DNA of 64,000 bases, taken from positions 248,001 to 312,000 of the forward strand of contig CAACVI010000023.1 in NCBI GenBank assembly GCA_900659855.1, read 5' to 3'. Source of the DNA: Candidatus Desulfarcum epimagneticum (lineage in GTDB: Bacteria > Desulfobacterota > Desulfobacteria > Desulfobacterales > CR-1). The notes beneath the pieces are model-generated. The model made no database searches, was not told the DNA's origin, and saw only the letters and a list, made by a program, of their open reading frames with translations. The translations under genes and the position numbers were made by a program. This document shows, one piece after another, positions 1-64,000 of the stretch. The stretch's first letter is position 1; the number at the start of each line of letters is the position of its first letter.

Positions 1-1258
1 TCAACACAAAGACGGTTTTGTAAGTTCCATTAAAGAAAACTGGGCAAGCGAGCTGTGCGCGGAGCATGATGGGACAATATCAGATTTCAAAAAGCTGAAT
101 CACAAACTCAGTGATTTAGAGGAATATGAGGTCATTTTTGATAAGGCCAAATGGAATTTGGCAAAAGGCGGTAAAATTGCCGGCGGGATGCTTGCCGGGG
201 TTTCTGTTTTTTGTCCTGTGACATACCTGGCCGCGCCTGGCCTTGTGTCCGCATTGGGAGCGACTGGTTTTTTGGGCGCGGGCGGCGCAATGGGCGCGGG
301 GGGCGCCATGGGGGCCATGGGAGCGGGCGGCGCGATGGGCGCTTTAAGCGGCGCGGCTCTGACAAGCGCGTCTTTGGTCGCTTTGGGGCATGGCGGCGTC
401 GCCGGCGGGGTTTCTTTTATTTCGGCGGCGGGATCCGCTTTAGGCGGAGCGCAAGGCGCTGTGGTGAGCAACAATTATTTCGGGGCGATTAAAGATTTCA
501 AAATAGCTAAAATTAAAAATGGAACAGGCCCGGCGCTAATTTTTTTTAATGGTTTTTTATCCCAAAAGCGTCAAGACTCACGCGATTGGGTCAAGGCTGT
601 TTCAGATCAATATCCATCTAATCCATATTATTACGTGACCTGGGAATCCAAGTCGCTATACAAAATGGGCGGTTTGATTGGAAGAAAAGTGGGGGGGGAA
701 GCTTTTAAGAAGTTGATTTTTGAGTTGATGAAAAGAGGAAGCAAATCATTCGCTAAAAAATTAAATCCATTGAGCTGGGCGCAAACAGTCGCCGAGTTGA
801 TGGGAAATCCATGGCATACCTCAATGGTCAAGGCCTCAATGACAGGAATATTATTGGCTGATTTGATTGCAAGAACCCACAATCCCAACGGTTACATTCT
901 AATGGGCCATTCACTTGGCTCAAGAGTGATTTATTATCTCCTTTGCGCATTATCCACCCAAAAAGCGTCACAAATAAATGACGTGTACCTGTTGGGAGGG
1001 GCGGTTGACCGAAAAGACGCTGAAGGGTGGACAAATGCGATTAAAGCGGTCAAGGGAAAGATAATCAATTGTTATTCAAATCATGACAGCACGCTAAAGT
1101 TTCTATATCGGGGCGCAAACGCTCTTTCAAGCTCGCCGATCGGACTTGGAGATATAGAGGTTTCGGACAGCAAAATCATCAATAAAGATGTGACTTCGAT
1201 TATTGGGGGACATATGGAATATAAAGAAAAATTCAATAAAATTCTTGATAATCTTTGA
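1..1258 (+). CDS. DUF726-type alpha/beta-hydrolase, 5' end missing
   Basis: The frame is open from base 2, so the gene starts outside the window; 418 codons are visible. An internal TTG (158) is available but upstream codons read as ordinary protein. A first part of about 60 residues is followed by a Gly/Ala/Met-rich hydrophobic stretch (bases about 240-470) with repeated GAGGAMGA units, probably membrane-inserting glycine-zipper helices. The C-terminal part has the nucleophile elbow GHSLGSR (near base 905), followed by a region ending in NHDSTL, as in the DUF726/TMCO4 family of membrane-associated serine hydrolases. Substrate unknown. The gene stands alone; element B starts 20 bases after its stop. 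Confidence 0.75.
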   Translation, partial: QHKDGFVSSIKENWASELCAEHDGTISDFKKLNHKLSDLEEYEVIFDKAKWNLAKGGKIAGGMLAGVSVFCPVTYLAAPGLVSALGATGFLGAGGAMGAGGAMGAMGAGGAMGALSGAALTSASLVALGHGGVAGGVSFISAAGSALGGAQGAVVSNNYFGAIKDFKIAKIKNGTGPALIFFNGFLSQKRQDSRDWVKAVSDQYPSNPYYYVTWESKSLYKMGGLIGRKVGGEAFKKLIFELMKRGSKSFAKKLNPLSWAQTVAELMGNPWHTSMVKASMTGILLADLIARTHNPNGYILMGHSLGSRVIYYLLCALSTQKASQINDVYLLGGAVDRKDAEGWTNAIKAVKGKIINCYSNHDSTLKFLYRGANALSSSPIGLGDIEVSDSKIINKDVTSIIGGHMEYKEKFNKILDNL

Positions 1259-1277
1259 TGGTTTTACTTAGGGCTCG

Positions 1278-1410
1278 CTCAAAAATAACCTTACATTTTG
1301 GAAACCCATTCATCGAAGCCTGACCACGTTATGAAAACTCGGCATATCCCGATATGCCTCAAGTTTTCACGCCTTGTCAGACAGGCGACTTAACTCCCAA
1401 AATTGTAAAC
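1278..1410. repeat. Palindromic element B, copy 1
   Basis: About 133 bp that recur at 9085-9399. The left end reads CTCAAAAATAACCTTACA and the right end reads CCCAAAATTGTAAAC, which is an imperfect inverted repeat of the left. The centre is a strong palindrome, GGCATATC/GATATGCC, flanked by AAAACT and AAGTTTT (1333-1368). The outermost right terminal repeat present in copy 2 is missing here. It is non-coding and looks like a small non-autonomous (MITE-like) element placed just behind the 3' end of the DUF726 gene. Confidence 0.75.
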
Positions 1411-1463
1411 CCATTTCCGCCCTCAATTTCCAGCCAATCCATTCCGCCATAAATATTTGACCC

Positions 1464-2978
1464 ATGGCCGATAAAACAATCAGGAGAAGCAAATTGGACA
1501 AACCGGAGCGTTCGATGAGAAAGGTGGTGGACGCCTGCGCCGATTGCGATTGCTGCCGCCACATCATGGACACGAGCTGCTTTTTCTTCCCCGAGATGTA
1601 CCGGCTGTGGGACCGGGAGCGGGAGACCGGGGAGAAAATCGCCCCCGCGGAGCTTCGGCGTCTGGCGGACCTGTGCCATTACTGCGCGCTGTGCCCGTGC
1701 CCCAATATCCGCGAAGACATCATCATGGCCAAAACCCTTTTTATACAAAGGGATGGCCTTGACCCGCGCATTCGAATCCTTGAGGATGTCGAGCGGGTGG
1801 GCAAAGTATGCGGGGCTTTTCCCCGTATTTCCAACTTTTTGCTCCAGAGCCGAACCGCCGGAAACGGGCTGAAAAAGGCCGCGGGCATCCATCCGAAACG
1901 AAAAATCCCGGTTTTCCCCAAAGAAAATTTTCCGGAATGGGCCAGACAGCGGGGCCTTCATGAGAAATCCCCCGGGGAAAACAAAAACAAAGTGGCCTAT
2001 TTTGCCGGCTGCACGGCCAGGCGCCTGTTCCCGGACGCGGCCAAAGCCGCTGTGGGCGTGTGGGAGAGAAACCGCGTCGAGGTGTGGTATCCCGAGCAAA
2101 ACTGCTGCGGCATGCCCGGCATGCTGGAGGGCGACCGGGAACTCACCTTGAAGTTCGCCCGCCGAACCATCCATCATCTCGCCGAGGCGGCGGCGGACGG
2201 CTATGACATTGTCTGCTCCTGCCCCACCTGCGGGTATATGCTCAAAAACGCGATTTTGGGGGGCGCGTATTATTCCAAGGCATACCAGGACAGGGTGGGC
2301 GGCGACGAGCGGCGCATCAAAATTCCGGAGAAATCCCCGCCGAATTGGACGGCCGGCGCGGCGCCCGACATCCCGCCCGAATGCCGGGGCGGATTCGGCG
2401 GGCTTCACAAGACCCGGGAGACGGCGGGCGCCCTGAATGGCGCTTTGAAAGAGGCGCGGTTTCAGACGCTGGACCGGGTCATTTATGGAAAAATTCTGAA
2501 AGACGACGGGTACTTTTCCGTCATTGATCCGCTGAAACGAATCCAGGTGGCCCAAAATACCTATGATCTCGGGGAATATTTGATGGAGATGCGGCTCGCC
2601 GGCCGGCTGCTGGAAGAGTGGGGGCCGGTTTCCGGAAAGATGTTTTATTACCCGCCCTGCCACTTGCGGGAGCAGGGAATCGGCGCGCCATACGCGGGGC
2701 TTCTGGCCTCCGTCCCGGGAATCTCGCTGGAGCATGTCCCCAGCGCCCTCAACTGTTGCGGCATCGCGGGGATCATGGGCTTTAAACGCGATTTTCATCA
2801 GGCCTCGACTCAAATGGGCGCCCGTCTGATGGCCAAAATCAAACGCCTGAATCCCGACCGAATCATCACCGACTGCCTGAGCTGCCGGCTTCAGTTTAAC
2901 CAGATGACGTCATACCCGGTTTGCCATCCCATTGAAATTTTATATCAATCTTACCGGAATAACCAGGAGGCCATATGA
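1464..2978 (+). CDS. CCG-domain (GlpC/HdrD-like) Fe-S oxidoreductase subunit
   Basis: 504 residues. The N-terminal part has a run of cysteines (CADCDCC, then CHYCALCPC) compatible with Fe-S clusters. Two CCG-type modules follow: YFAGCTARR with NCCGMPG and CPTCGYM, and PPCHLREQG with NCCGIAG and DCLSCRLQF. This arrangement is that of GlpC/LutA/HdrD-like cysteine-rich proteins that pass electrons between a flavoprotein and a quinone or disulfide; the partner is not visible here. Start choice is uncertain: ATG 1464 has no clear ribosome site, while ATG 1515 is preceded by GGAG. The 3' end overlaps the transporter gene by four bases (ATGA). Confidence 0.8.
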   Translation: MADKTIRRSKLDKPERSMRKVVDACADCDCCRHIMDTSCFFFPEMYRLWDRERETGEKIAPAELRRLADLCHYCALCPCPNIREDIIMAKTLFIQRDGLDPRIRILEDVERVGKVCGAFPRISNFLLQSRTAGNGLKKAAGIHPKRKIPVFPKENFPEWARQRGLHEKSPGENKNKVAYFAGCTARRLFPDAAKAAVGVWERNRVEVWYPEQNCCGMPGMLEGDRELTLKFARRTIHHLAEAAADGYDIVCSCPTCGYMLKNAILGGAYYSKAYQDRVGGDERRIKIPEKSPPNWTAGAAPDIPPECRGGFGGLHKTRETAGALNGALKEARFQTLDRVIYGKILKDDGYFSVIDPLKRIQVAQNTYDLGEYLMEMRLAGRLLEEWGPVSGKMFYYPPCHLREQGIGAPYAGLLASVPGISLEHVPSALNCCGIAGIMGFKRDFHQASTQMGARLMAKIKRLNPDRIITDCLSCRLQFNQMTSYPVCHPIEILYQSYRNNQEAI

Positions 2979-3589
2979 GTGGATGCTGTGAAAATGGTTG
3001 TGGTATGGAGGCTCTTCAAGAGTCTCAGCGCGGGGTTCTGAAGATCGTTCTGGTGATTAACGCCGTGATGTTTATTGTCATTGTCATCGCGTCACAATAT
3101 GCCAGGTCATCCGCGCTTTTTGCCGACAGTCTTGATAATCTGGGCGACGCGCTGACCTACGGCCTGAGTTTGTTTGCGGTTTCCGGCGGCATCATCAGGA
3201 AAGCGAAGGTGGCGCTTTTTAAGGGCGTGTTGATTTTAGCGGCCGCCTGCGGCGTGGCGGTTCAGATCGTGTACAGGCTGATGGTTTCAAGCGCCCCGAT
3301 CTTTGAGCTTATGGGCGCCTTCAGCCTGATCAGCCTTGCCGCCAATCTGGCGTGTCTTTTCCTTCTCTGGCGGCATCGCCATGAAGACATCAACATGAAT
3401 TCGGTCTGGGAGTGCTCCCGAAACGACATCGCCACGAATCTCTCGGTTTTTGCCGCGGCGGGTCTGGTATGGCTGACCGATTCCGGATGGCCGGACATTG
3501 TGGTGGCCCTGGGGCTTTTGTGGCTGCTTTTGAGGTCGTCCCGCCGGGTGATCTCTTCCGCAATGAAAGAGCTTCGCGGGGCCGCGTGA
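2975..3589 (+). CDS. Cation diffusion facilitator-like membrane protein
   Basis: 204 residues, mostly hydrophobic, with about five membrane segments. The sequence SALFADSLDNLGDALTYG matches the metal-site helix of cation diffusion facilitators (D-x3-D pattern). The protein lacks the long C-terminal cytoplasmic domain of classical CDF proteins, so it belongs with the short CDF-like group. A Cys-rich N-terminus (CCENGCG) could bind metal. It overlaps the preceding Fe-S gene (ATGA) and its stop overlaps the GTG of the methyltransferase, so the cluster is translationally coupled. Transported ion unknown, Zn/Co/Fe most likely from the family. Confidence 0.75.
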   Translation: MSGCCENGCGMEALQESQRGVLKIVLVINAVMFIVIVIASQYARSSALFADSLDNLGDALTYGLSLFAVSGGIIRKAKVALFKGVLILAAACGVAVQIVYRLMVSSAPIFELMGAFSLISLAANLACLFLLWRHRHEDINMNSVWECSRNDIATNLSVFAAAGLVWLTDSGWPDIVVALGLLWLLLRSSRRVISSAMKELRGAA

Positions 3590-4272
3590 GGCGCTCATGG
3601 GCGGAGGCGCCTTCAATCTGCCCCTTGTGCGGCGAGGCCGCAGGTCTTTTTTTTGAGGACAATCGGCGAATTTACCTGCGCTGCGGCCGCTGCCGGCTGA
3701 TTTTTGTGCCCAGGCGCCACTGGATGGCCCCGGAAGATGAGCGGGCCGTGTATGATCTGCATGAAAATGACCCCCGGGATTCCGGGTATCGCCGATTTCT
3801 GTCCCGATTGACCGGGCCCCTTCTGGAGAGACTGCCCCCGCGCCAGGCGGGATTGGATTTTGGATGCGGCCCGGGCCCGACCCTGTCGGCAATGCTGGAG
3901 GAAAAGGGCCACACGGTGGACCTGTACGATCCCTTTTATCAGAACCATCCGGAGGTATTTGAAAAACAGTATGATTTCATATGCGCCACTGAAGTGGCGG
4001 AGCATCTTCGTGATCCCGGCGCGGATTTTACGAGGTTGTTCGCCATGCTGAAACCAGGGGGATGGCTGGCCGTGATGACCCGGCCGGCCCGGGATCTCCA
4101 GGCGTTTTCCCAATGGCATTACATCCGGGACATGACCCATATCTGCTTTTACTGTCTTGAAACCTTTCAATACATGGCCGGACGCTTTCATGCCGGGCTT
4201 GAGTTCCGGGCTCCGGATGTGGCGCTGTTTCGGAAAAATGTCCCGGGAAATCATCAAAACCGGCTAACCTGA
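3586..4272 (+). CDS. Class I SAM-dependent methyltransferase with zinc ribbon
   Basis: 228 residues if translation starts at GTG 3586, which overlaps the preceding stop (GTGA). A longer frame exists upstream but lies inside the transporter gene. The N-terminus has a CxxC...CxxC zinc ribbon (residues 12, 15, 33, 36) and the core has motif I LDFGCGPGP and a later motif LKPGGWLAVMT, as in Methyltransf_23/methyltransferase type 11 proteins. The aromatic/His-rich C-terminal part (HYIRDMTHICFY) fits the same group. The substrate cannot be read from sequence. Eighteen bases separate it from uup. Confidence 0.75.
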   Translation: MRRSWAEAPSICPLCGEAAGLFFEDNRRIYLRCGRCRLIFVPRRHWMAPEDERAVYDLHENDPRDSGYRRFLSRLTGPLLERLPPRQAGLDFGCGPGPTLSAMLEEKGHTVDLYDPFYQNHPEVFEKQYDFICATEVAEHLRDPGADFTRLFAMLKPGGWLAVMTRPARDLQAFSQWHYIRDMTHICFYCLETFQYMAGRFHAGLEFRAPDVALFRKNVPGNHQNRLT

Positions 4273-4290
4273 AAACAAAGAAAGAGACCT

Positions 4291-6141
4291 ATGGCTTCAA
4301 ACGTTCTGGTCGGCGCCCGACTGGCGCGCAAATCCTATGGCGCCCAGCCCCTGTTCACCGATATTTCCCTTCAAGTTCTGGAGCATGATCGCATGGGCCT
4401 GATCGGCCCCAACGGCGCGGGCAAGTCCACCTTCCTGAAAATACTGGCCGGGGAGGTGTCCGTGGATTCCGGAGAGGTTTCCCGGCGACGCTTCGCCCGA
4501 GTTATTTATCTTCCCCAAAACGACGTTCTTGATCCTGAAAAAACAATGGAGGAGACCCTGCTTCAGGCCATTCCCGGGGGGCTTGAAAAATGGCGGATCG
4601 CAAAGCGGCTGGATGAAATCAAAAGTCTGATGGCATTGGGGGACGGTGGCCGGAAGGTCGGCGCTCTTTCAGGCGGATGGCGCAAACGGCTGGCCATTGG
4701 CCGGGCCCTGCTTGAAAAACCCGACCTGCTTCTCATGGATGAGCCCACCAACCATCTTGATCTGGAGGGGATTTTGTGGCTGGAGCGTCTGTTGAAAGAG
4801 GCCCCGTTCGCCTTTGTTCTGGTGAGTCATGACCGGTTTTTTCTGGACGCCACGACCAACCGGATGGTGGAGCTGAACCTTCGATATCCCGGCGGGCTTA
4901 TTAAAACCCAGGGGAGTTACAGCGATTTTATCGTGGCCCGGGAAGCCTGTGTTCAAAAGCAGGCCAGGCTCGAAACCGTTCTTTCCAACAAGGTCCGCCG
5001 TGAAGTCGAATGGCTCCGTCGCGGCCCCAAAGCCCGGGCCACAAAGGCAAAACATCGAATCCGCCAGGCATGGCGGCTGCAGGATGATCTGTCTGCGGCA
5101 AAGGGCCGGAACTCCCGGGATAAAAAGGTGGACATCGCCTTTGACGCCACCCGCAGAAAAACCCGGGAACTTTTGAGCGCCCGAAAAATAAAAAAGACAT
5201 TGGGGGGCAAGCTCCTTTTTGAAAATCTCAATCTCAAACTCGGCCCGGGAACGGGGCTGGGAATCATGGGACAAAACGGGGCCGGAAAAAGCTCACTCCT
5301 TCATATTTTAAATGGCGCCCTGGCGCCTGACCAGGGGTCCGTGGTTTGGGCGCATGGGTTGCGGATCGTGACATTTGACCAGAAAAGACAGCTTCCGGAC
5401 GAGACCCAAACCCTGCGCCGGGCGCTCGCCCCGGAGGGAGACACGGTGATATATAAGGATCGGCCCATCCATGTGGCCGCCTGGGCCAAACGGTTTTTGT
5501 TTGAAAAAGATCAGTTGGGAACGCCGGTTTCCAAACTCTCCGGCGGAGAAAAGGCCCGGGTTTTAATCGCTTCCCTGATGTCGCGCCCGGCGGATGTGCT
5601 TTTGCTGGATGAGCCCGCCAACGATCTGGACATTCCCACCCTCCAGGTTCTGGAAGAGAGTCTGGAGGAATTCCCGGGCGCCCTGGTTTTGATCACCCAC
5701 GACCGGTTCCTCATGGGGCGTTTGTGTCACAGGCTCCTTTTTCTGGATGGAAATGGCGGCGCCCATTATTTCGCCGATTATGACCAGTGGCTTCAACACA
5801 GGGACAAGACCCTGGGTGAAACAGGCCCGTCCCGGGGGGCGGCCAGGCCCGGCGGCGCCTCAAAATCCATGGAAACGTCAAAATCCGGCCCGGCCTCCCC
5901 GGGCAAAAAATCTCAGAAGCGGGCCTACGAAGAGAGGAAAGAGCTGGGCCGCATTGAAAAACAGATCGAAAAGGCCGAAGAGACCGCAAAGAGCCTGCGA
6001 CTTCATCTCAATGACCCGGACGCCGCCTGTGACGCCGGCCGTCTGGAGACGCTCTACGCCGAGCATCAGGAGGCCCAGGCCAAAGTGGACGCGCTTTATC
6101 GCCGATGGGAGGAGCTGGAGGAGGGGCTGGAGACGGGCTGA
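4291..6141 (+). CDS. uup: ABC-F family ATPase Uup
   Basis: 616 residues with two ABC cassettes. Walker A motifs are GPNGAGKST (residues 39-47) and GQNGAGKSS; signatures are LSGGWRKRLAIGRALL and LSGGEKARVLIASLM; Walker B motifs are followed by DEPTNHLD and DEPANDLD. There are no membrane segments. The C-terminal 70 residues are charged heptad-like sequence (ERKELGRIEKQIEKAEET) that forms the coiled coil diagnostic of Uup. Uup proteins act on ribosomes or branched DNA rather than in transport. The last 65 bases of this gene and its 3' flank recur at about 10165-10243. Confidence 0.92.
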   Translation: MASNVLVGARLARKSYGAQPLFTDISLQVLEHDRMGLIGPNGAGKSTFLKILAGEVSVDSGEVSRRRFARVIYLPQNDVLDPEKTMEETLLQAIPGGLEKWRIAKRLDEIKSLMALGDGGRKVGALSGGWRKRLAIGRALLEKPDLLLMDEPTNHLDLEGILWLERLLKEAPFAFVLVSHDRFFLDATTNRMVELNLRYPGGLIKTQGSYSDFIVAREACVQKQARLETVLSNKVRREVEWLRRGPKARATKAKHRIRQAWRLQDDLSAAKGRNSRDKKVDIAFDATRRKTRELLSARKIKKTLGGKLLFENLNLKLGPGTGLGIMGQNGAGKSSLLHILNGALAPDQGSVVWAHGLRIVTFDQKRQLPDETQTLRRALAPEGDTVIYKDRPIHVAAWAKRFLFEKDQLGTPVSKLSGGEKARVLIASLMSRPADVLLLDEPANDLDIPTLQVLEESLEEFPGALVLITHDRFLMGRLCHRLLFLDGNGGAHYFADYDQWLQHRDKTLGETGPSRGAARPGGASKSMETSKSGPASPGKKSQKRAYEERKELGRIEKQIEKAEETAKSLRLHLNDPDAACDAGRLETLYAEHQEAQAKVDALYRRWEELEEGLETG

Positions 6142-6232
6142 TTTTGATTTTCCCGGCGGCTGTGGCCGTGAAAGCGCTATTCGCTTGTCCCATTTTAACC
6201 TTATCCATCAGACGCGCGACTCAAACGGTTTC

Positions 6233-6280
6233 TTGACATTTTTTTACAGGCGGCTTACTCTAAGTAAGGAATAAAGGAGG
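6233..6280 (+). promoter_or_regulatory. vapBC promoter with palindromic operator and RBS
   Basis: TTGACA (6233-6238), a 17-base spacer and TACTCT (6256-6261) form a good sigma-70 promoter. The -10 box lies within the palindrome CTTAC-TCTAA-GTAAG (6254-6268), a likely site for autorepression by the AbrB-type antitoxin. AAAGGAGG (6273-6280) is the ribosome site for the ATG at 6287. Confidence 0.65.
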
Positions 6281-6286
6281 ATTGCG

Positions 6287-6535
6287 ATGACATTGGCGAC
6301 GCTCACAACAAAAGGCCAGGTGACCATTCCAAAGGCGATCAGGGATTCTCTTAAGCTAAGCTCCGGGGACAAAATTGAAATTATTGTCACGAAAAACAGA
6401 GAAGCCATCATCCGGCCGGCGGTCAAAAAGGTGGATGACGTTTTTCGACGACTTCACGCGCGCGGGAAAAAAGCGGTGTCCATAGAAGCCATGAATGAAG
6501 GCGTTAGAGATCGAATGAGGAACAAATTTAAATGA
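6287..6535 (+). CDS. vapB: AbrB/MazE/SpoVT-type antitoxin (VapB)
   Basis: 82 residues. The N-terminal half is a swapped-hairpin AbrB domain: TLTTKGQVTIPKAIRDSL followed by GDKIEII. The C-terminal half is charged and would wrap the toxin. It has a strong Shine-Dalgarno sequence seven bases before its ATG and overlaps the toxin gene by four bases (ATGA), the usual arrangement of a type II toxin-antitoxin pair. It probably represses its own promoter through the palindrome over the -10 box. Confidence 0.85.
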   Translation: MTLATLTTKGQVTIPKAIRDSLKLSSGDKIEIIVTKNREAIIRPAVKKVDDVFRRLHARGKKAVSIEAMNEGVRDRMRNKFK

Positions 6536-6930
6536 AAGCCATTGACACAAATGTTTTGATCCGATTTTTAATCGCCGATGACGAGCCGCAAACCCAAAAG
6601 GCCTATTCCATTTTAAAAAACGCTGAATTAAAACAAAGAGAAATTTTTGTGCCGTTGCTTGTGGTTTTGGAAATGATATGGGTTCTGGAGTCTGTTTATG
6701 AAATTCCAAGAATGGAAATTTTAGAATCCATCCGCGATCTTTTGGCAATGCCGGCGCTTAAATTCGAGCAGCATTCAGCGGTGAGAGAATTCGTTCGTTC
6801 CGCGCGAGGGAATTCATATGATCTTTCGGATCTGCTTATTGCCCATTCCGCCAGATTCAACGGTTGCGGCCCTGTGCTCACATTCGATAAGGCAGCCTCA
6901 AAATTCAAATGGTTCGAACGTCTGACATAA
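6532..6930 (+). CDS. vapC: PIN-domain ribonuclease toxin (VapC)
   Basis: 132 residues, full length for a PIN-domain toxin. The acidic metal-binding residues are present: Asp5 in AIDTNVLIRF, a central Glu in VVLEMIWVLE, and the late aspartates in DLSDLLIAHSAR and LTFDKAA. Proteins of this type cleave tRNA or rRNA with Mg/Mn. The start overlaps the antitoxin stop, so the two are co-translated. It looks intact. It is the first gene of the accessory zone that separates uup from the second copy of the uup 3' tail. Confidence 0.87.
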   Translation: MKAIDTNVLIRFLIADDEPQTQKAYSILKNAELKQREIFVPLLVVLEMIWVLESVYEIPRMEILESIRDLLAMPALKFEQHSAVREFVRSARGNSYDLSDLLIAHSARFNGCGPVLTFDKAASKFKWFERLT

Positions 6931-7261
6931 GCCCGGCATGAAAGCGTGACGCTGCTTTGAAATGCCGGGGCCTGGCCTCGCTTTTATTTATGATTCCAGT
7001 AAAAAATCCAAAAGAAAAGGTGGAGGCCGTCTCTGAATTCCACTCTTTTTCCCGGTTGTTTTCCCGGAACACCGCCAAATCGTCCCGGACCCGGCCAAAG
7101 CCAAATTCACTCAGAAAATACCCAAAAAGAGATATCCATAGCTGAATGTGTCAATGAGCGCTATTTGCCTGCCCCAAAATATCCCTATTTATCATGCTTA
7201 TCAGATCAAAGACGGGTTGAAGAAAGAAGGGGCTCGCGCCGTCAACCCAGGATATAAAAAT
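6931..7261. other. Gene-free spacer with one copy of the TTTGCCTG motif
   Basis: No convincing gene: the short ORFs here show no family resemblance, ribosome site or codon bias. At 7161-7175 lies TATTTGCCTGCCCCA, a divergent copy of the motif found repeatedly between 7 and 14.5 kb. Confidence 0.5.
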
Positions 7262-7639
7262 TTAACCATCCGATTTGTCCTTCAACAAATCCGCCAGACC
7301 GGCAAAGGGATGATCCATGGACCCGCCGGCCGAAGAGGCCTCGGGCGCCTCTTCGGCGTAGGCGTCGGCCACTTCGCCCCTGGAGTGTTCGTTGTCGTGG
7401 CAGTAGATGCACAGCAGCTCCCAGTTGCTGCCGTCCGGGGGATTGTTATCATGGTCGTGGTCTTTGTGGTGCACGGTGAGCTCGCGCAAATTTTTGCCGC
7501 TGAACTCCCGGCCGCAATGGCCGCAGATCCGGGGAAAAAGTTTCAGGGCTCGCTCCCGGTAACTGGTTTGACGCTTTTCCCGGGCCCGACGAGCCTCTGA
7601 GACAACCCTCGCGATATTGTCGGGGTCATTTGAAGACAT
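7262..7639 (-). CDS. yajD: YajD-like HNH nuclease-fold protein
   Basis: 125 residues from the ATG at 7639, chosen because GGAGG lies eight bases upstream; an ATG five codons earlier overlaps that ribosome site. The core is CGHCGREF...LTVHHKDHDHDNNP...NWELLCIYCHDNEH, with two zinc CxxC pairs around the HNH motif, exactly as in YajD. The C-terminal tail (residues about 95-125) is acidic and low-complexity. YajD proteins are small HNH proteins of uncertain cellular role. It stands alone, with a small element-A derivative between it and the next minus-strand gene. Confidence 0.83.
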   Translation of the reverse strand: MSSNDPDNIARVVSEARRAREKRQTSYRERALKLFPRICGHCGREFSGKNLRELTVHHKDHDHDNNPPDGSNWELLCIYCHDNEHSRGEVADAYAEEAPEASSAGGSMDHPFAGLADLLKDKSDG

Positions 7640-7657
7640 GTGTGAAACCTCCATGTG

Positions 7658-7719
7658 TTGATGGCGTCGTAAAAATAAGCGCTGCGACGCCGTAGATCGG
7701 ATTTTTTACAACGTCATCA
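7658..7719. repeat. Element A, internally deleted copy
   Basis: 62 bp starting TTGATGGCGTCGTAAAAA and ending TTTTTTACAACGTCATCA, the reverse complement with two or three changes. It is the terminal inverted repeats of element A with nearly all of the interior missing. The right end supplies the TGA stop of the Cdd1-like gene (7717-7719), so the element lies exactly at that gene's 3' end. Confidence 0.7.
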
Positions 7720-8058
7720 TCTCCTGCCCGGAGCGTCATCTTTCATTTTATTCTCCGCCTCGACTCCGTCATAAGCGCGGCCGTTTTTTGACATGGCCGC
7801 CTTTCTTTCTTTTGTGTATTCCCACCATTTTTTGGGGGGAGCGCCTTCCATGAACCTCACGGCGGATATGAACACATCCGCAAGGCATGGATCAAAGCGC
7901 CTGCCCGCGATTTCGCACAATTTTTCAAACATCGAATACGGATTTTGCCCAATCAACTCAAAGGGCTCCTGAATGCCCAGCATGTTGAGACGTTTAGTCG
8001 TGGCCGGACCGACGTTTGGGATTTTATTCAGCCTCTTTATGTCGGTTCTGTTTGTCAT
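7717..8058 (-). CDS. Cdd1-like helix-hairpin-helix protein
   Basis: 113 residues. The N-terminal half, LNKIPNVGPATTKRLNMLGI, is a helix-hairpin-helix with the GxG turn, followed by QNPYSMFEKLCEIAG and a CLADVF segment, the pattern of the 'pathogenicity locus' Cdd1 family (PF11731). The C-terminal part, PPKKWWEYTKERK, is common in longer members. HhH domains bind DNA without sequence preference; the job of Cdd1 proteins is unknown. The stop codon is contributed by an element-A terminal repeat, so the native C-terminus may have been longer. Confidence 0.75.
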   Translation of the reverse strand: MTNRTDIKRLNKIPNVGPATTKRLNMLGIQEPFELIGQNPYSMFEKLCEIAGRRFDPCLADVFISAVRFMEGAPPKKWWEYTKERKAAMSKNGRAYDGVEAENKMKDDAPGRR

Positions 8059-8159
8059 TTTGTTTGATTTGGAAAGGATTTGATATTTGCATTTTTCACA
8101 AGAATTCCCCTGAAAAAAGAAGAGCCCATAAAATCAGAGCGCCGGCGCCTGTTATAAAA

Positions 8160-8480
8160 CTACTTTTTTCTTCTTTGGATTTCTTCGTCGGTTTGAACTA
8201 TATTGCCGGAATTATTCCTGTGAAACCCCCAATAACTGGGTCCGGTATTGTGATTGCCTCCTCGAAAACCAGACGCAATAATCGAGAACAGAAAAGCGGA
8301 GCCAAAGCTGACTGAAAAACCTGTCAGGATTGCAATGGCAAAGGATTTAATCTGGAAGTCATTTGTATAGAAATATATTGCCAATGTCGCGGCGCAGCCC
8401 ATTATGGAACCTGTTATTGGTTTTTTACGACCCAATATCGCAGATATAAACATAACCAGCAATATATAAGCAAGGCTCAT
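8160..8480 (-). CDS. Small membrane protein of unknown function
   Basis: 106 residues. Three hydrophobic segments (about residues 3-17, 22-38 and 46-68) are followed by a polar Gly/Asn-rich tail (GFRGGNHNTGPSYWGFHRNN) and a charged end. I recognise no family. Codon use is AT-richer than the core genes. The ATG at 8480 is preceded by an AAGGAC-like ribosome site. Element A copy 1 lies 26 bases upstream of the start, so any promoter must lie in or beyond the repeat. Confidence 0.5.
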   Translation of the reverse strand: MSLAYILLVMFISAILGRKKPITGSIMGCAATLAIYFYTNDFQIKSFAIAILTGFSVSFGSAFLFSIIASGFRGGNHNTGPSYWGFHRNNSGNIVQTDEEIQRRKK

Positions 8481-8506
8481 CTTTTTGTCCTTTTACCAAT
8501 CAAGCG

Positions 8507-8660
8507 TTGATGGCGTCGTAAAAAATCCGATCTACGGCGTTGCGGCGCTTATTTTTAATCGAGGCATACTACATGTATTGCCTCGATTAAAAATAAGCGC
8601 CACGCCTTGTATATCGAATTTTTAACTTAGCCATCCCAAGCGTTTTTACGAGTTTATCAA
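8507..8660. repeat. Palindromic element A, copy 1
   Basis: 154 bp. Terminal inverted repeats are TTGATGGCGTCGTAAAAA and TTTTTACGAGTTTATCAA. The interior has a perfect 22-base inverted repeat (8545-8566 and 8579-8600, starting GCGCTTATTTTTAATC) around a 12-base loop. The flanks show a short duplication: GCG before and after, within CAAGCG and GCGTTA. It is non-coding and MITE-like. Other copies are at 9210-9378 and 56770-56938, with a deleted copy at 7658-7719. Confidence 0.85.
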
Positions 8661-8816
8661 GCGTTATTTGCCTGCCCCAATGATGTCTTTTAATTTTGAA
8701 TATAGCGACCGGCGTTTTAAGGTTCAATGGAAAATTTTCCGGTTTGGGCTTTTGGGTGTGTTTTTGGCCCCCAAATAGTATGCTTAAGAACGATTCAGGT
8801 CCTTCTTTTTAATTTT

Positions 8817-8927
8817 TTAAATCATACCCTTTTTGGATTTCTTCTCTTTTTTCTCTTTGCGCTTTTCTTTCAAAGATTTTTCTGATTTTTTCTTTTCTTT
8901 TTTTTGAGCATCTCTTCCTTTGGCCAT
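8817..8927 (-). CDS. Lysine-rich microprotein, 36 residues
   Basis: The ORF begins MAKGRDAQKKEKKK and ends SKKGMI; more than half the residues are Lys, Glu or Arg. An AAGGGG ribosome site lies about seven bases before the ATG. Similar short MAKG-starting, Lys/Glu-rich proteins are, from memory, a recurrent unannotated small protein in bacteria; the name and role are unknown to me. It probably binds nucleic acid or is disordered. The hairpin at 9027-9052 lies upstream of its start. Confidence 0.5.
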   Translation of the reverse strand: MAKGRDAQKKEKKKSEKSLKEKRKEKKEKKSKKGMI

Positions 8928-9026
8928 GATTTTTCCCCTTCTTAAACTGTTAAAATATTCTCACGGATTGTATTTCAATCTTATTTTGACTGCAAGCAAT
9001 CGTCAGACAGTGTGCAGCGCCAAAAT

Positions 9027-9052
9027 AACCGGCTCGACCGGTTCATTTTTTT
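9027..9052 (+). terminator. Hairpin with T tract
   Basis: AACCGG-CTCGA-CCGGTT (9027-9043) is followed by CATTTTTTTT, a rho-independent terminator in plus orientation. No plus-strand gene ends directly upstream, so it may belong to an unseen transcript or be a relic. Confidence 0.45.
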
Positions 9053-9084
9053 GTTGAGATCTTGTGGCCCGCAGATGAGTCTCT

Positions 9085-9399
9085 CTCAAAAATAACTTTA
9101 CATTTTGGAAGCCCATTCATCGAAGTCTGACGGCGTTATGAAAACTCGGCATATCCCGATATGCCTCAAGTTTTCATGCCTTGTCAGACAGGCGACTTAA
9201 CTCCCAAAATTGATGGCGTCGTAAAAAATCCGATCTGCGGCGTTGCAGCGCTTATTTTTAATCAAGGCATACTGCATGTATTGCCTCGATTAAAAATAAG
9301 CGCTGCGCCTTGTGGCTTAAATTTTAGCATATGGAATTTTTAACTTAGCCATCCCAAGCTTTTTTACGAGTTTATCAAAATTGTAAACTAATTTTTGAG
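9085..9399. repeat. Palindromic element B, copy 2, interrupted by element A
   Basis: Left end CTCAAAAATAACTTTACA (9085-9102); right end TTGTAAACTAATTTTTGAG (9381-9399), its imperfect inverted repeat. The central palindrome matches copy 1 (1278-1410). Element A copy 2 (9210-9378) sits inside it, splitting CCCAAAATTGTAAAC, which is continuous in copy 1. The right terminal repeat encodes the last codons and the TAG stop (9388) of the pterin-synthase-family gene. Confidence 0.8.
9210..9378. repeat. Palindromic element A, copy 2, nested in element B
   Basis: 169 bp with the same ends as copy 1 (TTGATGGCGTCGTAAAAA; TTTTTACGAGTTTATCAA) and the same long central palindrome with a few changes. It is about 15 bp longer than copy 1 near the right end (the segment containing GGCTTAAATTTTAGC, shared with copy 3). 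Flanks are CCCAAAA and AATTGTAAAC; compared with the uninterrupted element B this means two bases (AA) were duplicated on insertion. Confidence 0.85.
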
Positions 9400-9897
9400 T
9401 GAACCCTTAAACTCTTTCGATGCGGCATTCATAGAAGATGAGCGAAATGTGATTTTTTTGATTGGCATCTTGTCTTTAAGAAGCGCGTAGAAAAGCTCGC
9501 AAAGATTCTCACAAGTAGAAACTTTTTTGGTCACAACTATTCTGTATTCCGGGTATGACCAGGCAAGCGCGTGATCTATCTTTGTAAGAGGGACACAATG
9601 CTCCGGGTCGTTATGAATACCTTCCTTTTTATATACAGCAAGAACCGCGTCAAGAAGCGGGTCGCCTTCTTGAAACAATGTCGCATGGTGAAAATGGTCA
9701 CAAACTTGCCATGCTTTTTTGAATCCCTTTTTGCAGGCGTGCGCATATCCAGTCACCGGGTCTACCGTGTCTTCAATTTCTATCGTTAAAAGACCTGAGT
9801 GCCCGTGAAGGTGTTTTGCTTCGCGCGGCCAGTTCATAAATCTATGCGCGTACTGGAAGTCAAGGTTTACGATTGATGTGTACTTGTCGTTTGACAT
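9388..9897 (-). CDS. 6-pyruvoyl-tetrahydropterin synthase family protein lacking the catalytic Cys
   Basis: 169 residues from ATG 9897, chosen for the AAGGAG seven bases upstream; a GTG 17 codons earlier has no ribosome site. The zinc histidines are present: His18 (QYAHRF) and His31/His33 (HLHGHS). The nucleophile of QueD/PTPS enzymes, a Cys three residues before LHGH, is Ala27 here. A His-His in DHFHHATLF and Glu in the C-terminal part remain. It may be a divergent or non-catalytic member, so I do not call it queD. It stands alone; the upstream region shows no preQ1 riboswitch that I could recognise. Its stop lies in element B's terminal repeat. Confidence 0.75.
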   Translation of the reverse strand: MSNDKYTSIVNLDFQYAHRFMNWPREAKHLHGHSGLLTIEIEDTVDPVTGYAHACKKGFKKAWQVCDHFHHATLFQEGDPLLDAVLAVYKKEGIHNDPEHCVPLTKIDHALAWSYPEYRIVVTKKVSTCENLCELFYALLKDKMPIKKITFRSSSMNAASKEFKGSLKN

Positions 9898-10291
9898 AAT
9901 AATCTCCTTTTTATGTTTTTGTTTTTTCATCAAAATGACGCTCGACACCGTTTTACTCCATGCAAGCCTCCTTTCGTACGGAGCGCAAGCGTCGGTTTAA
10001 CGATAAGGGGCTCACCCGCAGGTTGGGTAATTTTTTATAATTTTTTCAGAGTGCATGTGCCCTATCTTATTTAGGGTTTCCTGAACAAGTTGAAAATCAA
10101 AACATAAGGGCTTTCTAAAGGGCTCAGAGTGTGACGTATGGGAGTATTATTTTGCCTGTCTCTATTTTGTCAATCGCCGCTGGGAGGAGCTGGAGGAGGC
10201 GCTGGAGACGGGCTGATTTTGATTTTTCCGGCGGCTGTGACCGTGAATATGAATTTTCGGCATCATGCGGATGGGAATCCTCGATGTTCGG
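9898..10291. other. Spacer with motif copy and duplicated uup 3' tail
   Basis: No gene of its own. 10149-10171 reads TTTTGCCTGTCTCTATTTTG, a copy of the recurrent motif, and is followed at once by about 75 bp (10165-10243) nearly identical to the last codons of uup plus 3' flank (compare 6107-6172), including the TGA. A strong AAAGGAGG ahead of ATG-GAG-TAA on the minus strand at about 9970-9986 could be a two-codon leader but is unproven. Confidence 0.6.
10165..10243 (+). pseudogene. Duplicated 3' tail of uup
   Basis: The segment encodes RRWEELEEALETG-stop, against RRWEELEEGLETG-stop in the intact gene ending at 6141, and the match continues about 30 bases past the stop (TTTTGATTTTyCCGGCGGCTGT). 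No other part of uup is present. The copy begins directly after a TTTGCCTGT-type motif, so it is a recombination or insertion scar rather than a gene. Confidence 0.85.
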
Positions 10292-10597
10292 CTATGCCGC
10301 ATGAAGCAGGAACTCTACTTTAACCGCTTCAAATGGAAATACGATGCGCCTGTCGTCGGCGCGAACCAGTATTCCGGCGTTTAGAAGCGCTGTGACATCG
10401 CCGTGAACCGCTTTTACATCACGTCCCGCGCGCCGCGCCGCTTCGCGGACTGACACAGGACCCGCTCCGCGGAGAGCCTTAAGCAGTTCCCATCTTTTTT
10501 CGGTTAATACCCGCCAAAGCAATTCAGGAGACGCAAAGGAGATGCAAGCGGATTTTTGGGGTTTCCCTGTTTCCCAGGCCTGTGTAAAATCCGCCAT
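10292..10597 (-). CDS. TumA/HVO_A0114-like winged-helix antitoxin
   Basis: 101 residues. The segment LTEKRWELLKALRGAGPVSVREAARRAGRDVKAVHGDVTALLNAGIL is a winged helix-turn-helix of the HVO_A0114 family, with the conserved 'VH.DV..L...G' recognition helix. The N-terminal FASPELLWRVLT segment is typical. In many genomes this protein follows a TumE (DUF6516) toxin gene, as here: the gene overlaps the 3' part of the tumE-like pseudogene upstream. It would act as antitoxin and autorepressor. The gene appears intact although its toxin partner is broken. Confidence 0.75.
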   Translation of the reverse strand: MADFTQAWETGKPQKSACISFASPELLWRVLTEKRWELLKALRGAGPVSVREAARRAGRDVKAVHGDVTALLNAGILVRADDRRIVFPFEAVKVEFLLHAA

Positions 10598-10911
10598 TGA
10601 ATCGGCGGGATTCCGCGCATTAGTCGGTTTTCATGGTTCCACCTCTCGATATCTTTCTGGAAATCAGCGACCAACTGTTCCGGCGACGTGAACATGTAAG
10701 CGTTTTCTTTTTCGCAAAAATGCCGGTGATCGCCTTTTCCGGTCTCATTGTCATAGCGCAAAACGCATTCGCCACGCACGACATACGCAAGTCTGTATTT
10801 GAAATGTTGTAAAGACCCATCCAGTGGTTTTTGAAGCCGTCACAAGACCCACTCCGCAAAGGCCGATTCAGAATAAATGATACGCGTTGAAATGAGTTTA
10901 GTGGCTTTCAT
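10504..10911 (-). pseudogene. TumE (DUF6516) toxin gene with internal stop
   Basis: Translation from ATG 10911 gives MKATKLISTRIIYSESAFAE, then WVL, TGA (10842-10840), then RLQKPLDGSLQHFKYRLAYV and onward through GECVLRYDNETGKGDHRH to the end. Both halves are in one frame and match TumE across their length. The TGA sits where the family has Trp (VVWRLP), so it is a single TGG-to-TGA change. Selenocysteine is unlikely because the family has no Cys there. The toxin is probably inactive, with possible restart at the Met in the second half. Confidence 0.75.
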
Positions 10912-11227
10912 GTTGGGAATAATAACAACATTATGAATTCTTGTCAATCGCTTCAAAAATAAGCATTATTTGTTTGTTCCAATTTTTCTTCTTGCGGCGT
11001 CGTTGTTTTTTTGGGGCAGGGTATGCCCGGTCTTTTTTATGTGTGGCAAAATATTTTTTGTTAAATTTTTTGACAACAAATTTTTTGTCAAACAGGTTGG
11101 CCAGAAGAAAATTCAACAAAACCAGCCGGATAAACAAGGATTAAGCGCTATTTTCTATTTGGTCCCTGGTTAAGGTGAATATCGGCTGAATGCGCCGCTC
11201 GTCGTTGAACCCCGGCGCCTTCCTGAA
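10912..11227. other. AT-rich gene-free stretch
   Basis: Long T- and A-rich runs, for example TTTTTTGACAACAAATTTTT near 11065-11090. Short ORFs on both strands are low-complexity (Lys- or Phe-rich) and without ribosome sites. I see no feature. 11150-11225 directly precedes the end of the transposase gene. Confidence 0.5.
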
Positions 11228-12160
11228 CTATACGGATTCAGACAACCGCTTCAAAGAGTAGATTCCCTCAAGCCCTTGAATGGATTTGGGTTTCTTTTCG
11301 CGTTTGGATTCAAAACGGTCTTTGAAGCGCCGGTAATGCGTCATGACAAACGCTTTGGAGCCGATGATTCCTGAATCGGTGAAATAGCGGGTTCGGTATG
11401 CGAACCTTCGGGTCCGGGTCAGGTTAAATCCGGCGTGTCTTTCCTTTTCCACAACGCCGGGATCAATGGTTCCCGCAAACTCTTTTCCCGAAGGGCTCAA
11501 CGCCCCGGACTCATACACATATCGCCGGTATCGCCTGACTCTTTCAGCCTCGTTCATCACGTTGAATTCCACCAGACCGAAGTCCGTGGACAAAAAACCG
11601 CCCTCATTTCCGGATTGGATGTGATGGCCCACTGAACTCCACCGATACGCCTCCGGGCGATCCACGATCCCGGCCCGGACAGGATTTAAGTCAATATAGG
11701 CCAGGCAGTTTATCAGGGTATGGCCGTTTTGCACGATCACGCTTTTAAAACGCTCGGCCCACAGCGTTCCTTTTCGGTGATGGAGTCTGTTATAAAACCG
11801 CGAGAAGGTCTGCTTGATTTCTTTGATGAATTCCGAGAGATTGGACCATTTCTCCCGGAAACGCTCAATGTCGGCTTCCCCGAATTCCCGTTCGTTTCCG
11901 TAAAAATTCAAAAACCGTTCCCGGATTTGTTCGTCCGTAAAATCATGGCCCGGGCGCATTTTCACCAGCAGGTGAAAATGGTTGCCCATGACGCAAAAGC
12001 CCATGATGTCAGCGAAATAGATACGGCTGAATTTTTTGATGGTTTTGGCCAGGGCCTCTTTTTCCACGTCCTGAAAGGGGAAACCGTCCAGGGCGGTTCG
12101 GGAAATCACATGATAGACGGTTTTTTCGCCCTTGTTGAGCATTCTGGCGATTCTTGGCAT
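11228..12160 (-). CDS. REP-associated tyrosine transposase (RAYT, Y1 HUH family)
   Basis: 310 residues, full length. The N-terminus MPRIARMLNKGEKTVYHVISR and the HUH motif MGNHFHLLVK identify the Y1_Tnp domain; the catalytic Tyr is probably in SRFYNRLHHRKGTLW. AYIDLNPVRAGIVDRPEAYRWSSVGHH is the conserved C-terminal block. Such enzymes cut and move REP palindromes as single strands. Two REP-like hairpins lie directly upstream (12272-12298, 12373-12422). It is free-standing and appears intact, so it could still act in trans on the palindromes. Confidence 0.9.
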   Translation of the reverse strand: MPRIARMLNKGEKTVYHVISRTALDGFPFQDVEKEALAKTIKKFSRIYFADIMGFCVMGNHFHLLVKMRPGHDFTDEQIRERFLNFYGNEREFGEADIERFREKWSNLSEFIKEIKQTFSRFYNRLHHRKGTLWAERFKSVIVQNGHTLINCLAYIDLNPVRAGIVDRPEAYRWSSVGHHIQSGNEGGFLSTDFGLVEFNVMNEAERVRRYRRYVYESGALSPSGKEFAGTIDPGVVEKERHAGFNLTRTRRFAYRTRYFTDSGIIGSKAFVMTHYRRFKDRFESKREKKPKSIQGLEGIYSLKRLSESV

Positions 12161-12229
12161 GGGTTTTGTCCTGTTTTGGGTGTTTGGGGAATGGTTTATC
12201 GTGGAACTTTGCGGTTTTCACCTATTAGC

Positions 12230-12248
12230 CTGTCCCCTATTTTATCCC
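12230..12248 (+). repeat. Recurrent motif GCCTGTCCCCTATTTTAT
   Basis: One copy of the short motif found also near 7161, 8664, 10149, 12479, 13567 and 14505. Here it precedes the REP pair. Confidence 0.6.
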
Positions 12249-12271
12249 CCCGATGGCGTATAGCACGGCCA

Positions 12272-12298
12272 GTAGAGACGCACGGCGTGCGTCTCCAC
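12272..12298. repeat. REP palindrome 1 beside the RAYT gene
   Basis: GTAGAGACGCACGGCGTGCGTCTCCAC: arms GAGACGCAC and GTGCGTCTC around a small loop. It lies about 110 bases upstream of the transposase start and shares its arms with REP 2. Confidence 0.8.
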
Positions 12299-12372
12299 AA
12301 CATCGGCAGGCCGAAACAAAACCGGGCATTTAAATTTCACCAAAAACCCATTCGTCCCGGCAAATAGCCCGG

Positions 12373-12422
12373 CCGGTAGAGACGCGCGGCGTTATGAGAC
12401 GCACACCGTGCGTCTCTACCGG
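12373..12422. repeat. REP palindrome 2 beside the RAYT gene
   Basis: CCGGTAGAGACGC (left) pairs with the GCGTCTCTACCGG-like right end; the right half also has its own GAGACGCAC-ACC-GTGCGTCTC hairpin. Same arm sequence as REP 1. The paired, mixed-orientation arrangement resembles a BIME substrate of the neighbouring RAYT. Confidence 0.75.
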
Positions 12423-12478
12423 CAGGGGCGTGAACCAAACCGGGGCATAACGCAAAATTAGACCGTGACGGGAGTATT

Positions 12479-12498
12479 ATTTGCCTGTCCCCTATTTT
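12479..12498 (+). repeat. Recurrent motif TTTGCCTGTCCCCTATTTTC
   Basis: This is the best-preserved copy. It is preceded by GGGAGTATTA, a flank shared with the copy near 10149, and lies directly beside the 3' end of the HNH gene. Confidence 0.7.
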
Positions 12499-12502
12499 CC
12501 CT

Positions 12503-13192
12503 TTAAATTTTCCTTTTTACTATTACTATAAATTCAAAATAATTATAGAATTGGAGTACCCAAATTGAACAATCTTGTTCATCGTCATTGAAGCCATGCC
12601 AATATTTAAAAACATCGTCACCTATGATTATTGGAGTTTTAATTAAAATATGACTTACAACTTTAGAAATTTTATTCATCAACTCTTTATCATCTGGGTT
12701 AAGTGTTTGAAAAGGAATAACATTAATTATGTGTCTTTTTGGTATAGAAACCTTTCTATGATAGAAATATAAACCCCTTACTATTCGGGAGGCTACTTTG
12801 TTAAGCCTTTCAAAGTCAGCGTTATAAAGCGCTGTATTACAGATAAAAAGACCTGTTGGTGTATAAAGTTCTACTTCTTTTATACGATTAAGGAATGCTT
12901 TTTGGAAACCTTTTTTATTTGGTTTTTCCAGTGCTCTCAAAGCCTTATCCCTAAGTTTTGTCGATTCCGAAATGTTTGTATTAATACTGGTAGCCATAAC
13001 AAGCCTGAAATATTCATCATCCTTTGAGGCCGCACTATTGCATTTTTGACAACTTGGAACAGTAATCAGATTATTGGGCCGTGGTTGTGAAAATAAGTTT
13101 TTAGGGGGAATATGATCAACTGTCAAATTAGCCAATTTACCGCAATAAACACATTTTCCAAATTTTTGTTGACGTTTTTGTTTTTTTTTCAA
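12503..13192 (-). CDS. HNH endonuclease, AT-rich, probably acquired
   Basis: 229 residues. The N-terminal zinc/HNH module is CVYCGKLANLTVDHIPPKNLF...PSCQKCNSAASKDDEYFR: two CxxC pairs around the DHIPPKNLF histidine and Asn of the HNH fold, as in mobile HNH nucleases. The remaining 150 residues (with WHGFND and a hydrophobic C-terminus) match no domain I can name. AT-rich codon use contrasts sharply with the core genes and suggests recent transfer. A possible defence nuclease, but no partner gene is visible. The ATG at 13192 has a weak ribosome site. Confidence 0.75.
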   Translation of the reverse strand: MKKKQKRQQKFGKCVYCGKLANLTVDHIPPKNLFSQPRPNNLITVPSCQKCNSAASKDDEYFRLVMATSINTNISESTKLRDKALRALEKPNKKGFQKAFLNRIKEVELYTPTGLFICNTALYNADFERLNKVASRIVRGLYFYHRKVSIPKRHIINVIPFQTLNPDDKELMNKISKVVSHILIKTPIIIGDDVFKYWHGFNDDEQDCSIWVLQFYNYFEFIVIVKRKI

Positions 13193-13402
13193 AATTTAGT
13201 TTTTGAGTTGTTTGGCCAAGGTTGCATAAATTGTCACGATTAACACCGATTTTCGCGTAGTGGAAATGGTTAAACAGTCGCCACATCTGGGAAAAGTTCA
13301 AATGCCTGAAATATATGTAATCTAAAGGAGTTACAATTTTTGCTTCCAAAATGCGCCAACATTAATTATTATGCGATATGACGCTTTAAGAATTCTTCAT
13401 TG

Positions 13403-13472
13403 GTTCATATTCCAGTCGGACCAAACTATGTTCATATTCCAGTTCGTTCATATTCCAGTCGGACCAAACTAT
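13403..13472 (+). repeat. Tandem 27-base direct repeats
   Basis: The unit beginning GTTCATATTCCAGTCGGACC occurs at 13403-13429 and 13446-13472; a truncated third unit (GTTCATATTCCAGTTC) lies between at 13430-13445. Two and a half units without regular spacers are not a CRISPR. They may be insertion-sequence end repeats linked to the IS66 remnant downstream. Confidence 0.7.
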
Positions 13473-13566
13473 CATATTGTATTTTCAGGATAAACATTCC
13501 AAAGATACATATTTTTTGAGCTTAGGAAGGCCTTTTCAGCCTCCAAAACAGTATTGTAAGAGTCTT

Positions 13567-13590
13567 ATTTGCCTGTCCCCTATTTGTCAA
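13567..13590 (+). repeat. Recurrent motif TTATTTGCCTGTCCCCTATTT
   Basis: The motif is followed by GTCAATT and then directly by the IS66 transposase tail. The copy near 10149 has the same flank (GTCAAT) before the uup tail. Confidence 0.75.
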
Positions 13591-13905
13591 TTGGACCTGG
13601 CATTAAAACGCCTGTGGCGGAATAAATTCGAACTGCTGCTGGTTTTAAAACGGCCTGATATCCCCTTGCACAAAAATTTGAGCGAACGGGACATCAGGGA
13701 ATATGTCAAAAAACGAAAAATAAGCGGATCCACCCGGAGATCATCCGGACGGCGATGCCGAGACACTTTTACCAGTTTTAAAAAAACTTGCCGCAAATTT
13801 GACATTGCATTTTGGAACTTTCTAAAAGATCGACTTGAGTCTCGGAATAAATATCCGCCCCTGGCTGAAATTGTAAAATTCAGAATGACTTGTTCCAGCG
13901 CATAA
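13591..13905 (+). pseudogene. IS66 family transposase, C-terminal remnant
   Basis: About 104 codons with KNLSERDIREYVKKRKISG, then RRCRDTFTSFKKTCRKFDIAFWNFLKDRL and PPLAEIV, the C-terminal block of IS66 (TnpC) transposases. The N-terminal zinc/coiled-coil region and most of the DDE catalytic domain are absent, and the upstream in-frame codons derive from repeats. It is a dead fragment beginning right after the TTTGCCTGTCCCC motif. Confidence 0.85.
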
Positions 13906-13962
13906 TTGCGCCTTTACCCCTGATTTTTTGAGAAGTTACGAATTTTAAATGTTAGCGCGGGA

Positions 13963-14412
13963 CTACTTTTTGTTAAATATTTTATCCCAAGTTTCTGTGA
14001 ACCTGTTTACACCCTGATCAGATTTCACTATTATTTGCATCCCACTTTTTGCAAATACCATGGCTATTTCAATATCTGGGAAACCAATTATTCCATCTAA
14101 GTCTCTAAACTTCATATCGGAAATAGAGATTCCGGAACCTTCCATCATGCTCATTATAAGAATTAAGCTATATGTTGAATAGAGTGATACAAAATTATCG
14201 CGACCTATCACACCAATTGGGGCTTCGGCGGATATTTTAAGTTGTATAGATTTCGCGTCTGTTTCCAAAAGGATAGCGTCTTCAGCTTTATATCGCCCAT
14301 CTACCTCATCTAGAATTCTTTCATGAAGTTCTTTGGAATAATCTGTTTGGGCAAAAGATATGCTGGGCGCTAAAATAAAAAAAATAAGGCACAAAAAATG
14401 GATTTTTTTCAT
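13963..14412 (-). CDS. Secreted or periplasmic protein of unknown function
   Basis: 149 residues. A clear signal peptide (KKIHFLCLIFFILAPSISFA, cleavage near A|QTD) is followed by a small soluble domain with ILLETDAKSIQLKISAE and a C-terminal KSGMQIIVKSDQGVNRF. I recognise no family. The ATG at 14412 is preceded by GGAAA (weak). AT-rich composition fits the accessory zone. No neighbouring gene shares its strand within coupling distance. Confidence 0.6.
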   Translation of the reverse strand: MKKIHFLCLIFFILAPSISFAQTDYSKELHERILDEVDGRYKAEDAILLETDAKSIQLKISAEAPIGVIGRDNFVSLYSTYSLILIMSMMEGSGISISDMKFRDLDGIIGFPDIEIAMVFAKSGMQIIVKSDQGVNRFTETWDKIFNKK

Positions 14413-14502
14413 AATGTTTTCCTTTCTTTAGCGTGTTATAATGCAGACGTTCTGGTTGAACGAAAAATATAATACTCACCAAAACAAAAACGATACAGAC
14501 TA

Positions 14503-14524
14503 CTATTTGCCTGTCCTCTATTTT
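14503..14524 (+). repeat. Recurrent motif CTATTTGCCTGTCCTCTATTT
   Basis: Divergent copy (one base change in the CCCC run) about 45 bases from the 3' end of the DUF2283 gene. Confidence 0.6.
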
Positions 14525-14568
14525 CTCCTAATCTCCCTTTCCCCCAAATTTAAAGCCCTTTTGATCCT

Positions 14569-14820
14569 TCAGATCGAAGCCGCGTCCCCTTTATTAAGAC
14601 GCAAACTGGCGGAAACCGGCAAATGAAAAAGCTCTTTTCGCAACAGCCGTGTTGAAAAAAACAGAACTTCGATATTTTCAATTTCGCCGGTCGCCGGATT
14701 GAACCGTCCGATTATTTCATCGCCCAGTTCCCGGCTTTCCTGTTCTGAATAAGGGGGACATGTGTGGATATATAAAATGTCCGCTTCACGGTCATATTTA
14801 AAGGCTATGTTTTTTTCCAT
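14569..14820 (-). CDS. DUF2283 family protein
   Basis: 83 residues. The opening NIAFKYDREADILYIH, the ELGDEIIGRFNPATGEIENIEVLFFS block and the hydrophobic strand pattern match DUF2283, small single-domain proteins often encoded next to DUF4258- or PBECR-like nuclease genes and suspected to be antitoxins. Here the upstream partner is the frameshifted gene ending at 14805, which overlaps this start by 16 bases. The C-terminus (RLLRKELFHLPVSASLRL) is slightly longer than usual. Confidence 0.75.
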   Translation of the reverse strand: MEKNIAFKYDREADILYIHTCPPYSEQESRELGDEIIGRFNPATGEIENIEVLFFSTRLLRKELFHLPVSASLRLNKGDAASI

Positions 14821-15132
14821 TCAACATCTCCTTTTGATAATTTCCTGGTTATGTAGGCTGTGATAATCCAATGCCGATTTTCAACCCCGAAATCGCTGAC
14901 GACCACCACCACCGCAAATTTCCCGCCGCGCAATGAGTCAAACCACCGGCTGAAAAGTCGGGCGTTTCCAAAACGCATGCTTCTGCTGTATCTGGTCCGG
15001 TTCTTTTAAGGCGTCGGCAACGCATTTTCGATGTTCAGGGAGCAAGTCCGGATGGTTTTCAGAGATATGGTTCTCCCGCTCATCGGTAAGTTCAACGTCG
15101 CTTTCCAAGTATGGGCATGGAAAATAAGTCAT
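14805..15132 (-). pseudogene. Frameshifted small nuclease-like (PBECR/toxin-type) gene
   Basis: From ATG 15132 the frame reads MTYFPCPYLESDVELTDERE...HPDLLPEHRKCVADALKEPDQI and then runs to an early stop (14938). A shift of one frame near 14977-14995 continues naturally with RFGNARLFSRWFDSLRGGK, then VVVVVSDFG and RHWIITAYITRKLSKGDVEW to TAG at 14805. The joined product has the order of strands and the terminal HWIITAY block of small BECR-like RNase families, by my recognition. One indel, or a sequencing error, separates the halves. It is paired with the DUF2283 gene. Confidence 0.65.
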
Positions 15133-15136
15133 GGAT

Positions 15137-15406
15137 TCATTCGAATTTGTATTCTGATAATTCGCCTCGATCCAGTTCAGCGGCTCCAAGAAGGATTTCT
15201 TTAATCAGGCTGTGTGTGAGGTCGGGATTATCCTCAGCGCATCCGTCGATTTCGGCCCAGTGCTTGGTTGGGTCGGTGATAGACCGTTTGTCGATTCGGG
15301 TATTATTGATTTTAGCCTCTTTAATCTGTTGCTTGGAATTTTTCACTTCGATTACCATGCCGAAGCCCTTGGCTATCTTTGTCGCAAATATCGGAATTAA
15401 TCGCAT
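15137..15406 (-). CDS. Hypothetical protein of about 73-89 residues
   Basis: Two starts are possible: ATG 15406, whose first codons lie inside direct repeat C, or ATG 15358 (MVIEVKNSKQQIKEAK). The product is charged and soluble with no motif I know; DPTKHWAEIDGCAED and LTHSLIKEILLGAAELD are its most distinctive parts. Its stop lies four bases before the start of the frameshifted nuclease-like gene, suggesting an operon of this gene, that pseudogene and DUF2283, perhaps a toxin-antitoxin-like unit. Confidence 0.4.
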   Translation of the reverse strand: MRLIPIFATKIAKGFGMVIEVKNSKQQIKEAKINNTRIDKRSITDPTKHWAEIDGCAEDNPDLTHSLIKEILLGAAELDRGELSEYKFE

Positions 15407-15550
15407 TTTGCAACATATTTAGAGAATAAACCATCATCACCCATCACTCATCTCGCGCCCCGCGAGCCGGATCATCCATCAACTCCACCTTCTCCTTTTC
15501 CGTCAAAAAATTCGGGTCCCCGGAACAGCCGCTCATCCGTGTCGCTGTTT
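15383..15550. repeat. Direct repeat C, copy 1
   Basis: About 168 bp, roughly 85 percent alike to 16421-16588. The shared part includes AATTAATCGCATTTTGCAAC and a minus-strand coding-like stretch ending SGDPNFLTEKEK...ARGARDE-stop. See copy 2. Confidence 0.8.
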
Positions 15551-15588
15551 GATTTGTTCAGGCAGTTCCCGGGCAGTTTTCTGATCCG

Positions 15589-15999
15589 TCATTCAGAAAG
15601 CAGTGAGATCAGGGGACGGAGATTGGCAAGAAATTCGGCGCACCGATTAAGCTGATGCTCCGCATACTCCGACTCAAACGAGACAAAGGCGACATAGTCT
15701 CCCTCCTGTCTGTCCTCAAAGAGCTGATCATAAAGCTTTCCGTCCCTCACCTCAAGCAGACCGGTTCTGATGAATTCCCGGTGAAATGCGGCTCGGACTC
15801 CCGTATGTTTTCTGAAAGACTGGCCCCGTTCAAACAGAGCGGCGCATACGCCGTAGAATACAGAGTAATAAAGACGGTTCATGGCGATGCTGTATGATTC
15901 CGCCCCGAATTCCCGCCTTGCGGAGGTCAGACTCTCCTCCGCCTTCGACCACCAGTATCGGACAAGTTCGGAGCGTCGTTCCTCATCATTGATATTCAT
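15589..15999 (-). CDS. HEPN-domain protein (HepT-like toxin)
   Basis: 136 residues from ATG 15999, which overlaps the nucleotidyltransferase stop (ATGA); longer in-frame starts lie inside that gene. The four-helix HEPN fold is shown by WWSKAEESLTSARREF, the AMNRLYYSVFYGVCAAL helix, SFRKHTGVRAAFHREF and the DRQEGDYVAF (RxxxDY) motif of the COG1895 group. With the adjacent MNT gene it forms a HEPN/MNT toxin-antitoxin pair in which the nucleotidyltransferase can modify the HEPN RNase. Confidence 0.85.
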   Translation of the reverse strand: MNINDEERRSELVRYWWSKAEESLTSARREFGAESYSIAMNRLYYSVFYGVCAALFERGQSFRKHTGVRAAFHREFIRTGLLEVRDGKLYDQLFEDRQEGDYVAFVSFESEYAEHQLNRCAEFLANLRPLISLLSE

Positions 16000-16340
16000 A
16001 TGATGACTCCGTCTCTCCGGATTTCCTCCCGGATCGGCAGAACCGAGATCGGCCCGGCTTCCCATGAGGCCCGGTCAATCACAAGAGAGCTGAAGTTCGT
16101 GCCGTGCCGCAGATTGACTTCAAAAATCGCATCTGTGATCCTGTGCCTCTCAAATCGTCTCATGGGGTGATCAGTGAGAATGAGAAGGTCGGAATCGGAC
16201 TCACTGTCAGCCTCCGCCCGCGCAACCGAGCCGTACAGTATTATTTTCTCAATGCCGAAGGTATTCAGCAGTCTGCTTTTCAGCTCTTTCAGAGCCTGAG
16301 AATTCTCTGACATAGAAAAAATTTTGTCTGTTTTTTTCAT
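15996..16340 (-). CDS. Minimal nucleotidyltransferase (MntA-like antitoxin)
   Basis: 114 residues from ATG 16340, just after an alternative GTG. The polymerase-beta-fold signature GSVARAEADSESDSDLLIL holds the Gly-Ser and the paired catalytic aspartates (about residues 49 and 51), followed by LVID with a third acidic residue. The product is about the size of stand-alone MNT antitoxins. It is the first gene of the HEPN/MNT pair and overlaps HEPN by four bases. It looks intact. Confidence 0.85.
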   Translation of the reverse strand: MKKTDKIFSMSENSQALKELKSRLLNTFGIEKIILYGSVARAEADSESDSDLLILTDHPMRRFERHRITDAIFEVNLRHGTNFSSLVIDRASWEAGPISVLPIREEIRRDGVII

Positions 16341-16420
16341 CACAGGATATAATCCTTATTAAGCGGTTGCGCGGAAACTCTCACAGCGGTTGCCATGCCG
16401 GAGCCACCGACTGTTTTTGC

Positions 16421-16588
16421 CGCAATATATCGGAATTAATCGCATTTTGCAACATATTTAGAAAATAAGCCATCACCGCCATCACTCGCCCCGAGCCCCG
16501 CGAGCCAGATAATCCATCAGCTCCTTTTTCTCCTTTTCCGTCAAAAAATTCGGGTCCCCGGAGTAGCCGCTTATCCGGGCCGCGGTTT
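16421..16588. repeat. Direct repeat C, copy 2
   Basis: Second copy of the 168-bp repeat at 15383-15550, overlapping the last codons of the photolyase gene. On the minus strand it reads EWKKTAARISGYSGDPNFLT, continuing to EKEKKELMDYLARGARGE-stop, which looks like the tail of a coding gene (c-type-cytochrome-like ends such as 'LT..EK..L.DYLA' are similar). Copy 1 has the same frame with changes. Both are probably relics of one gene end. Confidence 0.75.
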
Positions 16589-18010
16589 TTTTCCACTCGT
16601 CTTTTTATCAAAAGCGCGCCGCTTTTTTTTAAGCCGCTCAACTTTGGCCACGTAGGCTTTGATGTCGCATTTTCGCTCCAGGCCCGCCGCGTTCATGTAG
16701 CGGACCTTTCCGAAAATCTCGCGCTCCTTCCAGGCCCGGTCGTGCTTGCCAAAGATCCAGGCGGCCCCGGCGAATGAGTTGGGGTCCCGGCCGTCCAGGA
16801 AATACCGGTTGTTGAGCCAAAGAACCGTGTCAAAGGCCGTTTCCGGGTCCTGGGTCCATTCCAGAATTTTTTTCCCCCAGTACATGCGCATGTAATTGTG
16901 CATGTAACCGGTCGTTTTCATCTCGTCCATGGCCGCGTTCCAGTAGGGGTCGTGGGTCTGGGCGGCGTCCAGCTCATCCCGGGAATACACAAACGGCCTG
17001 GGGTCCCAGGCGTGCTCAATCAGGGTCTTTCGGGCCCATGGGGGAAGGCAGGAGAAGGAATCGTAGTCCGGGGCGCGCCACACAAAATTGATGGACAGCT
17101 CCCGGCGGACAATGAGCTGCTCGAGAAAATCCTCTTTGACGGTCTCGGGCAGTTTCGCGCGTTTGACCCGCCAGGCCATCCACAGGGGGGAGACGTGCCC
17201 GAAATGCAGATAGGGTCCCATGCCGGACGTGTCGTCGGTCTGGGGCTGATTGCTGTTTTGGCTGTGGCGTTGGATCCGGTTTTTTAAAAACGCGTTGAAT
17301 CTTTTTTGGGCCTGGGAAAACCCGCCGGTGAAAAAAGGGTCCGCCGGGGGGATTGAGGCGTCGATGTCCAGATTTTTTAAAAGGGCGCGGGGATTGGAGA
17401 TGTCGGTCATGGGCATGAGCGCGGCCGGCGTCTGAAGGGACAGGGAGGGAAAACGGACCGGAACTTTCCGAACCGGCTTTAAGAAATGGTCCAAAAGGCG
17501 GGAAATCCTGGGCCGGATGGTCCGGGCCGCGTATTCGGCCTTGTCCGACACCGTCTCCACCGGAACGATCGCGTCGCTTTCCACCTGGGTGAGGGCGCAT
17601 GGGCATCGCCGGGCCAGCCGGCGGCGCCACCGGCGCTGAATCCGGAGATAGCCCATGTCGCACACGACCTCGGAGGCGTTTTTCGCCGTTTCCAAAACGA
17701 TATCCGAGGGATCGCCCGTTCCCATGACCATTTTGATCCCCCGTTTTTCAAGGCCGGCGGCGGCGTCGGCCACGCCTTCGATCATGAAGGCGAAATGCCT
17801 GAGGTTGGCCTCGGGGAAGCGGTCCGTGAGGGCGAAAAGCGCCAGAAGGGGCTTTCGGGTCTCATTGGAGCGCCACACGGCGTATTCCAGGGCGTGGCTC
17901 CACTCGGCGCGCTGGGACTGCTGCATCCACAAAAGAACGAAGTCGCCGTCGCCTGCGGGCTTGTCGTTGAGGCGCCGGACGCGCTCGGGATCAAATGGAC
18001 TTTCAGACAT
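16571..18010 (-). CDS. phr: Class II deoxyribodipyrimidine photolyase
   Basis: 479 residues. The N-terminal RRLNDKP...VLLWMQQSQRAEWSHALEYAV and EANLRHFAFMIEGV are hallmarks of class II CPD photolyases. The FAD/DNA-binding half has LSINFVWRAPDYDSFSCLPPWA, the HDPYWNAAMDEMKTTGYMHNYMRMYWGKKILEW block and LNNRYFLDGRDPNSFAGAAWIFGKHDRAW. The enzyme splits cyclobutane pyrimidine dimers with light. It is last of six minus-strand genes, overlapping the DUF523/DUF1722 gene by eight bases. Its last codons lie within repeat C, and the KKTSGKKPRPG tail may have been altered by that. Confidence 0.93.
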   Translation of the reverse strand: MSESPFDPERVRRLNDKPAGDGDFVLLWMQQSQRAEWSHALEYAVWRSNETRKPLLALFALTDRFPEANLRHFAFMIEGVADAAAGLEKRGIKMVMGTGDPSDIVLETAKNASEVVCDMGYLRIQRRWRRRLARRCPCALTQVESDAIVPVETVSDKAEYAARTIRPRISRLLDHFLKPVRKVPVRFPSLSLQTPAALMPMTDISNPRALLKNLDIDASIPPADPFFTGGFSQAQKRFNAFLKNRIQRHSQNSNQPQTDDTSGMGPYLHFGHVSPLWMAWRVKRAKLPETVKEDFLEQLIVRRELSINFVWRAPDYDSFSCLPPWARKTLIEHAWDPRPFVYSRDELDAAQTHDPYWNAAMDEMKTTGYMHNYMRMYWGKKILEWTQDPETAFDTVLWLNNRYFLDGRDPNSFAGAAWIFGKHDRAWKEREIFGKVRYMNAAGLERKCDIKAYVAKVERLKKKRRAFDKKTSGKKPRPG

Positions 18011-19001
18011 GATTTCTCAGGCCCAGCTCCACCGGATGCGGATTCAAATAAACCTGGGCGCCCAAATAAGGCTCCCGGTATTTCCGGGCGTAATGTTTCA
18101 CCAGGGTGATGGGCGCGATCAAAGGCGTCCGGCGTTTTTTGTAGTTTTCGAGGACCTCTAAAAGCTCCTGTTTCTCATCGGCCGAGAGTTCTTTTTTAAA
18201 ATACCCCATCATGTGCTGAAGGACATTGACGTTTTTGGCCACCGTGGATTTGAGCAGCATGGCCCGGGTCAAAAGCCGGGCGTAGTCGTCAAACCATGCG
18301 TCCATGTCGTCTTTTCGGGGCGCGGCCACGAGTTTTCCCATTTCCCGGTAAACCTGGGGGCTGTGGGCCAGAAAAAGCATTTTATGCCGGGTGTGAAAAT
18401 CCACCAGGCCCCCGGGGGTTTTGCCCTCCTGGATCAGCTCACGCCAGCGTTTGAACACAAAGACCCGCTCGATGAAGTTTTCCCGAAGGACCGGGTCGTG
18501 GAGCCGTCCTTCCTCCTCGGCGGGCAGAAGGGGAAAGCGCTTGACGAACATCCCGGCCCATATGCCGGTTCCGTTCATGGAGGGCATTCCCTTGTCGTTG
18601 TACACCCGGACCCGGAACAGCCCGCTGGAGGGGGACTTGCTTTTGAATATGAACCCGCAAAGGTCCTCTTTTTCAAGCCCGTCCAGGCGTTTTTCAGCCC
18701 AGGCTTTCATCTGGGCGGTCATGTCTTTTTTGGTTTTGATGGTGGTCAAAGACGGGTTTTCGGGGTCCCCGGTCAGGCGCATGGCCTCCCGGGGAACGGG
18801 CATGCCGCACTCGGTCTCGGGGCACACCGGCACATAGTCCATAAAGCGGCCCAGGGTCTGGATCAGGTAGGGGTCCCGGGTGTGGCCCCCGTTGTATCGG
18901 ACATTTTGGCCCATCAGACAGGCGCTGACGCCGATTTTGATCTTTTTAATTTGGGGGTCCTGATTTTCTTTGCCCCGGTCCTGCTCATTTCCCTGTTTCA
19001 T
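18003..19001 (-). CDS. DUF523-DUF1722 fusion protein (YbgA-like)
   Basis: 332 residues. The DUF523 half begins KIGVSACLMGQNVRYNGG and has VPVCPETECGMPVPREAMRL; the cysteines CLMG and CPE-C are the conserved set. The C-terminal half (about residues 190-320: LVDFHTRHKMLFLAHSPQVYREMGKLVA, then YARLLTRAML and YKKRRTPLIAPITLVKHY) is DUF1722. Function unknown, but DUF1722 genes travel with photolyase genes (ybgA-phr in E. coli), as here. GGAGAG precedes the ATG, which overlaps the previous stop (ATGA). Confidence 0.88.
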   Translation of the reverse strand: MKQGNEQDRGKENQDPQIKKIKIGVSACLMGQNVRYNGGHTRDPYLIQTLGRFMDYVPVCPETECGMPVPREAMRLTGDPENPSLTTIKTKKDMTAQMKAWAEKRLDGLEKEDLCGFIFKSKSPSSGLFRVRVYNDKGMPSMNGTGIWAGMFVKRFPLLPAEEEGRLHDPVLRENFIERVFVFKRWRELIQEGKTPGGLVDFHTRHKMLFLAHSPQVYREMGKLVAAPRKDDMDAWFDDYARLLTRAMLLKSTVAKNVNVLQHMMGYFKKELSADEKQELLEVLENYKKRRTPLIAPITLVKHYARKYREPYLGAQVYLNPHPVELGLRNHV

Positions 19002-20179
19002 GAGGATTCTCTCCGTTTGATGGTTTTTTTGAACGGGAATGTTTTTTTTGAATGGGAATGGCCCTTTTGAATGGGGATAATCCGGCCGATGTCCATGATT
19101 TTAAACCGGGAGGGATCCTCGCGGTTTTTGTCGATATGGCGCCGCAGATCCAGACCCGGGTAGCCGGCGGGCTCGTTTCCCAGGCGAAAGGTTCCCCACT
19201 GGGTGGGGATGAAAAAACGGGCGCCCAGCTCGTCAAAGGCTTTGGCCGCCTCCGGGACATTCATGTGATGGACATGCATGAACCACCGGGGATGGTAGGC
19301 GGTCACGGCCATAAAGGCGTAGTCGATGGCCGGGTATTTTCGGCCGATCTCCCGAAATCCCTTGAAATATCCCGAGTCGCCCCCGAAATAAAGGGTGGTC
19401 TGGGGGGTGATGAGCAGAAAGGAGGCCCAAAGCGAGGCGTTTCTTTTCATGCCGATTCGAAGGGACCAGTGCTGGGCCGGCAGGCAGATGAGCCTGGAGC
19501 CGTTTCCGAGATCGATTTCCTCCCACCAGTCCATCTCCGTCACGCGGGATTGGCCCATGTCCCGGATATAGTCCCCGAGACCCAGGGGCGTGTAGAATCG
19601 GCAGTGGCGGGGCAGTTTTTTGAGGGTGGGCGCGTCCAGGTGGTCGTAGTGGTTGTGGGAGATGACGACGCGGATGTCTTCGACCTCCCGGGCCAGCTCA
19701 TTGAACGCCTCCAGGGTCAGGGCCGGCGGGGTTTCCCGGGGCGGGACAAGGGCGCGTTTGGAAAAAATGGGGTCGGTGAGCCACCACGTGGCCCCGATTC
19801 GGATCAAAAAGGTGTTGTGGCCGATCCACAGGATGAAATCCCCCCGGGTCCGGGCGATCCGTTCGGCCGTGTTCTCAAGAACCCGGGGCAAAAACGCCTC
19901 TTGTGTCGGGGTGTAGTTTTTTTGGGCCGTGATCTTCCAGAAAAGCACGTCCCAAAAACTCTTGTCCCCGGCTTTCATCCACGGGGAAAAAAACCGTCCG
20001 TCTTTCAAATGGGGCGCGTACAGGTCATGGACCCCGGTTTCCTCCACCTTTTGGGACCATTCGGCCTCGGAAAAGCTTTTTTTGTCCGGAGACAGGCAGG
20101 CCGAAAGGCCTGGCGCCATGGCGCACAGCGCGATTAAGACCCGTATGTGTTTGAAAAAGGCTGTTTTGAAAAACCTCAT
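18998..20179 (-). CDS. Metallo-beta-lactamase-fold hydrolase, lipoprotein (NAPE-PLD/UlaG-like)
   Basis: 393 residues from ATG 20179, which overlaps the preceding stop and follows a GGAGG ribosome site. The N-terminus is a lipoprotein signal (LIALCAMAPGLSAC). Metal ligands are visible in VISHNHYDHLD and later His residues in PAQHWS, YFGGDSGYFKGF and THW-like HHMNVPEAAKAF. The HxHxDH pattern is HNHYDH here. This group hydrolyses phosphodiester or N-acyl lipids in characterised relatives; the substrate here is unknown. The C-terminal 25 residues (IQKGHSHSKKTFPFKKTIKRR) are basic and repetitive. Confidence 0.83.
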   Translation of the reverse strand: MRFFKTAFFKHIRVLIALCAMAPGLSACLSPDKKSFSEAEWSQKVEETGVHDLYAPHLKDGRFFSPWMKAGDKSFWDVLFWKITAQKNYTPTQEAFLPRVLENTAERIARTRGDFILWIGHNTFLIRIGATWWLTDPIFSKRALVPPRETPPALTLEAFNELAREVEDIRVVISHNHYDHLDAPTLKKLPRHCRFYTPLGLGDYIRDMGQSRVTEMDWWEEIDLGNGSRLICLPAQHWSLRIGMKRNASLWASFLLITPQTTLYFGGDSGYFKGFREIGRKYPAIDYAFMAVTAYHPRWFMHVHHMNVPEAAKAFDELGARFFIPTQWGTFRLGNEPAGYPGLDLRRHIDKNREDPSRFKIMDIGRIIPIQKGHSHSKKTFPFKKTIKRRESS

Positions 20180-22395
20180 TTTCCCGTCCTCCTGTGGTCC
20201 CGGGTGACGATTCCCAGGTATCCGTCCACGGTCACGCGATCCCCGGTCTGGATGAGCGAGGCGGCGTCCAGCGCCCCGGTCACGCAGGGCAGGCCGCGCT
20301 CCCGGGCGATGATGGCGCCGTGGATGAGCATGCCCCCCCGCTCCTCCACCACGGCGGCGGCCAGGGGAATGACAAAGGTCATGTTGGGGTCCACCCCTTC
20401 GCACACCAGAACCTCGCCCCGCTTAAACTCCAGAAGATCCCCGGGGGCCGCGATGACCCGGGCCGGGCCCCGCGCCAGCCCCGGCCCGGCCGGGTTCCCG
20501 GCGATCTGACGAACCTGGAGACGGCTTTTGGGGGAAGAGGCCCTGGACGCCGGTTTCGGTTTGGCCGGGTCTTGATCGGACGGGGCTTTATCGGATCGGT
20601 CTTTTTCAGACAGCGCCGGAAGGGATTTCAGAACCTCCAGACCCGGGTCATGGGGGTCCGGGTTTTCGAGCCGGGCCCGGCCTTCCCGGACCGCCTCAAA
20701 CAGGCGGGTTTCGATGAGCCCCAGGTGAATGTTGTCGTCGTCCCGAAGCCGGTGGCCGGCCCGGCCCAAATCCAGGATGTCTTTGGCGAATGCCCGCTTT
20801 TCCAAAGGAAAGGCGTTTATGTAGTTTTCTTTGAGCGCGGCGGCCCGGTCGTCTTTCCCGGGGCCGGCGGGAGATGTCTTTGAAAATTCCAGCAAAATTC
20901 GGATCACGGCGTCGTTTCCGTGGTGGCATTCCCCGGCGCCGCCGGTCTGACAGGCCAGGTCCCCGAATTCCGACACAAACCCGCTTAAAAGGGAGGAAAA
21001 CGCGTGGCCGCCTTCGGGCGCCTCCCCGGCCTCGAGACGGGTCTTTAAGGCCGGGTCATTTCGGATCAGGTCCGCCATTTCCTCCAGCATGCGGTTTCGC
21101 TCCATGCTTTTAAGGCCGGTTCTTTCAAGCAGGGTCATGAACTCATACGGGTCATCGGGCCGGACGGCGTCATTGTAGATCTGGCCGAAGAGGCGGACGC
21201 TGTGGGCGAAGGGGATGAACTCGTCCCAATAGATTTTGACCCAGTGGTCGTAAATTTTCTGGCGGTTTCGGATTTCTTTGGCCAAGCGGGCGGCGGGCAT
21301 CTGTTCCGGCCGGATTTTTTCCAGGCGCCTGGCGATCCGGATCATTTTGGGGATGAGGCGGTTTTCGATTTTTTCCCGAAGATCTTTCAGGTTTTCGTGG
21401 CTGCGGTGAAGGCTTAAATACCAGACGCGCTTGTCGTCCGTGTCCTTGAAACCGGAGCTGGTGATGGGCCGGGCCTGGAGAATCGTCAGGCGGTCTTTTT
21501 TCATGGCCCACTCCACGTCCTGGGGCCGGTCGAAAATTTTTTCGATTTTCATGCCGGTTTCCCATATCCGGCGGACCTCCTGTTCGTCTAACGGGGGCTT
21601 TTCCTGAAGGGATTCGGGCAGGGTCTCGATCCGGACCCCTTCGGGGCCGGGCGCGGCGCGCCGGGTTCGGGCGGGCCGGGCGTGGGAAAGAATTTTTCCC
21701 GACGCCCGGCGGATGACCCACCGGTCCGGGTCGATGTCGCCGTCCACCAGCCCCTGGTTGAGGCCGTAAACGGACTCGATGACCGACCGGCTGGAATCCG
21801 ACGGGTTGAGGCTGAAAAAAATCCCGGCCCGGTCCGACGGAATCAGCTCCTGGACGATGACGGCCATGGCGCTTTTCCCGATCTCAAGCCCCATCTCTTT
21901 TCGATACATCAGGGCCGCGTCCGAATACAGCGACGCCCAAACCAGTTTGATGTGTTTGAGAATGTCGGCGGCGCTGGCGACATTTAAAAAAGACTCGTGG
22001 GCCCCGGCGAAGGAGTTTTTTTCGCCGTCCTCCCCGGGCGAGGAGGAGCGAACGGCCATGGGGCGACGCCCGCACAGGCGCTCCAGGTCATGGGTCAGGC
22101 TTTGCTCCATGTCCCGGGGCATGGGCGTGGTCAAAAAAAGATTTCGGATTCGAAGGGACACATCCCAGATTTCCTCCCAGCGCATACGCCCAATGGGTTT
22201 TTTATGGATTTCAAAGGAGATGGCCTCTTTGAGCCGGGTCCGGGACAAAAAATCCCCATAGACCCGGGCCGGGACGCAAAAGGTCTCAGGAACCCGGATC
22301 CCTTCCTGGTAAAGCGCGGCCAGGGCCGCGGTTTTTCCGCCCGTGATGTTTCGGTCCCGGGTCTCGGCGTCGTTTAAGGTTAAAAGGGTTTTCAT
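20176..22395 (-). CDS. PEP-synthase/rifampin-phosphotransferase-like ATP-dependent dikinase
   Basis: 739 residues from ATG 22395 (overlaps the previous stop). The first about 330 residues are the pyruvate,phosphate-dikinase ATP-grasp domain (GGKTAALAALYQEG, AVRSSSPGEDGEKNSFAG, DVEWAMKKDRLTILQARP). A long middle domain follows, then a Pro/Lys-rich linker (SDKAPSDQDPAKPKPASRA) and the swivelling His domain with EERGGMLIHGAIIARERGLP, whose His carries phosphate. The PEP-binding TIM barrel is absent. This order is that of rifampin phosphotransferase-type enzymes; the acceptor molecule cannot be read from sequence. Confidence 0.82.
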   Translation of the reverse strand: MKTLLTLNDAETRDRNITGGKTAALAALYQEGIRVPETFCVPARVYGDFLSRTRLKEAISFEIHKKPIGRMRWEEIWDVSLRIRNLFLTTPMPRDMEQSLTHDLERLCGRRPMAVRSSSPGEDGEKNSFAGAHESFLNVASAADILKHIKLVWASLYSDAALMYRKEMGLEIGKSAMAVIVQELIPSDRAGIFFSLNPSDSSRSVIESVYGLNQGLVDGDIDPDRWVIRRASGKILSHARPARTRRAAPGPEGVRIETLPESLQEKPPLDEQEVRRIWETGMKIEKIFDRPQDVEWAMKKDRLTILQARPITSSGFKDTDDKRVWYLSLHRSHENLKDLREKIENRLIPKMIRIARRLEKIRPEQMPAARLAKEIRNRQKIYDHWVKIYWDEFIPFAHSVRLFGQIYNDAVRPDDPYEFMTLLERTGLKSMERNRMLEEMADLIRNDPALKTRLEAGEAPEGGHAFSSLLSGFVSEFGDLACQTGGAGECHHGNDAVIRILLEFSKTSPAGPGKDDRAAALKENYINAFPLEKRAFAKDILDLGRAGHRLRDDDNIHLGLIETRLFEAVREGRARLENPDPHDPGLEVLKSLPALSEKDRSDKAPSDQDPAKPKPASRASSPKSRLQVRQIAGNPAGPGLARGPARVIAAPGDLLEFKRGEVLVCEGVDPNMTFVIPLAAAVVEERGGMLIHGAIIARERGLPCVTGALDAASLIQTGDRVTVDGYLGIVTRDHRRTGK

Positions 22396-22847
22396 GGCTC
22401 CATCCTTATTTCCACCACATTTTGAAACCGGGCCACCAGTATATAAGTCTCCACATCCACGCATACGGCGGCGGCGTTCGGGGACCGGGCGAAATCTTTC
22501 ATGTGGGGGCATTTTTTCAGATACAGATCCACCAGCGCCCGGCGCTCCTTTCCGGACAGGGTGGAGGCCGCGCCGGTGGCGGTGACGGAGATGGCGCTGT
22601 AAATGTCGTCGGGCCGGTTTCGGCTGTCGGTCACCAGCATGGCCACGTCCGGGGACGAGACCAGGTTGCCGTATTTCCGGGTGGACGCGGAGGTGATAAA
22701 AATCATGCGTCGAAGGTCCGGGGTGGCGGCGAAGGCCATCAGGCTGGCGTAGGGCCGGCCCTGGTCCTGGGTGGAGAGAACCGACAGCGTCTGGGAGTCA
22801 AAAAGATCCCGGATTTGTCTCAGCGCGTCTTTTCGCGTGTCGCTCAT
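22392..22847 (-). CDS. Pyridoxamine-5'-phosphate-oxidase-like FMN-binding protein
   Basis: 151 residues. The split-barrel fold is indicated by LFDSQTLSVLSTQDQGRPYASLMAFA, FITSASTRKYGNL and a mid-protein VTDSRNRPDD. It belongs to the general PNPOx-like flavin or F420 reductase group; nothing points to genuine PdxH. It lies two bases after the SDR/DUF2867 gene and overlaps the dikinase start by four bases, so it is part of the photolyase operon. Role inferred only as a small flavin-dependent reductase. Confidence 0.8.
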   Translation of the reverse strand: MSDTRKDALRQIRDLFDSQTLSVLSTQDQGRPYASLMAFAATPDLRRMIFITSASTRKYGNLVSSPDVAMLVTDSRNRPDDIYSAISVTATGAASTLSGKERRALVDLYLKKCPHMKDFARSPNAAAVCVDVETYILVARFQNVVEIRMEP

Positions 22848-22849
22848 GT

Positions 22850-24415
22850 TTAACGCCTCATGGATGGATGGGGTTTCGGGCCGGGCCGACGCGGGGTCGT
22901 CCGGCCGGGTTTGGGGGCGAATTTCCGGGGTCTTGAGACCATCTCAAGGCCGGCGGCCCGGGCCATGCCCTTGATCATGTTCGTGAACAGATACTGATGG
23001 AAAGGATACAGGGCGAACCAGTAGGCCGCGCCCGCCGCTCCCCGGGGCGCGAAACGGGCCAGAAGAGACAAACGAAGCCGCCGGGAGCGGACGGGTTTGA
23101 TGTCGATTTCCAAAACGGCCTCCCCCGGGACTTTCATTTCAGCCAGAAGAACGATCCGGGAAGGGGGACTGGATTCCAAAACCCGCCAGAAATCCAGCGC
23201 GTCGCCCGCGTGAAGGGCGCTGGGTGAGCGTCTTCCCCTGCCCAGGCCGAACCCCCCGGCCAGAAGGTCCATGAGCCCCCGGATTTTCCACAAAACGTCC
23301 CCGGCGTAGTATCCGGTCTCTCCCCCCAGGCCGGCCGCGGCGCGCCACAAAGACAGGGGGTCTCCCTTCAGGTCCGCCCGGTATCCGCATTGGAACTCGG
23401 CCCGGCCTGAAGATGGGGCGTCGAGCCATTGGGGGCGATTCATCCGCCCGGCGTCCGCCCACCGGGTTTCCACCTCCTGTTTTCGGATTTTATCCAGCGC
23501 CCGGTCCATGGCTTCCCGGCAGCCGATGAGTCTTTGGGGAATCAGCTTTTGGATGTCGCGCTCCCGGCAAACGGCGGGAACGGCCAGCCCTTCCAGTATG
23601 GGGCGGGCCATGACGGCGGGAACCGGGGTGGAAAGATGAATAAAAAGCGCCCAAAGCCAAGGGGGCAAAAAGGGGACGCGGACCATGCGGGGCCGGGGCA
23701 GGCCCGCCGCGTCGGCGAAAATCCCGATCAGGTCCCGGAAGGTGGTCCGGTCCGGCCCCCCGATGTCAAAGGCCCTTCCGGCGGTTTCGGGATGGTCCAG
23801 GCATTCTTTTAAGTAAAACAGAACGTTGGCGATGGATATGGGCTGAAGCGGGGCGTCGGCCCACCCGGGGACCGGGATCGTTTTTCGCCGCTCGGCCAGG
23901 AATTGGATGATCTCAAAAGCGGCGCCCCCGGACCCCAGGATCATGGCGGCGCGAAGAAGGGTGGCCGGAACAGGCCCCTGCCTGAGAATGTCCCCGGCCT
24001 CATGCCGGGACCGCAGATGGGCCCCGGCCCGTTTTCCGGACACATCGCCCAGGCCCCCTAAGTAAATGATTCTCTCCGCCCCGACCCGGGCCGCGGCCCG
24101 GGCCATGTGGCGGGCCGCGACGCGGTCTTTTTTAAGGCGGTTTCGGGTCAAAGACATGGAATGGACCAGGTGAAAAACGGCCCCGCAGCCTTTCATGGCC
24201 TTTTCCAGAGACGCGAAATCCCGAATATCGGCCCTCGCCGTCTCCAGGTTCGGATGGGAGGCCCAGGGGCGGTCGGCCATTTTCTCCGAAAAGCGCCCCA
24301 TGGCCCGGACCCGGCGGCCTGATTCCAACAGCAGGGGAATCAGGCGGCCCGCCAGATATCCCGTGGCTCCGGAGACCAGAACGGGTTTTTGTCCGCTGTC
24401 GTTTTTTTTGGCCAA
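22850..24415 (-). CDS. NAD(P)-binding SDR fused to DUF2867
   Basis: 521 residues. The N-terminal 290 residues are an atypical short-chain dehydrogenase: VSGATGYLAGRLIPLLLESGRRVRAMGR, VFHLVHSMS, LGGLGDVSG, AAMILGSGGAAFEIIQFL. The rest is DUF2867, ending with FALYPFHQYLFTNMIKGMARAA. The same two-domain protein is often encoded beside photolyase and light-responsive genes in other bacteria (family knowledge). It is the first gene of the six-gene run down to phr. The C-terminal 30 residues are Arg/Pro-rich. Substrate unknown; possibly a sugar or isoprenoid. Confidence 0.85.
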   Translation of the reverse strand: MAKKNDSGQKPVLVSGATGYLAGRLIPLLLESGRRVRAMGRFSEKMADRPWASHPNLETARADIRDFASLEKAMKGCGAVFHLVHSMSLTRNRLKKDRVAARHMARAAARVGAERIIYLGGLGDVSGKRAGAHLRSRHEAGDILRQGPVPATLLRAAMILGSGGAAFEIIQFLAERRKTIPVPGWADAPLQPISIANVLFYLKECLDHPETAGRAFDIGGPDRTTFRDLIGIFADAAGLPRPRMVRVPFLPPWLWALFIHLSTPVPAVMARPILEGLAVPAVCRERDIQKLIPQRLIGCREAMDRALDKIRKQEVETRWADAGRMNRPQWLDAPSSGRAEFQCGYRADLKGDPLSLWRAAAGLGGETGYYAGDVLWKIRGLMDLLAGGFGLGRGRRSPSALHAGDALDFWRVLESSPPSRIVLLAEMKVPGEAVLEIDIKPVRSRRLRLSLLARFAPRGAAGAAYWFALYPFHQYLFTNMIKGMARAAGLEMVSRPRKFAPKPGRTTPRRPGPKPHPSMRR

Positions 24416-24534
24416 GGGTCGTCTCCGTTTGGTTTGAATGGTTGAAACAGACCGGTCCGCTCAAAAACGTGTTTTGAGTATAGAAAATTCATGGCGCGAA
24501 GTCAACACGCATGTGGCCGCCCGCGCAGGGGGGG

Positions 24535-25518
24535 TCAACGGGGGAAAAAAAGCCAGACCCCGGCCATGACCAGGACCCGGGAGAGCATGCTCAGCGACAT
24601 GGTCAGGCCGCAGATGGCGGACCCGTTTTTGAAACCAAAAATGGAGATGTAGCGGGGCAGGGTGCGCCTGAGCCGGGTGACGGGGATCATGATCAGGCCG
24701 CCGGCCATCAGGGCGAAAATGGCCTGGTAGGGCGTCACGCCCTGGCCCCCCAGCAGGTTGGACATGTAGGCGATCCCGGCGGTGGGGCTCAGGGCGTAGG
24801 CGGCCAGGGGGCCCACCACGGCGGCCGGAAGGCCGAGCAGGGAGGTCATCGGCCCGATGAGGGTCTCGAACCATCCCAGGGCCCCGGTGTTCATGAGTAT
24901 CTGGACGGCAAAGGTCACGGCGGCCATGAGGGTCATCATGCGGATGAACATTTTTTTTCGGGCCCTCCAGGCGTCTTGGGCCAGGCGCCACGCCGACCGG
25001 TTGAGGCAGTCCACATCCCCGGGATCGCAGACCTTGTTTTCAAACGCCTGGTCCGAAAATCTCCCCGGGGAAGGGCCAAGCCGTCCCCACGCCACCACCA
25101 GCGCCAGCTTCAGGACACCGGCCAGGGCAAAGGCCGACACATACACCCCGAACAAAGCCGGCCCCAGAAGGGGCAGCGCCACGGGAAGCTGGTAGGTGAG
25201 GATTTCCCGGAAGTGAAAGGGGACCGTGTTCAAAACGCCTGAAAGAATCACCTGGCGGTCCGAGAGTTTTCCGTCGTCGCGGAATTGGGCCGACATGGCG
25301 TGGGCCGCGATCATGGAGCCCACGGCGGTCAGAAAGCTCACGGCGGCCTCGGCGGGAAGGCCGGCGACCCGGGCCACCGGGGCCCCGATGGGCTTCAAAT
25401 ATTTCATCATGCCCATCTGCATGAGCATTTCAATGCCGAAAAGGCTCACAAACATGACCGATCCCATGCGAAAGGTCAAAGACAGGGAGCGCTCAAGGGA
25501 TAAGAGAAGAATGTCCAT
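24535..25518 (-). CDS. Nucleoside-recognition (Gate) domain membrane protein
   Basis: 327 residues with about eight hydrophobic segments. GSVMFVSLFGIEMLMQMGMM, then AVSFLTAVGSMIAAHAMSAQ and LSPTAGIAYMSNLLGGQGVT follow the paired-Gate pattern of nucleoside-recognition proteins, related to SpmA/SpmB and to concentrative nucleoside transporter gates. It has a soluble loop with CDPGDVDCL about mid-protein. Transport substrate unknown. It lies 13 bases after the TIGR01777 gene, so it may be co-transcribed with it. The photolyase operon starts 119 bases further downstream. Confidence 0.8.
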   Translation of the reverse strand: MDILLLSLERSLSLTFRMGSVMFVSLFGIEMLMQMGMMKYLKPIGAPVARVAGLPAEAAVSFLTAVGSMIAAHAMSAQFRDDGKLSDRQVILSGVLNTVPFHFREILTYQLPVALPLLGPALFGVYVSAFALAGVLKLALVVAWGRLGPSPGRFSDQAFENKVCDPGDVDCLNRSAWRLAQDAWRARKKMFIRMMTLMAAVTFAVQILMNTGALGWFETLIGPMTSLLGLPAAVVGPLAAYALSPTAGIAYMSNLLGGQGVTPYQAIFALMAGGLIMIPVTRLRRTLPRYISIFGFKNGSAICGLTMSLSMLSRVLVMAGVWLFFPR

Positions 25519-25531
25519 GAAAAAGTCCGGA

Positions 25532-26440
25532 TTAAGCCTCGCCGAAGATATCGGCGAGAGCTGAGTCCGCGTCGGGAAATGAAAATGAAAAACCCGCCTT
25601 TAAGAGTTTTTCAGGAACGGCTCTCTGGCTCTGCATGAGCGAGGCGCCCAGCTCGCCCATGGCCAGGCGGACCATGAAGGCGGGCGCGGGCACAAAGGAC
25701 GGCCGCTTCAGCGCCCGGCCCAGGGACCTGGCGAAATCTTTCTGGCGAAGGGGATGGGGCGCCGTGAAATTAAACACGCCCTCAAGGTCGTCATGGTCCA
25801 TGATGAAGCGAAAGGCGTTTTGAAGGTCCTGGATGTGAATCCATGAAAACCACTGGCGCCCGGAGCCCAAAGGCCCACCGGCGAACATTTTAAACGCCGG
25901 GGACATGAGGGCCAGCGCGCCGCCGTTTCCCATGACGATGCCGAACCGGGTCACGGCCGTTCTCACGCCCTTCGGGGCGGCGGCCAGGGCTTCTTTTTCC
26001 CAGTCCACACACACATCGGCCAGAAAACCCCGGCCGGGCTTTCGGTCCTCCGCGACTTTGTCATCGCCGCAGTCCCCGTAAAACCCCACAGCCGATGTGT
26101 TTAAAAGGGTCTGTTTTTTTTCGGTTCCCATGGCGGCGACAATGTTTCGGGTGGTCAGAACCCGGGAATCGTAAATGGATTGTCTGGTTTTTTTCGTCCA
26201 GCGCGAAAAAATGCTTCGGCCCGCGAGGTTGACCACAGCGTCGGAGTCCGCCGCGGCCTTTTGCCACTTGCCTTCCCGGGTGGTGTCGGCGCTGATCCAC
26301 GAGAAGGCGTCAAAGACGCCCGAGAAGGGATGGGCGTTTGCGATGTCCACCCCGGTCACGGCCCACCCTTCGGACAGAAAGGCCCGGGACAGCTCTTTTC
26401 CCACGAAACCCGCGGCGCCCACGATGAGTATGTTTTTCAT
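25532..26440 (-). CDS. TIGR01777 family epimerase (YfcH-like)
   Basis: 302 residues from ATG 26440, selected for GGAGG six bases upstream. ILIVGAAGFVGKELSRAFLSEGW is the Rossmann motif; NLAGRSIFSRWTKKTRQSIYDSRV, then TSAVGFYGD and VTRFGIVMGNGGALALM are the signature blocks of TIGR01777. The C-terminal DUF1731 part (LGRALKRPSFVPAPAFMVRLAMGELG...QRAVPEKLLKAGFSFSFPD) is complete. The family is an uncharacterised sugar-nucleotide epimerase-like group. It follows aroE by 25 bases. Confidence 0.9.
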   Translation of the reverse strand: MKNILIVGAAGFVGKELSRAFLSEGWAVTGVDIANAHPFSGVFDAFSWISADTTREGKWQKAAADSDAVVNLAGRSIFSRWTKKTRQSIYDSRVLTTRNIVAAMGTEKKQTLLNTSAVGFYGDCGDDKVAEDRKPGRGFLADVCVDWEKEALAAAPKGVRTAVTRFGIVMGNGGALALMSPAFKMFAGGPLGSGRQWFSWIHIQDLQNAFRFIMDHDDLEGVFNFTAPHPLRQKDFARSLGRALKRPSFVPAPAFMVRLAMGELGASLMQSQRAVPEKLLKAGFSFSFPDADSALADIFGEA

Positions 26441-26465
26441 GTCTCCTCCCATGGAAAGGGCGCGG

Positions 26466-27278
26466 TCAAAGCGACAGCGCCTCTAAAAAATTTTCGGGCG
26501 GGGCCTGGATTCCGGTCCACAGCGCGAAGGTCCGTCTGGCCTGGAAGGCCAGGGGAGACAGGCCGTCCATGAAGCGGATTCCTTTTTTCTGGGCCATGTT
26601 CCGCCACGCCTCGCCGGCCGGGCCGTGGTTTAAGTCCAGGGCCAGCTCGCACCGGGGGGCGTCGAGTTTGTCCAGAATGTCCGACATCTCCCCGGATTCA
26701 TCGGGAATGGGGCGCTGGGAGGCGTTGACCATAATGTGGGCGGAGACAGGGCCTTTGGCGATGTCCCCAAGGGCCGCGGCGCTCACATCGAAACGCCCGG
26801 CGGTCTTTTCGGCGGCGGCCTCGTTTTTGCCGGTGACCGATACATCGCCGGCGCCGAGCCAGTTTAAAATAAAGACCGCGGCCTTTGCCAGGCCGCCCGC
26901 GCCGAAGACCAGGGCCGATTTTCCCTTCACGGTGTATCCGACGCTGTTCAAAGCGTCCATGATGCCGATGGAGTGGGTGTTGTATCCCTTGAGCTGGTCC
27001 CCGTTTCTGATAATGGTGTTCACCGACCCGATGATGTTGGCGCCTTCGGACAAAATGTCCAGAAAGGGGATCACGTCCTCCTTGTACGGAAAGGCCACGT
27101 TGGCGCCGGCCATGTCCAGAACCCGGACGCTTTCGATGGCGTGGCCCAGGTTTTTCCGGGTCACGCGAAAGGGCACATACGCGGCGTTGATCCCCAGCCG
27201 GCCCAGCACATGGGCGAACATGGCCGGGGATTTGGCGTTGGACACGCTTTCATCTCCGAAGATGCCGTAAACTTTCAT
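26466..27278 (-). CDS. aroE: Shikimate dehydrogenase family protein with a catalytic-site change
   Basis: 270 residues, normal AroE length. The substrate-site Ser pair (SNAKSPAMF), the catalytic Lys66 in NVAFPYKED, the nucleotide motif VFGAGGLAKA and the C-terminal GLSPLAFQARRTFALWTG are all present. The catalytic Asp of GxNTDxxG (Asp102 in E. coli numbering) is His102 here (GYNTHSIG). It may therefore work on another substrate or be a YdiB/quinate-like variant; the gene symbol is given for the family. Located between the response regulator and the TIGR01777 epimerase. Confidence 0.75.
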   Translation of the reverse strand: MKVYGIFGDESVSNAKSPAMFAHVLGRLGINAAYVPFRVTRKNLGHAIESVRVLDMAGANVAFPYKEDVIPFLDILSEGANIIGSVNTIIRNGDQLKGYNTHSIGIMDALNSVGYTVKGKSALVFGAGGLAKAAVFILNWLGAGDVSVTGKNEAAAEKTAGRFDVSAAALGDIAKGPVSAHIMVNASQRPIPDESGEMSDILDKLDAPRCELALDLNHGPAGEAWRNMAQKKGIRFMDGLSPLAFQARRTFALWTGIQAPPENFLEALSL

Positions 27279-27337
27279 GGTTAAATCAAAATCCGCCGGC
27301 GCCGGGCCGTTTTTTCCGGGTGGTTTTTTGGATGGGA

Positions 27338-27364
27338 CGCCCGCCGGTCCCGGACCGGCGGGCG
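27338..27364 (-). terminator. GC-rich hairpin after the response regulator gene
   Basis: GCCCGCCGGTCC and GGACCGGCGGGC are perfect 12-base arms with a one-base centre, 17 bases past the response-regulator stop. No T tract follows on the minus strand, so it is a weak or rho-assisted terminator, or an mRNA 3'-end stabiliser. Confidence 0.5.
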
Positions 27365-27380
27365 CGAAAGCCGGGTTCGG

Positions 27381-27767
27381 CTAACCGAGCAGGGACTTGA
27401 CGCTCTCCAGGATGTCCTCGGCCGAGGCCGGTTTGGCGATGTAGTCGTCGGCCTCGGTGTTCATGCCGTCGGCGTGGGAATACCGGGTGGACGTGACATG
27501 GGACGCCACGGCCGTTAAAAGCACAATGGGGATATCGGCGTATTTTTCGTCGGCCTTCAGCTCCTTGCAGACCTCATAGCCGTCCTTTTCCGGCATCATC
27601 ACATCCAGAACAATGGCGTCCGGGGGGTTCGCCTTCACTTTTTCAAGGCCCTCCACGCCGTTGTAGGCCACATCCACCTCAAAGCCCTCTTTTTCCAGAT
27701 TGCCCTGGACAATCAAAGCGAAATCGGGCTCGTCATCCACTACCAGTATTCTTTTCTTGTCGCTCAT
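27381..27767 (-). CDS. Single-domain response regulator (CheY-like)
   Basis: 128 residues from ATG 27767, preceded by AAGGAGG at optimum distance. The receiver fold is complete: acidic pair DDEPDF, phospho-acceptor Asp in AIVLDVMMPEKDGYEV, Thr in VLLTAVAS, Lys in YIAKPAS. There is no output domain. An unusual insertion, TSTRYSHADGMNTEADD, follows the beta-4 Thr. It lies between the AroE-like gene and metF, with 109 bases to metF. The cognate kinase is not obvious; the PAS kinase at 35505 is a possible one. Confidence 0.9.
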   Translation of the reverse strand: MSDKKRILVVDDEPDFALIVQGNLEKEGFEVDVAYNGVEGLEKVKANPPDAIVLDVMMPEKDGYEVCKELKADEKYADIPIVLLTAVASHVTSTRYSHADGMNTEADDYIAKPASAEDILESVKSLLG

Positions 27768-27876
27768 GACAAACGCCTCCTTATACATTTAACATAACAG
27801 TTTTCAGCTTCCGTCTCCATATCATGATTGGCGGATATTTTCCCGAAAAATTTTCACGATGTCATCTATATGTCAT

Positions 27877-28809
27877 CTAATTGATTTCGGGTCTGGGGAA
27901 CAGCCCGGCCCTTTCCACGATCTCCGGGACCTTTTCCTCCCACTCGATGGCCATGATATGGAACCCGCTCACGCCCTCCATCTCCTTGATTCTTTCGATG
28001 GATTCCACGCAGATGTCGATGCCCTCCTGGGCCTGTTTCTCCTTGGGCGTGTCCGCGAGCCGTTTCACCAGATCGTCGGGCACATCCATGCCCGGCACCC
28101 GGTTTTTCATGTACCGGGCCATTCCGGCGGATTTCATGGGGGTCAGGCCGGCCATGATGAAGACCTTTTCATGAAGCCCCCGGTCCCGGGCCAGGGAGAG
28201 CCATTTCTCAAACTTGTCCAGGTTGTAGATGCACTGGGTCTGGATGAACTCCGCGCCGGCCGCTATCTTTTTGGCCAGCCGGGGGACCCGGATATCAAAG
28301 GGATCGGCGAAGGGGTTGGCGGCCGCGCCCACAAACATGCCCGGCGGGGTGTGGATGTCGTCGCCCCCCAGGAATTTCCCCTCGTCCCGCATGCGCCTGA
28401 CGGTCTGGATGAGCTGCATGGAGTCGAGATCGTGGACATTCTGGCCCTGGGCGCAGTCCCCGAAGCTCTGGTGGTCGCCGGACAGGCACAGGATATTGTG
28501 GATGCCGAAGGAGGCCGCGCCCAGGATGTCGCTTTGAAGCGCGATGCGGTTCCGGTCCCGGGTCACCATCTGCAAAACGGGCTCAAGGCCCATGAGCTTG
28601 AGGTGAACGCATGCCGCCAGGCTGCACAGGCGGGTCATGGAGGTCTGGTTGTCCGTGATGTTGATGGCGTCCACATGCTTTTGGATCAGCTTGGCCTTTT
28701 CGATGATCTCCTTTGGGTCGGAGCCCCTGGGGGGGCCGCATTCCGAGGTGACGGCCTGATGGCCCGCCGCGAGAATTTTTTCCAGTTTGCTCGGTGTCTT
28801 CATCTTCAT
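27877..28809 (-). CDS. metF: Methylenetetrahydrofolate reductase, MetF
   Basis: 310 residues, TIM barrel of the MTHFR family: VTSECGPPRGSD, HVDAINITDNQ, LEPVLQMVTRDRNRIALQSDILGA, LCLSGDH, FIQTQCIYNLDKFEKWL and FIMAGLTPMKSAGMARYM. The catalytic Glu is the E of SECGPPRG. It has no C-terminal regulatory domain. It is last of the metF-hdrA-mvhD-metV-metF operon and overlaps metV by four bases (ATGA), the arrangement of acetogen and sulfate-reducer MetVF complexes. It catalyses the methylene/methyl-tetrahydrofolate step of the C1 pathway. Confidence 0.92.
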   Translation of the reverse strand: MKMKTPSKLEKILAAGHQAVTSECGPPRGSDPKEIIEKAKLIQKHVDAINITDNQTSMTRLCSLAACVHLKLMGLEPVLQMVTRDRNRIALQSDILGAASFGIHNILCLSGDHQSFGDCAQGQNVHDLDSMQLIQTVRRMRDEGKFLGGDDIHTPPGMFVGAAANPFADPFDIRVPRLAKKIAAGAEFIQTQCIYNLDKFEKWLSLARDRGLHEKVFIMAGLTPMKSAGMARYMKNRVPGMDVPDDLVKRLADTPKEKQAQEGIDICVESIERIKEMEGVSGFHIMAIEWEEKVPEIVERAGLFPRPEIN

Positions 28810-29474
28810 TGCTGAACATCCTCCCTCGCCACTTTTCTGGGTCCCCCGGCCCGGTCCGTGGACCAGTCTTTCAACGGGGGCAGCTGTTCGTAATCATCGA
28901 GACGGCCCAGGGCTTTGAGGCGGTCCACAATGAGCTGCCAGGCGCAGTCCACATCCTTGCTGATCTCGCATTTTCCGTTTGTGGAGCCCCCGCACGGGCC
29001 GTTCATAATCCGTTTGGCGCATCTTGAAATCGGGCATATGCCCCCGGTGGAGGCCAGGATGCACTGGCCGCACGCCTGGCATCTTTCCGTCCAGAGGCCC
29101 CTTTCCTCGGCGGCGCCCAGAAAACAGGTGTTGACGCCGGGAAACACCGGGCTCTCCCCGTACTTGTCGGCGAAAAACTGCACGCCCACCCCGCAGGCCA
29201 GGGACACGACCCCGTCGTAGTCATCCACGATTCCCCGGACCTCCTCCAGGTATTCGTGGTCACACTGGCGCTCCAGGGTTTTTTCGTCGATTTTCACGTC
29301 TTTGCCCTGGTTTAGAAAATACATCCTCAACGCCGAGGCCAGCACCCCGACCTCTTTTTTTCCCCCGGCCTCGCAAACGGTGACGCACTCGTTGCAGCCC
29401 AGGATCAGGATGCGCTCCATGTCCTTGATTTCCTCTATGATTTCCTCAATGGGTTTTTTGTCCGCAACAATCAT
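28806..29474 (-). CDS. metV: MetV, zinc/Fe-S partner of MTHFR
   Basis: 222 residues. The N-terminal half has ILGCNECVTVCEAGGKKEV; the C-terminal half carries the dense Cys set CQACGQCILASTGGICPISRCAKRIMNGPCGGSTNGKCEI of the MTHFR C-terminal (PF12225) family. In characterised acetogens MetV partners MetF and supplies electrons from Fe-S clusters. The middle ACGVGVQFFADKYGESPVFPGVNTCFLG is conserved in the family. It lies 43 bases after mvhD and overlaps metF, fitting a stoichiometric MetVF complex. Confidence 0.9.
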   Translation of the reverse strand: MIVADKKPIEEIIEEIKDMERILILGCNECVTVCEAGGKKEVGVLASALRMYFLNQGKDVKIDEKTLERQCDHEYLEEVRGIVDDYDGVVSLACGVGVQFFADKYGESPVFPGVNTCFLGAAEERGLWTERCQACGQCILASTGGICPISRCAKRIMNGPCGGSTNGKCEISKDVDCAWQLIVDRLKALGRLDDYEQLPPLKDWSTDRAGGPRKVAREDVQQ

Positions 29475-29517
29475 AACGCTTGACCTCGCTTTTTTGACAA
29501 AAGAATAAAGTAAATAT

Positions 29518-29958
29518 CTACGCGGCCTTCTTCCCCCCGGCCCGTTTGAGTTTGATGGGATTGGGCCCCAGCTTTCGGATTCGCTCGCTCATCTCCCGGG
29601 CGATCTTGGCGAAAAGCGGTCCCTCGCTGGAGGACAGGTTGAACATCTCGATCCTGTCTTTTCCGACTCCCACGGCGTCCAGTATCTTTTGGGCCTGCTC
29701 CACCCGTTTTCTCGCCCTGAAATTACCGGTTTTGAAATGGCAGTCTCCCTCCATGCATCCCACCACATAAACGCCGTCCGCCCCTTTTTCAAAGGCCCTG
29801 AGCATATAGAGCACGTCCACCTTTCCGGTGCACGGGACCCGAACGATCTTGATGTCGGACGGGTATTGAAGCCTCATCGAACCTGCCAGGTCCGCGGCCG
29901 TGTAGCCTCAGAAGTTGCAGCAGAAAGAGATGATGATGGGCGTAAATTCCCGGCTCAT
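29518..29958 (-). CDS. mvhD: MvhD, hydrogenase/heterodisulfide-reductase Fe-S subunit, selenoprotein
   Basis: 146 residues if TGA at 29910-29908 is read as selenocysteine. The ATG at 29958 follows AAGGAGG. The first codons read SREFTPIIISFCCNF-U-GYTAADLAG, the MvhD motif in which U replaces the second Cys of CCNWC. After it come VPCTGKVDVLY and VGCMEGDCHFKTGN, the Fe-S ligands. Frame, ribosome site and family match are unbroken across TGA, so read-through is preferred over a short ORF starting at 29877. It lies between hdrA (18 bases upstream) and metV, and probably links HdrA to electron donors. Confidence 0.9.
29878..29894 (-). promoter_or_regulatory. Putative bacterial SECIS hairpin of mvhD
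   Basis: CGGACCU-GGC-AGGUUCG, seven pairs with one G-U, begins 13 bases after the UGA codon. Position fits the SelB-binding hairpin of bacterial selenoprotein mRNAs; the loop is short, so the call is moderate. Confidence 0.55.
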
Positions 29959-29976
29959 AAAACCTCCTTTATAAAA

Positions 29977-32900
29977 CTATAAAACGCCTTCCAAAAGGGC
30001 GTCCACTTTGGTTAAAATTTGATCGTCCTCATACCAGTTCAGCTCAATGGCCTTGGCCGGGCATTCCGAGGCGCACACGCCGCATCCCTGGCAAAGGGCC
30101 GGGTCAATTTCGCTGATTCCCCACTCGTTGATCCTGGGAACCCCGTAGGGGCAGGACCTCACGCAGATCAGGCACGACGCGCAGAAGTCCGCCTTGACCG
30201 AGGCGGTCACCGCCGAGAGCGTCAGATAATCCTGGGACAGGAAGGTGACGGCCCGGGACGCGGCGGCGTAGGCCTGGGAAATGGACTCGGAAATCAGTTT
30301 GGGGCTGTGGGCCGTTCCGCACACGAATATTCCCTCGGTGGGCATGTCCACCGGCCTCAATTTGACGTGCGCCTCCATGAAATAGTTTTCCTCGGTCCGG
30401 GACAGTTTCATGATGGAGGCCAGCTCCTCGGTGTCCTGGGCCTCCATGCCGGCGCTCAGCGCCAGAAGGTCGGCTTTGACCTTGAGCTTTTTGCCCAGGA
30501 CATGGTCTTTGAAGGTGACGAAAAGATCGCCGTCGGACACTTCCGCCACAGGGGGATCGTTTTTGTCGAAACGGAAAAACAAAACCCCCATCTCCCGCGC
30601 CTCTTTGTAGTAATCCTCCAGCAGGCCGTAGGTCCGGATGTCCCGGTAGAGCACGAACACCCGGGCGTCGGGGTTCAGCTCCTTGATGTGAATGGCGTTT
30701 TTCACGGACGTCTGGCAGCAGATCCGGGAGCAGTTGGGGTTGTCGTCGTTTCGGGACCCCACGCACTGGATCATGACCACGTCGCCCAAATCGTCGGTGC
30801 CGCTCTCCTCCAGCCGGGCCGCCAGCTCCACCTGGGTGGACACGCGATCGTCCTCGCCGTACAGGTGTTCCCTGGGAGAATGCTCCACGGCCCCGGTGGC
30901 GATGATGGCCACCCCGTGTTCGATTTTTCGCTCGTACATGCCCGGGCCCGCGATCACCTCGGTGGTGAAGTTGCCTTTGAAGCCGGAAAAACCCACCACC
31001 AGGGACCGGGTGAGAACCTGGATGTTTTCATGGGAGGAGGTCTTTTGGGCCAGGTCCTGGATATACGGGGCGATTTCCTCCCCCTCGATGGTGCGGGTCA
31101 GGCGGTGGGCCATGCCCCCCAGGACGTCTTCCTTTTCGATTAAAACCACCTTGTATCCCTGGTCCGCGAGCCCCAGGGAGGCGTTCATGCCGGCCACCCC
31201 GCCCCCGATGACCAAAGCGCGCTGGTTCACCGGTATCTTTTTCTCCGCCAGCGGATTCAGGGAGGCGGCCCGGGCCACGGCCATGCGCACCAGCTCCCTG
31301 GATTTCAGAGTGGCCAGCTCAGGCTCCTCGGAATGCACCCAGGAGTTCTGGTTGCGGATGTTGGCCATCTCAAACAGGTACTTGTTCAATCCGCACGCCT
31401 CCAGGGTGTCCATGAATATGCCCTCGTGGGTTTTCGGCGTGCAGGCCGCCACCACCACCCGGTTCAGCCGGTTCTCCCGGATGATCTCCTTCATGCTCTC
31501 CTGGGAGTCCTGGGAGCAGGTGAACAGGTTCTGGCACACGAAGGACACCCCCGGCAGGGTTTTGGAGTACTCTTCCAGATCGCTCACATCCACGGTTCCG
31601 GATATGTTGATGCCGCAGTTGCAGATGAACACGCCCACCCGGGGCTCCTGGTCCTCGACGCTGATCTCGTCGGGGGGCTCCACGCTTCGGGTCAAAGTCC
31701 CCCGGGCCGCGCCCAGGGATTTCCCGGCCAGACACGCCGCGGCGCTGGCCTCGGAAACCGAGCTGGGGATGTCCTTGGGGCCCTGGAAAACGCCGCTGAC
31801 GTAAACCCCGGGCCGGGAGGTCTCCATGGGGGAGAAGGGGTTCGTGGCCGCGAAATTGTAACGGTCCAGCTCAATTTCAAGGGTCTCGGCCAGCTTGCGG
31901 GTGGATTCCGTGATCTCAAGGCCCACGGAAAGGACGATTATGTCGAAGAACTCCTCTTTCAGCTCGCCGTCATCCCCCACATGGCGGACCCGGAGATTCT
32001 TCTCCTCCCCCACCTCGTCGATGGTGTGGATCCTGGCCTTGACGAATTTCACGCCGACGTTTTCCCTGGCCCGGTCGTAGTATTTTTCGTACTCTTTTCC
32101 AAAGGTGCGGATGTCCATGTTAAAAATCACGCACTCAAGGTCCTCTTCGGAGTGCTCTTTGGCGATCATGGCGTCCTTGATGGCGTACATGCAGCACACC
32201 GATGAGCAGTAGCCGTTTCCGCACCGGTTGAGGTCTCTGGACCCCACGCACTGGAGCCACGCGATTTTTTTCGGCTCCTTTCCGTCCGAGGGTTTCTGAA
32301 GATGCCCCATGGTGGGTCCGGACGCGCTCAGGATTCGCTCAAACTCCAGGCTGGTCAGGACATTGGGATTGCTTTTGTATTTGTAAAACAGCTCCAGGCC
32401 CGAGGGATCAAAGGGCCGGCTTCCCGGCGACAGGATCACGGACCCCACCTGAATGTCTTTTTCCACATACTCCTGGGAGTGGTCGACGGCGTCGGCCAGA
32501 CAGGCGTCCACACACTGGAGACATTCGCAGCAGTACCCGCAGTTGACGCACCGGGAGGCTTCGGCGCGGCCCTGCTCGTCGCTGTATCCCAGCTCCACCT
32601 CCCTGAAATTTCCCTTTCGCTCCTCAAGGGGCAGCTCCGGCATTCGGGCCCGGGCTTTGCGGGGCTCGCTTTCCGGAATGGGACGGTAAACCGGGTCCGT
32701 GATTTCAACGGGCTCTCTTCCCTCGGCCATATCCCGGCCGTCAAGGTATCTTTCGATGGATTCGGCGGCCTCCTTTCCGGCGGCCACGGCCCCGATGGCC
32801 ACCCAGGGGCCGGTCTGAACGTCGCCCCCGGCGAAAAGCCCCTCGCGTCCTGTGGCGTAAGTGACCGGGTCCGTCTCAATGGTGCCCCACCGGGTGAAAT

Positions 32901-34425
32901 TCAGGCCGGCCATGTCCTCCAGCCCGGAGAGATCGGGCATCTGGCCGATGGCCGGGATAAGCTGGTCGATCTCAATGTCGTATTCGCTTCCGGGAATGGG
33001 AATCGGTTTTCTCCTGCCCGATGAGTCGGGCTCTCCCAGCTCCATCCGGACGCACCGAAGGCCGTCCACCCGGCCGTCTCTCAGCAGGACTTCCTGGGGG
33101 GCCGCCAGGTAGGAGATGACCGTCCCCTCGTCCTCGGCGGCCCGGATCTCCTCCTCCCAGGCCGGCATTTCGTCCCGGGTGCGGCGGTAAATGAGGGTCA
33201 CTTCCCCGGCGCCGAGGCGGACGGCGCAGCGCGCCACGTCAATGGCCACGTTGCCGCCGCCGATGACCGCGATCTTTTTCCCGGTTTCGGCTTTTCCGGT
33301 CAGGTTGACCTCTCTTAAAAAGTCCACGCCCTGGCGGACCCCTTTGGCCCTTTCCCCCGGGATGCCCAGCTCAAAGCCCTTGTGGGCCCCGATGGCGATG
33401 TAAACGGCCTTGTGTCCCTGTTCGAAAAGACCCTCCACCGTGAGATCCGGCCCGATAGGGGAGTTGAGTTTGATCTCCACCCCCATGTTGGCCACGACCT
33501 CAATCTCCCGGTCCAGCACGTCCCGGGGCAGGCGGTGCTCGGGGATTCCGGTCCTGAGCATTCCCCCGGCCTTGGGCAGGGCCTCGAAGATGGTGGACTT
33601 GATCCCTTTTCGGGCGAGTTGATACGCGGCGGAAAGACCGGCGGGCCCGGAGCCGATGATGGCGACCTTTTCGTCCCGCCCGGGCATGCGCTCTACTTTC
33701 ACTTCCCGGGGATCGAACCGGTCCGCCGCCAGCCGTTTTAAGTCCCGGATGGCCACAGGCTCGTCCACGTCGCATCTCCGGCACGCGTTTTCGCACCCGT
33801 GGGGGCAGATTCTGCCCAGAACGCCCGGAAGGGGCAGGTCTTCCATGATGATGTCCAGGCATTTTTCATACCGGCCCTCTTTGGCCATCTGCACGTAGCC
33901 CTGGACGTTGAGTCCGGCCGGACACGACATTCGGCACGGCGCCGGGTCCTCCTTGCGGATGGCGAAAGCGCCGGGAATGGCCTGGGCGTACTTTTTGTAG
34001 GCGGCTTTGTTCGTGGAAAGCCCCTCGTCGTATTCGTTTCCCAATGGAACGGGGCAGACTTTCTCGCACTCGCCGCAGCTGGTGCACTTGGACACGTCGA
34101 TGAACCGGGGTTCCTGGCCGATTTTCGCCGTAAAGTTCCCCGGGGTTCCCTTCAGATCAATCAGTTGGGAATTGGTAAGAAGCTCAATGTTTAAATGCCG
34201 GCCGACCTCGACCAGTTTGGGAGAGATAATTCACATGGCGCAGTCGTTGGTGGGAAAGGTCTTGTCCAGCTGGGACATGAGACCGCCGATGGCCGACGAA
34301 TTTTCCACCAGATGCACATAGTATCCCGAATTGGCCAGATCCAGGGCCGACTGCATGCCCGCGATTCCCCCGCCGAGCACCATGACGGAGCCCACGGGAG
34401 TCGCGCCGCTTGTCTTTTTTTCCAT
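29977..34425 (-). CDS. hdrA: HdrA fusion: HdrA-GltD/NfnB-like-HdrA, selenoprotein
   Basis: 1482 residues when TGA at 34233-34231 is read as selenocysteine (residue 65). Residues 1-110 are an HdrA N-terminus (GGGIAG at 18-23, then [19 protein letters not shown]). A 4Fe-4S motif [13 protein letters not shown] follows at about 114. From about 160 to 630 lies a glutamate-synthase-small-subunit/NfnB-like unit ([27 protein letters not shown] for [18 protein letters not shown] for NAD(P)H), then [13 protein letters not shown]. The HdrA fold resumes ([15 protein letters not shown]) and a second HdrA copy fills roughly 940-1482, with its own FAD motif and two C-terminal 4Fe-4S sites ([26 protein letters not shown]). 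It probably bifurcates or confurcates electrons. HdrB/HdrC are not encoded next to it. Confidence 0.9.
34198..34215 (-). promoter_or_regulatory. Putative bacterial SECIS hairpin of hdrA
   Basis: CUGGUC-GAGGUC-GGCCGG, six pairs including two G-U, starts 15 bases after the UGA. The GAGGUC loop contains the GGU element found in the E. coli fdhF SECIS loop (AGGUCU). Confidence 0.7.
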
Positions 34426-34435
34426 TTTGTCATCC

Positions 34436-35305
34436 TTATATTTTTTTGAGTATGTCGGGCAGTTTGTCCTCCCATCCCATGGTGGAGATCAGAACCCCGG
34501 CAAACCCCTGCTTCCGGATTTCCCGGGCCGTTTCCGCCGCGATTTCCACGCATTCCCGGGTTTTGTCTCTGGATTTCCGGATTCGGTCGATGGTGGCGTC
34601 GGGAATGTCGATGCCCGCGACGTTCCGGGCGATGTAACGGGCCATTCCAAGGGATTTCAAAAGCAGAACCGTGGGCGTGACACGGATGTCTTTCATATCG
34701 ATCTTTTTCGCGAAGGACTCGATGAGCGCCGGGTCGAAAATGGGAGGGGTGACGAAGAACCGGGCGCCGGCCTCGATTTTTTCCTTCATGTCCGCGATTC
34801 CCATTTCCGCGGATTTCCCGCCGACGCCGGGATCGGCCGAGGCGCCGATGAGAAAATCGGGCGCGCCCATAAGCTCCACGCCGCTCATGTCCGCTCCGGC
34901 CGACAGCCCGGCCGCGGCCCGGATGAGATCCAGGGTGTCGATGTCATGCGCCGGCCGGGCCTGGTGATGGTCGCCGAAGGTGGTTTCCTCGCCCTTGACG
35001 GCCATGATATTGGGTATTTCGCAGGCCCCGGCGGCCAGAAGATCCGCCTGGAGGGCCAGCCGGTTTCGATCCCGGCAGTTTGCCTGCATCACCGTTTCCA
35101 TGCCCTTTTGCTGAAGGATGACGGCCGCCCCGAGGGAACTCATGCGCATCTCGGCGTTGGTCATTTCAGGCGTCATGAAGGCGGTCACCTCTCCTTTGAC
35201 CCTCATGGCGCCGGATACCATGGCGGACACGTCGACTCCCTTGGGGGGCTGGATCTCCGCGAGAACGGCAAACTCTCCTGAATCGAATTTGCGCTTTAGC
35301 CTCAT
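34436..35305 (-). CDS. metF: Second methylenetetrahydrofolate reductase homologue
   Basis: 289 residues, MTHFR TIM barrel: [16 protein letters not shown] (with the catalytic-site Glu), [78 protein letters not shown]. It is first in the operon, ten bases before hdrA, with CGGAGG six bases before its ATG. It is divergent from the last-gene MetF (27877), and 'PP' replaces the 'GPP' core of that protein. Whether it has a different pterin or cofactor preference, or acts as an assembly subunit of the HdrA complex, is unknown. Confidence 0.85.
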
Positions 35306-35504
35306 ACAATACCTCCGGTTTGATATGAATTTTTTAAAAAAAAGTTTCTATGGCTTTATTATAAAATTTCGTTAATGTCAATAAACTTTGAACCAAATTC
35401 AGATTATGCATTAAACAAAATAAATTTAAAATAATCACTAATGAAAATAACCATATGATTTTGTTGATTAAAAAGATAGCTTTTCAGGCTTTCCCGCCGG
35501 TTTT
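35306..35504. other. Divergent intergenic region between metF2 and the kinase gene
   Basis: About 200 bases, AT-rich. The minus strand has TTGACATTAACGAAATTTTATAAT (35356-35379), a -35 and -10 with too short a spacer (12); an alternative TAAAGC at 17 bases is weak. No -24/-12 promoter was found on either strand. Promoters for both operons must lie here. Confidence 0.4.
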
Positions 35505-37091
35505 TTGAAAAAAATGAACTTGAAACGGCTCCTCGGCCATGTTATTTTCGCTGTCATGAAAGCCATTCGGAAACCCATTTTCAACATCGCCATCATCGGA
35601 GGCGGCGACGCGTGCGTGGATCTTTTGCGAAAAACCATGTTCGAGTACGGAAAGGATTACCTGGAGTCGGCCATCATCGGGGTGGCCGATCCCGACCCCG
35701 GGGCCCCGGGAATGGTTCTGGCCGAAAAACTGGGCCTTTTGACCTTTCGGGACTACAAAGACTTCTACGATCCCGGGCGCGACGTTCAGCTCCTGATCGT
35801 TTTGGATCCGGACCCGTCGGTTCTGGACGAGGTGCTCCAAACCCGGCCCGTTCGCATCCGCATTCTGTCCGCCCGGGTGTTTTCCCTTTTCTGGAACGCC
35901 ATCGGCCATGAGGAGCAGAAGCTTCGGAAGCGCAACGAGGAGATCGAGACGATTTTAAACGGCATCCAGGATCTGATCCTGGTGATTGACCCGGATTTCA
36001 CGGTGCTGGATGTCAATGAGGCGTTTTTGAAGAAAATGCGCGTCACCCGCGAGGAGACGGTGGGCCGGAAATGCTACGAGGCGTTCCGCCTGTCTGAGAA
36101 GGGCTGCGCGGAGGAAAACCTGCCCTGCCCGGTGCGCGAGGCGCTCAGAAGCGGAATGCAGTGCCGCCAGATCCGGGTCCGGGAAAAACCCGACGGCGAG
36201 ACCCGCCATTTCGAGGTGACCATTCACCCGGTGTTTGAAAGCGGCGGCGGGATTTCAAAGTTCATCCATATCGCCCGGGACATCACCCGGCGGGTCATGG
36301 AGGAGGAGGAGATCACCAGCCGGCTGGAGGGAATGGTCCGGGAGCGGACCCGGCAGCTTCATGAGACCCACAGCCGGCTTCTGCACAAGGACAAGATGGC
36401 CTCTTTGGGAAAACTCGCGGCGTCCGTGGTTCACGAGATCAACAATCCCATCGCCGGAATTTTGAATTTCGTCATTTTGATGAAGCGCATCGTGGACGAG
36501 GGGGGCTTTGGCCGGGAGAGTCAGACGCTTTTCTCCCGTTACCTGGGGCTGATGGAGACCGAAACCCGGCGCGCCGGCAAAATCGTCTCCAATCTTCTGG
36601 CGTTTTCCCGGCAGTCCAAAATGGAGCTGAGCCGAATCGATGTGAACCCTTTGATTGAAAAGACCCTGGCTTTGAATTCCAACATGCTCAAAATCCGGAG
36701 TGTGAGCGTTCAGACAAAAATGGGGCCGGACCTTCCCCCGGTCATGGCGTCTTCCGATCAGCTCCAGCAGGTGTTTGTCAACCTCATCTCCAACGCGGCG
36801 GAGTCCATGGAGCCTGGCGGCGGCGGGGTTTTAGAGATCGGGACCGCCTTTGACCCGGCGGCCGGGGAGGTCCGGATCGCCTTTAAGGATTCAGGACCCG
36901 GGATTTCCGAGCGGAACCGACAGAAACTGTTTGAGCCGTTTTTCACCACCAAGAGCGACAGCAAGGGGGTGGGTCTGGGGCTCTCCGTGGCCTACGGCAT
37001 TGTCCACGACCACGGGGGGAAGATTGAGGTGGAGTCCAGAGAGGGGGAGGGCTCGGTTTTTACGGTGGAGTTTCCCGCCGCGGAGGTGTGA
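35505..37091 (+). CDS. PAS histidine kinase with N-terminal Rossmann-like sensor
   Basis: 528 residues from TTG 35505; ATG 35556 is an equally possible start, neither having a clear ribosome site. Residues 25-125 carry FNIAIIGGGDACVDLL...VADPDPGAPGM, a nucleotide-binding Rossmann-like domain. A PAS domain follows (about 145-265) with three cysteines (KCYEAF, GCAEENLPCPV). A coiled coil leads to HisKA (ASVVHEINNPIAG, His about 310) and the HATPase N and G boxes (LQQVFVNLISNAAESM, GVGLGLSVAYGIV). No membrane segments, so the signal is cytoplasmic, perhaps NAD(P)/redox. The stop overlaps the regulator's ATG (ATGA). Confidence 0.88.
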   Translation: MKKMNLKRLLGHVIFAVMKAIRKPIFNIAIIGGGDACVDLLRKTMFEYGKDYLESAIIGVADPDPGAPGMVLAEKLGLLTFRDYKDFYDPGRDVQLLIVLDPDPSVLDEVLQTRPVRIRILSARVFSLFWNAIGHEEQKLRKRNEEIETILNGIQDLILVIDPDFTVLDVNEAFLKKMRVTREETVGRKCYEAFRLSEKGCAEENLPCPVREALRSGMQCRQIRVREKPDGETRHFEVTIHPVFESGGGISKFIHIARDITRRVMEEEEITSRLEGMVRERTRQLHETHSRLLHKDKMASLGKLAASVVHEINNPIAGILNFVILMKRIVDEGGFGRESQTLFSRYLGLMETETRRAGKIVSNLLAFSRQSKMELSRIDVNPLIEKTLALNSNMLKIRSVSVQTKMGPDLPPVMASSDQLQQVFVNLISNAAESMEPGGGGVLEIGTAFDPAAGEVRIAFKDSGPGISERNRQKLFEPFFTTKSDSKGVGLGLSVAYGIVHDHGGKIEVESREGEGSVFTVEFPAAEV

Positions 37092-38443
37092 GAATGAGCG
37101 GAGCCGATATACTGATCGTGGACGATGAGCTGATCATGCGCGAGTCCCTGGCCGGATGGATCGAGCGAGACGGCCACCGGACCGAGACGGCCGAAAGCGG
37201 CGAGGAGGCGCTGGAGAAGCTCGGGAGCCGGCGCTTTGACATCGCGCTGGTGGATATCAAAATGGAGGGCATCAGCGGCCTGGATGTGCTCAGGCATATC
37301 AAGGAGTCCGACCTGGACACGGCGGTGATCATGATCACCGCTTACGGCTCGGTTTCCACGGCCATCAACGCCATGAAAAACGGGGCCTGCGATTACCTGC
37401 TCAAGCCCTTTGATCCCAACGAGCTGGGGATCGTCATCGAGAAAATCATTGAGAGCCGGGACCGGATCCGGGAAAATCTTTACCTGCGGGAAGAGCGCCG
37501 GGAGCGGACCCGGTTTGAAAGCATGATCGGGCAGTCGGAAAAGATGACGCGGGTGTTTGATCTGATCAAAGACGTGGCGCCCATGAGCGCCACGGTGCTC
37601 ATCACCGGCGAGACCGGAACTGGAAAGGGTCTCGCGGCCAAGGCCATCCACGCCTCCGGCCATCTGTCTTCGGGGCCGTTTGTGGGGGTCAACTGCGGGG
37701 CCATCCCCGAGAATCTCATGGAAAGCGAGATATTCGGCCACCAGAAAGGGGCCTTCACCGACGCCGCCGAAACCCGCAAGGGCCGCCTGGAGCTGGCCCA
37801 CGGCGGCACCCTTTTCCTGGATGAGATCGGCGAGATCAGCATGCGCATGCAGATTGATCTTCTCAGGGCCATTGAGGACAAGGTGTTTTACCGGGTGGGG
37901 GGCGCCCAGCCCATCGAGGTGGATTTCAGGGTGATCGCCGCCACCAACCGGAACATCGAGGAGGCGGTGAAAAGCGGCGCCTTTCGGGAGGATCTGTATT
38001 ACCGCCTGAACGTGATTTCCTTTGAAATGCCCCCTTTGAGGGAGCGAAAGGAAGACATCCCTCTTCTGGCGGAGAGTTTTCTGCGCCGGTTTTCCCAGGA
38101 AACCAACAAACCCGTCTCGGGCATTTCCCGGCAGACCCTGGACGAGATGATGCTGTATGAATGGCCCGGCAATGTCCGGGAGCTTGAAAACGCCGTTGAA
38201 AGGGCCGTGGTCATCGGAAAGGGCGCCATGATCATGCCCGGGGACCTTCCCATCTTCCGTCGCGAGGACTGCCTTCCGGCCGAGTCGGTCCGTCTCAAGG
38301 ATGTGGAAAAGGAGCATATTGTCAAAATTTTGAGCGAAAACAGCGGCAATATCACGCGCAGCGCGAAAATCCTGGGAATCGACCGAAGCACACTGCACAA
38401 GAAAATCAAACGCTACCACATCGCGGGCCCGAATCAAAATTGA
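37088..38443 (+). CDS. Sigma-54-dependent response regulator, NtrC family
   Basis: 451 residues. Receiver domain with phospho-Asp in ALVDIKMEG (about 55) and Lys in YLLKPFDP; AAA+ domain with Walker A GETGTGKG (about 173), the sigma-54 contact loop GAFTDA (about 220; usual GAFTGA), Walker B GGTLFLDEIGE and the arginine region AATNRNIEE; Fis-type helix-turn-helix at the end (NSGNITRSAKILGIDRSTLHKKIKR). It overlaps the kinase gene and the archaemetzincin gene (TTGA), forming one operon. The -24/-12 promoter at 41043-41058 is a likely target. Confidence 0.93.
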   Translation: MRMSGADILIVDDELIMRESLAGWIERDGHRTETAESGEEALEKLGSRRFDIALVDIKMEGISGLDVLRHIKESDLDTAVIMITAYGSVSTAINAMKNGACDYLLKPFDPNELGIVIEKIIESRDRIRENLYLREERRERTRFESMIGQSEKMTRVFDLIKDVAPMSATVLITGETGTGKGLAAKAIHASGHLSSGPFVGVNCGAIPENLMESEIFGHQKGAFTDAAETRKGRLELAHGGTLFLDEIGEISMRMQIDLLRAIEDKVFYRVGGAQPIEVDFRVIAATNRNIEEAVKSGAFREDLYYRLNVISFEMPPLRERKEDIPLLAESFLRRFSQETNKPVSGISRQTLDEMMLYEWPGNVRELENAVERAVVIGKGAMIMPGDLPIFRREDCLPAESVRLKDVEKEHIVKILSENSGNITRSAKILGIDRSTLHKKIKRYHIAGPNQN

Positions 38444-39012
38444 TCGCGCCGGCTGAGCGGACCATCGCCATCTCCCCCATCGGCGATCATTTTGAGTCCC
38501 TCTACGAGCCCGTGAGCCGGGAAATCCGCCGGGTCATGGGGTTTCAGCCCGAAATCCTCCCGATCCTGGGCGATTCCGACATCGATTTCGCCCTGGACGA
38601 AGAGCGGGGCCAGCGTCATTCCACGCCCATCCTGGAAAAAATCGCCGGCCGGACGCCCCCGCACGTTCTGAAAATCCTGGCCGTCACCCGGGAAGACCTC
38701 TTTATCCCCATTCTGACCCATGTGTACGGGGAGGCCCAGCTGGGGGGCCGCGCCGCCGTTGTCTCCACCTTTCGCCTCGCCGAGGGCCTGTCGCCGGTGG
38801 ACGGAGAGGAGATTTTACAGACCCGGACGGCCAAGGAGGCCGTCCATGAGCTGGGGCACACCTTCAACCTTCGGCATTGCCGGGAGCGGGCCTGCGTCAT
38901 GCATTACTGCCGAAGCATCGGCGACGTGGACAAAAAGTCCGGGGATCTTTGCCGATACTGCCGGACCCTTCTGGATGATGAGAAAAAAAGGCTTTCGCGC
39001 GGCGCGCTTTAA
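38440..39012 (+). CDS. Archaemetzincin-type zinc protease
   Basis: 190 residues from TTG 38440, which overlaps the regulator stop. The motif HELGHTFNLRHCRERACVMH, followed by CRSIGDVDKKSGDLCRYC, has HExxHxxGxxH plus the four extra cysteines of archaemetzincins (M54). The N-terminal part (ISPIGDHFESLYEPVSREI) resembles the family's propeptide-free catalytic fold. No signal peptide, so a cytosolic protease or zinc-stress protein. Being third in a two-component operon, its expression may be tied to that system. Its 3' end overlaps the convergent GcvH-like gene by four bases. Confidence 0.88.
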   Translation: MIAPAERTIAISPIGDHFESLYEPVSREIRRVMGFQPEILPILGDSDIDFALDEERGQRHSTPILEKIAGRTPPHVLKILAVTREDLFIPILTHVYGEAQLGGRAAVVSTFRLAEGLSPVDGEEILQTRTAKEAVHELGHTFNLRHCRERACVMHYCRSIGDVDKKSGDLCRYCRTLLDDEKKRLSRGAL

Positions 39013-39938
39013 AAAAAACGCCCGGTCAGACGCTCCCAGCCCAGACCCGGCATGCTCCCGAATATGTCATGGCCCAGGTTTCCCCCGTCGGCGGCGGCCA
39101 GGGGGTCCCCGGTCTCCCCGATGAGTCGGCGCATGGCGTCGATATCCTCTTGCAGGGCGTTTTGGGCCTCCTGACCCATCATGAGATTTTTCACCTCCCG
39201 ACGCAGCGCCCCGGAGTGGATCCTGAGCGCCCAGCCCCCGGAGAAGGGCTCCCGGTTGGCCAGGGCGCCCCGGTCCCGGAGGCGGTGATTGACTTCAGTG
39301 ACCACGCCGCTCACCGGGGATTTGAGCCGGGCCGTTTTTTCGCCCCTGACGACCCGGATGTCCCCGGCGCCCTGGGTCACGGTTTTTCCCGCCAGGGGAG
39401 CGATGACGGCGTCCAAAGGCCCCATGACCCGAAGGGCGAAGTCGTCGATTCCCACCCGGACGGCCCCGTTTTCCTCGATTTTGGCCCAGGTGTGGCCGGG
39501 GTGGAAATAAAAGCCCACTGGAATTTTGAACCCCTCGGTCTCGGCCATGGGCGTCGGCCGGATCGCGGCGTGGACGGCGTGCCGGTCCGTGAAAAACTGA
39601 TCAAACTCGCAGGAGCGGCACTCATACTCCCTTGGGCACGCCCTGAAATCGATCCTGCCTTTCATGTGGTGGACGCAGGGACGCCTCCAGGGGGGGCGGG
39701 CGTTGAGTTTGTCCGTCCAGAACACGATGGCGCCCTTTTTGCCGCCGGGCGTCTTTCCCTCTCTTTTCAGTCTCCGGTTGGTCTCGGCCATGCGGGTCAG
39801 CCGTTTGTCAAACCCGCACCGGGCGCAGTCGTAATCGATTCGGCACTGTTTTCGCCTGACCACGCCGGCCTGGGTCCACAGGCAGGGGGCGGCGTTTTTC
39901 TCTTTTTCCGTCGAGCGGGTCGGTCGGGGCGTTTTCAT
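39009..39938 (-). CDS. GcvH-like protein with two four-cysteine modules (paralogue 1)
   Basis: 309 residues; GAGG lies eight bases before the ATG. Two copies of a C-x12-13-C-x5-C-x2-C-x-F-D module are present: CLWTQAGVVRRKQC...CARCGFD and CVHHMKGRIDFRAC...CRSCEFDQFF. A biotinyl/lipoyl-type barrel of GcvH kind follows (FHPGHTWAKIEENGAVRVGIDDFAL...SPVSGVVTEVN...GGWALRI). The usual lipoylated Lys position is offset by one residue (RGEKTARL). The C-terminal block LGHDIFGSMPGLGWERL is shared with paralogue 2. The modules are likely zinc ribbons. Function unknown; not a normal glycine-cleavage H protein. Confidence 0.8.
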   Translation of the reverse strand: MKTPRPTRSTEKEKNAAPCLWTQAGVVRRKQCRIDYDCARCGFDKRLTRMAETNRRLKREGKTPGGKKGAIVFWTDKLNARPPWRRPCVHHMKGRIDFRACPREYECRSCEFDQFFTDRHAVHAAIRPTPMAETEGFKIPVGFYFHPGHTWAKIEENGAVRVGIDDFALRVMGPLDAVIAPLAGKTVTQGAGDIRVVRGEKTARLKSPVSGVVTEVNHRLRDRGALANREPFSGGWALRIHSGALRREVKNLMMGQEAQNALQEDIDAMRRLIGETGDPLAAADGGNLGHDIFGSMPGLGWERLTGRFF

Positions 39939-39965
39939 GGGGCTTCCCTCGATGTCTTGGAACGT

Positions 39966-40000
39966 GCCCCGCCCTTTGCGGGGGCGGGGCCCGTTTTTTT
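39966..40000 (+). terminator. GC-rich hairpin with T tract between the paralogues
   Basis: GCCCCGCCC (39966-39974) pairs with GGGCGGGGC (39982-39990), followed by CCGTTTTTTT in plus orientation. The genes on either side are minus-strand, so it cannot end them by the T tract alone; it may stop convergent plus-strand transcription from the kinase operon. Confidence 0.55.
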
Positions 40001-40018
40001 AAAGGGCGGCGGGGCGCT

Positions 40019-40966
40019 TCACGTTTTTAAGAAACGCGAGGCGAGGTTTTTCCATCCCAGGTCCGGCAGGGCGCCGTAGATGTCGGGGCCCAGAACGCCG
40101 CCGTCGGCGGCCATGGGTCCCGCCGTCTCCTCGATCATGCCCTCCAGGTCCGAGACCTCCGAGCTGATCCACTCCATGCCCCGGGTGTCGTCCATGAGAT
40201 TTTTGATGGTTTTTTTGACATGGGGCGTTTTCACCAGAAAGAGCCATCCGTCTCCGAAGGGGTCGCGGTTGGCCACGCCGGGGTTTTCCCTGACCTTCGG
40301 ATTTACTTCCAGAATCACGCCGTCCACCGGGGAAAGCACATCGGCGTGGCGCTCCCTTCGTTTAAACCCCCAGTTCGGGGTCCCCTGGTCCAGCTCTTTT
40401 CCCATGAGGGGAAGGTCCAGGGCGTCGGCCTCTCCCAAAAGTTTCAACGCGAAATCGTCCAGCCCCACCCGGATGTTCCCGCCGCTTTCGATCCGGGCCC
40501 AGGTGTGGCCGTCGTGATAGTAGTGGCCCATGGGGACATCGAAGCCCCGGACGCGTTGAATCTCAGAGGGGACCCTTTTGGTTTTCGCCGACCAGGTTTC
40601 CTCGAAAAACTGATCGAAATCGCATGCTTTGCACTCGTAATTGTAGGCGCAGACCCGGGTCTCGATGCGGCCGGCCAGGGTGTGGCGGCACACCCGGTCC
40701 ATGGCGGGCCGGGCCCTCATGGCGTCCTGCCAGCTTTGCTGTTTGCCTTCCTCGACCCGTTTGTTCATGGCGTGGTCGTATTTGCATGACGGGCAGTCGT
40801 AAAAATTGTTGCAGCTCTTGAATTTCCCCCGCCCGGTATGCGTCCACACGCACGGGCGGCCCTTGGATTTTTTGTCCGGGGAAACACTCCAGCTCTGTCC
40901 GCCGAAAACCGCCTGGATGTGTCTGTCGCCGTCGTCGCTGTGTTTTCTTTCCATCTGATTTTTCAT
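40019..40966 (-). CDS. GcvH-like protein with two four-cysteine modules (paralogue 2)
   Basis: 315 residues from ATG 40966, chosen for AAGGAG at seven bases; the frame runs 42 codons further upstream without support. The same architecture as paralogue 1: CVWTHTGRGKFKSC...CPSCKYD and CRHTLAGRIETRVC...CKACDFDQFF, then YYHDGHTWARIESGGNIRVGLDDFAL and LSPVDGVILEVN. Where GcvH has its lipoylated Lys this protein has RRERHADV and no Lys, so lipoylation at the normal site is not possible. C-terminal LGPDIYGALPDLGWKNL is the shared block. Expressed from the -24/-12 promoter upstream. Confidence 0.82.
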   Translation of the reverse strand: MKNQMERKHSDDGDRHIQAVFGGQSWSVSPDKKSKGRPCVWTHTGRGKFKSCNNFYDCPSCKYDHAMNKRVEEGKQQSWQDAMRARPAMDRVCRHTLAGRIETRVCAYNYECKACDFDQFFEETWSAKTKRVPSEIQRVRGFDVPMGHYYHDGHTWARIESGGNIRVGLDDFALKLLGEADALDLPLMGKELDQGTPNWGFKRRERHADVLSPVDGVILEVNPKVRENPGVANRDPFGDGWLFLVKTPHVKKTIKNLMDDTRGMEWISSEVSDLEGMIEETAGPMAADGGVLGPDIYGALPDLGWKNLASRFLKT

Positions 40967-41042
40967 TTTGGCGCTCCTTTTTTTTTGATGTTGGGCCATC
41001 CCATGTGTGTTTTGTTTTTTTCGCTCTTTGCGTATATAAACA

Positions 41043-41058
41043 TGCAATTTCGGCGCCA
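41043..41058 (-). promoter_or_regulatory. Sigma-54 (-24/-12) promoter of GcvH-like paralogue 2
   Basis: TGGCGCC-GAAA-TTGCA on the minus strand matches TGGCACG-N4-TTGCW with correct spacing and intact GG and GC. It lies about 75 bases before the ATG at 40966, and a sigma-54 activator is encoded 2.6 kb away. Confidence 0.7.
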
Positions 41059-41246
41059 AAGGAAAAAAATGTTTCAAATAATTTTTAACCATTTAAAAAT
41101 AAAAGAAATTTTTTTTTATCTTTCCCAATGGACGTTTTGGCTCATTTTTTAAAACGTGGGATTTGTCCACACCTTTTGACGGAAATCCTGGGGAGAAAAG
41201 GAGTTTTTGAGTGATATATTTAATGATATCAAATTTTTATATGCAT

Positions 41247-41293
41247 GTGTGGTTTTTCGCGGCGCCCCTGTGGCGAAACACAACGTTTTTTTT
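41247..41293 (+). terminator. Hairpin with T tract
   Basis: TGTGGTTTTTCGC pairs imperfectly with GCGAAACACA around GGCGCCCCTG, followed by ACGTTTTTTTT. Plus orientation; no plus-strand gene ends just upstream. Confidence 0.4.
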
Positions 41294-41393
41294 AAAAGGG
41301 AAAAACCGGTTTTTTGCGTTGTCCTTAAAAAAATAAAGCGCTATATTATAGAGTGAAAGTCAACAGTCATTTTGGGCGTTTGATTCTGTTTCG

Positions 41394-41421
41394 TTGACTT
41401 TGTGTCACAAAGTGTTATATT
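41394..41421 (+). promoter_or_regulatory. Promoter with operator before the DUF11 locus
   Basis: TTGACT (41394-41399), 16 bases, TATATT (41416-41421). The spacer is almost filled by a 17-base palindrome, ACTTTGTG-T-CACAAAGT (41397-41413), a plausible repressor site. A second inverted repeat, AAAGTCAAC/GTTGACTTT, overlaps the -35 box. No regulator gene is adjacent. Confidence 0.6.
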
Positions 41422-41432
41422 TTGGGTTATAA

Positions 41433-41459
41433 GCATGCCGCGCGGAATGCTTTTTTTTT
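41433..41459 (+). terminator. Rho-independent terminator, possible attenuator
   Basis: GCATGCCG-CG-CGGAATGC (41433-41450) followed by nine T. It begins only about 12 bases downstream of the -10 box, so a transcript from that promoter would meet it almost at once. Confidence 0.7.
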
Positions 41460-41531
41460 GTCAAAAGCCGGTGACAAGGAGAACGCGGGTGTCTCACATC
41501 ATTGACGCCAAAAATCCGACCCGGCTTTTGA
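41460..41531 (+). promoter_or_regulatory. Leader with 11-base closing inverted repeat
   Basis: TCAAAAGCCGG (41461-41471) and CCGGCTTTTGA (41521-41531) are perfect complements. Between them GGTGTC...GACGCC can form an inner hairpin, and the ribosome site AAGGAG of the leader ORF is inside. No known riboswitch class recognised. Confidence 0.5.
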
Positions 41532-41557
41532 TTCAGAGCGATTGGAGACAAAAGTGA
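41489..41557 (+). CDS. 22-residue upstream ORF coupled to the giant DUF11 gene
   Basis: GTG 41489 follows AAGGAG (41476-41481) by seven bases; the product would be MSHIIDAKNPTRLLIQSDWR plus QK. Its TGA (41555-41557) overlaps the GTG start of the giant gene (41554), so ribosomes ending the short ORF could restart there. No similarity known. Candidate leader peptide; expression unproven. Confidence 0.45.
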   Translation: MSHIIDAKNPTRLLIQSDWRQK

Positions 41558-44500
41558 GAACAGGTCGTCTTTTATGGGTTGTGGCGCTTACTGCGATCAC
41601 CCTCTGTCTTTTTTTTCCTTCAATTTCGATCGCTGATGTGGAATTGACTGTGGGGAAGCCATTGGTGAGTCAGTGTGACCAGGATGTCTATACGGTCACG
41701 GTCACGAATCCTGCGGCATCGAGTCAAAACCTGACGGAAATGGTCATTCAGGCTGATTTGAAAACCCCCCAATTCCTTTTTTCGGATGACTCCACACAAA
41801 TCACGACACCGGCCAATGGCGCTCAAACCGGCGCTGACGCGGATCCCGCTATTTCCGGGAATGTGTTGACATGGGACATTGACGCCTTGTTCGGCGCCGA
41901 TGTGGAACTGGCGCCGGGCCAGCAATTAACCGTTGGTTTTAATGTCACATATACCTGCGCGGCTTCATCCAGTTTGCCGGTGGTCATGTTGGACGGCCAA
42001 CGCCCCAGGGGCGCGCCGATCACCCAGGAAATTGGAAACGGGGTTATCATACTCCTGCCGGGGGCCGTCACGATTTCCACCACACCCGCCACCCAGGTCA
42101 TGACCCTGGAAAAAACACCCGATGATGATATCGCCTCCTGGACCCTGGAGATCAAAAACACAGGTATCGGGAACATTTATCATATTGCCGTATCCGACAC
42201 ACTCGGCGCCGGCCTGGACTATGTCCCGGGCTCAGCCCGGATCAATGCCACGGCGCTGACACCGGCGGATGTGACCGGCGGCGCCATTTCCTGGGACCTG
42301 TCCCAGTTAACGGCGGATCCGGACGGACCCTCGGGTTTGAGCGATTTAGACGGTGACGGCAAGTTTAATGATCTGCCTCCCGGTGAATCGGCGATCATTG
42401 AAAATGTTCAGGCCCAAATCATTTCCTGCGCAGATTTGACCAATGCCGCTGATGTTCAATACGGGTGTCATGGGGCTGAAATCTGTTTCGACACGGCTTC
42501 ACAAGGCAAAACCTCTTCCGGAAGCATTGCGGTGGGTATTGTGGATCCGTCTATTTCCTATACATTCGATCCTGGCGGTTTGCTTCAAAATATCGACTAC
42601 TGCGGCGACTCGGATGATGTCCGAATCGAGATCGCCAATGCCGCGGGCGCCGGGCAGGCCAAAAATTTTCAGTTCAAGGTCGATAAGATGCCGGACGGGT
42701 ATACGATCACCGATATTAAGCCGGCCGGCGTCACCTATGACCCTGCCACCGGTTTTTTTTCCAACATGGGGGATATTGACGGGGGACAGGCGATGACCCT
42801 CACATTTGACGCGACCTGGAACGGCGCGGGCTCCCCATGCGACACAGGGACTTCATCCGCGAGTCTGCTGTTGACCCCGGAATATAGGAATGTCTGCGAT
42901 GAAGTCTTTTTCCCCCCCACGTCCCTGGGCGCCATCTCCTTAGGACCCCGGAATCGGATGGCCATGTCGGTTGAAAAAAGCGGTCCGCCCAGTGTGGAGG
43001 TGGGCGAAACCGATATTCCCTTTACCCTGACGGCGACGGTTTCCGGATTTTCTGAAAATCCCTCGTTTAATTCCGGTCCCGTTTCCATTATCGACACCAT
43101 CCCCACAAATTATACGGTGGCCGACGCGGCCGGGGGCGCGGTTTCCGGGAATCAGATCACTTGGACTCACACCTTTTCGCAGGCCAATCCCACCTTTTCC
43201 AGGACCGTTCTCCTCAATGCCACCACCGATCCATGCGATGCCGGAAAGATCGTCAGCAACATTTTGACGGTTCCCGAAATCACGGTCACCGATTGCCGCG
43301 GATGCGATTATACCATCGGCGGTTCGTCCGGCGGTTTGTCCACAATGACCCATTACATCAACCAGGACGACCCGGACGCGGGCGCGTCATCCATGGATGG
43401 CGCGTCAAAAAGCGTGGCCTATTTGTCGACGCAAAGCGGGGGACAGGGAGAGGCGTGCCGTGATATCCGTTATACCGTCACTTACGATTTATCCACCGAC
43501 GCGTCCAATCACTGGACCGGATTTTCTTTTAAGGAGAGCCTGACCCTTGCGCAATTTTTAAGATCAGTTGACAGCGTCACCTATAACGGCGTCGATTATA
43601 CCGCGCATATATCGACTACCAATAACTCACCCGGTGATTTCGTCGTCGATCTGAGTGGATTGGAAGGCCAGGCCCCGGCGCCCTCCGAGGGTCATGCCCT
43701 GGTCATTGTCTTTACAACCGGCACAGTCAACGCCAGCGTGGGGTCGTCCATTCAATTCTCTCAAATCACGGCGCCCTCATCCCCCTCCGGATGCGCGGAT
43801 CAGGAAAGCTTTCAGCAAGGGGCCGCCGTCTCCATCGGAGAGCAGAGCATGGGGATCAGTGTCAGCGGGCCCCCGCTGATTGAGCATTGCAGTATTCATT
43901 CCCACACCCTTTCTGTTTCCAAAAACGATGGTTTTTTCGCCTATGACCCTAAAATCATCCTCAATATGGATCCGGACAATGACGGAAAACCGAATTTCGG
44001 ATACATCTCGGGGACCACCGCCTTCAGCGGCGCTTTTGTCGATACCGCCGACACATCATTCGGCGCGTTTGAGCCCGCGGTCTCCGGGAATCAATTGATA
44101 TGGGATTTCAGCGCCAAAGGCTCCGGAGATTTTAAAACCGTCTCCGATATCACCGTTCAGCTGCGATTTACCTGTGATGAGCGGGATGCGGACACGGAGG
44201 ATGACGCTTTTTCCGTTAAAATGGATTACAACACTTTTTGCGCCGACAACAACGCCCCGCGGACGAAAAGCGCCGGCGACGAATACAACCCGGACTCCCG
44301 CTTCATTATCAGGCCCGCGCTGTTCCCGTTTCAATCACCGGATCCATTGTACGTCACCAAAGAACCGGAGCCATGGGCATTGAATATCACCAACGGCGGG
44401 GACGGCGCCGCATACAATGTGGCCATGGTCACCACGGTGGGCGCGGATATTGTCTTTGACAGCGCCGACATTCCCTGGGCCGACAAGACCGGCCAGGTGT

Positions 44501-47500
44501 ATACGTGGCGCTTTCAACTGGCCGCGGACCCGGATGGACCCGGGGGACTGGACGATCTTGACAACGATGGGTTTTATGATGATCTGGCTCCGGCCGAGAC
44601 GGTGTCAGTGAATGTGAACACGTCATTTATCTCCTGCGATCAATTGGGGGTGGTGATCGCCGGTTATTCAAGCTGCGATGTGGCGGGCTCCAACCCATTG
44701 ACCGACCAGTGGAATCAAACCGCGTATTGTGAGGGGTCAACGCCGTTTAACGCGGTCGCTGTGATGGCGCCCCCCCATGTCACAGCCAGCAATGCCTTTG
44801 GCGGCAACCTGGCGTTATGCGCGGAACAAGAGGTTCTTCTCACCGTTAAAAACACCGGATTGAGCCGTGTGTACAAGGTCAAAGCCAAACAATCGCTTCC
44901 GGATACCGGGGTGAGCTATGTCACCGGCTCCTCGCTTTACGATCTCGACGCTGACGCGGACGGCGCCTTTGAGTCCACGGACAACCCCCTGGGGGATCCG
45001 GTGTCGGGAGACGGCGCATCCGGCAATCCCTATATCTGGAATGAGGGGCAAATCGCGCTCTTTGACGACATGCCCCCCGGGGCCAAGGTCCGAATCAAAT
45101 ATCGTGTCAAGGCAAATTGTGATTCGGTCAACAGCGACTTGCTTTTCGGCGCCCAGGCTGAATGGCAAACCGCGTGTGATTTAGGGGAATCGACATCGAT
45201 GATTGCCGCGCCGATCACCCTGTCTGAAATGAATGTGGAGGTGGTCAAGGAGGCCAGAAACATCAATACCGGCGGGGCGCTGACCACACAGGGCGTGTAT
45301 GGGGCCAATGGGGATGTGATTGAATACCGGGCCACCTTAAACAGCGACGGCCAGATTGCCGCCGAGAACATCCGGTTGAGCGATATCCTTCCGGATAATG
45401 TCCTGGATTTGTCCACGTTGACCTTTATCCAGAATCCCGCCGATTCAGGGACGGGAAGCGCCGCGGACCCTTTGGTCTGGAATCCTTCCAACGTGGGCAA
45501 GGCGGACGGCTCTGATGACGGCAGGTTGAATCCGAACAGCTCCTTTACGACTGTTTTTCGGGTCACGGTGGATCAATGCGGGGCCGGAACCGGAACCGGA
45601 ACGGTCTCTTACGGATGCAATGCGCCGGGGGAATGCGTGGTGGGAGCCCCGAAGGAAGCCTCGCATCAGCTGGTGGTGACGCCCGATTTGGACACCCCGG
45701 CGTTATCGGTGACCGGGAGCGCGGGCGCCGGGGCGTTGACAACCCGCGGGCGGATGGAAATCCGGATTAAAAACAACGGCGGCGCGGCCCGAAACCTGAC
45801 GGTCACCGACACCCTGCCCACAGGATTTGTCATCGATCCATCGATCCCGGCGACTGTGACGAACACCGACACCGGGGCCGGCGCTGTCGACACCGTCACC
45901 GTGGGGGGCGCGTCCGCGGTTCCGACGCTCACCCTGACCAGCTCGACCGGGTCCGGGCCCCAAACCCATCTGCTCCGCCACGGCCACACCGCGACCGTGG
46001 CGCTTCATGTGGTCCAGGGCGCTCATTTTGACACCATGGAAAACCCGGACGATACCCAGGAAACCGTGGCCGACGGTCTGGATCCGGCGGTCCCGGCAAA
46101 TGGCGTCAACGCGGTTTCGGTGGCGTTTGAAGACACCTGCGGCGCCCCCCAGACGCCTGAGACCCAATCGATCCCGGCGCAGCCCCAGACACCCGATCTG
46201 GACATCGTGATTCTGGATCCGTCGGCGCGCATTGTGGATGTGGGTGAAAATGAGTCTTTCCAGGCTCAAGTTGAAAACCGGGGGGAATCCACAGCCCAAA
46301 ACGCTCTGCTCACCGTCACCATCGGCGACGGATGGTCCGGCGCGCTTCCCGTCGGCTGCTCCGGCGCCATACCCGGAACAGTCGCCTGCGCCCTGCCCGA
46401 TATCGATCCCGGCGCCGATCAGACCATCCCCTTCAATCTGACCGTGGACAATGATCAAAATCCCCTGACGTTTCACGCGCGGGTGGACGGCAATATCGTC
46501 AACGGCGCTGATGCGGACACCGGCGACAACTACAGCCTTGACACACATCGCGTCCGGGTGATCGGCTATTCTCTGACCAAAAATCTTCAGTCCTGCTCCG
46601 AGGCGGACAGCGCCGATCCCACGGTCTGGGTCGGGGAGGATTGTGTGTTTCGGGTGGAGGCCAAATGGTTCGGCGGCGGTGACGACACCATCAGCGGCGC
46701 GGTGGTGACAGACACCCTGCCCCCCGGCCAGGGGTATGTCAGCCACACCCTGGCGACAGGGGGCGGTTTTATTGCCGGCGCGCTGGATGGCGCCTCTCCC
46801 GCGCCGGTCGCCTCCGGCGTCCTGACATGGGAGGCTCCCGATTTCAACAACATCGCAGGGCATCAGACATTCCGGGCGGATGTGGTCGTCCGGACTCTGA
46901 ATGAGCCGGTGAACAGTGACGCCGCGCCGGTGGACCACGGAACAGCGCTGACCGACAGCGTTGACGGTTCTTTTTCATTTCAAGGCGTGTCTTTTAACAG
47001 CGGAACCAACGGTTTCCCGGCTCTTTCCGGGCGTGAGCGGACGATCACCGTATCGACGCCCGATATCTCCATTGACAAACAGGTGCGGAATGTGACCCAG
47101 GCCGGGTCGTTTGCCGAAACCGCCGAAGGGGACGCGGGGGATATGTTCGAATACCGTCTGGTGGTGTCCAACGGCGCCGGGCGGGCGGCGGCCTACAACC
47201 TGGCGCTCACCGAAACCCTTCCGGCCAAGATGAATCTTCAGACGTTTGCCTCAGACGGCATCGACAACGATCAGGACGGCGCCGTCGATGAAGGCGGCGG
47301 GGGGGAAGGGAACGATAACGGCGGCGGCTCCGGGCAGAGTCTTCGTTTTGATGACAGCCATAATTCGGCCCTGGCCAGACTCGACCCCGGCGCGTCGGCG
47401 ACCCTGCTGTATCGCGCGACGGCCGATGGCACGGTTTTGCATCAGGAGGTCATCGTCAATACCGCCCAGGTGACGGCGGACACCCTTTCGGGAGTATCCG

Positions 47501-50259
47501 GGGGACAAAACGCGCCCCAGGGGGCGCCCGGCTCCGGCTCCGGCGCCCGGGTCTACACCGCCTCCGACGGGGCCACGGTGAATATTGATTCGATTCTGCT
47601 GACCGCCACATCCAAAGCGATCACGGCGACCTCTCATACGCCGCTGGGGGGAGCCGCGCCGTACGCGGGGATCCAGAATGTGGTGATCGGCGAGGAGATC
47701 CGTTACCGGCTGCGGTTTGTGGTGAGCCCGTCCACCATGAACAACTGGACCATCACCGACACCCTCCCGGCCGGCGTCATGCTGATCCAGGCGGACCCCA
47801 TCATTCTTCCCGCGGGTTTTTCACCCGGCGGAACCATAACGCCCGCTATCAGCGGGGACAATCGAACGGTGACCTGGGATATGGGGAGTCAGGCGCTTTC
47901 CGGGGCATCCACGGATCAGGCCATCACCGCTGAATTCACAGCGCGGATTGAAAACCTTGCCGCCAATCAAGCCGGCGTGAGTCTAACCAACGCAGACGCT
48001 AAAACCCGCCATGACGATGTCGACACCCTGTTTGACGATATCACGGTGTCCGTGCTGGAACCGCAAATGACGCTGGACAAAGCCGGGCGCAATATCACCC
48101 GAAATGACCCTGATTTTTCAGGGTTGAGCCGCCCGGATGCCGGTGATATCCTGGAATACCGCATCACCATCGAAAACGGGGGCGCCCATGCCGCCACAGG
48201 TCATGATGTTCATATTCAGGATACGCTGCCCGCCCATCTCACGTATCTGTCAACCACGAGCGCCAAACTGAACGGCTCCGATATCCCGGGATTTAATCCG
48301 GTTCCGGCCGGCGCGCCTGACGGCCCCCTGGTCTGGGGACGGGGAAATGGAGACGAGACTGTGGATATTCCGCCGGGCGGGGCGTTTGTTTTGATCTATC
48401 AGGCGCGGGTGAAAGACAGTGTCACCCCGGCCTTGTCCATTGACAACAGGGTTGATGTCGATTGGACGTCCCTTGACGGGGCGGATGCCCGGGAACGGAA
48501 CGGCGACGGCGGGGTGAATGACTACGCGGCCGGCGCATCGGCGCCCATCGCTGTTTTGAACAGCCATGCCATGGAAAAGGTGAAGACCTTTGACGGATTT
48601 AACACCAGTGACGCGTGGGTGCGGGTGGGGGATAAAATCACCTATGAGATTCGCTTCACCCTGCAGGAGGCTGTGACCGAAAATGTGGTGGTGACCGACA
48701 CATTGCCGTCGGATTTGACATTTTTAAGGACCGTGTCGATCGCCGGAGACACCACCGCGCCTTATGCGCCGGCCGCCCCGGTTTCATATACCCCCCTGAC
48801 CGACGCCGACACCCCGGCGCCCGGCTCCACCGGGAATTTGACCTGGGATTTCGGCCGGATCGAAAACCCCGGGAACAATACCGGAACAGATATGATTGTC
48901 ATTGTTTACGAGGCCCAGGTGACAGACGTCACCGCGGTGTCCCATGAGCCATTACAGCGCGAGTTAATCAATACCGCCCGTGTGGACTACAAGTTGTGGG
49001 ACGGCTCCGACGCGTCGGCTTTGACCAGCGCCGGTCAAGTCACTCTGGCGCAGCCCCGGTTATCGGTGTCAAAGACTTTGCAGACCGGACAATCGGAGGT
49101 GGTGGGTGGCGGAGACGCCGTCAATTTTCGTATTACCGCGACCAACACCGGCCAGGGACCGGCATACAACATTCACATCCGGGATGAGCTGCCCCCGGAA
49201 ATGAGAAGCGCCACGCCCGCGACGCAATCGGTTCTGTTAAACGGCGCGCCGGCCACCCTGGCTCCACCCTTGTATGACGCCGACTCCGGGACGCTGATCT
49301 GGATATTGACGGACACGCAGTCTCTTTTGCCGGGGCAGGACCTGGTCATCGATTTCCAGGCCTTTGTCAACACGGGGGTCGCCGACGGTCTGACGCTGGA
49401 AAATCAGGCGTTGGCGGACGCCTATTTTTCCAAACCGTCTTCGGACATGGATCACCGCAGACAATACGGCGCCACCCCGGTTTCCCGGCGGGATCTGCAC
49501 ACCCTGGGAACGCTTCTGACGCCGAACCATGAAAAAACCGTTCAGGCCGGCGCTTCCCTGGTGTATCCCCATGAAATTGATTTGAAATTGGGTGGCTTGA
49601 CCGGCGAGCTGGATATCAGCGCGCCCAGCTCCCAGGGGATGGAATGGGCGATCTACCAGGACAGCAATGATAACGGAGAGCTGGATTCCAGTGACGCCCC
49701 ATGGGTCAACGGCGCTTCGGTCAATACCGGCAGACTTCGGTTTTTCCTTAAAGGGGTGGTCCCGACCAATGCCTCTGACGGTTGGCTTGATGTCACCCGG
49801 GTCGAGGCGAGCGTCACCGCGGGCGGGGTCACACAAACCGATACGGTTTCCGATGTCACGCGCGTCGCCGCTCCGGATGCCGGCGTCATCGCAGCGTATA
49901 AGAAAGCCGCTGTTGACCGGGACTGCGATCAGAGTCTGGCGGATGAAAGCGTGGATGATCGCGCCTTTTCCGTTTTTAAAGAGCTTGACGCCGGTCATTG
50001 TGTGGTCTATCGAATTCGATTCGTGAATGTGGGCTCCGGCACGGTGACGAACATCAAGGTGCATGATCAGACCCCGGCTTTCACGGTTTATGTGGGCGGC
50101 AGCGCCGACTATGGAACCACACCGTTCGGACTGACGAAGGCCGGGATTACGGAACAACCGGCGGACGGCGGCGCCGGACAAATCGTGTGGACCTATAGCG
50201 GCGGGCTGGCCGCGGGAGAAGAAGGGAGCGTGACCTATGAAGTTCGATCCGCGCCATAA
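41554..50259 (+). CDS. Giant secreted DUF11-repeat protein, about 2901 residues
   Basis: Start at GTG 41554, preceded by GGAG (41543-41546); a TTG four codons earlier overlaps that site. A signal peptide (LLWVVALTAITLCLFFPSISIA) leads into a chain of about a dozen DUF11/TIGR01451 Ig-like modules, each with a strand such as DTLGAGLDYVPGS, DTLPTGFVIDPS, DTLPAHLTYLSTTS or DTLPSDLTFLRTV. Calcium-type loops occur (DLDGDGKFNDLPPGE, DLDNDGFYDDLAPAE). Cysteines are regular in the first third. It ends with a Cys-paired module shared with the next genes (CDQSLADES...GHCVVYRIRF). Probably a long surface fibre or coat protein; first and largest gene of the locus. Confidence 0.9.
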   Translation: MRTGRLLWVVALTAITLCLFFPSISIADVELTVGKPLVSQCDQDVYTVTVTNPAASSQNLTEMVIQADLKTPQFLFSDDSTQITTPANGAQTGADADPAISGNVLTWDIDALFGADVELAPGQQLTVGFNVTYTCAASSSLPVVMLDGQRPRGAPITQEIGNGVIILLPGAVTISTTPATQVMTLEKTPDDDIASWTLEIKNTGIGNIYHIAVSDTLGAGLDYVPGSARINATALTPADVTGGAISWDLSQLTADPDGPSGLSDLDGDGKFNDLPPGESAIIENVQAQIISCADLTNAADVQYGCHGAEICFDTASQGKTSSGSIAVGIVDPSISYTFDPGGLLQNIDYCGDSDDVRIEIANAAGAGQAKNFQFKVDKMPDGYTITDIKPAGVTYDPATGFFSNMGDIDGGQAMTLTFDATWNGAGSPCDTGTSSASLLLTPEYRNVCDEVFFPPTSLGAISLGPRNRMAMSVEKSGPPSVEVGETDIPFTLTATVSGFSENPSFNSGPVSIIDTIPTNYTVADAAGGAVSGNQITWTHTFSQANPTFSRTVLLNATTDPCDAGKIVSNILTVPEITVTDCRGCDYTIGGSSGGLSTMTHYINQDDPDAGASSMDGASKSVAYLSTQSGGQGEACRDIRYTVTYDLSTDASNHWTGFSFKESLTLAQFLRSVDSVTYNGVDYTAHISTTNNSPGDFVVDLSGLEGQAPAPSEGHALVIVFTTGTVNASVGSSIQFSQITAPSSPSGCADQESFQQGAAVSIGEQSMGISVSGPPLIEHCSIHSHTLSVSKNDGFFAYDPKIILNMDPDNDGKPNFGYISGTTAFSGAFVDTADTSFGAFEPAVSGNQLIWDFSAKGSGDFKTVSDITVQLRFTCDERDADTEDDAFSVKMDYNTFCADNNAPRTKSAGDEYNPDSRFIIRPALFPFQSPDPLYVTKEPEPWALNITNGGDGAAYNVAMVTTVGADIVFDSADIPWADKTGQVYTWRFQLAADPDGPGGLDDLDNDGFYDDLAPAETVSVNVNTSFISCDQLGVVIAGYSSCDVAGSNPLTDQWNQTAYCEGSTPFNAVAVMAPPHVTASNAFGGNLALCAEQEVLLTVKNTGLSRVYKVKAKQSLPDTGVSYVTGSSLYDLDADADGAFESTDNPLGDPVSGDGASGNPYIWNEGQIALFDDMPPGAKVRIKYRVKANCDSVNSDLLFGAQAEWQTACDLGESTSMIAAPITLSEMNVEVVKEARNINTGGALTTQGVYGANGDVIEYRATLNSDGQIAAENIRLSDILPDNVLDLSTLTFIQNPADSGTGSAADPLVWNPSNVGKADGSDDGRLNPNSSFTTVFRVTVDQCGAGTGTGTVSYGCNAPGECVVGAPKEASHQLVVTPDLDTPALSVTGSAGAGALTTRGRMEIRIKNNGGAARNLTVTDTLPTGFVIDPSIPATVTNTDTGAGAVDTVTVGGASAVPTLTLTSSTGSGPQTHLLRHGHTATVALHVVQGAHFDTMENPDDTQETVADGLDPAVPANGVNAVSVAFEDTCGAPQTPETQSIPAQPQTPDLDIVILDPSARIVDVGENESFQAQVENRGESTAQNALLTVTIGDGWSGALPVGCSGAIPGTVACALPDIDPGADQTIPFNLTVDNDQNPLTFHARVDGNIVNGADADTGDNYSLDTHRVRVIGYSLTKNLQSCSEADSADPTVWVGEDCVFRVEAKWFGGGDDTISGAVVTDTLPPGQGYVSHTLATGGGFIAGALDGASPAPVASGVLTWEAPDFNNIAGHQTFRADVVVRTLNEPVNSDAAPVDHGTALTDSVDGSFSFQGVSFNSGTNGFPALSGRERTITVSTPDISIDKQVRNVTQAGSFAETAEGDAGDMFEYRLVVSNGAGRAAAYNLALTETLPAKMNLQTFASDGIDNDQDGAVDEGGGGEGNDNGGGSGQSLRFDDSHNSALARLDPGASATLLYRATADGTVLHQEVIVNTAQVTADTLSGVSGGQNAPQGAPGSGSGARVYTASDGATVNIDSILLTATSKAITATSHTPLGGAAPYAGIQNVVIGEEIRYRLRFVVSPSTMNNWTITDTLPAGVMLIQADPIILPAGFSPGGTITPAISGDNRTVTWDMGSQALSGASTDQAITAEFTARIENLAANQAGVSLTNADAKTRHDDVDTLFDDITVSVLEPQMTLDKAGRNITRNDPDFSGLSRPDAGDILEYRITIENGGAHAATGHDVHIQDTLPAHLTYLSTTSAKLNGSDIPGFNPVPAGAPDGPLVWGRGNGDETVDIPPGGAFVLIYQARVKDSVTPALSIDNRVDVDWTSLDGADARERNGDGGVNDYAAGASAPIAVLNSHAMEKVKTFDGFNTSDAWVRVGDKITYEIRFTLQEAVTENVVVTDTLPSDLTFLRTVSIAGDTTAPYAPAAPVSYTPLTDADTPAPGSTGNLTWDFGRIENPGNNTGTDMIVIVYEAQVTDVTAVSHEPLQRELINTARVDYKLWDGSDASALTSAGQVTLAQPRLSVSKTLQTGQSEVVGGGDAVNFRITATNTGQGPAYNIHIRDELPPEMRSATPATQSVLLNGAPATLAPPLYDADSGTLIWILTDTQSLLPGQDLVIDFQAFVNTGVADGLTLENQALADAYFSKPSSDMDHRRQYGATPVSRRDLHTLGTLLTPNHEKTVQAGASLVYPHEIDLKLGGLTGELDISAPSSQGMEWAIYQDSNDNGELDSSDAPWVNGASVNTGRLRFFLKGVVPTNASDGWLDVTRVEASVTAGGVTQTDTVSDVTRVAAPDAGVIAAYKKAAVDRDCDQSLADESVDDRAFSVFKELDAGHCVVYRIRFVNVGSGTVTNIKVHDQTPAFTVYVGGSADYGTTPFGLTKAGITEQPADGGAGQIVWTYSGGLAAGEEGSVTYEVRSAP

Positions 50260-53074
50260 CCCCACCCGGTCGCGCAGACCCGGCTCTCTATTCATATGGA
50301 TCCGGCTATGCCTGCGCGACCGGTTTTTAAAATGGACACCGGCGCTGTTTTTGTTCCTTCCGGCGGTTGCGGTTTACGCCGATATTCCGGCGGGCACGGA
50401 GATCGTCAACCAGGGGACCCTCACATATACGGATCAAAACGGTGTGTCTCAACAGACCACGACCAATATCGTCACCCTGGTTATCCGCCAGGTTTTTTCC
50501 GCGACACTCGAATCCGACCGGTCCCGCTTTGGGGCTTCGGGCAAAACCGTTGTTTTTTTTCATACGTTGAAAAATACCGGAAACGATGTGGATCACTATT
50601 GTGTGGGCGTGACCGACGCGGCCGGGGATGACGGCGCTTTTTCACTGTTGTCGGTGGTGTGGGATTTGAACCACAATGGTCAGCATGACAATGGCGAGCT
50701 GATCCTGGATACGCCTGACAGCGACGATTACACGTCTTTGGCCCTGTCGCCCGACGAGTCGGCCCATCTGCTGGTGATCGGCCAAACGCCTGAAAACGCG
50801 ACTTCAGGACAAGTGTATCGGGCGGCGCTGGCCGTGCAAGCCCGGGAAGGAACCGGAGCCTGTCTGTCCGGCAAAGTCGAGGATCTGACCCCCGGCAAAG
50901 GGTTTGATAATACGGATGACACCAACCACGATACCGTGACCATCACCGACAATGCGATTCTGATGGTGACCAAGTCTTCGGAATATCAACTGAACGGCGC
51001 CGGCTTCAACGACGACACGCTTCGCTATACCATTACGGTCCAAAATAGCGGCAATCAATCCGCGACCGATATCACTGTTTCCGACGACTTGCCCGCCCAT
51101 ACCCTTTATAAGGCCGGTTCCGGCGCCACATCCGGCGCGTGGGACACCCTTCCCGGCCATGACGGCGGCGCCCCCGGGACCGTATCCGGCGGGATTTTGA
51201 CTTTGGCTTCAGGGGACGCGGCTTCATTTTCTTATACGGCGGAGATCGACGACACCCTGTCCGGGGATACGGAGATCATCAATATCGCCACCGCCCAGGG
51301 GAACCTGGATGGCGCGCCCGGCCTTGAGCCGCTGGTCGAGTCGAACAAAACCATAGACAAAACCCCCTTTATCCGGGGCGTGACCATCACCGATACCGGG
51401 ACAAGCGCGTCCCCGGGCGTCAATGACGGGGGCGACGATGACGCGACGGCCAACGATATCCAACGGGTGGACGGCGCTTTCCAGGGCGAAACGGTTCTGT
51501 TTTCCCATATCGTCACCAATACCGGGAATCAACAGGACACGTTCAACCTCACGTTCGCCGCCGGTAATTTTCCGAGTGGGACCCTTTTTTCTTTTTTTAA
51601 CAGCGCCGGAACGGCGCCGCTGCTGGACACCAACGGTGACGGCATTGTGGATACCGGCCCGCTGGATTCCGGCTCATCAAGCGCCATTATGGTCAAGGCG
51701 CTTCTTCCTTCCAAGGCGACCGGTTCAGGAGCGTTTACAAGCGTCATTACCGCCACATCCGCGGCTGATTGGGATGTGTTGGACACCACGACTGAAAGCC
51801 TTGGCGATATCGTCGGCTTTGTCGTGGATATCGCCAACAGCGTGGGCGCCGCCGGATTCAACGACAGTGGCGCCGCGAATGCGGACCCACCGACCAGCGC
51901 GGCTTCCACCGTGACCGCCGCAGGCGGCGAGACGGTTATTTTTCCGCTGTTTGTCGCCAATGAAGGGACCGGGCGTGACGGTTATGAACTGAGCGTCTGG
52001 GCGGATGCCGCGGCTTCGGTCAAATTGCCCGCGGGATGGCAGGCGGTTTTCAAGGACAGCCAAAACCGCGTTATCGCCCATACGCCGGGGTTGAATAAAG
52101 GCGAGACGTTTTCTTTTTTTGCCGAGATTTCGATTCCGAAAGACACGCCTCCCGGGACAACCGCCGTCTATTTTAAAGTCGAATCGGAAAAGAGCGCGGT
52201 GTCCGACATTAAACAGGATGCCGTCACGGTAGCGGTTTTAAACCGCCTGGCCCTTTCCCCGGATCATTTGGGCGTTGTCACGCCGGGAACGTCGATTGAA
52301 TATGATCATATATTGCGGAATTCCGGGAACAGCAGCCAGGATGTGATTGTTTCCGTTGAAAGCCAAAGCCATCTGAATCATACGCTGCTGCTGCCGACGA
52401 CTGTTTCGGGGACCGAACCCTCGGGGTTTCAAAACATACTTTCGCTTTCCCCGGGGACCAGTGTGATGATTTATGATAAGACGACAAGCGCATGGAAGAC
52501 CACGTCGCTGGTCAGTGACGGCGCCTCGGGCACGGCGCTGCGTTTGGCGCCCAATGAGCGCGCCGTCATACGGGCGCGTGTGTTTGCGCCTTTTTCAGTT
52601 CCGGAGGCGGTTCAGGATGTTCTGACGCTTAAGGCCGAAACCACGGACGGCGCTGTGACGCTTCGGGATATTGATGTGACAACCATTTCCGCCGCCGCTT
52701 TGGGCATCCATAAGACCGGGGCGTTGGATTTGGCCTGTGACGGCGCGCCGGACACTTCATTCGCCACAGGCACACTGCGCGCGCGGCCCGGCCAATGTGT
52801 GATTTGGCGGATTTATCTTGAAAACAACGGCGCGCAAACCATCTGCGCTATTCGGGTTTATGACACCGCCCCCGCGTTTACGACACTTTTCGGGGCGCCG
52901 TTCATTTATCATGAGCCACCTCCCGGGGGCGGCGGCGCCTGCGCGGTGAATGCGCCCGATTTTTTCTGTGCCGTGGGAAATACTTTGGATCAGAACAATG
53001 ACGGAACCCATGAGTCTTTTTGCCTCAAAGCCGGTGAAAAAGCCGAAATTCGTTTCGGCGTGAAAATTAAATAA
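50237..53074 (+). CDS. Secreted DUF11-repeat protein, 945 residues
   Basis: Overlaps the giant gene by 23 bases; GGGAGCG lies nine bases before ATG. A long N-terminus (about 45 residues, basic) contains the signal peptide core PALFLFLPAVAVYA. The mature part starts DIPAGTEIVNQGTLTYTDQNG, a module also at the start of the 1017-residue protein and the last gene. It has a calcium-type loop (DLNHNGQHDNGE), DUF11 modules (DDLPAHTLYKAGSG) and NPCBM/NEW3-like 'alpha-galactosidase' stretches (FVANEGTGRDGYELSVWA). The end (LACDGAPDTSF...RPGQCVIWRIYLENNG) is the shared C-terminal module. Confidence 0.87.
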   Translation: MKFDPRHNPTRSRRPGSLFIWIRLCLRDRFLKWTPALFLFLPAVAVYADIPAGTEIVNQGTLTYTDQNGVSQQTTTNIVTLVIRQVFSATLESDRSRFGASGKTVVFFHTLKNTGNDVDHYCVGVTDAAGDDGAFSLLSVVWDLNHNGQHDNGELILDTPDSDDYTSLALSPDESAHLLVIGQTPENATSGQVYRAALAVQAREGTGACLSGKVEDLTPGKGFDNTDDTNHDTVTITDNAILMVTKSSEYQLNGAGFNDDTLRYTITVQNSGNQSATDITVSDDLPAHTLYKAGSGATSGAWDTLPGHDGGAPGTVSGGILTLASGDAASFSYTAEIDDTLSGDTEIINIATAQGNLDGAPGLEPLVESNKTIDKTPFIRGVTITDTGTSASPGVNDGGDDDATANDIQRVDGAFQGETVLFSHIVTNTGNQQDTFNLTFAAGNFPSGTLFSFFNSAGTAPLLDTNGDGIVDTGPLDSGSSSAIMVKALLPSKATGSGAFTSVITATSAADWDVLDTTTESLGDIVGFVVDIANSVGAAGFNDSGAANADPPTSAASTVTAAGGETVIFPLFVANEGTGRDGYELSVWADAAASVKLPAGWQAVFKDSQNRVIAHTPGLNKGETFSFFAEISIPKDTPPGTTAVYFKVESEKSAVSDIKQDAVTVAVLNRLALSPDHLGVVTPGTSIEYDHILRNSGNSSQDVIVSVESQSHLNHTLLLPTTVSGTEPSGFQNILSLSPGTSVMIYDKTTSAWKTTSLVSDGASGTALRLAPNERAVIRARVFAPFSVPEAVQDVLTLKAETTDGAVTLRDIDVTTISAAALGIHKTGALDLACDGAPDTSFATGTLRARPGQCVIWRIYLENNGAQTICAIRVYDTAPAFTTLFGAPFIYHEPPPGGGGACAVNAPDFFCAVGNTLDQNNDGTHESFCLKAGEKAEIRFGVKIK

Positions 53075-53130
53075 AAAATATCATTAAAATCAATGGAGCG
53101 GCAATAAATTTATAGTGAAAGGAGAAGAAT

Positions 53131-53619
53131 ATGAGAAAAATTTTTATTGTTTTGCCGATGCTTTTATTTCTGATGCCCGCAAGCGGATTTTCTCAAACGG
53201 ACGGGATCCTTAAAAGCGATATGATCCCATATCGGATTGAAAAAGACGCCAAAGGAAAAACCGTTTATATCAAAACCAAAACAGCCGCGCCCGGAGATAA
53301 AATCGAATACCGGATCGTTTATCACAATACGGGAGATGAGAGTCTGTCGAGCCTGGTCGTCAACGGGCCGGTGCCGGCCAACACGCGGTATGTGGGGGGG
53401 AGCGCCGCCGGCAATGTCCCTTATGAGCTGCGGGTTTCCATTGACAGGGGCGCCACATGGGAGAAAGAGCCGATCGTCCGCATTAAAAAAATGCCGGATG
53501 GCACACAGAAAAAAATCATTGTTTCACCGGATCAATATACGCATATCCGCTGGATATCGCAAAAAAATGTGGAGCCGGGCGAAATTCAGGAATTTCGATA
53601 TCAAATTTTTATTAAATAA
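53131..53619 (+). CDS. Small secreted DUF11 single-module protein, 162 residues
   Basis: AAAGGAG precedes the ATG. The signal peptide KIFIVLPMLLFLMPASGFS is followed by one DUF11-type domain: AAPGDKIEYRIVYHNTGDESLSSLVVNGPVPANTRYVGGSA. The rest (SIDRGATWEKEPIVRIKK...HIRWISQKNVEPGEIQEFRYQIFIK) fits the same fold. No cysteines, unlike the large partners. It lies between the 945- and 1017-residue genes (ten bases before the latter) and may be a minor subunit, cap or adaptor of the surface assembly. Confidence 0.83.
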   Translation: MRKIFIVLPMLLFLMPASGFSQTDGILKSDMIPYRIEKDAKGKTVYIKTKTAAPGDKIEYRIVYHNTGDESLSSLVVNGPVPANTRYVGGSAAGNVPYELRVSIDRGATWEKEPIVRIKKMPDGTQKKIIVSPDQYTHIRWISQKNVEPGEIQEFRYQIFIK

Positions 53620-53628
53620 GGAGGTTTT

Positions 53629-56600
53629 ATGAAACAGCGACAGAAATTCACACTGAAACGAACCGTTTGGGCGTTTCCGGCGCTCATTTTTTTGGGGAGC
53701 CTTCTGGCATTTGCCCCAAACATATGGGCGGTCGGCACCGAAGTCGGCACCCTCATTCAGAACCAGGCCACGGCCACGTACAAAGACGCCAATAATAATT
53801 CACATACGGCGCAGTCGAACCTGGGAAACATCGAAGTGGAACAGATTTATAACGCTTCTTTGGACGAGGACCGCCAAAACAAGACGGGCGCGGCGGGACA
53901 GACGGTATATTTCCCCCATACCCTGAACAACACCGGCAATGGGCAGGACACGTATACCATCACCGTAGACCAGGTTGCCGGGGACACCGGCGATTTCGCC
54001 CTGCTCGAAGTTTACCTGGATGAAAACAACAATGGGATTCCGGATCCCGGTGAAACATTGGTCGCGTCAGCTGGAAGTCCGGGAACCATTACCCTTGACC
54101 CGGATCAGCAGGTGAGCCTGGTGGTCGGCGGGACCATTCCCGGCGGCGCGGTGGCCGGGAATACCTTTGACTCGACGCTTACGGCCACAACGCCCAATGG
54201 CGCCGTGGATGATCTGACCGCCGGAAACGGCGTGGACGGACTGGAAGGGACCAACCAGAACAAGGTCACGGTGACCGACGGTCCGATTCTGAATGTCACC
54301 AAATCCTCCACATACAATCATCAAAATACATTTAACGATATCAGTGATGACACCATCACCTATGTCATCACGGTCACGAACACCGGCCAGGGCACGGCAT
54401 ACAATGTGGACTATCAGGATGTTTTGGATCTGACCAAGTTTTCCGTGACCGATGTGGCTCATATCACCGGGGTTTCAAGCAACGGCAATTTTATGGACAC
54501 CCCGTCCGACCCGGATGAAGGCTCTCAGAACAGCAATACGGTGGAAGGATTTTCTCCTCTGGCCACGAATGACGCCAACGGCGACGGAACCGCCGGTGAT
54601 TTCGGTGTCAGGGGGCATGACGACGTGCTGCCTCCCAACACCACCATTTCCTTTCAATATACGGCGCCGCTGTTCGACACACTGGCCGCGGGCGTTCATA
54701 TTGAAAATGAAGTGACCATTTTGTCGGACAATGATGATGACGGGAATACAACCGACCCGGGTGAGACCCTTCTTTCCAACAAGACCATAGACACGATTCC
54801 CCAGACATACGGCGTCACAGCGACAGATACCGGCGCAAACGGCGCAAACGGCGTTAATGACGGCGGTGACGACGACAACACCTCAAATGACAAGCAGTTT
54901 GTCGATACTGCCGCGGCCGGGGATACGGTGCTTTTTTCCAACGTGATCACCAACACCGGCAACGGCGACGATATCTTTGAAATAAAGGTGCCCAATGCCG
55001 GGGAGGCCGGGAACACCTTTCCGGTTGGAACGGTCTTTACCTTTTGGAACGCCACCGGGGATACGGCGCTGATCGACACCAACACCAACGGCGCCGTGGA
55101 TACCGGACCTTTAGCGGCCGGCGCTTCCGTGAATATCATGGTCAAAGCCAAGCTCCCGGCGGGCGTGTTTGGCGCGGGGCCGTATGAGGGCACGCTCACC
55201 GCGACTTCCGCCGGAAATTCGACTATTGACGACACCGCGGTCGAAGCGTTGGCGGCCATTACCCAGCCGGCGGTCGATTTATCGAACAGCTCGGGCAAGA
55301 CCGTTTGTGAATCGGATGGTGACCCAAACGCGAATAAACACCCCTATGATCCGGTCACGAGCCCGGGCCCGGTGGACACCCTGTCAGGTAATATCGGGGC
55401 GAATATTCCGTTTTATCTGTGTGTGCAAAACGATGCCGGAGTGTCGGATTCCTTCCAGTTGTCGGTGGGCTCTTCTTATGACGGCGCCACCCTGGGCTCC
55501 CTGCCCGCCGGCTGGACCGTGATTTTTCACGATAAGGACGATAACGTGATCACCACCACCCCGGCGCTGCCGCCCGGCGGCACCTATATTTTCCATGTGC
55601 ATATTGTGGTGCCGGCCGATCCGACCCAGGCGCTGGCCGATTTTACAAGCGATTATGACGGTGACGGCGCCGATGAAACCCTGGACGGGAACAGTGACGG
55701 CGACGGAGATTATCCGATTTTCATCCAGGTCAAATCGAACAACACCAGCGCGTTCGATATCAAGCTGGATGCCCTGGATGTCAATGATAAGGAAGATGTG
55801 ACGTTGATCACCAACCAGACCGGTCAGATCGAGCCCGGCGGATCAATCACGTATAACCATACCCTGAGAAATGAAGGGAACACGGAGGAATTGCTGTCCA
55901 TTTCCGGAGCCAATTCCCTTGCGGGGAGCGGTTGGGGAAACAGTATCCTGGTCGACACCACCGGAGACGGCAAGCCGGACAAGCCTTTCAGCGCGTTGGT
56001 CGCCGGGGATCCGGTTTTTTATTATCGGGGTGATAACACCTATGCGTCGCAGCCCTATGGCGCGGATCCAAATTATCCGGCAGGCGATTACATCGTGTTG
56101 GGACCGGGTGAAAAGCTCAATTTTACGGCCCAGGTATTTGCGCCTTCCAGTTCGCCGGATGGGACCACGGACACACTGACCGTCACGGCCACATACAACG
56201 GGGGCGCCAGCACGGTCAACAATACCGACTTGACCACGGTCCAGAGAGGACAGCTCAGGCTGGTCAAAACCGTCGCCATCGACGCGGGGTGTGACGGCGT
56301 TGCGGATGAGGCTTTTCTGGAGACGGCCTCAAGCAAAGCCCAACCGGGTCAGTGCGTGGTGTGGCAGCTGGTGATCACCAATGAAGGGACCGCTCCGGCC
56401 AGTGAGGTGGAAATCAACGACAGTATTCCGGCCTATAGCGCCTATGTGATCAATTCCATTGTGTCAGGCGTCGGAGACGCCACAACCGCGGCGGCGCCGG
56501 CGGTCACATTGAACGCCAACACCGATGCGGATGACAATGAAACCCATGCCAACGGATATTTTGCCAAAAAGGTGGGAAACACCATCACCTTCTACGTCGG

Positions 56601-56682
56601 GGCCGGCGCGCTTCAGAGTAAGGGCGGTGTTTTGACGCCCGGCAGCGCCGCGTCCATGAGATTCAGAACCCGGGTTGAATAG
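53629..56682 (+). CDS. Secreted DUF11-repeat protein, 1017 residues
   Basis: AAGGAGG four bases before ATG is the strongest ribosome site of the locus. After the signal peptide (FPALIFLGSLLAFAPNIWA) comes VGTEVGTLIQNQATATYKDANN and DRQNKTGAAGQTVYFPHTLNNTGNGQDTY, parallel to the 945-residue protein. Calcium-type loops: DENNNGIPDPGE, DGDGADETLDGNSDGDGD. DUF11 modules run through the centre. The terminal module has AGCDGVADEAF and QPGQCVVWQLVITNEG. The two proteins are paralogues across their length; the locus has grown by duplication. A weak terminator follows. Confidence 0.87.
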   Translation: MKQRQKFTLKRTVWAFPALIFLGSLLAFAPNIWAVGTEVGTLIQNQATATYKDANNNSHTAQSNLGNIEVEQIYNASLDEDRQNKTGAAGQTVYFPHTLNNTGNGQDTYTITVDQVAGDTGDFALLEVYLDENNNGIPDPGETLVASAGSPGTITLDPDQQVSLVVGGTIPGGAVAGNTFDSTLTATTPNGAVDDLTAGNGVDGLEGTNQNKVTVTDGPILNVTKSSTYNHQNTFNDISDDTITYVITVTNTGQGTAYNVDYQDVLDLTKFSVTDVAHITGVSSNGNFMDTPSDPDEGSQNSNTVEGFSPLATNDANGDGTAGDFGVRGHDDVLPPNTTISFQYTAPLFDTLAAGVHIENEVTILSDNDDDGNTTDPGETLLSNKTIDTIPQTYGVTATDTGANGANGVNDGGDDDNTSNDKQFVDTAAAGDTVLFSNVITNTGNGDDIFEIKVPNAGEAGNTFPVGTVFTFWNATGDTALIDTNTNGAVDTGPLAAGASVNIMVKAKLPAGVFGAGPYEGTLTATSAGNSTIDDTAVEALAAITQPAVDLSNSSGKTVCESDGDPNANKHPYDPVTSPGPVDTLSGNIGANIPFYLCVQNDAGVSDSFQLSVGSSYDGATLGSLPAGWTVIFHDKDDNVITTTPALPPGGTYIFHVHIVVPADPTQALADFTSDYDGDGADETLDGNSDGDGDYPIFIQVKSNNTSAFDIKLDALDVNDKEDVTLITNQTGQIEPGGSITYNHTLRNEGNTEELLSISGANSLAGSGWGNSILVDTTGDGKPDKPFSALVAGDPVFYYRGDNTYASQPYGADPNYPAGDYIVLGPGEKLNFTAQVFAPSSSPDGTTDTLTVTATYNGGASTVNNTDLTTVQRGQLRLVKTVAIDAGCDGVADEAFLETASSKAQPGQCVVWQLVITNEGTAPASEVEINDSIPAYSAYVINSIVSGVGDATTAAAPAVTLNANTDADDNETHANGYFAKKVGNTITFYVGAGALQSKGGVLTPGSAASMRFRTRVE

Positions 56683-56697
56683 CCATTCACCCATAAC

Positions 56698-56715
56698 CGC
56701 CCGAAGGGGCGTTTT
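56698..56715 (+). terminator. Short terminator after the 1017-residue gene
   Basis: CGCCC-GAAG-GGGCG followed by TTTT, 16 bases past the stop. A second, 12-pair hairpin (CGCCGGTCTTCC/GGAAGACCGGCG, 56719-56753) lies just behind without a T tract. Confidence 0.55.
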
Positions 56716-56769
56716 ATCCGCCGGTCTTCCCTGTTGTCCGGGGAAGACCGGCGCCCACAGTAAAAAAAA

Positions 56770-56938
56770 ATGACAGCATCGCAAAAAATCCGATCTACTG
56801 TGTTGTAGCGCTTATTTTTAATTGAGGCATACTACATGTGTTGCCTCAATTAAAAATAACCACTACGCCTTGTGGCTTAAATTTTATAATATGGAATTTT
56901 TTACGACGCTGTCCCGTGATTTTTTACGAGTTTGTCAA
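56770..56938. repeat. Palindromic element A, copy 3
   Basis: 169 bp between the last two DUF11 genes. Ends are TGACAGCATCGCAAAAAA and TTTTTACGAGTTTGTCAA. The long palindrome is retained with paired changes: the arms read TTGAGGCA and TGCCTCAA where copy 1 has TCGAGGCA and TGCCTCGA, so base pairing is preserved. Confidence 0.8.
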
Positions 56939-56981
56939 AATTAATGAAACACGGAAATAGAATGAGCAAGCCGGACATAAA

Positions 56982-59900
56982 ATGATGATTACCAGGATGA
57001 AATTTCGAGTTATCGCCGTTTTTATGATGCTCATGTGGCATCTGGGCGGATTGGCATGGGCGTCGGCGCCGCCCGGCGAACTCATCGTCAATCAGGCCAC
57101 AGGCGCATTTCGCTCCGCATCTCCCATCGGCGCCCGTAACATCCTGTCCAATACATCCTTGATGATCGTCGCTAAACAATATGACTTTACGCTGGCCCCT
57201 GTGGATCAGAATACCCGGGTTTTCGCGGGGCAGAAGGCGCACCTTGCGTACACATTAACCAACACGGGCAATATCGCGGATCGATATCGCCTTTTAACCC
57301 AAAATCCCTATACGGACAATTTTGATTATCAAAATGTCGTGATTTACCATGATAAAAACGGAAACGGCCGCATCGATCCCGAAGACGGGCAGATCGCGCT
57401 CACACCGGAACTGGCTTCGGGAGAATCGATTTCTCTTTTGGTCATCGGGGAAGCGCCTGAAGGGTCGCCGCCCCGGGGAATCGGCGATTTAAAATTGACC
57501 GTGAGTTCCGTTTCAGACGACACTTCCATTCAAGAGCATACAAACCAGCGAACCCTGTCTGAACCGATATCGCCTGAAATCGCTTTTAGGGATCATGAAG
57601 GAAACGCCACCGATATATACCGTTTGGATCAGTTTTCAGGCGCCGGCTATGATTGTGACAGGGACGGCGTCTATATTTCGGTGACGGCGCCGGCCTTGAA
57701 TAAACGCACATGGATTGAGGATCGCCACCAGATTATTTTACAATCCGCCGCCACCCTTGACACCCTCTATATTTGGGCGCAGGAAACCGGTCCGGACACC
57801 GGTTTGTTCAGAAGTGTTGAAAAGGTCTGTTTAAACAATGACACGGCCGCGGGAGGCGGGACCTGCTTGACGCAAGGGGATGATTGCGCGCTCAAAGGCG
57901 CGGTCAATGACACTCTCACCGCCCGTGTTTGGGTGAATGGCGCGTTTGTGAGCGATACGGCCAGGGTGTCCGCTCCCTTTTTGGAGATTTTAAAAAGCGC
58001 CGCGCCCACAAAGGAACAGTCGCTTTTCCCGGGAGAGGCGATCCGATACACGGTGACCGCGACCAATACCGGAGACCTTGCGGTTCCGGTTCGGGAGGCG
58101 CTGATCGACAGCGTTCCGGAACAAGGCGTTCTGATCGAAGATGATCTGGCTGCGGATCTCCTGCTGGATATGACATCGCCGCCGGTATTCACTCCGGCGG
58201 ATGCCCGGATACTCGTCAAACAAAACGGAAAGTGGCGGACGCCGATTTCAGGGATATACGCCGTGGAAAGCGTCGGCCTGTTTTTGCCCCCGGATCGTGT
58301 GGGGCCGGGACAGGACGCCTCTTTTACCTTTACCGCCCGAATCAGCGACGCCGCGACGCCGGGTGAAACGATTTTAAACACCGCGGGCGCGGATATTGGT
58401 GGGGATGGTCTCATCGATTTTTCGGGAAACACGGTCGCCAATCAATTGCATACCGGGACTGTGGTGATGTTTATGCGGCCGAATGACGCGCTTCAATCCG
58501 CGACGCCTTTTATCCCCCCGGATTTTCAAAACGATGCCGATTACAAAAGGCAGACCCGCTATAGCGACGAATATGACGATTATGATTGCCGAAGAGACGG
58601 TGTCTATATTGAGGCCCGGGGAAGCGGGCTCAACGTTCTGCCTGGAACGGCCGAGACCCATGACGTGACGCTGGCGTCGCGTGACACCGGAGATGTATTG
58701 CGCGTCCGTGTCTATGAAACCGGCCCGAATACCGGCGTATTCCGAAGTCTGTTCCCGGTATGCGTCGGCGCGTCCCATTCCGGAAACCAGGGCGCCTGCC
58801 GGGATAACCCGGGCTCCTGCTTCATCAAAAGCGCGGATGGGGACTTGCTGTCGGTTCAGATTGATGATCCCTTTACCCAGGGGCCGGTGGTTGATCAGGC
58901 GGTGGTGGACGGGAGAGGCAAGGCAAAACTCTCGATACAAAAGACCGTTAACCCGGCATGTGATGATCTGATTTTTCCGGGCTCCGTCATTTCCTACACT
59001 CTGACTGTCGCCAACACCGGCGACGCGGAGCCCGCGCCGACGCCGGTGGTGATCGGAACCGAGACCAAATGGGGGCTGGTGGTGGCGGATCCCATTCCGG
59101 CAAACGCCCATTTTATGCCGGAAGACGATACGGTTTCAGCCTCGGTTCCATGCGCGCCCCTGGTCAAGGTGTCCGGCGGCGCCGCAAACACCTGGACACC
59201 GCAATCCGCATATACGGGGGACGGCAAAGATATTGTTGAAAAAGGTCTTTTTATACCGGTTTCGGCTCTTTTGCCGAAAAAAACGGTGACATTCGGTTTT
59301 CGGGTTCGGGTCGCGGAAAACGCCGCGCCGGGGACCGTTATCGCCAACACCGCATTTATGGACACGGATGGGGACGGCGCCCTGGACACTGCCAGCGCCG
59401 AGGCGTGCAGCGCCCTGGACGCGTCGGTCGTGGGACTCCGTCTGGTATCGGACCCGCCCTGTGTCACCACTCTGGCTACGAACGCGCTCATCAGATATAA
59501 ACTCACCTTTGAGAACACCGGCTCGGATATTCCCAAGGCAAGAACACTGACCGTTGATGGCCAAACCATGACCGGTGTGTTGATGGAAAGCGAGATTCCC
59601 CCGAACGCCCACCTTGAGAGGATCCAGCCCACGGCTCAAACGCCGTCCAACGGTAAAATTGTTTTCCAAAGGCCCATGGATCCGGATGACGCCTGGCGGG
59701 GGCTGGAACAGTACAACGGTGTTGAAACCGTTAAAAAAGTGGGATTTCTTGTTTCGGCCCGGGAGATGCCCCCGGGTATGCGGGGTGAGTTTACACTGCT
59801 GCTTCGGGTGGTGGACACCACAACCCCGGGGACGGTTATTTCCAACCGGTTTTATGTGGACAGGGACGGCGACGGCGCCGGAGATATTTTCAGCAATGAA

Positions 59901-62900
59901 GTCCGAAATCAGGTGGGCAAGTCGGTCAGTGACGAAAACTTGCAAATCCGGTTCCGTCGGCCCAACACCGCCTTATGGCAATCCGGGCAGGCCCCGGATT
60001 ACAGAAACGACGCGGATTATGACACCAATGATGTGACCTCGTACCGCATGTATCGGGAAAAAAGTCCCCTTGTGTACAATCTGAACCGTCACGGGTTTTA
60101 TGTGGAGATTCGATCCACCAACAGGAACCTGCGGTCCTATGCGGCGGATGAGGTGGGCGTCCATATTAAATCGCACAATAGCGGGACGGAATTGTATAAA
60201 CAGGCCAGGGAGACCGGTCCCAATACCGGGGTCTTCCGGGTGGTAAATCCGATCAAATTGAGTGATGAGAAGACCGGATGCGCGGGTATTGAGGAAAATT
60301 GTCTGGTGGTTGATGAAGACGATACCCTCGAAATGTCTTTTGATGAGATTTGGCAGGAACTGGTCTGCGAGCGCCCGGATGTGGAGGTTCGGAAATCGAT
60401 TAAAGCCCGGGTGACCGTCGACCCCCTGGGCGTGGTGTTCAATTCCATCAGCCTGAAACCGGTGCCCGGGGCCACGGTGTCGGTAAAGCACTTTGACGGC
60501 GCGTATGAAGACCAGCTCGCCTTTGATCCCATTGTGGATGACGGCGTCACCCGGCTGGCGCCCCAGACAACCGCGGCGGACGGTTTTTACCAGTATCCCC
60601 ATAATTACCCGAACACGTCCTATTACATTGATGTGACGGCGCCGGCCGGGTACACATTTCCTTCCATCAAATGTCCGGGCGATTTGACAAGTCGCCGAGT
60701 GGGCGCGCAATCTTATGGTAAAAACGGAAACGGCCTTTGCGGTCTGGGGAACGGAGAGTTCGTGCTGCTCAACCCGGCGGACATTTTGGTGGCGGATATT
60801 CCGTTGGATCCGGTGTCGACTCCATTGTCCGGCACGGTATTTGACCCTGTCACCCGAGCGCCGCTTTCCGGCGCCCAGGTTCTGCTGTGGCTGTATGATC
60901 CGGACACCGGCCAGGCCACGCAGGCAGACAGCCAAACCACGGGCGCCGACGGCGCGTACACATTGCCGATCTATTGGGGGGCGCAGTATTATCTGACGGT
61001 CAATCCACCGTCCGGTTATCGTTTCCCGTCTCAGACGTCGCCGAGCGGGCTCACCCAGTTGTCGGTCACGGCCATGTCGTACGGCAAAAACGGATTCGGT
61101 GGTCAAACCGGCGTCTTTTTTATGGATACGCCGAATGCCGTTCTCCCGCCGGCGGATATTCCGTTGGATCCCGGCCCTGAAGACCCGCAGCGGATCGCCA
61201 TTGAAAAAAAGGTGTCGACCGACAGGGTCGAGGTCGGGGATGTGGCGCGGTACGAGGTTCGGATAAAAAACAATTCCAGCCGGATACTCACCGACACCGT
61301 CATTTATGACGAACTCCCTTTTGGTGTGAAGTATGAGCCGGGCTCCTGTCGTGTCAACGGCGAAAAACACAAAGACCCGGATGGCGGAAGAGGGCCGCTG
61401 CTGGCGTTTAAGCTCGGCCGATTTCCGGTGGACCGGGAGATTGTTTTGACCTATGTGGTCCGGGTGACACCCGGCGTTTTAGACGGTGACGGGATCAACG
61501 CCGCCAGAGCCCTCGCTTTCTTTTATGGAAACGCTTATTCATCGCCCACCGCGCGGGTAAAGATTGAAGCCGTGGAGCAGGCCCTGTTTTCGGATAAGGC
61601 GATTTTGTTCGGCAAAATCTTTTTGGATTCCGACTGCAACAATATTCAAAATGATGGAGAATGGCCGATCGGCGGTGTGCGTCTTTTTCTGGAGGACGGC
61701 TCCTGGGCCGTTACCGACGAACACGGGCAGTATGTGATTTACGGCCTTAAACCGGGCCATCATACGCTTAAGGTGGACACCCTCACACTTCCGAAAGACA
61801 CGGTTTTAAAGTCGCTGGACAACCGGCATTCCGATGATGCCGACAGTCGCTTTGTCGATCTGGTGGCCGGTGAGTTTCATCGCGCCGATTTTGCCACTTT
61901 TTGCCCCACAACGAATCACGCCCGGGTCATGGATGAAATCCGGAAGCGCAATGACGACAGCAATGGTGAATGGATGCTGGAACAGGCGTTGACGTTTAAC
62001 GGGGTCATCTCCCCCGGGGATGGTGGAAATGGGAGCACGACACCGGTGAGCCCGGACGGTGATATCTCCTCCGGCGTGATGCATGGCGGCGGCGGGGCGC
62101 ATGCCGCGCCATTACCGGCTATATCGGCGCCTCGGCGCTCAACCGGACAATGTCCCGTCGATACCGACAAGGAGGGCGCGATTTTATCGGCGGACCCGGG
62201 TCCGGAAAAAACAGGGCCGGACCTGATCAAACAGAGCCCGATTTCCAAAATACCGGACCCGGAAAAGATCGCGGCCGATATCACCGACGAAATGGCGAAA
62301 AAAGGGACATGGCTTTGGCCGAAAGAAGATATCAGCCGGTATGGCCGATTCATTGTGGTGACGCCCGCAGGTATTGAACCCCGGCTTACAATCAATAATG
62401 AGCCGGTTTCCAACGATAAAATGGGAGCGCGAATCGAAAACAGGGCCGCGGGCGCCCAGGTGGTGGCATGGTACGGCATTGTGCTGACTCCCGGCGAAAA
62501 CAAGCTGGTTGTTCATGGACGCGACATATTTGGAAACACCCGCGTTCTGGCTCAAAAAAAGGTCTTTTACCCGGGCTCATTAAGCGCCTTGGCGCTGAAA
62601 GCCGAATCGGATCGTCTGGATGCCGACGGCGGCCGGTCATTGCTCAAAATAAACATTCGCTTGACAGACAATAACGGAGTCCCGGTGACAGGGGTTCATT
62701 TTGTCACCCTGGAAACCACTTTGGGGACATGGTATGGCCAGGATATACAGCCGACTGAACCCGGGTATCAGGCGCGGGTATCCAACGGTGAGCGGCATGT
62801 CTTTTTAAGGAGTTCGAATAAGACCGGAAAGGCGCGGGTCCGGGCATCGCTCGACCGCGCCCTGTCTGATGAAATCGAGGTCCGGTTCGCGCAGCCTTTG

Positions 62901-64000
62901 CGACCGCTGGTGGCCGCGGGCATAGCTGATTTCAATGCCCGCCTTTCTTTCTCCGGGCGCTCATATCCGTCGGATTCGTTCGATCATGAGTTAACGGACC
63001 GCATTTTTGCTAAAAAACGCGCCGCCTTTTTTCTGAAGGGCAAAACCAACTTTGACGCATTGCTCACCATCGCTTATGACACCGAAAAGGACGATGATAC
63101 GACCTTGCTCCGGGATTTGGATTTCAACGATTATTATCCGATCTACGGGGATGCCTCTTCCAAAGGGTATGACGCCCAGTCCCGCGGCAAGCTCTTTGTC
63201 CGGCTCGAAAAAGATAAAAACAGCTTGATGTGGGGTGATTTCGCGACGGATCATGGTATCGATCAAAGCCTGGGCCGTTTTCAACGGGCGCTTACCGGCG
63301 CGAATGTTCGTTTTGAAAACGACTATGGGGAACTCTCCGTATTCGGCGCGACAACAGACTATGACCGAAAAACGGAGATGTTCAGAGGAAACGGCACCGC
63401 CATGTTTTATCGGTTGAACGGCGCGCCCATTGTCGCGCACAGTGAAACCGTGGAGATGCTGGTCAAAGACAAAAATAATGGCGATTTGGTGATTGAACGG
63501 CGGACTCTTAACCGGTTTGATGATTACCTGCTGGATGAATTCAGCGGGAATCTTCATTTTTTCAGCGCGGTCGCCCATTCGGACCCGGATGGAAATCCGA
63601 TTTATATCCGGATCTCCTATGATGTCGAATCAGCGGACACCCATTACTTCGTGGGGGGCGCCCGATTGTCGGCGCGCCTGGGAGACCGTTGGACCGTGGG
63701 CGGCGGATATGCCGAGGACAGGCATCCGGAAGACGGGTATGGCCTGACCTCGGCTTTTGCCCGGTATGAATGGGGGAAAGACCATCGGATTGTGTTGGAA
63801 ACAGGCCGATTTCAGGATCGCAACGTGACGGCGTCCGGCGATGCCGTTCGTCTGAAGTGGGAGAGTCAATTTGGAAATGGGGTCAATATCAAGCTCACCG
63901 GCTATGAGGCCTCATCGAAATTTAAACCCAAAGACAGTTTGGTCTCCCCGGGGCGGCGGGAACTGAAAGCCGAAGTGGCCTACCCATTGGACGCAAAAAC
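56982..64000 (+). CDS. Very large surface protein: DUF11, CNA-B/SdrD-like, Big-like, C-terminal beta-barrel (3' end missing)
   Basis: At least 2339 codons, open to the window end; in-frame ATGs at 56982, 56985 and 56997. A signal peptide (FRVIAVFMMLMWHLGGLAWA) leads to SAPPGELIVNQATGAF and DKNGNGRIDPEDG, the locus's N-terminal module. A domain with the block ETGP-x-TG-x-FRS occurs three times (near 57780, 58717, 60212). DUF11 modules, two carboxypeptidase-regulatory-like repeats ending YGKNGFGG, an SdrD-like domain (FGKIFLDSDCNNIQNDGEW) and an invasin-like domain (LDADGGRSLLKINIRLTDNNG) follow. From about 63000 alternating amphipathic strands (RAAFFLKGKTNF, SRGKLFVRLEKDK, VGGARLSARLGDRWTVGGGY) suggest an outer-membrane barrel. 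Likely anchor or secretion partner of the other four proteins. Confidence 0.85.
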   Translation, partial: MMITRMKFRVIAVFMMLMWHLGGLAWASAPPGELIVNQATGAFRSASPIGARNILSNTSLMIVAKQYDFTLAPVDQNTRVFAGQKAHLAYTLTNTGNIADRYRLLTQNPYTDNFDYQNVVIYHDKNGNGRIDPEDGQIALTPELASGESISLLVIGEAPEGSPPRGIGDLKLTVSSVSDDTSIQEHTNQRTLSEPISPEIAFRDHEGNATDIYRLDQFSGAGYDCDRDGVYISVTAPALNKRTWIEDRHQIILQSAATLDTLYIWAQETGPDTGLFRSVEKVCLNNDTAAGGGTCLTQGDDCALKGAVNDTLTARVWVNGAFVSDTARVSAPFLEILKSAAPTKEQSLFPGEAIRYTVTATNTGDLAVPVREALIDSVPEQGVLIEDDLAADLLLDMTSPPVFTPADARILVKQNGKWRTPISGIYAVESVGLFLPPDRVGPGQDASFTFTARISDAATPGETILNTAGADIGGDGLIDFSGNTVANQLHTGTVVMFMRPNDALQSATPFIPPDFQNDADYKRQTRYSDEYDDYDCRRDGVYIEARGSGLNVLPGTAETHDVTLASRDTGDVLRVRVYETGPNTGVFRSLFPVCVGASHSGNQGACRDNPGSCFIKSADGDLLSVQIDDPFTQGPVVDQAVVDGRGKAKLSIQKTVNPACDDLIFPGSVISYTLTVANTGDAEPAPTPVVIGTETKWGLVVADPIPANAHFMPEDDTVSASVPCAPLVKVSGGAANTWTPQSAYTGDGKDIVEKGLFIPVSALLPKKTVTFGFRVRVAENAAPGTVIANTAFMDTDGDGALDTASAEACSALDASVVGLRLVSDPPCVTTLATNALIRYKLTFENTGSDIPKARTLTVDGQTMTGVLMESEIPPNAHLERIQPTAQTPSNGKIVFQRPMDPDDAWRGLEQYNGVETVKKVGFLVSAREMPPGMRGEFTLLLRVVDTTTPGTVISNRFYVDRDGDGAGDIFSNEVRNQVGKSVSDENLQIRFRRPNTALWQSGQAPDYRNDADYDTNDVTSYRMYREKSPLVYNLNRHGFYVEIRSTNRNLRSYAADEVGVHIKSHNSGTELYKQARETGPNTGVFRVVNPIKLSDEKTGCAGIEENCLVVDEDDTLEMSFDEIWQELVCERPDVEVRKSIKARVTVDPLGVVFNSISLKPVPGATVSVKHFDGAYEDQLAFDPIVDDGVTRLAPQTTAADGFYQYPHNYPNTSYYIDVTAPAGYTFPSIKCPGDLTSRRVGAQSYGKNGNGLCGLGNGEFVLLNPADILVADIPLDPVSTPLSGTVFDPVTRAPLSGAQVLLWLYDPDTGQATQADSQTTGADGAYTLPIYWGAQYYLTVNPPSGYRFPSQTSPSGLTQLSVTAMSYGKNGFGGQTGVFFMDTPNAVLPPADIPLDPGPEDPQRIAIEKKVSTDRVEVGDVARYEVRIKNNSSRILTDTVIYDELPFGVKYEPGSCRVNGEKHKDPDGGRGPLLAFKLGRFPVDREIVLTYVVRVTPGVLDGDGINAARALAFFYGNAYSSPTARVKIEAVEQALFSDKAILFGKIFLDSDCNNIQNDGEWPIGGVRLFLEDGSWAVTDEHGQYVIYGLKPGHHTLKVDTLTLPKDTVLKSLDNRHSDDADSRFVDLVAGEFHRADFATFCPTTNHARVMDEIRKRNDDSNGEWMLEQALTFNGVISPGDGGNGSTTPVSPDGDISSGVMHGGGGAHAAPLPAISAPRRSTGQCPVDTDKEGAILSADPGPEKTGPDLIKQSPISKIPDPEKIAADITDEMAKKGTWLWPKEDISRYGRFIVVTPAGIEPRLTINNEPVSNDKMGARIENRAAGAQVVAWYGIVLTPGENKLVVHGRDIFGNTRVLAQKKVFYPGSLSALALKAESDRLDADGGRSLLKINIRLTDNNGVPVTGVHFVTLETTLGTWYGQDIQPTEPGYQARVSNGERHVFLRSSNKTGKARVRASLDRALSDEIEVRFAQPLRPLVAAGIADFNARLSFSGRSYPSDSFDHELTDRIFAKKRAAFFLKGKTNFDALLTIAYDTEKDDDTTLLRDLDFNDYYPIYGDASSKGYDAQSRGKLFVRLEKDKNSLMWGDFATDHGIDQSLGRFQRALTGANVRFENDYGELSVFGATTDYDRKTEMFRGNGTAMFYRLNGAPIVAHSETVEMLVKDKNNGDLVIERRTLNRFDDYLLDEFSGNLHFFSAVAHSDPDGNPIYIRISYDVESADTHYFVGGARLSARLGDRWTVGGGYAEDRHPEDGYGLTSAFARYEWGKDHRIVLETGRFQDRNVTASGDAVRLKWESQFGNGVNIKLTGYEASSKFKPKDSLVSPGRRELKAEVAYPLDAK

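Follow-up and report, generated by a model that had tools for sequence, protein, structure and literature searches.

The window analysed here is a 64,000-nucleotide stretch of the Candidatus Desulfarcum epimagneticum genome, and within it the UGA at 29910 in mvhD is almost certainly read as selenocysteine, a reading that rests on comparative sequence evidence and would yield a full-length MvhD carrying Sec17. The adjoining gene, hdrL, encodes a second selenoprotein. Both selenoproteins are real, widespread in relatives, and of families already described; what is added here is the adjacent Sec-containing HdrL, the frozen SECIS cores, the tight link between the double-Sec pair and MetVF, and a Sec-free sister operon in the same genome. 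The features of mvhD are as follows:

29518 to 29958, minus strand: mvhD, 146 aa with predicted Sec17; Pfam FlpD/MvhD delta subunit (PF02662, 4e-49)
29908 to 29910, minus strand: predicted UGA selenocysteine codon of mvhD; of 143 distinct relatives, 101 have TGA and 42 have TGC/TGT in this column
29878 to 29894, minus strand: predicted bacterial SECIS hairpin of mvhD; 7-bp stem and GGC loop, 13 nt after the UGA, identified by conservation of its core

The mvhD frame starts at ATG 29958 behind AAAGGAGG, crosses the TGA at 29910-29908, and stops at 29518, with the product MSREFTPIIISFCCNF-U-GYTAADLAG... The letters thus bear out what the sequence-only reading had described, namely a strong ribosome site and start at 29958, a TGA at 29910, and the peptide SFCCNF-U-GYTAADLAG. 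It had also predicted that a start at 29877 would remove the Fe-S motif and that automated annotation would truncate the gene; a mechanical ORF caller indeed begins mvhD only at 29877, and the C14/U17 motif is lost. In a Pfam search the product covers positions 1-123 of the 123 in the PF02662 profile (4.3e-49), and its fold is already fixed because it has relatives in the PDB at 1e-36 to 1e-45.

To follow the UGA among relatives, we drew MvhD sequences from 40 genomes (the source genome and 39 of the same order) and from 72 further loci, mostly in named Desulfobacterales or deltaproteobacterial genomes, which after filtering left 143 distinct sequences. In the order-level search, the 20 top matches each have a single in-frame TGA, as do nearly all of the best matches across the 40 genomes (exactly one each), and relatives up to 81% identical have the UGA at the same place. 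The proposed check for U/C exchange at this column gave a clear outcome: column 17 is TGA in 101 sequences, TGC or TGT in 42, and nothing else in the filtered set, with one Ser appearing in a looser, pre-filter set. Since the best 20 matches share a single in-frame TGA and the column admits only TGA, TGC, or TGT in 143 sequences, the UGA is not there by chance. Positions 14, 17, 43, 68, and 73 are invariant as Cys or Sec in all 143. Exchange also occurs at position 68 (15 U, 128 C), and no sequence among the 143 has Sec at both 17 and 68. A Sec/Cys tree places 3 changes at the first site and 6 at the second; few of its forks are resolved, and it served solely to show clustering. Both exchange positions are X in PDB chain 9sfi_K, which presumably denotes Sec.

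These data bear directly on the most mundane explanation, that the UGA truly terminates translation or arose by sequencing error, mvhD being a pseudogene or starting at 29877. The start chosen by the standard ORF caller fits that explanation, but 101 distinct relatives share this UGA at the identical codon and conserve the coding frame upstream of it, the hairpin behind it is frozen in Sec forms only, and the genome has the full Sec machinery. The stop or sequencing-error explanation is refuted by the conserved UGA/Cys column, and we accord it practically no weight.

Exactly 13 bases separate the UGA from the hairpin, CGGACCT-GGC-AGGTTCG (29894-29878), the distance noted in the sequence-only reading. 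Of the 101 Sec forms, 96 share its 17-base core GCGGACCTGGCAGGTTC unchanged, even at third codon positions; none of the 42 Cys forms has it. Across the 101 Sec forms, the entropy at the fourfold degenerate third bases of codons 22, 24, 25, and 26 is 0, 0, 0, and 0.08 bits, against a mean of 1.73 bits (minimum 1.31) at 43 other fourfold columns of the same genes, and the same four codons vary in the 42 Cys forms (1.0-1.9 bits). Because other silent sites in these genes are near saturation, common descent alone is insufficient to account for the frozen hairpin. Further, the pattern of UGA plus core occurs exactly twice in the source genome, at mvhD and at a paralogue on contig C50, and the reversed control gave 0 occurrences. 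A codon-resampling null for the mvhD hairpin alone reached only 0.011. For the 39-nt regions, minimum-energy folds agree only in a 6-bp core, so the argument for a SECIS is built on synonymous-site conservation and not on fold energy. Rfam gave 0 matches on the 64,000-nt window, and its SECIS_1 model gave 0 in the source genome, but likewise 0 in every control genome, so that this model carries no information here. On these silent-site patterns, the hairpin behind the mvhD UGA is a SECIS element under selection.

The search for selA, selB, selC, and selD that had been suggested found all four: SelA (4e-172), SelB (1e-111), SelD (3e-110), and a tRNA-Sec with anticodon UCA (76.1 bits). In this setting, recoding of the mvhD UGA as some other residue, by a change to a Trp or Cys code or by suppression, has nothing in its favor beyond the open frame. 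The SECIS is frozen at synonymous sites, a dedicated tRNA-Sec is present together with SelA, SelB, and SelD, and the codon exchanges with Cys only, never with Trp; we regard such recoding as highly improbable, if marginally less so than a true stop. The Cys/UGA-only column, the Sec machinery, and a SECIS frozen in Sec forms only uphold the original claim that MvhD is a selenoprotein. SelB and tRNA-Sec would decode its UGA as directed by the SECIS hairpin 13 nt downstream. The selenoproteome of the source genome is sizeable. More HdrA and MvhD paralogues with one in-frame TGA each lie on contig C50 (8612-12813 and 11608-15873) and contig C1 (449473-453006 and 366960-367385), among them MvhD whose Sec occupies the other exchange site, position 68. 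Scanning the complete window for in-frame UGA genes returned mvhD and hdrL, plus four further frames. The SelD gene itself (contig C12, 51993-52922) contains one in-frame TGA, and its product is probably a Sec-containing selenophosphate synthetase.

The sequence-only reading, though right that mvhD encodes a selenoprotein, was incomplete, as it missed the adjacent HdrA-like selenoprotein gene:

29977 to 34425, minus strand: hdrL, HdrA-type, 1482 aa with predicted Sec65 and an NfnB/GltD-like insert at about aa 160-640
34231 to 34233, minus strand: predicted Sec codon (UGA) of hdrL, in the motif CAM-U; corresponds to Cys197 of methanogen HdrA
34198 to 34215, minus strand: predicted bacterial SECIS hairpin of hdrL, CTGGTCGAGGTCGGCCGG, identified by conservation of the 18-mer

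Upstream, the hdrL frame continues past the TGA at 34233-34231 and opens with an ATG at 34425, which follows the preceding gene by 10 bases. GTG 34095, listed as the start, is an artefact of the UGA, and standard ORF calling thereby drops the first 110 codons (34096-34425), Sec65 included. Residue 65 falls on residue 197 (Cys) of HdrA chain 5odc_A in a gap-free alignment, most long hdrL orthologues have TGA at this position, and chain 9sfi_A has X there; 9sfi is a solved HdrA-MvhD complex, probably with multiple selenocysteines. The hairpin 18-mer is identical in 62 of 62 UGA forms and in 0 of 7 Cys forms, and the codon-resampling null is 0.0006. Pfam places Fer4_20 and Pyr_redox_2 at aa 162-550, and NfnA/GltD chains in the PDB match aa 161-571, so that the protein has both the HdrA core and the NfnB/GltD-like NAD(P)H-binding part that define HdrL. 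Its first HdrA unit has the Cys197-equivalent residue and is without the N-terminal domain; the second has that domain (aa 926-1099, against 2-175 of 5odc) and is without a Cys at the 197 position. Cys197 is described as an inter-subunit ligand, which one HdrA donates to the N-terminal Fe-S cluster of its partner (PMC9012536). The two halves of HdrL are complementary, with the residue in the first and the N-terminal domain in the second, and therefore should pair within one chain, where Sec65 should be the cross-domain ligand of the HdrA N-terminal cluster. Sec17 and Sec65 would both take the places of cysteines in Fe-S-bearing motifs, where selenium most likely tunes the cluster potential or shields the cluster from oxidation.

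The remaining members of the cluster are:

34436 to 35305, minus strand: second MetF-like gene, directly upstream of hdrL (PF02219, 3e-26)
28806 to 29474, minus strand: metV, methylene-tetrahydrofolate (THF) reductase C-terminal domain protein (PF12225, 8e-38)
27877 to 28809, minus strand: metF, methylene-THF reductase (PF02219, 4e-38), with a 4-base overlap with metV
27381 to 27788, minus strand: response-regulator receiver protein (PF00072), at the downstream end of the cluster

The order is thus metF-like, hdrL, mvhD, metV, metF, and response regulator; all six are encoded on the minus strand, and no gap between them exceeds about 90 bases. Some relatives, and likewise the Sec-free operon described below, have the second MetF-like gene at this position. 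Inspection of the listed frames and Pfam found no mvhA, mvhG, hdrB, or hdrC in the cluster. The name MvhD therefore holds for the family (PF02662) but not for membership in an Mvh [NiFe] hydrogenase, as the subunits MvhA and MvhG do not adjoin it and its neighbors are HdrL and MetV/MetF. Among relatives, Sec-mvhD is followed by metV in 82 of the 101 distinct cases, and many of the others are cut by the fetched flank. Where a UGA-MvhD/MetV locus also shows an HdrA upstream (51 loci), the HdrA site is UGA in 50 and Cys in one. By these gene orders the double-Sec HdrL-MvhD pair is tightly linked to MetVF. Cultured relatives that have this operon include Desulfospira joergensenii, Desulfocicer vacuolatum, and Desulfamplus.

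Family membership and gene order suggest that the products probably form an NAD(P)H-linked methylene-THF reductase in which MvhD bridges HdrL and MetVF. The [2Fe-2S] cluster of MvhD would connect the NAD(P)H-oxidising HdrL flavoprotein, with its Sec65, to the MetVF methylene-THF reductase. We favor this complex because of the analogy to HdrABC-MvhD-MetVF, a published complex in Moorella (PMC5736913, PMC6085437), and the connector role of MvhD (PMC12350162). The oxidative direction would be expected in a sulfate reducer that fully oxidises acetyl-CoA, as discussed for Desulfobacterium autotrophicum. A bifurcating scheme would also need a second (high-potential) branch, for which the cluster, lacking HdrB and HdrC, offers no candidate. 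A different assignment, unlikely though to be taken seriously, accepts selenocysteine in both proteins and gives MvhD and HdrL a soluble acceptor, an Hdr-type sulfur or thiol one, in place of MetVF, the neighborhood reflecting a shared pathway instead of one complex. That hdrBC does not adjoin the genes and that another HdrL locus of D. autotrophicum adjoins dsrABC (PMC2702500) would suit such an acceptor; the recurrence of metV behind Sec-mvhD at the frequency given above speaks against it.

Selenocysteine in MvhD/FrhD and in HdrA is tabulated in reviews (PMC13188914, PMC9312934). In D. autotrophicum HRM2, for instance, the 2009 annotation assigned selenocysteine to hdrL1, hdrL3, mvhD1, mvhD2, mvhD3, and mvhD5, and a long HdrL with an NADH-binding part is followed by mvhD, as in the window; the portions of that paper available to us do not state that an HdrL-MvhD pair adjoins metVF and give no analysis of SECIS conservation (PMC2702500). 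Likewise, hdrA and mvhD are two of five UGA/SECIS genes in Desulfococcus multivorans, where annotation split each into two locus tags, but unlike in the window no linkage to metVF was described (PMC5109826). Methanococcus maripaludis has Sec in the same two subunits, VhuD and HdrA(U), but within an archaeal Sec system and with Vhu hydrogenase and HdrBC as partners, not MetVF. Moorella thermoacetica, as far as the papers that cite Mock et al. 2014 relate it (PMC6085437, PMC5736913), has an HdrABC-MvhD-MetVF complex that shares the HdrA-MvhD-MetV-MetF module, as well as a fused two-domain HdrA with complementary loss of Cys197 and of the N-terminal domain (PMC9012536). Unlike in Moorella, the window cluster lacks hdrBC, and it has an NfnB-like insert in HdrL and selenocysteine at two sites.

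Standard ORF calling mis-starts both genes, at the cost of 110 residues including Sec65 in HdrL and of the Fe-S motif in MvhD. The frozen 17- and 18-base SECIS cores offer simple, specific DNA signatures for re-annotation across Desulfobacterales. Sec/Cys exchange at MvhD 17 or 68 and at the HdrA Cys197 position also provides a natural experiment on the placement of selenium at Fe-S sites of Hdr-type complexes.

The same genome holds a second operon of identical order (metF-like, hdrA, mvhD, metV, metF, and response regulator; locus L051:1989-9316, contig C34, about 282.0-289.3 kb), with Cys at all three Sec positions, that is, the HdrA 197 position and both MvhD sites. Its HdrA, of 1014 aa, has no Fer4_20 match, and thus the NAD(P)H insert is absent; this operon is a parallel system and not simply a selenium-free copy. 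Methanococcus is known to switch between Sec and Cys isoforms in a selenium-dependent manner, with the Cys isoforms of M. maripaludis induced upon selenium depletion (PMC11097638). Tentatively, and with less confidence than in the bridged complex itself, we suggest that the hdrBC-free, double-Sec HdrL-MvhD-MetVF conserved in Desulfobacterales could be a distinct NAD(P)H-linked bifurcating or confurcating methylene-THF reductase, and that its Sec-free, insert-less companion could serve other selenium or redox conditions. A stand-alone response-regulator receiver protein ends both operons (27381-27788 on the minus strand of the window, and L051:1989-2537).
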